Shown here piece by piece: positions 1-20,519 of a DNA stretch of 20,519 nt. The translations under genes were made by a program, and so were the position numbers. Location: positions 1 to 20,519 of IMG/VR virus record IMGVR_UViG_3300035184_000417. One strand, given 5' to 3'. Each line of letters opens with the position of its first letter. Within the stretch, counting starts at the first letter, position 1. The notes beneath the pieces are model-generated. The model ran no database searches, had not been told where the DNA came from, and was given only the letters and a program-made list of their open reading frames with translations. This stretch comes from a virus.

Positions 1-127
1 CACCATCAGCATTGCCGAGTAAGGTATCGCTAAGATCTATAATAGATTGCTTAATTTCGTTTGAGTCCGCGTGAGAGTCATCAGACGAGTCTCTTAGTTG
101 ATTGATTACATCGTTTAATGTTGCCAT
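1..127 (-). CDS. Probable tail tape-measure or related structural protein, N-terminal fragment
   Basis: The frame opens at an ATG (125-127, minus strand) and stays open for 42 codons to the left edge, so only the N-terminus is visible. It reads MATLNDVINQLRD followed by an acidic, Ser/Asp-rich stretch and an amphipathic segment (SIIDLSDTLL). N-termini of this style, a short helix then coiled-coil-like sequence, are familiar from tape-measure proteins of T4-like marine phages, which span the tail-tube lumen and set tail length. The start lies one base after the stop of the upstream membrane-protein gene, so translation is probably coupled. Its position downstream of gp26 and the gp51-like frame fits the usual order of tail chaperones before tape measure. 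The assignment is an inference from position and N-terminal style, since almost all of the protein lies outside the window. Confidence 0.45.
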   Translation of the reverse strand, partial: MATLNDVINQLRDSSDDSHADSNEIKQSIIDLSDTLLGNADG

Positions 128-128
128 T

Positions 129-392
129 TTATTTCTTTGCCATCCATGTAGAAAAGCCCATAAAAGCGCCAACAGTCGAACCAGCCATTATGTAATACAT
201 TACTACTATATCGGTAAGTATTGCTAATCGGTCGACTGGTATAGCTGGGCTCAATACGAGAAGAGTTAAAATCATCGACGAAACAAGACTCGCTGTTGCC
301 ATGTTTCGTTGGGCTACTAGTTTACGACGGTATATGCGTAACTCGTCTGGACTAATACTATCATTTTTGTCTAAATCAATGTTTTCGTTCAT
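129..392 (-). CDS. Small two-helix membrane protein
   Basis: This 87-residue protein has a charged N-terminus (about residues 1-30, rich in D, E, R and K) and then two hydrophobic segments, roughly residues 33-52 (ATASLVSSMILTLLVLSP) and 60-82 (ILTDIVVMYYIMAGSTVGAFMGF), with a short turn between them. It ends in a basic tail (WMAKK). This predicts a hairpin in the inner membrane with both ends on the same side. The start lies just after the TGA of the gp51-like frame and the stop is one base before the next start, so it sits inside a tightly coupled tail operon. I do not recognise a named family. The size and topology resemble small holins or phage inner-membrane proteins, but nothing in the sequence establishes lysis activity, and a virion or tail-lumen role is equally possible. 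Confidence 0.75.
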   Translation of the reverse strand: MNENIDLDKNDSISPDELRIYRRKLVAQRNMATASLVSSMILTLLVLSPAIPVDRLAILTDIVVMYYIMAGSTVGAFMGFSTWMAKK

Positions 393-395
393 GGT

Positions 396-590
396 TCATC
401 GCCTACTATTATTACGTTCTTGAATCTTTTGGTTCTCTTCTTCAATATGTCCTGATAATAAAGCAATGTATATCTGTCTTTCCCACGGAATCATATCTTC
501 TATTTCATGCAATGAGTACTTATGGAACTGTACCATTGCAAAATTAGTTTTATAATAATTCTCTAGCGAATCATGAGAAAGACTTATTAG
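396..590 (-). CDS. gp51-like -1 reading frame, expressed as a gp26 frameshift extension (or as a 46-residue protein from an internal ATG)
   Basis: A 64-codon open frame lies in the -1 frame relative to the end of gp26, entered at codon CTA (588-590) and ending at TGA (396-398). It encodes a compact, well-formed peptide with LENYYKTNFAMVQFHKYSL, then EIEDMIPWERQIYIALL, then a charged C-terminus. That pattern resembles the short frame that follows gp26 in other T4-like marine phages, in the position of T4 gene 51 (a hub assembly factor). The first ATG in the frame is at 534-536 and would give only 46 residues, leaving the LENYYKTNF part untranslated. No ATG, GTG or TTG lies between the preceding in-frame stop and that ATG. 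Frameshifting from gp26 is therefore the simplest way to make the whole module, giving a 294-residue gp26 fusion. Homology to T4 gp51 itself is an inference. Confidence 0.7.
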   Translation of the reverse strand, partial: LISLSHDSLENYYKTNFAMVQFHKYSLHEIEDMIPWERQIYIALLSGHIEEENQKIQERNNSRR

Positions 591-1279
591 AAAAAATTCT
601 TCAATCCCTCAATCTTCAACTTATTATGTTCGCCACATTTCATACATTTGAATTCGTGCTCAAGTGTAACTTTTGGCATATCTTGTAGTACTTCGCTAAC
701 TAACTTCAACTGCTTTGCCGATAAAGATTCAATAAAATCTACAAGTTCAGTTGGAGTATGGTCTTCGGCCGCGAATATTTCATCATTAGTATAAATTGAA
801 TCAATGCACGCAGCTATCGTAGATATCTCATCGTTAGATCCGTCTTCGCTAAGTTTCTCAGCATCAGTTAACGATGGGAATTTTAAAACAACTCCAATGC
901 TATCATCGAGTTTTACTTTCAGTGATTTCGTAGTTTCGGTAACAGTACAATCATCAAGGTTTAACGATACTTCGTTCTGATGTCCGCACTTACTGCATTT
1001 AATTAAAACATCAGATGTTTCACCAACCGATTTAGATCTTGCCTTAATAAAAAGGTATTCAAAATCGTACATAGTCAATTTACTAACATCGACTTTACCT
1101 AGGGTGCATGATTTAATCAAATCCCTTGCAGCGCGAATCATCTGACCTTTATCTTCAGATTCTTTTGCAAGTAGTAACATCTTTTGTTCTTTTACCGTGA
1201 ACGGTTTATATTCGACGGACTTTCCAGTCGATGGTATTTTAGCTTTGTATGTTACGGTATTCAGTTTTGGTAATGCCAT
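587..1279 (-). CDS. 26: Baseplate hub assembly protein gp26 (tail assembly chaperone-like)
   Basis: This 230-residue protein begins MALPKLNTVTYKAKIPSTG, with VEYKPFTVKEQKMLLLA after it. This N-terminus is characteristic of gp26 of T4-like phages, which is needed to assemble the central hub of the baseplate; T4 gp26 is of similar size. It carries two CxxC pairs, C95/C98 and C212/C215, that could form a zinc ribbon, the second close to the C-terminus. The start has a Shine-Dalgarno TTGGAG about 7 bases upstream and lies 16 bases after the stop of the tube-protein gene. The protein ends at tandem stops preceded by a slippery heptamer, so a minority product is probably extended by 64 residues. 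The position, ahead of a probable tape-measure gene and with a frameshifted extension, parallels the lambda G/GT and P2 E/E' tail chaperones. The family is clear; the chaperone role is inferred. Confidence 0.88.
   Translation of the reverse strand: MALPKLNTVTYKAKIPSTGKSVEYKPFTVKEQKMLLLAKESEDKGQMIRAARDLIKSCTLGKVDVSKLTMYDFEYLFIKARSKSVGETSDVLIKCSKCGHQNEVSLNLDDCTVTETTKSLKVKLDDSIGVVLKFPSLTDAEKLSEDGSNDEISTIAACIDSIYTNDEIFAAEDHTPTELVDFIESLSAKQLKLVSEVLQDMPKVTLEHEFKCMKCGEHNKLKIEGLKNFF
590..610 (-). promoter_or_regulatory. Probable programmed -1 ribosomal frameshift site at the end of gp26
   Basis: The last sense codons of gp26 are AAT TTT TTC, followed by tandem stops TAA TAA. This contains the heptamer T TTT TTC (plus coordinates 590-596) in the X XXY YYZ phase required for -1 tandem slippage. 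A Shine-Dalgarno-like GAGGG (606-610) lies 9 bases upstream, an arrangement like the stimulatory element of E. coli dnaX. Slippage leads into the 64-codon gp51-like frame. I see no strong stem-loop downstream by eye. Confidence 0.65.
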
Positions 1280-1295
1280 TATTTACTCCAATCAT

Positions 1296-1805
1296 TTACT
1301 TTATATTATACTTATCATACGCAAAGGTGACAGTTAATCGCGTAATATCATTTTCAGTAGCATTGCTCAAATCATACGAATTCTGAATGATAGGGTATGC
1401 ATTTTCTAACTCTACAGTATATATCGCAGAATGTCCTTTCGTTTTATCATCAAGCTGAGTTACGGTAACGGTCGATTGATATTTATCTTTGTACTCAAGA
1501 ACGAATTCATCGTTGATTATTTCAGACATCCATTTATCAAAAAAGGTTTTTACTTTATAATCGTTAACCAATAAAAACGTCATTGAGACTGGATCGTCAA
1601 TAAGCGAGTAAGCAGCCTTTAACGATTGCTTATTCGCAGTGTAATCACTAGTTGCAATAGTTCGGCCTGGGAGAGTTACGCTTTCAGCCATTAAGAGTTG
1701 TGTCTCAGATAAACCTGCTCGACCGAACTCGACCTTCCATAAATTGTTTCTTGCAACTCCACCGCCTGCAGAAATAGCTCCTTTTAAATTGTCGATTGTG
1801 CTCAT
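1296..1805 (-). CDS. Tail tube initiator-like protein (gp54/gp19 tube family)
   Basis: I place the start at the ATG at 1803-1805 (169 residues, MSTIDNLKGAIS...). It has AGGAAA 5 bases upstream and overlaps the upstream stop as ATGA, whereas a longer 177-residue reading lacks such a site. The protein has the tail-tube layout: RNNLWKVEF opening strand, a LPGR turn, a VSMTFLLVNDYKVKTFFDKW helix segment, and a C-terminal NDITRLTVTFAYDKY strand. T4 gp54, the tube initiator, has matching elements at both ends (RNNMF near its start, a final VTFAYR-type strand) but is about 320 residues, so this version would lack its extra N-terminal part. gp19, the major tube protein, shares the fold and is closer in length. 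It probably forms a tube ring at the baseplate junction together with the gp48-like protein. Assignment to gp54 rather than another tube paralogue is uncertain. Confidence 0.65.
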   Translation of the reverse strand: MSTIDNLKGAISAGGGVARNNLWKVEFGRAGLSETQLLMAESVTLPGRTIATSDYTANKQSLKAAYSLIDDPVSMTFLLVNDYKVKTFFDKWMSEIINDEFVLEYKDKYQSTVTVTQLDDKTKGHSAIYTVELENAYPIIQNSYDLSNATENDITRLTVTFAYDKYNIK

Positions 1806-2389
1806 GAGTTTTTCCTCGATTCTGCCCATACTTTAGATTGAGAGGCTTTCTGAAATTGTTGTGTTGGAAGGAACGTTGCGATCTCCCACTCAGGCGGTTC
1901 AACTAAAACTATTTTTGAATTAATTTGTGCTGTAAGATACCGTTTAAAACAAGGACGGAAATACTTCATCTTTGATATACTCTTAAGCATCTGATAACTA
2001 ACTTTAAACCTTGTCGATTCGTCGTACCTTTTATTATTTGTAGCTTCAAGCAAACTATCAAACAATATTGCGCGCAACTTAGGTGGCAAGTAATGTAAGT
2101 TTAAACCATAAAATCCGTCTTTAGTTGGTTCAACCATTAACACCAATGGAAACGCATCGTAATAAGGCAAGGTCTTCCGATGTTTCGGGTCATAAAAAAA
2201 CATCATTAATGATCCGACTAAAGGCTTGTTAACTTTAGTTAACCGAGAGTCTTTTAATAATTTGGTCCTATTAACGTCCTTCATGCCTTTCAGACTATCC
2301 ATAAACCATTTTGCGGCCGCTTTAGTCCTCGGAGTCATCCCAGCCCTAAAAGCGTCAATCTGTATTTTGTCAAAAATCGAATCAGACAT
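1802..2389 (-). CDS. Conserved T4-like phage protein, function unknown (full-length copy)
   Basis: This 195-residue basic protein starts MSDSIFDKIQIDAFRAG and contains PRTKAAAKWFMDSL (about 20-33), FFYDPKHRKTLPYYDAFPLV (64-83), GLNLHYLPPKLRAIL (95-109) and EPPEWEIATFLPTQQF (164-179), ending in a KVWAESR tail. I recognise it as a protein carried in the structural region of many T4-like marine phages, but I know no established function; a head or tail structural role is a guess from context. Its ATG overlaps the end of the homing endonuclease gene by 8 bases, and the Shine-Dalgarno is weak. A TATAAATA element inside that gene, 61-68 bases upstream, could supply its own late transcript. It overlaps the next gene as ATGA. 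A truncated homologue of its first 47 residues lies upstream at 3198-3362. Confidence 0.8.
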   Translation of the reverse strand: MSDSIFDKIQIDAFRAGMTPRTKAAAKWFMDSLKGMKDVNRTKLLKDSRLTKVNKPLVGSLMMFFYDPKHRKTLPYYDAFPLVLMVEPTKDGFYGLNLHYLPPKLRAILFDSLLEATNNKRYDESTRFKVSYQMLKSISKMKYFRPCFKRYLTAQINSKIVLVEPPEWEIATFLPTQQFQKASQSKVWAESRKNS

Positions 2390-2978
2390 TATTTTTACTT
2401 AACCACCCTAAATAGAAATCTTTTGGTTGTTGCCCTGCTGTATAATATCTATTTATAATACCGTTAGTATACTTCTTCTTGCCTTTAATAGCACCAGAAA
2501 TTTTAGCCCGTTCTTCAGGAGTCCTATCGCGGCTATTATGATCATTTAGATGATTTTGTAATTTTGCTTTGTGTTCGTCGCTTTTAGGTTTTTTAAATTT
2601 TGCTTTATGTTCGGCACTTTTAGGTTTTCTATAATTTTTAACACTTTTCTTTTTAACGCCTGTTAATACTTTACTAAGATGGTCTTTTTGTTCTTGTGTC
2701 CGAAGCGAAGTATTACCTTCGCCACCATCTGCGATATTTAGTAAGATTCCTGTTCCATCGCACTTGCGTCCCCAATGGCGTATCAATCTTCTTTCAATTG
2801 CACATGCACCGACGTTTGTTAAATTGGTCTCGCAGAAATATATTTTTGATTTATCTTTAGGCGTTGATACTCGGCCATGGGGAACGAAGGCTCTTTTACC
2901 CTTTCCTTTACCGATGTAGTATGGTTTTCCAGATTTTTTATTAATGTACGCGTAAACGTAATATATAGTATTAGACAT
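2382..2978 (-). CDS. GIY-YIG homing endonuclease with NUMOD3-type DNA-binding repeats
   Basis: This 198-residue protein has an N-terminal GIY-YIG nuclease domain: a first strand YYVYAYI (in place of GIY), a second PYYIGKG (19-25), the conserved Arg at 29 and the catalytic Glu at 62 in AIERRLIRHW. Next comes a basic linker with repeats KPKSAEHKAKF (118-128) and KPKSDEHKAKL (131-141), then TPEERAKISGAIKGK, typical of NUMOD3 modules. The C-terminus (NGIINRYYTAGQQPKDFYLGW) resembles the DNA-contacting tail of phage-borne homing nucleases. All catalytic positions are present, so it is probably active. It is free-standing, not inside an intron, like the T4 Seg enzymes. It sits between a truncated and a full copy of the same gene, which suggests it brought flanking DNA with it. 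A late-promoter core (3045-3052) lies about 70 bases upstream. The recognition site cannot be read from the sequence. Confidence 0.9.
   Translation of the reverse strand: MSNTIYYVYAYINKKSGKPYYIGKGKGKRAFVPHGRVSTPKDKSKIYFCETNLTNVGACAIERRLIRHWGRKCDGTGILLNIADGGEGNTSLRTQEQKDHLSKVLTGVKKKSVKNYRKPKSAEHKAKFKKPKSDEHKAKLQNHLNDHNSRDRTPEERAKISGAIKGKKKYTNGIINRYYTAGQQPKDFYLGWLSKNNV
2450..2457 (-). promoter_or_regulatory. Possible T4-type late promoter inside the homing endonuclease gene
   Basis: An exact TATAAATA on the minus strand lies in the 3' end of the endonuclease gene. By T4 geometry, transcription would start near 2444, giving a leader of about 55 bases for the conserved gene starting at 2389. This would let that gene be expressed without translating the endonuclease. 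An exact 8-mer of this composition is expected a few times by chance in a window this size, so position is the only added support. Confidence 0.4.
2561..2632 (-). repeat. 36-bp direct tandem duplication in the endonuclease linker
   Basis: Two adjacent 36-bp units (2561-2596 and 2597-2632) differ at only a few positions. Each encodes one 12-residue KPKSxEHKAKxx unit of the NUMOD3-like DNA-binding region. The near identity at DNA level points to a recent in-frame duplication. Confidence 0.75.
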
Positions 2979-3011
2979 GGTAGCTGCTCTTTACAGTTAT
3001 TGGGTTTAGGG

Positions 3012-3038
3012 ACAGAGGTTGCTTCAACAGCCTCTTGT
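3012..3038 (-). other. Possible hairpin in the homing endonuclease leader
   Basis: A stem of 7 base pairs with one bulged base (arms 3012-3018 and 3031-3038) surrounds a 12-base loop, between the late promoter core at 3045 and the endonuclease ATG at 2978. It does not include the ribosome binding region and has no U-tract, so it is not a clear terminator. Leader hairpins that damp early expression are known for some T4 homing endonucleases; that role here is conjecture. Confidence 0.3.
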
Positions 3039-3044
3039 TCTGAT

Positions 3045-3052
3045 TATTTATA
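3045..3052 (-). promoter_or_regulatory. T4-type late promoter for the homing endonuclease
   Basis: An exact TATAAATA on the minus strand lies in the gap just after the stop of the 51-codon ORF (3056). The predicted start near 3039 gives a leader of about 61 bases before the endonuclease ATG at 2978. Its intergenic location and correct orientation support it, which would make the endonuclease a separately promoted late gene. Confidence 0.6.
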
Positions 3053-3055
3053 ACT

Positions 3056-3211
3056 TTAAGATTCTTGCTTCCTTTCTTGATCCTTCAACCACATCGCTTC
3101 AGCCAATTCATATCTTGTTTTATCTTTCATATAATACGCAGCATGCATTAAATCAGCTCTTTCGAGATAATGAAAGTATTGCTTGTCAGGTAATGTTTTA
3201 AATGTTAACAT
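3056..3211 (-). CDS. Small hypothetical protein (51 residues)
   Basis: The frame starts at ATG (3209-3211) and ends at TAA (3056-3058). It encodes a charged, helix-rich peptide beginning MLTFKTLPDKQYFHYLERAD, containing LMHAAYYMKDKTRYELAEAMW, and ending KDQERKQES. The start lies within the last codons of the truncated gene upstream, overlapping it by 14 bases in a different frame, and I see no strong Shine-Dalgarno, so translation may depend on coupling. The composition looks coding rather than random: it is balanced, lacks runs, and has an amphipathic helix with alternating charges. I do not recognise it, and it does not match the lost remainder of the truncated gene. It could be an independent small phage gene displaced by the rearrangement, or the tail of a longer gene that lost its 5' end. 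Confidence 0.5.
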   Translation of the reverse strand: MLTFKTLPDKQYFHYLERADLMHAAYYMKDKTRYELAEAMWLKDQERKQES

Positions 3212-3362
3212 ACAATGCCGGATCTTTTAATATATCTCGGCGGTTTACGTTATTCATCCCTTTTAGTTTATTCATAAACCATTGAGCAGATTGCTTTGTG
3301 CGTGGTGAAATACCTCCACGGAATGCTTCTATCTCGAGACTTCTAAAAATTGATTCTGTCAT
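3198..3362 (-). pseudogene. Truncated 5' copy of the conserved gene at 1802-2389
   Basis: The 54-codon frame starts MTESIFRSLEIEAFRGGISP and matches the start of the full-length protein at 1802-2389. By my alignment about 27 of the first 47 residues are identical, without gaps, up to LKD. After that the similarity stops and the frame ends at TAA seven residues later. The remaining 140 or so residues, including the GLNLHYLPP core, are absent. The start has a good Shine-Dalgarno (AGGA, 6 bases upstream), so the stub is probably still translated. Synonymous positions have changed widely between the copies, so this is not a recent duplication. It is more likely the remnant of the resident allele after a diverged full copy arrived with the homing endonuclease. 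It could alternatively be a functional N-terminal-only protein. Confidence 0.75.
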
Positions 3363-3389
3363 CTTTTTCCTATAAACTTAAAATAACCA

Positions 3390-3418
3390 TTGACACATGC
3401 TTAATACTGTGATATAAT
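3390..3418 (+). promoter_or_regulatory. Exact-consensus sigma-70 promoter, antisense to gp4
   Basis: TTGACA (3390-3395), a 17-base spacer, and TATAAT (3413-3418) match the bacterial housekeeping consensus at all 12 positions. TGA immediately before the -10 also makes it an extended -10 promoter. Predicted start is near 3425, reading rightward. It lies in the 91-base gap between the truncated gene and gp4, both on the minus strand, so its RNA is antisense to gp4 and, if long enough, would continue in sense into the right-hand operon. No ORF with a usable start follows nearby. It is probably an early promoter used by unmodified host polymerase. Confidence 0.85.
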
Positions 3419-3453
3419 AATATTGTTGCCGCGGAGGTTAGAGTATACAATAT

Positions 3454-3906
3454 TTATTTACCTAACAACTTTATCCCGAGTCCTTTGATCGTGTTTTCTG
3501 TCCAGATCTGAAACTTGCAATTGTTATGTAGAGCAAATTCAGTTGCAGCCTTCCATTTAGACATGTTCTTTACGTACGTTAACTGCTCAGTAATGTATCG
3601 TTTAGTTTTACGTTTAGGGGCCTTAGGTGGTTCTGTTTCTTTTGCTGGTTTTATTTCAACAAGGAACTTCTCACCATTAGCTAACTGAAAGTATACGTCA
3701 ATAAAATAACGATGTCTTTTATTATCAGTTGCGCATGTATAAGGTATTACCACTTCTTCAGCTGCCCATTCTTTTATTGAACTATTATTGTCAAGCCATT
3801 TAAAAACTGAGCGCTCCCATCCTGAACGATACACGCATTTTGATACATCGCCCGCGTATTTCTTCGGATTCTGTACTTTGTAAGTTCCTTTATAAAATCT
3901 ACCCAT
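3454..3906 (-). CDS. 4: Head completion protein gp4 (TnsA-like nuclease fold)
   Basis: This 150-residue protein matches T4 gp4, the head completion protein that acts after DNA packaging and before tail joining; T4 gp4 is also about 150 residues. Diagnostic stretches are YKGTYKVQNPKKYAGD near the start, YRSGWERSVFKWLD (26-39), the EEVVIPY strand (50-56), RHRYFIDVYF (65-73), FLVEIKPAKET (81-91), LTYVKNMSKWKAA (109-121) and FQIWTENTIKGLGIK (132-146). Glu31, Asp70 and the Glu84-x-Lys86 pair lie where the catalytic residues of a TnsA/PD-(D/E)XK nuclease fold would be, so the active site looks intact. It is the first gene of the left operon, with a leader of about 26 bases from the late promoter at 3938-3945 and a weak AAGG ribosome site. 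In T4, gene 4 also neighbours gene 53, which fits this location. Confidence 0.9.
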   Translation of the reverse strand: MGRFYKGTYKVQNPKKYAGDVSKCVYRSGWERSVFKWLDNNSSIKEWAAEEVVIPYTCATDNKRHRYFIDVYFQLANGEKFLVEIKPAKETEPPKAPKRKTKRYITEQLTYVKNMSKWKAATEFALHNNCKFQIWTENTIKGLGIKLLGK

Positions 3907-3911
3907 GGCCT

Positions 3912-3919
3912 TATAAATA
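3912..3919 (+). promoter_or_regulatory. T4-type late promoter for the right operon
   Basis: An exact TATAAATA lies in the divergent junction. With T4 spacing, transcription starts near 3925, giving a leader of about 41 bases before the gp48-like gene at 3966. It is the only good promoter seen ahead of the plus-strand baseplate operon and probably serves much of it. Confidence 0.75.
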
Positions 3920-3937
3920 CAATTAATGAATTTAGTT

Positions 3938-3945
3938 TATTTATA
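3938..3945 (-). promoter_or_regulatory. T4-type late promoter for the left operon
   Basis: An exact TATAAATA on the minus strand lies in the same junction. The predicted start near 3932 gives a leader of about 26 bases before gp4. It faces the plus-strand late promoter, so the two transcripts overlap by several bases at their 5' ends. Confidence 0.75.
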
Positions 3946-3965
3946 ACTTAAAGGTTTAAAGAACA

Positions 3966-4715
3966 ATGGCATCAATTTATAGATATCCTAACGATCCAAA
4001 GATTGGTCAATTTATGGTATTCTCACAATATAGACACAACAAAACCAATAATATTGGCATCGTTGCGATAGCCACTCCAACAGGTTTTACTATATCAGAC
4101 GGAGCTGGTTATGGTAATATAGATCTTGGTATTATTGGAGAACCTGCAGTGCAACAAGCCTTAGGAGATAAAACTTTCGATAAAGAAAGCCTTAAAGGTG
4201 CGATCGCTAGTGGCGCTAAAGGCGACGACACTGAATTTATCATTGCAAGCGTGGCCGCAAATAATGGATTTGGTGGTACTACAGGTAGCAGAATTGCAGC
4301 ACAAACTGGAGTGGGTGGTCAGAAAGCTTTCAATCCAAATACTGTTGTAATGTTTAATAACATGGAGTTAAGATCTTATCAGTTTCAATTTACGGCTGTA
4401 CCTACTAGTGAAAAAGAATGGAAAGACATAAAAGGAATCATCGATACGTTTAGACTGTCCATGTATCCTGATAAGATTGAAGGTTCAATACTATTGAACT
4501 ATCCAGACCAATGGAAGTTCTCATTCGAATCTTCGGCAGGACGTCAAATACCAAAATCATATGATTGTTATTTAACGGCGATGTCGACATCATACAATAC
4601 TTTAGGCAATGCTTGGCGACCTGACGGTGCGCCTACCGATGTAGCAATAACTCTTACATTCCAAGAAACTAAAGCGTTACATAAGGAAGACATCAGAGAT
4701 CTTAACAAAGCTTAA
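3966..4715 (+). CDS. 48: Baseplate tail-tube cap/junction protein, gp48-like
   Basis: This 249-residue protein has a Gly/Ala-rich N-terminal half without clear domains and a conserved C-terminal half. That half contains PNTVVMFNNMELRSYQFQFTAVPTSEKEW (about 124-152), a helix DIKGIIDTFRLSMYPD, LLNYPDQWKFSFE (177-189), IPKSYDCYLTAMSTSYNT, and a last strand VAITLTFQETKALHKEDI. The pattern matches the tube-fold C-terminus of T4 gp48, which sits between baseplate hub and tail tube and nucleates the tube with gp54. T4 gp48 is 364 residues, so this version is shorter, mainly at the N-terminus. It is the first gene of the right operon, with AAAGG/AAAGA ahead of the ATG and the late promoter at 3912. 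gp54 is the alternative assignment, but the final strand and the helix position fit gp48 better. Confidence 0.75.
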   Translation: MASIYRYPNDPKIGQFMVFSQYRHNKTNNIGIVAIATPTGFTISDGAGYGNIDLGIIGEPAVQQALGDKTFDKESLKGAIASGAKGDDTEFIIASVAANNGFGGTTGSRIAAQTGVGGQKAFNPNTVVMFNNMELRSYQFQFTAVPTSEKEWKDIKGIIDTFRLSMYPDKIEGSILLNYPDQWKFSFESSAGRQIPKSYDCYLTAMSTSYNTLGNAWRPDGAPTDVAITLTFQETKALHKEDIRDLNKA

Positions 4716-4731
4716 CGGAGCGTAAATTACA

Positions 4732-5556
4732 ATGGCATTTTTCAAATCTTTTCCAAAAACTAGTTATGACTTCCCTAATAGAAAGGGTACCGAAATAGTC
4801 GACATATTTCGTGCAGCGTCAACTATTGATAAAGGATTAGACGCAGCAGCAGCGTATCAATTTTATCAAATCTCGAACCAGAGGCCTGACCAATTATCAG
4901 AAGAATTGTATGGCAACACTAATTATTATTGGACTTTCTTTATAGCAAACGTTGGACTTAGAGAAGGATGGCCTTTATCTAATATATCGTTCGAAGAATA
5001 CATCGCTGAAAAGTATAATGGTTTTGCTTTAATATTATATCGTAATGATATTAACTTTTCAGAAATTACTGGAACTGAGCAGCCGGGAGATGAACCTGAA
5101 TATAATTCTATTGCTGGTAAATTCGAGATAGGCACTATCATAACTGGTATAGGGAGTGACGGCGGAACGACATTTGATCCCATACCTGCAAGCGCTGTTG
5201 AAGCTGAAGTGATTGGCCGAAGCTCTGATACCAATACATTGTATTTAAGATATCTTGAAGCTGATACTGAATTTGCTGAAGGCGAAGAGTTCTTTGCTCG
5301 AGCGCCAAATAATAATACTTATAACATTTTTGATAAGTACTTCAATGTACCATGGAAAGACGCTCCTGATTATTTCGTGAATATTGATGGCGACCGTGTT
5401 GACAATGTTGCTAATAATAATACGACTAGGTCTTACGCAACTTTATATGATACTGAGTTCTTACGTAATGAAGAACGACGCAACATCCGAGTTATTCGCA
5501 AAACGTATCTTGAGGAATTTGTTGTCGCATATAGGAAATCTTTAAATGGTAAATAA
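4732..5556 (+). CDS. 53: Baseplate wedge protein gp53
   Basis: This 274-residue protein has the signature of T4 gp53: NQRPDQLSEELYGNTNYYWTFFIAN (about 49-73) followed by GWPLSNISFEEYIAEKYNG. In T4 the equivalent segment has RPEELANAIYGNPQLYWVLL. The protein also shares a C-terminal region with RNEERRNIRVIRKTYLEEFVVAYRKSL, like the T4 tail ending in a helix that contacts the wedge. gp53 joins baseplate wedges around the hub. It is longer than T4 gp53 (196 residues); the extra length lies in the middle (about 110-190), a Gly/Asp/Glu-rich insertion including IGTIITGIGSDGG and a short beta-rich stretch. The start has GGAG 10 bases upstream, 16 bases after the gp48-like stop. Its end overlaps the next gene by 11 bases. 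Confidence 0.9.
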   Translation: MAFFKSFPKTSYDFPNRKGTEIVDIFRAASTIDKGLDAAAAYQFYQISNQRPDQLSEELYGNTNYYWTFFIANVGLREGWPLSNISFEEYIAEKYNGFALILYRNDINFSEITGTEQPGDEPEYNSIAGKFEIGTIITGIGSDGGTTFDPIPASAVEAEVIGRSSDTNTLYLRYLEADTEFAEGEEFFARAPNNNTYNIFDKYFNVPWKDAPDYFVNIDGDRVDNVANNNTTRSYATLYDTEFLRNEERRNIRVIRKTYLEEFVVAYRKSLNGK

Positions 5557-6805
5557 CGATTACGCTGGTAAGTTTAAGTTACAAGAGGCCTCGCTATCAG
5601 GCGGTGGAAAGACAACTAACATTGCAAATATTATAAAAGGATTTGAGATACGCGAGTCTATAAATTTAATGTTTGCTATTTATCGCTTCCAAGTACTTGA
5701 CGCAATAACATTACTAGAATCAAGCGAAGCTACTGGTTCTGAGACGATGTCAATTTCGTTAACTATGGATGATAACGATGATAAACTAAAAACAATAGAG
5801 TTAGTCGTTATTGGATATGACAGTTACAGCCGGCCTAGCAATCAATCACACTCATATACTATTACGGCAATTCGTAAGACTGCGTATCTTGCCGCAATAA
5901 AAAGAGTCAGTCGAGATGTAAAAGGCTCGGGCTGTTCAGTACTTCAATCTTTATATTCTGATATTGATAAAGACGGTGGCATCAACACTAAGGACGCTAA
6001 TGACGAAGGAAACTTTCGTGGTATCATTCCAAATTTAACATATCAAGAATCCTTTAATTATTTATTATCTAAGTCAGCAACTAGTAATGGCGGAACATTC
6101 TTTTTCTTTGAAACATTGTGGGATGGTCAGGTTTTAACTTCATATAAAAGCATGATAGCCGAGAGTCCAGCGCGCTCATATAAAATAACAGACGATGCTG
6201 ACACCTCTAATGGTTTGCAAAAAGATACCATTGAAAAGATTAAAACAATTAGCTCAAATATTGGAATGTCTACTTATCGTTCCTTTAAAGGTGGTGGCAC
6301 AACCGCAAGATCTCATACTATAGATTTATCGACAAAAGTATATGATGTTGAGTTTTTTGATTTTACGACTTTGGGATTACCGAAGATGCGAGAACAATAC
6401 ACTGTTGGGAAAAGCTTTAACGTTGCACCATTGGCTGATACTGAAGGCATGACTTATTTATTCAATCGGAATACATTGACTTATGATAATGCGTATGTTA
6501 ACTTTAACGATAACGCTCAAGTATCAGTTCCTAGGAAGAAAGCAATTCTTGAGAACATCTATGCAATGCAACATACGATTGATGTCGCTGGTGTTGAGGA
6601 TCTTGCTTGTGGGAAGACTGTTGAAATAACTATACAACAAGCAACTGATGCAACTGTAGTTGATATACACGTTGACACTATGTTAAGTGGAGTTTATTTG
6701 ATTACTGAATTGACTCACAATTTTAAATGGAACGGAACTTATTACGTAACGTGTAATATAAAAAGAGATTCGTTCCTCAATGATAACCCTGGAGGTTTAT
6801 TTTAA
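5546..6805 (+). CDS. 27: Baseplate hub protein, gp27-like
   Basis: This 419-residue protein is similar in length to T4 gp27 (391), the trimeric hub that carries the gp5 spike. The visible pattern is an N-terminal hub domain (FEIRESINLMFAIYRFQV, about 33-50), then DNDDKLKTIELVVIGYDSYSRPS, a helical middle with LTYQESFNYLLSKSATSNGGTFFFFET (about 163-190), and a final domain ending SGVYLITELTHNFKWNGTYYVTCNIKRDSF (about 381-410). That last pattern is the usual ending of gp27/gpD-type hubs. It overlaps gp53 by 11 bases, with AGGAAA ahead of the ATG, and touches the spike gene in a TAATG junction, so the hub and spike are co-translated. The assignment rests on domain layout, length and neighbours; T4 gp27 sequences diverge strongly. 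Confidence 0.8.
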   Translation: MVNNDYAGKFKLQEASLSGGGKTTNIANIIKGFEIRESINLMFAIYRFQVLDAITLLESSEATGSETMSISLTMDDNDDKLKTIELVVIGYDSYSRPSNQSHSYTITAIRKTAYLAAIKRVSRDVKGSGCSVLQSLYSDIDKDGGINTKDANDEGNFRGIIPNLTYQESFNYLLSKSATSNGGTFFFFETLWDGQVLTSYKSMIAESPARSYKITDDADTSNGLQKDTIEKIKTISSNIGMSTYRSFKGGGTTARSHTIDLSTKVYDVEFFDFTTLGLPKMREQYTVGKSFNVAPLADTEGMTYLFNRNTLTYDNAYVNFNDNAQVSVPRKKAILENIYAMQHTIDVAGVEDLACGKTVEITIQQATDATVVDIHVDTMLSGVYLITELTHNFKWNGTYYVTCNIKRDSFLNDNPGGLF

Positions 6806-7746
6806 TGGAATGGTTTACTGGAGTGATTGAAGATATTAGCGATCCTAAGTTCATGAATCGTGTAAGAGTACGTTGTTTTGGAATACATACTGAGAACCTT
6901 TCAAAGATACCTATGGTTTCTTTACCATGGTCGTCAGTAATGATGCCAACGACAGCCGCAGGCGTATCAGGATTAACACAATCCCCTCACGGTTTATTAC
7001 GTGGGTCTTGGGTTATTGGATTCTTTAGAGATGGGAAAAGCATGCAGGATCCTATTGTCATGGGTTCGGTAGCTAGCCAATTTATAAAGGCCGCGGATCC
7101 TAGTGTTGGGTTTAATGATCCAACTAGCGAATATCCAAAGAAGACTCATCTTAACGAACCTGATGTTAATCGTCTTGCACGTAAACAAGATAAGGCAACT
7201 GATATTCCAACACTTAAAAAGAATAGCCTCAAGAAAGGTGTTACTAAGTCTGTTGGCGGAACGTGGGACGAGCCTGAATCAAAGTATGCTCCTGTTTATC
7301 CATTCAATAAAGTTCATGAAAGCGAAAGCGGTCATATAACTGAAATGGATGATACCAAAGGTGTCGAACGATTACATGAATATCATAGGACCGGAACATT
7401 TAGGGAAGTACATCCTGACGGAACGATTGTGACTAGAATAGTTCAAGACAATTATGAAATAGTATCGGGCGATGATTTTGTTAGCGTAAAAGGCAATGTT
7501 CATTTAACGATTGACCAAAATTGTACTACATACATCAAAGGTAATTGGGACATCAAAGTTGACAAAAACATGAGCATCGTAGTTGGCGGCACCTTAAAGG
7601 AAACTGTTACTGGTGCGGTTTCTGAGACGTATAGCAGCACATTAAGTACAAAAGTCAGTGGCGCAGTTTCTGAACAATTCGGGAGCCAATCAACTGCAGG
7701 TGGTTCGAGCGTTAGAATTACAGCAAGTCAAGTATCTATTAACTAA
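6805..7746 (+). CDS. 5: Baseplate central spike, gp5-like without lysozyme domain
   Basis: The N-terminal 100 or so residues form the OB-fold of T4 gp5: MEWFTGVIEDISDPKFMNRVRVRCFGIHT, PMVSLPWSSVMMP, GSWVIGFFRDGKSMQDPIVMGSVA. A polar, charged linker follows (about 105-165). The C-terminal part (about 180-313) is made of regular short strands (DDFVSVKGNVHLTI, YIKGNWDIKV, MSIVVGGTLKETV, AVSETYSSTLSTKV), consistent with the triple-stranded beta-helix needle. T4 gp5 is 575 residues with a lysozyme domain between the OB-fold and the needle. Here there is no such domain and no space for it, so the spike would pierce the membrane mechanically without cutting peptidoglycan itself. A GGAGG Shine-Dalgarno precedes the ATG, which shares a base with the hub stop. 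Just downstream is the PAAR tip that would cap the needle. Confidence 0.88.
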   Translation: MEWFTGVIEDISDPKFMNRVRVRCFGIHTENLSKIPMVSLPWSSVMMPTTAAGVSGLTQSPHGLLRGSWVIGFFRDGKSMQDPIVMGSVASQFIKAADPSVGFNDPTSEYPKKTHLNEPDVNRLARKQDKATDIPTLKKNSLKKGVTKSVGGTWDEPESKYAPVYPFNKVHESESGHITEMDDTKGVERLHEYHRTGTFREVHPDGTIVTRIVQDNYEIVSGDDFVSVKGNVHLTIDQNCTTYIKGNWDIKVDKNMSIVVGGTLKETVTGAVSETYSSTLSTKVSGAVSEQFGSQSTAGGSSVRITASQVSIN

Positions 7747-7757
7747 GAGGTGATAAT

Positions 7758-8054
7758 ATGGCAGGTGCAGCTAGACTAGGCGAGTCAGGTTCAGGGCATG
7801 GTACTTATCCAGCAAGAGCTAATATCGGTGCGAGCGGCGATGTAATAATTAACGGCCGAGGAGCGATTAGACAAGGTGACCCATGGGCCGTGCACTGCAA
7901 TACAGTAAAGCCATATGATTGCCATTCAAGTACGGCTGGGTCAGGTAGCGGGTCTGTAACAATAAATGGTAAGTCGGCCATGCGACAAGGCGACCCCATT
8001 AATTGCGGCGGAACGATTGTCGGTGGCTCTGGTGACGTTTCAATTGGTGGATAA
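7758..8054 (+). CDS. 5.4: PAAR-repeat spike tip protein (gp5.4-like)
   Basis: This 98-residue Gly/Ser-rich protein begins MAGAARLGESGSGHGTYPAR. It has repeated strand-turn units SGDVIINGRGAIRQGDPWAVHC and SGSVTINGKSAMRQGDPINCG, the hallmark of PAAR proteins. These fold into a sharp cone on the tip of a beta-helical spike, held by a zinc ion. Candidate zinc ligands are the His and Cys residues around 13-14, 46-47 (WAVHC) and 55-56 (YDCH), and a late Cys (INCGG). In T4 the equivalent is gp5.4, also encoded between genes 5 and 6. The ATG has a strong Shine-Dalgarno (AGAGGTGAT) and follows the spike gene by 11 bases, so the tip is made with the spike it caps. Two duplicated halves are evident from the two RQGDP motifs. 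Confidence 0.93.
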   Translation: MAGAARLGESGSGHGTYPARANIGASGDVIINGRGAIRQGDPWAVHCNTVKPYDCHSSTAGSGSGSVTINGKSAMRQGDPINCGGTIVGGSGDVSIGG

Positions 8055-8079
8055 ATAATACAATTAAATAGGAGTTTCT

Positions 8080-8475
8080 ATGAGCATTGTAACTGCCGCG
8101 TCGGCACAGTATAAAGACCTTGATTTAACTTTAAAGCCGCATCCTGATAGAGGAGATATAATCCCGCTTAAAGATGTTGCAGCCATACGAAACTCTATTA
8201 AAATTATACTAGGCACTCGCCCTGGTGAAAAACCATTCAATCCTGACTTTGGATGTAGCCTTTTTGGTTTTCTATTTGAACCTGATGATGTAATTACAAG
8301 GTCTTCGATTCGCAAAGCAATCATTGATAGCTTAGGTACTTTCGAGCCACGATTTAGAGTTGATGATGTTGTGATCGACAGTGCAGACAATGCGTACAAC
8401 GTTACAATATCAGGGCAGATCGTTAACACCCGAAGAGACATAGACATAAACCTTCTTATTAAGAGATACTCATAA
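8080..8475 (+). CDS. 25: Baseplate wedge protein gp25
   Basis: This 131-residue protein is a clear gp25 family member, the small wedge subunit that sits next to the hub and helps initiate the sheath; T4 gp25 is about 132 residues. It shows YKDLDLTLKPHPDRGDI (about 10-26), AAIRNSIKIILGTRPGEKPFNPDFGCSL (36-63), the diagnostic EPR motif in GTFEPRFRV, and a final VTISGQIVNTRRDIDINLLIKR. All of it is intact. The start follows AGGAG by 5 bases. A GATAAATA sequence at 8050-8057, overlapping the PAAR stop, resembles the late promoter core with one change, but this is weak. The stop is one base before the gp6 start, so the two wedge genes are likely coupled. Confidence 0.95.
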   Translation: MSIVTAASAQYKDLDLTLKPHPDRGDIIPLKDVAAIRNSIKIILGTRPGEKPFNPDFGCSLFGFLFEPDDVITRSSIRKAIIDSLGTFEPRFRVDDVVIDSADNAYNVTISGQIVNTRRDIDINLLIKRYS

Positions 8476-8476
8476 A

Positions 8477-10342
8477 ATGGCTAACACCGTAACTAATATA
8501 TCGAAGCTAGACTTTACCGATATACGTCAAGAATTAAAAGATTACCTTAAGAATCAGGAAGAGTTTACCGACTACGATTTTGAAGGTTCAGGCATTAACG
8601 CGTTGCTTGATGTGATGAGTTATAATACTCATATGAATGCAATGATAGCACATCTATCCGTCAACGAGCCATTCCTAGAGACAGCTCAATTACGTTCCAA
8701 TGTAGTGTCACACGCGTTTACTCTTGGCTATGTACCAAAATCGTATGAAGCATCTAATTGTTTACTCGATATTGTTATTCAGGGAACTGAGACATCGCCA
8801 ACACAAATGATATTGCCTGATGGTTTTAAATTCAGCGGCCGGATTAATGTCAAAGAATACATATTTATAACAACTAACTCTTACACCGCAACTAGAACCG
8901 CCGATAATAAATTCATATACAATAATGTTTATGTTGCTCAAGGCGAATATAAAACAGATCGCTATACGGTCGATGGCGTTACTGAGTCCCAACAGTTTAT
9001 CGTAAATTCTGACCAAGCTGACATAAGTTCTATTGAAGTCGTGGTATATGATAACGCTGCAACGACTGATGGTGTATCGTATAACCTATTCAATAATATT
9101 GGGTTAGTGGGACCTGATGCTCCGGCGTATTTTGTAAAAGAAAACCGTTTCGGCAAGTATTCGATATTCTTCGGCGATAATAATATTTCTATTAAGCCAC
9201 CAAGCGGCGCAATCGTTGAACTAACATATCTCGAGACTGAAGGCAAAGACGCTAACGGAATCGTGGTATTAAACCCAGCAACGCCTATCACTGAAATAGA
9301 TCCAACCGTACTTAGCGTAACTTCGCGTTTTAACGGTGCCAACACTTATACGACAGGCGGAAGGTTTCAAGAAACAACCGAATCTATTAGGCGTAACGCT
9401 CCTTTATATCATGCAACACAAGACCGTGCTGTTACCGCAAATGATTATCGTATTCTTATTTTAAACAAATTTACCGAGCTTGTTGATTGCTCAGTTTGGG
9501 GTGGTGAAGAAGCTGATCCTCCAGTATATGGAAAAGTGTTCATTGCTCCTGCAGTTCCGCAAGGCGAACGTTTGACGACCTCGGCAAAGAGTAATATCTT
9601 ATCGTTTCTTAAAACTAAAAACATCGGAGCAATATTGCCTGAGATCATTGAAAGCGAATACGCGTTTATTAAACTGTTCTTAGGTATTAACTATAATCCT
9701 AATGCAACTGAGTTAAGCCCTGCTAGTATGGAAGCTGCAGTACGTGCATATACTACATTATACAATGAAGGCAGTTTGAATAGATTTAGTAGTGTGTTTA
9801 GGCAATCAAACTTCCTTACAGATCTAAACAATCTTGACGAAGGTATCATTAGTTCAATTGTAAGAACCGCCGTTTATAAAATATTATCGCCTAACCCAAC
9901 TAAACCTGAAGATTATTTGATTAAGTTTCCTTGCGAAATATATCCTGAGCCGGCCGAGAAAGGTGGTTCAATTAAGTCAAGCGTTTTCTTAGTTGAAGGT
10001 ATTTCAATGCGATTACGCGATGAAACGATTGTAGGAGATTCTTCTAGGCATCGACTGTACTTCGTAGATGCTGTAACTAATAATAAAATAGGCAAATACG
10101 CAGACGTGGGTTATTTGGTGCCAGCAAAAGGCGAAGTTTATATACAGAATGTAAAATTCGATTTAGCAAATCCTATAACACTTGAAGTTAGACCAGATGC
10201 GTATGACATCGCTCCGATATATAATCAACTAATTTATATTAAAGCTGAAGACGTTACTATAGAAATGCGATTAGATACGATAGCTACAAACGGTACTAAT
10301 GGCGTATCTTCATATAGAACGTTTACGCGGCACGGAGATTAA
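8477..10342 (+). CDS. 6: Baseplate wedge protein gp6
   Basis: This 621-residue protein corresponds to T4 gp6 (660 residues), which forms the inner ring of the baseplate by dimerising between wedges and drives the hexagon-to-star change. Recognisable parts are the N-terminal DFTDIRQELKDYLKNQEEFTDYDFEGSGINALLDVMSYNTHMNAMIA (about 11-58), an ETAQLRSNVVSHAFTLGYVPKSYEAS stretch after it, a central beta domain, the ESIRRNAPLYHATQDRAVTANDYR helix (about 303-326), shared with gpJ-like wedge proteins, and NPTKPEDYLIKFPCEIYPEP near 475. These are the most conserved marks of gp6/gpJ families. The start follows gp25 by one base and its stop is 3 bases before the next gene, with no space for other signals, so it is made as part of the wedge block. 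Confidence 0.93.
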   Translation: MANTVTNISKLDFTDIRQELKDYLKNQEEFTDYDFEGSGINALLDVMSYNTHMNAMIAHLSVNEPFLETAQLRSNVVSHAFTLGYVPKSYEASNCLLDIVIQGTETSPTQMILPDGFKFSGRINVKEYIFITTNSYTATRTADNKFIYNNVYVAQGEYKTDRYTVDGVTESQQFIVNSDQADISSIEVVVYDNAATTDGVSYNLFNNIGLVGPDAPAYFVKENRFGKYSIFFGDNNISIKPPSGAIVELTYLETEGKDANGIVVLNPATPITEIDPTVLSVTSRFNGANTYTTGGRFQETTESIRRNAPLYHATQDRAVTANDYRILILNKFTELVDCSVWGGEEADPPVYGKVFIAPAVPQGERLTTSAKSNILSFLKTKNIGAILPEIIESEYAFIKLFLGINYNPNATELSPASMEAAVRAYTTLYNEGSLNRFSSVFRQSNFLTDLNNLDEGIISSIVRTAVYKILSPNPTKPEDYLIKFPCEIYPEPAEKGGSIKSSVFLVEGISMRLRDETIVGDSSRHRLYFVDAVTNNKIGKYADVGYLVPAKGEVYIQNVKFDLANPITLEVRPDAYDIAPIYNQLIYIKAEDVTIEMRLDTIATNGTNGVSSYRTFTRHGD

Positions 10343-10345
10343 TCA

Positions 10346-12586
10346 ATGGCTTATCCTGAAAATATTCGCTTAAACGAGCTGATTGCCGATAGTATATTTC
10401 CTGTGGCAGAAAACTTCGTTGCGCTATTGAAGAAATACTATGAATACATGAATCTTCAGGATAACCCATCTCAAATAATAAACAGAGATGGCACCCAACG
10501 AGATATTGAAACTGCGACAAGATTTTTCTTAACTAGAATTTATCAAGAAATCGGTGGCGCCTACTTTCCTAGTGCAGATATTACAAGCGATACCTCTACC
10601 ATACTTGCAAACTTAAATATCATTTATAGAGCAAAGGGTTCTGTTGAATCGGTGAATGCTTTGTTCAGTATTGTATTTGGCGAAACTGTTGAATATTGGT
10701 TACCTAAGACGTTGCTATTTAAACCGTCAGAAGGCGATTGGCAACAAGATTATTCTATTACTGCCGATGTTATTAGTGGAGACGTATTCGATTTAATTGG
10801 AGTTTTCGCGACAGTTGAAACGCAGCTCCCAGGCCAAGTAGCACAAACCTTTGAAGTAGAAATTACACGAATAGAATTACTCGATACTGCGAAGGCTCGC
10901 ATATATCTTTCAAGATTTAGTATAAGCGCTTTCTATGAAGGTACTGTAATAAAGTATAACGATGTTGAACTGCATCTAATCGCTACATCGAATATATTGC
11001 TTAATCGAGTATCGAACGGCGAAAACTTTCAGCGCGGTAAGTTGTATGGTTTAGATTCGTATGTACGTAATTCTTTTGGTACAGCGCTTACTGGATATTC
11101 TCAAACGGCTCAAGATACTTTAGGCCGATACTTTACAGAATCTGTTTCGCAGAGACGATATCTTGAAGATGGGCACCGTCTTGAGAAGTATGGTTTTGAA
11201 ACTGTTACACGTAATTCATTTACGGATGGGCTAGTTGTTGAAGATGTAATTAGGACATATGAAACGTATCGAACAATTAAATATGGCAACATATTAACTT
11301 TCATCAACTATGGGACTGATGGATCTCGACGTATTAACCGCGAAACTAATCTTGAAGCAAATCCTGCTCCAGACGTTAAAATTGATTGGGATACAATCAT
11401 TGAAGAATTATTAAAGATTGCCGAAGGGATCACCGGTGGCCCATATGAAACATTCTTAACTACAGTTGTTAGCGGATTTGCACGAGGCGATATTAACAAT
11501 ACTGGTGTTATTGACTTAGCTGATGTAGAAACCTTAGTCAGACGGATAATGGCATTTCAAATTGATAAAGCGAAGTGCGATTGGATTGACTCAAATATAC
11601 AAGGCGACTTATTAGCAACGTCATACCCTTCGCCGACTTTAGTGGTCAATGGCACGCTCAAAGTATTACCCATTCTACTTGACGGTTCTTTAGGAATTGA
11701 ATCTGAACGTCTTGCGGTATTAGGTTACGATTATCCCGAAACCTTTTTGTCTATACTGAATTCCGGTGAAGTTGCTAGCGATCCCGCGGTCTATATTATT
11801 GCCTCAGAGTTTGTCGCAAGATCAAGCGGTTATTATAATAGCGTTAGCGGATTTACATCAGATCGTTCAAAGATACAAGATAATGATTTCTATCAAGACT
11901 ATTCATACGTAATCAAGTCAGGTGTAACGTTTGACCAATTCAGAGATGTCATATATAAAATGACGCATCCTGCAGGTATGAAAGTTTTTAGTGAGCAATT
12001 AATAAGTACTACAATTGAATCATCAGCTGATGTTGATGTGTTGCTAGCGTTCATATTCAACAGATTATTCTATGATATATGTTTTGCCGATACTCAAAAA
12101 GAATTCTATACGATGACTAAACCACTTGGTGCAGCTATAGGGCAAGACTTTACGGCATTGCCTGATACACTGCTTGACACAAAGACATTCACAAAGGTTC
12201 TTGAAGAAATCGCTAACACGATTGATACTGAATACGAATACGTATTTACTAAAGTTCTTGATGATGTATTACTTCTAGATAATCTCGACGATTCTCAATA
12301 TGAATTCACAAAGCGCTTACTTGACCAAGCCGATGCAGGCGAAAATAGTATAGATAGATATAGTTTTACAAAACCATTTACCGAAGTCATATTAGTTGAT
12401 GAAGATGGTAATTTGGTAAACGAATTCACGAAAGGACTAAGCGATACTGTTCGGGTAACTGATACCGGCGGAGTTTTTCAATTTGAATATTATTATAATA
12501 TCGCTGAAGGTATATACGTATTAGACGACATATATCCCGCAGGTTTAGGATACGTAGGATTAGGTAACGAAGTTCCATTTAATTAG
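10346..12586 (+). CDS. Large baseplate wedge structural protein in gp7 position, with dockerin-like loop and FTK repeats
   Basis: This 746-residue protein follows gp6, where T4 has gp7 (1032 residues). Residues 1-140 (MAYPENIRLNELIADSIFPV, YYEYMNLQDNPSQII, LNIIYRAKGSVESVNALFSIVFGETVEYWLPK) match a family of wedge proteins in T4-like marine phages; direct homology to T4 gp7 is not clear to me. Around 380-405, GDINNTGVIDLADVETLVRRI has the pattern of a dockerin calcium loop (D382, N384, G387, D393). From about 588 to 700 there are six TK-type motifs, the last five FTK at 615, 634, 654, 674 and 694, spaced about 20 residues, each followed by a hydrophobic/acidic strand. The C-terminus (about 710-746) is Gly/Tyr-rich. 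It begins 3 bases after gp6. The repeats may be an exposed beta-stalk or oligomerisation arm; this is inference. Confidence 0.75.
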   Translation: MAYPENIRLNELIADSIFPVAENFVALLKKYYEYMNLQDNPSQIINRDGTQRDIETATRFFLTRIYQEIGGAYFPSADITSDTSTILANLNIIYRAKGSVESVNALFSIVFGETVEYWLPKTLLFKPSEGDWQQDYSITADVISGDVFDLIGVFATVETQLPGQVAQTFEVEITRIELLDTAKARIYLSRFSISAFYEGTVIKYNDVELHLIATSNILLNRVSNGENFQRGKLYGLDSYVRNSFGTALTGYSQTAQDTLGRYFTESVSQRRYLEDGHRLEKYGFETVTRNSFTDGLVVEDVIRTYETYRTIKYGNILTFINYGTDGSRRINRETNLEANPAPDVKIDWDTIIEELLKIAEGITGGPYETFLTTVVSGFARGDINNTGVIDLADVETLVRRIMAFQIDKAKCDWIDSNIQGDLLATSYPSPTLVVNGTLKVLPILLDGSLGIESERLAVLGYDYPETFLSILNSGEVASDPAVYIIASEFVARSSGYYNSVSGFTSDRSKIQDNDFYQDYSYVIKSGVTFDQFRDVIYKMTHPAGMKVFSEQLISTTIESSADVDVLLAFIFNRLFYDICFADTQKEFYTMTKPLGAAIGQDFTALPDTLLDTKTFTKVLEEIANTIDTEYEYVFTKVLDDVLLLDNLDDSQYEFTKRLLDQADAGENSIDRYSFTKPFTEVILVDEDGNLVNEFTKGLSDTVRVTDTGGVFQFEYYYNIAEGIYVLDDIYPAGLGYVGLGNEVPFN
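11489..11524 (+). other. Dockerin-like calcium-binding loop in the wedge protein
   Basis: These bases encode the 12-residue loop D382 to D393 (DINNTGVIDLAD) followed by VETLVRRIM. It matches the dockerin/EF-hand order: Asp at 1, Asn at 3, Gly at 6, Ile at 8, Asp at 12. Position 5, usually Asp or Asn, is Thr. Only one copy is seen, while cellulosomal dockerins have two. Confidence 0.55.
12113..12433 (+). repeat. FTK protein repeats in the wedge protein C-terminus
   Basis: Six motifs (MTK, then FTK five times) lie at residues about 590, 615, 634, 654, 674 and 694, with steps of 25, 19, 20, 20 and 20. Each is followed by a hydrophobic/acidic stretch such as VLDDVLLLD, RLLDQADAGE or GLSDTVRVTD. 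The DNA is diverged between copies, so the repeat is old and kept at protein level. Confidence 0.75.
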
Positions 12587-12601
12587 GTTGAGGAAATAAA
12601 A

Positions 12602-13099
12602 ATGTTAATAGACGAAAATTTGCAAGCTCGCGGTAAATTAAAAATTACGAAAATAAAGTCAGACGGCAGCAAAGAAATATCAATGCACAAGAACTTAATC
12701 GTTCAAGTAGGCCTTGAATATATTGCACAACGCTTGGTCGATACTGGCGGAGATATCCCTGGAGCTGCTCATACTATACCAGCTCAAATGTCACATATGC
12801 AGATTGGTGACGTTGCGACAGCTGCAGCAACTGGTGACACTCAGTTAGGTGACTTATCGCCTGCAACTGGTTCAAGACGCCCGTTTACTTCAGTGAATAT
12901 CACGACTGATAGTATTACGTATGAAGCGACATTTGCACCCGGAGAAGGTACAGCTGTATTAGTTGAAGCAGGTATCTTCAATAGCGGTACGGTTAGCGCA
13001 GGAACAATGCTATGCCGAACAACTTTCCCAATTGTTACAAAAGAAATTGATGATACGATTATTATTCAATGGACGGTTACTATTGCAGCTGCAGCGTAA
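12602..13099 (+). CDS. Conserved small phage structural protein, function unknown
   Basis: This 165-residue protein starts MLIDENLQARGKLKITKIKSDGSKE, followed by HKNLIVQVGLEYIAQRLVD (about 29-47), a His/Ala/Thr-rich loop with MQIGDVATAAATGDTQLGDLSP, and a beta-rich second half with the strongly patterned VEAGIFNSGTVSAGTMLCRTTFPIVTKEIDDTIIIQWTVTI (about 120-160). I have seen this EAGIFN...MLCRTTF...KxxxDTIxIxW pattern in conserved structural proteins of many tailed phages, often near fibre or baseplate genes, but I know no assigned function. It lies between the wedge protein and gp8, with TGAGGA 9 bases upstream of the ATG. Its position suggests a peripheral baseplate or fibre-linked component. 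The protein is soluble, with no signal peptide or membrane segment. Confidence 0.7.
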   Translation: MLIDENLQARGKLKITKIKSDGSKEISMHKNLIVQVGLEYIAQRLVDTGGDIPGAAHTIPAQMSHMQIGDVATAAATGDTQLGDLSPATGSRRPFTSVNITTDSITYEATFAPGEGTAVLVEAGIFNSGTVSAGTMLCRTTFPIVTKEIDDTIIIQWTVTIAAAA

Positions 13100-13114
13100 T
13101 TAAGGTAATATAAT

Positions 13115-14716
13115 ATGCCATCTATAACAAAATCTAACATTCGTAGTGAAATTGCTAAGGCTTTTTATACTGGCTTACAATCAAAGACTACCCAGTTATA
13201 CTATTTGCTAGGTAAGATCGACAATTGGAGTAACGAGCTAGTTCCACCTGTCCCACAATCTTCGGGACTATACGAATTTGAACTTAGAAAGGACTCAGTC
13301 AGATTTCAACAAGTTTCGTTAGGTAACGTTTCGCTTGGCGCAAAGCGAAACAATTGGCGAGTCGATGTTGTGTACGATATGTATGACACTCGTTCTACTG
13401 AAGTTGAACTCGCTAATGCAAATATGTTTGTATTAACTGAAGACTTTAATATTTACAAATGCATCTTCAATAATTATGGCGAACCATCTACCGTAAAGCC
13501 AACTGGCACATCAACTGAATATGTTGAAGTAGCTGATGGGTATGTTTGGAAATTTATGAAGTCGTTGAGTACGGTAGAACGAACTAGGTATTTAACTCCA
13601 GTTTATATGCCGGTTTCTGATGTTGTGTCTGGTGGATTTTTTAACGGTGGCATTACAAATTATCAAATCAATAATGGTGGGACAGGGTACGATCCAAGCA
13701 ATACTGTTATTAATATAACGAATGCTGATGGGCTTGGCGCTACTTTCGACCCCATAATTTCTGGTGGAGTCATTACTGGCCTTGTCGTTGAATCGGTAGG
13801 TTCTGGATATACTCAAGCAGAATTTGTGGTCGTCTGCCCAGACGCAGGTGGCATCGTAGGTACTGGTGCTGACGTTTCGCCGATTATTGGTGGTATTAAT
13901 CTCGATACATCTCAAGCTGATGTTACTTTGGCCGCAGTTGATGGCGAGTTATCGGCTGTTTATATCTTGAGCGGTGGACTTGGGTATGCTAGCGGTACAA
14001 CTACCGTTACGATTGAAGGCGATGGTACCGAGGCTAATCTAAATGCAATTATAGATCCGATAACTGGTACGATAACAGGTTTCTCATTTATTGATAGAGG
14101 CAAGGATTATACGAATGCCGACATAATAGTTACTGGAGAAGGTACTGGGTTTTCGGCTGAAGTAATATTAGCACCTGAAGGCGGCCATGGCTTTTCTTTA
14201 GTTAACGAAACATATGCTGACGCCTTAGTAGTGTTCTTATCTGACATCGATTCGGACATACTTACAATGAGCACACCCGATCTTTCTTATCGACAAGTAG
14301 CCTTGATGGTTAACCCATTCGGTTATGGCGATGCTGCGAATAGTCAATTCAGAGGAGATACTGGGACCGCTTGTTGGAGGATTGACGATGCGTCATTGAT
14401 AGCAAGTTCGTTTAACGCAGGCGATTTATTAAAAGTTCAGGGTTCAACTAATGATTTAATGATTGTGGCTGCTATTGAAACTGGAAAGATGCTGTTGCAA
14501 ATAAGCGATGAATACATTCCGACTGAAGGCGATATTCTTGACTTAGTTGATGCTGAAGGTCAGCCTATAAATACTAGTATATTTACAATTCCTGCTGCTA
14601 TCACTGAACCAACAGTTGATAGATTCTCAGGACAATTATTATTTATTGACAATAGAGCGCCGTTCAAGACGGACTTGAACCAAATCGCAAACATAAGAAC
14701 ACTTATAAAATTCTAA
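13115..14716 (+). CDS. 8: Baseplate wedge protein gp8 with internal repeat insertion
   Basis: This 533-residue protein has T4 gp8 features at both ends. Near the N-terminus are SEIAKAFYTG and LLGKIDNWSNELVPP. Further on are ADGYVWKFMKSL (140-151; T4 has DGYVWEYLF), RQVALMVNPF (393-402) and the final FSGQLLFIDNRAPF...QIANIRTLIKF (T4 ends HSGEMIYMENRPP...EEINILFTF). T4 gp8 is 334 residues; the difference of about 200 comes from an insertion at about residues 180-355. It holds two similar units of roughly 75-85 residues built from GGxGY...TVxI and GxITGxxxxxxGxxYTxAxxxVxGxGTG motifs, likely beta-rich. gp8 is a peripheral wedge subunit, so these units may be exposed at the baseplate rim. It begins 15 bases after the preceding gene. 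A TATAAATA near its 3' end could serve the next gene. Confidence 0.87.
   Translation: MPSITKSNIRSEIAKAFYTGLQSKTTQLYYLLGKIDNWSNELVPPVPQSSGLYEFELRKDSVRFQQVSLGNVSLGAKRNNWRVDVVYDMYDTRSTEVELANANMFVLTEDFNIYKCIFNNYGEPSTVKPTGTSTEYVEVADGYVWKFMKSLSTVERTRYLTPVYMPVSDVVSGGFFNGGITNYQINNGGTGYDPSNTVINITNADGLGATFDPIISGGVITGLVVESVGSGYTQAEFVVVCPDAGGIVGTGADVSPIIGGINLDTSQADVTLAAVDGELSAVYILSGGLGYASGTTTVTIEGDGTEANLNAIIDPITGTITGFSFIDRGKDYTNADIIVTGEGTGFSAEVILAPEGGHGFSLVNETYADALVVFLSDIDSDILTMSTPDLSYRQVALMVNPFGYGDAANSQFRGDTGTACWRIDDASLIASSFNAGDLLKVQGSTNDLMIVAAIETGKMLLQISDEYIPTEGDILDLVDAEGQPINTSIFTIPAAITEPTVDRFSGQLLFIDNRAPFKTDLNQIANIRTLIKF
13652..14179 (+). repeat. Two beta-rich repeat units inserted in gp8
   Basis: Residues about 180-260 and 281-355 of gp8 each carry a GGxGY motif, a TVxI strand and later a GxITG turn with a YTxA strand and a VxGxGTG or VxxxGTG ending. 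The units are similar in protein pattern, less so in DNA, and are absent from T4 gp8. Confidence 0.6.
14566..14573 (+). promoter_or_regulatory. Possible late promoter ahead of the DUF4815-type gene
   Basis: An exact TATAAATA lies inside the 3' end of gp8, with a predicted start near 14579 and a leader of about 153 bases to the ATG at 14732. It reads as ordinary codons in gp8 (Pro-Ile-Asn-Thr), and exact matches occur by chance at this base composition, so only location supports it. Confidence 0.35.
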
Positions 14717-14731
14717 TCGAGGAAATGAGGA

Positions 14732-17700
14732 ATGACAATTAATTTCAACACCGGACCATACTACGACGATTACGATGAGTCGAAGAATTTCCATCGAATT
14801 TTATTTCGCCCCGGTCTATCGGTACAAAACCGTGAATTGATACAAATGCAGACTATTCTCCAACAACAAATTGAGAGACATGGATCGCATATATTTAAAG
14901 AAGGTGCGAAAGTATTTGGTGCGGAATTCTCATATTCGCCTAATCTTGATGTAGTAAAACTTCAAGAACTGTTCGGTGTTGAATACGTTGCAGATTACGC
15001 AGAAGAACTAATTGGAAAAACTATCGTAGGTGCGACTAGTGGCGTAGAAGCGACGGTACTTACATATTCTGATTCGACTGATGTAGATCCATTATTGATT
15101 TATGTATCGTATACTGCTACAGGAACCGATCGTGTAACTACTAAGTTCCTTGATAACGAGAAGCTTGTGTCAAAAGATGCTGTGTATAGCTATCTCCCTG
15201 GGTCTGCAGTAGCAACAGCTTTAACTACTGACGCAACCGCTGTAGGTATCGGCGCAAGTATTACTCGTGGCGTATACTATGTAAAAGGATTCTTCGTTCT
15301 TGCTAATCCACAGTTCTACATTGTGTCGAAGTTTGATAATACAATTGATGTTAAGGTCGGATTATCTGTTAACGAAAGTATTATTGATTCTGCTGACGAT
15401 AGCTCGTTGCTTGATAATGCAGGTGGCACTCCTAACTTTGCAGGCCGTGGCGCTGATCGTTACGTTATAGATTTGACACTGACTTCGGTAGGGCTTAACG
15501 ATGAGCCATCAGATTTCATAGAGCTTGAGCGTGTAGCAAACGGTTCAGTTGTGTCAAAGACTCGTACAAGTCCTTACAATGAACTATCTAAAAATCTTGC
15601 TCAACGTACTCATGATATTAATGGTAGTTTCGTAACTAGACCGTTCGCAATCAAATTAAAAGAAGCGTTGAATGATTATAAAAACGAAGGAGTTTATACT
15701 TCGGGCGAGACATCGAATGATAACAATTTAATTAACGATGATACTTTTGCAGTAGCGAAGTTAAGCGAAGGCAAAGCGTACGTCTATGGTTATGAAGTCG
15801 AATCAATTGGTTCTAAACTTCTAGATATCGAAAAACCTAGGACTGCTCGGACTGTTAATAACGCAGCGATGCCAATTGAAATAGGCAACTTTGTTCGAGT
15901 TAATAACACTTTGGGTCTTCCAGATGCGTCTGGGTCAGGTGACGTCATTTCCTATCCTCAGGTAAATTTTTACGATACCGCTACTGTAACACCAGGGAGC
16001 CCATCAGGTGCTTTAATTGGAGTTGGGCGCGTTCGTAATGTTGAATTTGATAGCGGGATTGAATTGAATTCTCAACAAATATTGGGTGCTGATGCTGCTT
16101 ATAAGATGTATCTTTTCGATATAAAAATGATGCATAAGGTTACACTTAACGAAGCTGGTGATGCCGTTCATCTTGCTGATAAGTCATTAGTTCGTGGACA
16201 AGCATCAGGCGCGTTCGGATATATCAATACTGCTTCAGACGGAACTACCTTATATTTAACAAGTGTTAGTGGCGTATTTGTTGTTGGTGATAAATTAATT
16301 TCGAATAATAGCGATAACAGTACAGTAAGAAACGTTGGTGATACAGCTGATGTTACTATTGCTTCAGCCGAAAACTATTCCTTTAGCGCAGTTAAGCAAA
16401 TATACTACGATGATCCACCTGCGAATGGTGAAATCGACGCTACGGCTGACTTGGTTTTAGAAGGCCGATTTGCTTTAACTGGTTCAGCATCTGGAGACGG
16501 CACTACGACCATAAATGGTTTCAATAGCTCGTTCGCAACTGAGGTTCGGGCCGGTGACGTAATTGAAATAGGCGGAGCTGATTATATTGTTAATGTGGTA
16601 ACATCTGATACTTCGCTAACGCTAGATTCGGGGCCTGCTACATTTGCAGCCGCAATTACGCGTAAACGTGCTTTCATAAACGATCAGGAAAAGAATCTTT
16701 CAATTCGTCAACTTGCTAAGCCATATATTAAAACTATCAAGCCAAGCGGCTCGTCTGAGAGTCAAATCACGTATCGTAAGCAATACTACTCAACCAGTAA
16801 TACGAGTGGAGTATTTACGGTAAGCGAAGCTGGCGCTTTATTCGCGGCGTCCAATAACGAAGATTATCAGGTGATGATTGTATCAGCTGGTACAGGTACG
16901 GGCGTTGCAGGCGATATCATAAATATCGAATACTTGAAAGTCAATGCTGGTATATCGGGTGAAGGAACCGATTCTTTAACAATCGCATCGTTACCAATAT
17001 TAGGCAATGGGGCAGTTGTTAAAATAAACACTACAATTGTACAAAGCAATTCAATCAGTAAAACCAAAACAGCTCAAATAGCGCAAAGGACTCGCGTATT
17101 AAACTTGAAAGATTCGACAGGCATTCGCCCTTATGGGACTTCAGCGCATCACAGTGAAGTATCGCTAGGTGTATCTGATGTTTATCGCTTGCTTGCGGTT
17201 TACGATTCAAGCGATGCTGGCGCCGATGCAACCACTCCGACAATGGCTTTCAGTGGCGCAAGCGGGTCATTCACTAATCGTGAAGTTATTACTGGAGCTA
17301 ATTCAGGCGCGAGTGCTATCGTATTAAATACTGCATCGCCACTACAATATGTTCCACTATCGGCAATCGCATTCAGCGCAGGCGAGATTATTAATGGTTC
17401 AACAGCATCGGCCACGATAACTACCTTAATCACAGGTTCGAAAGATATAACTCAAAGGTACTTACTTGATACAGGCCAGCGCGATAACTATTATGACATT
17501 GCTAAACTTGTATTAAAACAAAGAGCCCCAAAACCTCAAGGAAGAATGCTTATAGTTTATGATACATTTGACCATGGCAGCGGATTATACTTTGATGTAG
17601 ATTCGTATTCATCTATAACGTATAAAGATATTTCTTATTACTCAGCAACAAGAATAGACCCTGAAGCTGCTAGTAATGGCGGTGTGTTCGATTTACGTTC

Positions 17701-20519
17701 ATCTCTAGATTTCAGGCCACGAGTTGCAAATGTTGGAACAGTCGCGAGCGATATCAGAACAGTCGCAAGTGAATCATTCGATTTTGAATCGCGTGTTTAC
17801 GCTGGAGCAGGATCATCTGCTACGCCAGTTCCAAAAGATAACGTTTTATTTACATATGATTACGAATACTATTTAGGAAGATCTGATACGATTTGGCTTA
17901 CAGTTAACGGTGAGTGGGTAACAGTTAAGGGAGAACCGTCAGAGAATCCGGTATTGCCTGAAGAAATTCCGAATGCAATGCGAATCGCTGATATTCATAT
18001 GCCTCCATACGTCCTAGATGTCGAAGACATCGAAGTTAAATCTAAATTGCAAAAGCGATATAGAATGGAAGATATTGATAAACTTTCTCAGCGTATTGAT
18101 AACGTTGAATACTATACGTCACTTTCATTACTTGAGGCTTCAGTCGAATCACTTCAAGTAAAAGACGCAAATGGCCTTGATCGTTTCAAATCCGGTTTCT
18201 TAGTTGATAGCTTTAGCGGTCATAAAACCGGCGACACGATACATCAAGATTATCGTTGCGCGATTGATATGGTTAGCGGTACGTTACGTCCGAAGTATGA
18301 TACCAAAAACGTTAGCTTGGTTGAGAAAGACACCGGTGCTACAGGCTACGTAATTAACGATAATATAGCAACTTTGGCATATGAACATGTCGCGACTATT
18401 GAGCAGCCTTTCGCAACAAGAATTGAAAGTTTAACTCCAGTGTTAACCTCAGCTTGGATTGGTACTATCAAATTACGGCCATCGTCAGATTCATGGTTTG
18501 ACACTAAACGCGCGCCAGATGTTACTGAAAACGTTGAAGGAAATTATAACGCAGTTCTTACGGCTAATCGAAATTCTCTTGGGACTTTATGGGGAGCTCC
18601 ACAAGTTTCTTGGACAGGCACGACAAATACAACTCAACTAAGCAGTACTACTAGCGACAGGATAGTCTCGCAGAATTGGGGCAATCAACAGCTCCAAACA
18701 ATAACCACTCAGCGATTCCTTGTTTCGGGTAATTCGCGCGTAACAACGCAAGGCGTTAGAACCTCGCTAGTTGAACGCATAGATACGAGGCTAGAAGCCG
18801 ATCGTATAATTGCAAGTGATCTTGTACCGTTCATGCGCTCGAAAACTATAAACTTTACAGCAAGTGGATTAAGACCGTTTACTCGAGTTTATCCGTTCTT
18901 CGACAATGTAAATGTTGAGAGGTTTGTTACTCCTACAGGTGGTTCAGTATCAGGCGATATCATTATACTCCCAGGAATTACCACTAGCGGATCTTGGGCA
19001 ACAGTATCGCGATTAACGCTTAGTGGCTTCTGGTCTGATAACAATCTCACTGGGAATACTGATTACATACTACAAACTTCAACTGATAGAATCAATTGGA
19101 CTAATAGAAAAACTGCGTCTTTTGCTACAGCTGATGAAACGGCCGTTGAAGCTACAGGTTTAGCTATAAGCCCCAATGCTACTAATGGCGAATTGTATGT
19201 AAGATTCATATTTGCTAATCCTGATCATATGTCATTTACATCCTTTGAAGCATATGATCAACTTGGCAATATAATCAATAGACAATTGTTTGAATTAGAA
19301 ACACATTCAAACTTTACGAATCCGGCTAATTCAATTAACGTAGGTGGCACAACAGCGACGCCTGATTTGCCAACGTTTAATAGCGCTTCGATAACATTTA
19401 AGATTCTCGACGGGCCAAAGGCTACACTTCCTGAAGATAGCTTGTTAAGAACTATTGACAATGGTACAATTGATGCATCAGCCTTGGTTACAGATAGCAC
19501 CGGCCGAGTTACTGGGACATTTACGATACCTGATCCTAATACATTAGGCAATCCTAAATTTAATACTGGCGAGAGGACTATACGCTTAACCTCAAGTGTT
19601 AATGATTCGCCTACTAACGTTACAACTTCGGGTGAAGCTACTTATACGGCTAAAGGAATATTGCAAACTAAGGAACGTACATTCATTGCAACTAGGAATG
19701 CTGAAATAAGCCGAACTAGTGTCGAAAGCGTAACTACCGCGCCAATTTCGCGGATTACTACGACGAGTGCCGTAACGCGTAGCCAACTCATTCGATGGCG
19801 CGATCCTATGGCTCAATCATTTCAGGTTACAACTGAAGGCGGCGAGTTCTTAACTAAGGTTGATATGTTCTTCGAATCAAAATCTGACGATATACCTGTA
19901 CGTGTCGAATTACGTGAAATGGCAAATGGCGTACCAACTGCAAGGATTATTCCAAACAGCACGGTATCGCTAAATCCTGAAGATATTCTTACGTCGATAC
20001 AAGGTACAATCCCAACCACATTCGTATTCGATTCGCCAATATACGTTAAAGAAGGTGTCGAGGTTGCATTGGTTGCTATGTCTGAATCAGAAGATTATAG
20101 AGTGTTTATATCCAAACTAGGAGAAGCTAATATAACTGATCAGTCTATAGTATCGCGTCAGCCGTATCTTGGCGTATTGTTTAAGTCGCAAAACTCTTCT
20201 ACATGGACGGCATACGATAACGAAGATTTGAAATTCACTATATACCGTGCTAAGTTTGCTGTTGGAACCTCAACACTTACCGTGAAAAACGCTGAAGTCG
20301 AATTTGAAAATTTGGCAACAGATTCAATTGAATTAGTTGCGGGATCTACGGCAGTTCAAGTATATCACAACGATCATCATATGTACGATCTTGCTAACTC
20401 AGTTGAGATAGAAGGAGTTACTTCTGGAATAACTAGCGAATTAGCAAGTGCGTTGTTGTTTGATGGGACTGAGTTTACATTTAATGACGTAAGCGGTATG
20501 TTAACGACTGGAACTGTAA
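14732..20519 (+). CDS. Giant baseplate/tail structural protein with DUF4815-type N-terminus, incomplete at right edge
   Basis: The frame opens at ATG 14732 (GAGGA just upstream) and has no stop to the right edge, giving at least 1929 residues. The start (MTINFNTGPYYDDYDESKNFHRILFRPGLSVQNRELIQMQTILQQQIERHG) and later GKAYVYGYEVES are typical of the DUF4815 proteins of T4-like marine phages. Around 16980-17700 are repeats with GASGSFTNREVITGANSGASAIV and FSAGEIINGSTASATI. A middle segment (about 17940-18560) has KRYRMEDIDKLSQRIDNVEYYTSLS and SSDSWFDTKRAPDV. A later domain (about 19800-20270) has DPMAQSFQVTTEGGEFLTKVDMFF, REMANGVPT and LGVLFKSQNSSTWTAYDNEDLKFTIYRA, known from large cyanophage structural proteins. 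It follows gp8, where T4 encodes gp9 and gp10, and probably forms the baseplate periphery that carries fibres. This functional reading is inference; no enzymatic domain was recognised. Confidence 0.85.
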   Translation, partial: MTINFNTGPYYDDYDESKNFHRILFRPGLSVQNRELIQMQTILQQQIERHGSHIFKEGAKVFGAEFSYSPNLDVVKLQELFGVEYVADYAEELIGKTIVGATSGVEATVLTYSDSTDVDPLLIYVSYTATGTDRVTTKFLDNEKLVSKDAVYSYLPGSAVATALTTDATAVGIGASITRGVYYVKGFFVLANPQFYIVSKFDNTIDVKVGLSVNESIIDSADDSSLLDNAGGTPNFAGRGADRYVIDLTLTSVGLNDEPSDFIELERVANGSVVSKTRTSPYNELSKNLAQRTHDINGSFVTRPFAIKLKEALNDYKNEGVYTSGETSNDNNLINDDTFAVAKLSEGKAYVYGYEVESIGSKLLDIEKPRTARTVNNAAMPIEIGNFVRVNNTLGLPDASGSGDVISYPQVNFYDTATVTPGSPSGALIGVGRVRNVEFDSGIELNSQQILGADAAYKMYLFDIKMMHKVTLNEAGDAVHLADKSLVRGQASGAFGYINTASDGTTLYLTSVSGVFVVGDKLISNNSDNSTVRNVGDTADVTIASAENYSFSAVKQIYYDDPPANGEIDATADLVLEGRFALTGSASGDGTTTINGFNSSFATEVRAGDVIEIGGADYIVNVVTSDTSLTLDSGPATFAAAITRKRAFINDQEKNLSIRQLAKPYIKTIKPSGSSESQITYRKQYYSTSNTSGVFTVSEAGALFAASNNEDYQVMIVSAGTGTGVAGDIINIEYLKVNAGISGEGTDSLTIASLPILGNGAVVKINTTIVQSNSISKTKTAQIAQRTRVLNLKDSTGIRPYGTSAHHSEVSLGVSDVYRLLAVYDSSDAGADATTPTMAFSGASGSFTNREVITGANSGASAIVLNTASPLQYVPLSAIAFSAGEIINGSTASATITTLITGSKDITQRYLLDTGQRDNYYDIAKLVLKQRAPKPQGRMLIVYDTFDHGSGLYFDVDSYSSITYKDISYYSATRIDPEAASNGGVFDLRSSLDFRPRVANVGTVASDIRTVASESFDFESRVYAGAGSSATPVPKDNVLFTYDYEYYLGRSDTIWLTVNGEWVTVKGEPSENPVLPEEIPNAMRIADIHMPPYVLDVEDIEVKSKLQKRYRMEDIDKLSQRIDNVEYYTSLSLLEASVESLQVKDANGLDRFKSGFLVDSFSGHKTGDTIHQDYRCAIDMVSGTLRPKYDTKNVSLVEKDTGATGYVINDNIATLAYEHVATIEQPFATRIESLTPVLTSAWIGTIKLRPSSDSWFDTKRAPDVTENVEGNYNAVLTANRNSLGTLWGAPQVSWTGTTNTTQLSSTTSDRIVSQNWGNQQLQTITTQRFLVSGNSRVTTQGVRTSLVERIDTRLEADRIIASDLVPFMRSKTINFTASGLRPFTRVYPFFDNVNVERFVTPTGGSVSGDIIILPGITTSGSWATVSRLTLSGFWSDNNLTGNTDYILQTSTDRINWTNRKTASFATADETAVEATGLAISPNATNGELYVRFIFANPDHMSFTSFEAYDQLGNIINRQLFELETHSNFTNPANSINVGGTTATPDLPTFNSASITFKILDGPKATLPEDSLLRTIDNGTIDASALVTDSTGRVTGTFTIPDPNTLGNPKFNTGERTIRLTSSVNDSPTNVTTSGEATYTAKGILQTKERTFIATRNAEISRTSVESVTTAPISRITTTSAVTRSQLIRWRDPMAQSFQVTTEGGEFLTKVDMFFESKSDDIPVRVELREMANGVPTARIIPNSTVSLNPEDILTSIQGTIPTTFVFDSPIYVKEGVEVALVAMSESEDYRVFISKLGEANITDQSIVSRQPYLGVLFKSQNSSTWTAYDNEDLKFTIYRAKFAVGTSTLTVKNAEVEFENLATDSIELVAGSTAVQVYHNDHHMYDLANSVEIEGVTSGITSELASALLFDGTEFTFNDVSGMLTTGTV

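Follow-up and report, generated by a model that had tools for sequence, protein, structure and literature searches.

In phage lambda, the short tail assembly chaperone G is accompanied by a minor long form, GT, which is produced by -1 frameshifting. In dnaX of Escherichia coli, a homopolymeric slippery heptamer is closely preceded by an SD-like AGGGAG, a downstream stem-loop is also used, and the product is shorter. The G-T frameshift has been described as widely conserved in long-tailed phages 'except T4' (Atkins et al., 2016; PMC5009743), and, as cited in later papers, a -1 frameshift in the tail assembly chaperone of T4-like phages has been reported by Vladimirov, Gautam & Davidson (2022, Virology 566:9-15). 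In cyanophages, gp51 was found to be of about 20% length and to match the C-terminus of T4 gp51 (Sullivan et al., 2010; PMC3037559).

In this work we analyzed a 20,519-bp virus record (hereafter the window, meaning this whole stretch of DNA). The genes meant in the report on T4-like phages are presumably gp26 and gp51, as the homology presented below also indicates. According to that report, the frameshift is already known for T4-like phages and the window phage is a further, uncultivated member of this group. The features of the window are listed in Table 1.

Table 1. Location of the features discussed in the text (positions in the window)
Feature	Position	Strand	Remarks
Tape-measure-like gene, probable start	2..127	minus	about 42 codons, cut by the window end; MATLNDVINQLRDSS...
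87-aa ORF	129..392	minus	phrog_27150; between the chaperone and tape-measure-like genes; same place in L102
-1 frame extension (cyanophage 'gp51')	396..590	minus	64 codons + stop; predicted fusion of 294 aa, ...NFF-LISLSHDSLENYYKTNF...
46-aa ORF beginning at the first ATG in the -1 frame	396..536	minus	starts within the conserved part
Tandem TAA TAA stops, 0 frame	584..589	minus	immediately 3' of the heptamer
gp26-like gene, putative short tail assembly chaperone	587..1279	minus	230 aa, C-terminal end GLKNFF; PF12322
Slippery heptamer T_TTT_TTC	590..596	minus	phase fits tandem -1 slippage
Putative SD-like stimulator GAGGG	606..610	minus	9 nt 5' of the heptamer; GAGGGA = 605-610
Tail-tube-like gene	1296..1829	minus	directly upstream of the gp26-like gene; phrog_45 tail tube, E = 1e-32
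Homing-endonuclease-like gene	2382-2978	minus	phrog_314, E = 1e-9
51-aa ORF	3056-3211	minus	flanked by the gp2 fragment and the homing-endonuclease-like gene

The gp26-like protein is matched over its full length by PF12322 (T4_baseplate, gp26/gp51) with 214 bits (E = 2.7e-63; gathering score 24.5). It is also matched by phrog_150 (E = 8e-68), which covers both parts of the putative fusion, with its positions 5-232 and, in the extension, 236-277; the extension matches phrog_634 as well (E = 1.3e-26). The gene ends with GAG GGA TTG AAG AAT TTT TTC, followed by TAA TAA. Thus, the in-phase T TTT TTC before tandem stops that had been reported in a preliminary description of this DNA is present, and GAGGG lies exactly at the claimed distance of 9 bases upstream. 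Both statements made there about the -1 frame, that it is open for 64 codons and that no standard start codon precedes its LENYYKTNF part, also proved correct: the first ATG/GTG/TTG is the ATG at position 536, within this conserved part. No SD-like sequence was found 5' of this ATG. Since its start lies inside the conserved part and lacks such a sequence, the 46-aa ORF is, as far as can be judged from the sequence, probably not a separate gene. We consider it highly probable from the reading frames and the comparisons below that a programmed -1 frameshift yields a short and a long tail assembly chaperone, as in lambda G/GT.

The conservation of the junction, a comparison suggested in the preliminary description, was studied in relatives from IMG/VR. 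The gp26 of the window gave no matches as a single query, whereas an alignment query succeeded; a mixed alignment of the extension was too variable as a query. We took the best-match contigs, 80 picked via gp26 alone and 80 via the extension alone; 79 of the latter include the gp26 end, giving 159 contigs with both parts. Because they are best matches to the window or its alignment, they represent the near lineage and not all T4-like phages. Within these best-match contigs, the heptamer and a homologous -1 frame are kept throughout: T_TTT_TT[C/T/A] occurs in phase in 80/80 gp26-picked and 79/79 extension-picked contigs (159/159), and it starts no more than 16 nt from the gp26 stop in all of them. 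The -1 frame extends at least 167 nt beyond the heptamer/gene end in every complete case, and in none of the 159 does the +1 frame stay open beyond 120 nt. The same layout, with an in-phase T_TTT_TTC or T_TTT_TTT and an uninterrupted -1 frame for a similar peptide, was found in isolate and single-cell loci: P-SSM2, P-SSM4, S-SRM01, S-SSM6a, S-CAM9, ACG-2014a, ACG-2014e, BUCT-ZZ01, Methylophilales phage Melnitz-1, AG-345-O18, Stenotrophomonas phage Moby, Desulfovibrio phage 7757 and Vibrio phages R11Z and VmeM-32.

The canonical heptamer is missing, although the -1 frame is retained, in three relatives that are more distant, Se-J and VP-1 (Ackermannviridae) and Vibrio phage K475; these phages may use a different mechanism of joining or re-initiation. 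It should be mentioned that they carry ATTTTC, GTTTTTC or CTTTTTG in the place of the heptamer, and that TAATG overlaps are present in K475 and VP-1.

The -1 frame is under purifying selection, with pN/pS of 0.24 in codons 3-17 and 0.19 in codons 18-50; the values for the other two frames are 1.1-3.8, with 1.6-2.2 in the comparison for codons 3-17. Given the in-frame fusion carried by T4, the -1 frame could be viewed as the decaying relic of a fused gp26 and gp51, or else as a sequencing frame error; this is virtually inconceivable in view of such strong selection and of the recurrence of the arrangement in all 159 separately assembled best-match contigs and in isolate genomes.

Another explanation is that the extension represents a small gene in its own right, gp51, whose translation depends on re-initiation or translational coupling once the gp26 stop has been reached. 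It is annotated in this way in many cyanophages, and in some relatives an ATG follows the gp26 stop at +2 to +8 (at +5 in P-SSM2, for example), but the start positions are scattered among relatives, and no ATG/GTG/TTG is present before +40 in the window and in 77 of the 159 best-match contigs (28/80 gp26-picked and 49/79 extension-picked). In Desulfovibrio phage 7757 such codons are absent from the whole -1 frame. The codons preceding any start are under the same purifying selection: pN/pS is also 0.24 in the subset of 36 sequences without a start codon before +40, which indicates that the -1 frame is translated 5' of any usual start codon. Moreover, the first ATG of the window is devoid of an SD-like sequence, and a separate gene gives no reason for the invariant heptamer. 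We therefore regard a separate gp51 as very unlikely, though it may exist in those relatives in which an ATG closely follows the gp26 stop.

In public annotations the extension is shortened or missing. In ACG-2014a it is annotated as about 31 aa (locus L012, 2801-2896), in Melnitz-1 the annotated extension begins at an internal Met (locus L004, 2580-2723), and in ACG-2014e it is not annotated (locus L011, after 2711). Such annotations are expected if gene callers need a start codon.

Codon usage at the shift site was analyzed in 132 loci dereplicated at 92% identity. The first Phe codon of the heptamer is TTT in 132/132 loci compared with 74% in the rest of the gene (p = 4e-18; the p-values for codon bias given here ignore shared ancestry, so that significance is overstated). 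The base 5' of this codon is T in 132/132, whereas Asn, Ser and Asp codons elsewhere end in T in only 54-77% of cases. A site consisting of a run of 6-9 T's (8 in Melnitz) might also be subject to slippage of RNA polymerase, which would alter the number of U's and join the frames in the transcript. However, the run comprises just 6 T's in 80/132 loci, which is short for transcriptional slippage, and where the site reads TTT TTT, which already supplies six T's, the T in front of it is still conserved (51/51 cases). Together with the selected 5' SD-like element described below, which suits ribosomes and not RNA polymerase, these data make transcriptional slippage highly implausible.

The GAGGG element is too distant from any start codon in the window to serve in initiation. 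Its role as a frameshift stimulator, claimed in the preliminary description, agrees with the synonymous codon choice in relatives. The conserved Glu before the shift site is encoded by GAG in 63/89 relatives compared with 25% of the gene's other Glu codons (p = 2e-18, overstated for the same reason). The predicted anti-SD pairing, computed against the 16S 3' end, is -7.0 kcal/mol versus -5.4 after synonymous resampling and peaks at -16 to -15; energies of -5 or below are found in 85% of sequences versus 59% in synonymous resamples. At the same time, RNAalifold revealed no conserved downstream structure in 20 relatives (0 consensus pairs), as expected from the earlier claim that a conventional stem-loop is absent. 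Single-sequence fold z-scores had means of -0.9 to -1.3 downstream versus -0.5 upstream, differences too weak for a claim of structure, and in the window the first 50 downstream nt had a z of -0.55. In the window, a candidate hairpin some 50 nt downstream was rejected, being absent from the alignment consensus. What may be new is the evidence, from codon choice, for an SD-like stimulator lacking a 3' structure.

The fused product corresponds to T4 gp51, in which residues 1-201 form the PF12322 domain and are followed by an extension. A profile built from the computed fusions of the 132 loci aligned to T4 gp51 across the junction (6.6e-15, one sequence searched), in agreement with the gp26-gp51 fusion proposed in the preliminary description, with which T4 gp51 is colinear. 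Thus, short and long isoforms with a common N-terminal part are supported by the reading frames and by the homology to T4 gp26/gp51.

To get insight into the fold of gp26, we used an AlphaFold2 model (pLDDT 88.6). The best structural neighbour of its N-terminal domain was the HK97 tail assembly chaperone (2ob9; Z 7.5 over 83 residues), followed by YqbN (3klu; Z 7.0), which we take to be a phage-type tail chaperone; the next row had Z 4.7. Foldseek alone gave a weak match with the gp26 model (E = 2.9), and a sequence search of solved structures revealed no relative. The model thus moderately supports a chaperone fold like that of HK97 gp13; the support is only moderate because a common arrangement can account for Z values below 8, and because the Foldseek match is weak.

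The gene order is tail tube - chaperone - 87-aa ORF - tape-measure-like gene, the last identified mostly from the closest relative, L102. At the matching place L102 encodes a protein of at least 909 aa with a similar start, which matches several tape-measure families (phrog_58, E = 3e-17). The location of the chaperone before the tape-measure gene, as stated in the preliminary description, holds in that a tape-measure-like gene is found downstream, but the two are not adjacent, since the 87-aa ORF intervenes. It should also be mentioned that L102 contains a tandem repeat, SIMSMMPDPLGLKEMFGDDSS, at 5849-6188, in the C-terminal part of the tape-measure-like protein. A role parallel to that of G/GT, as had been suggested, is consistent with the T4 gp51 homology, the predicted chaperone-like fold and the tail tube/tape-measure neighbourhood.

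In another part of the window (1802-3362, minus strand), the gene for a DNA end protector (gp2-like) has a chimeric look around the homing-endonuclease-like gene. A truncated 5' fragment of gp2 (3198-3362) shows 78% identity to L102 gp2 over 50 residues, while in the intact copy (1802-2389) the first 50 residues are 54% and the rest 87% identical to L102 gp2. Judging by these identities, it seems that gp2 was interrupted by the homing-endonuclease-like element, which brought along a replacement 5' end of its own; this resembles a natural cleave-and-rescue arrangement.

The mechanism that we propose for gp26, in which we infer the occurrence and rate of slippage as well as what the extension does, is as follows. 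Ribosomes translating gp26 mRNA would meet T_TTT_TTC immediately before the stops, and the majority would terminate, producing the short chaperone. In a minority, held in place by the upstream GAGG(G) pairing with 16S rRNA, both tRNA-Phe would slip one base back and translation would go on for 64 more codons, yielding the long chaperone (gp26-gp51). If lambda gpG/gpGT is taken as the model, the tape measure protein may be coated by many short copies, while few long copies may bring in tail tube subunits via the extension. The lineage provides a clear-cut example in nature for studying whether frameshift efficiency can be set solely by an SD-like element located upstream, and the results improve gene models for an abundant group of marine viruses.

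Comparison with known systems revealed both common and distinct features. The order tail tube - chaperone - tape measure and the proposed pair of short and minor long chaperones are shared with lambda. The slippery sequence of lambda differs from the heptamer of the window, no sequence match of gp26 to lambda G was found among the families searched, and, unlike lambda, the window phage has zinc-ribbon-like segments in gp26 and the 87-aa ORF before the tape-measure-like gene. With dnaX the locus shares an SD-like element shortly 5' of a homopolymeric heptamer, but not a conserved downstream structure. Phage Adele (Vandenendeviridae/Andersonviridae), in the available part of its description, similarly has a stop-free conserved -1 frame and a T-rich site ending the short chaperone gene; the motif is GTTTTT and not the strict T_TTT_TTN heptamer of the window lineage, and that part mentions no SD-like element (PMC12846349).

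T4 itself is organized in a different way. The heptamer is absent from gp26 of T4 and of Acinetobacter phage Konradin, and T4 gp26 has G TTC TTT where relatives of the window have the slippery site. T4 gene 51 adjoins gene 26 on the opposite strand; its product, the baseplate hub assembly catalyst, consists of a gp26-like domain and a homologous C-terminal extension, as in the frameshift product, but is encoded by a separate paralogous gene as an in-frame fusion, whereas the window phage has one gene and a -1 frame. Thus, T4 appears not to frameshift and to have separate genes for a short gp26 and a long, fused gp51 instead. We infer that this two-gene state is derived from the frameshift state and not the reverse. 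On balance we lean towards the view that in the cyanophage-type branch frameshifting is driven by 5' SD-like pairing kept synonymously, with no 3' structure, and that in T4 gp26 and the fused gp51 replaced it after gene duplication. The frameshift would explain the short gp51 of cyanophages noted by Sullivan et al. (2010), which is most likely the frameshifted tail of gp26 and not a stand-alone gene, while T4 obtains the same two proteins from two genes.
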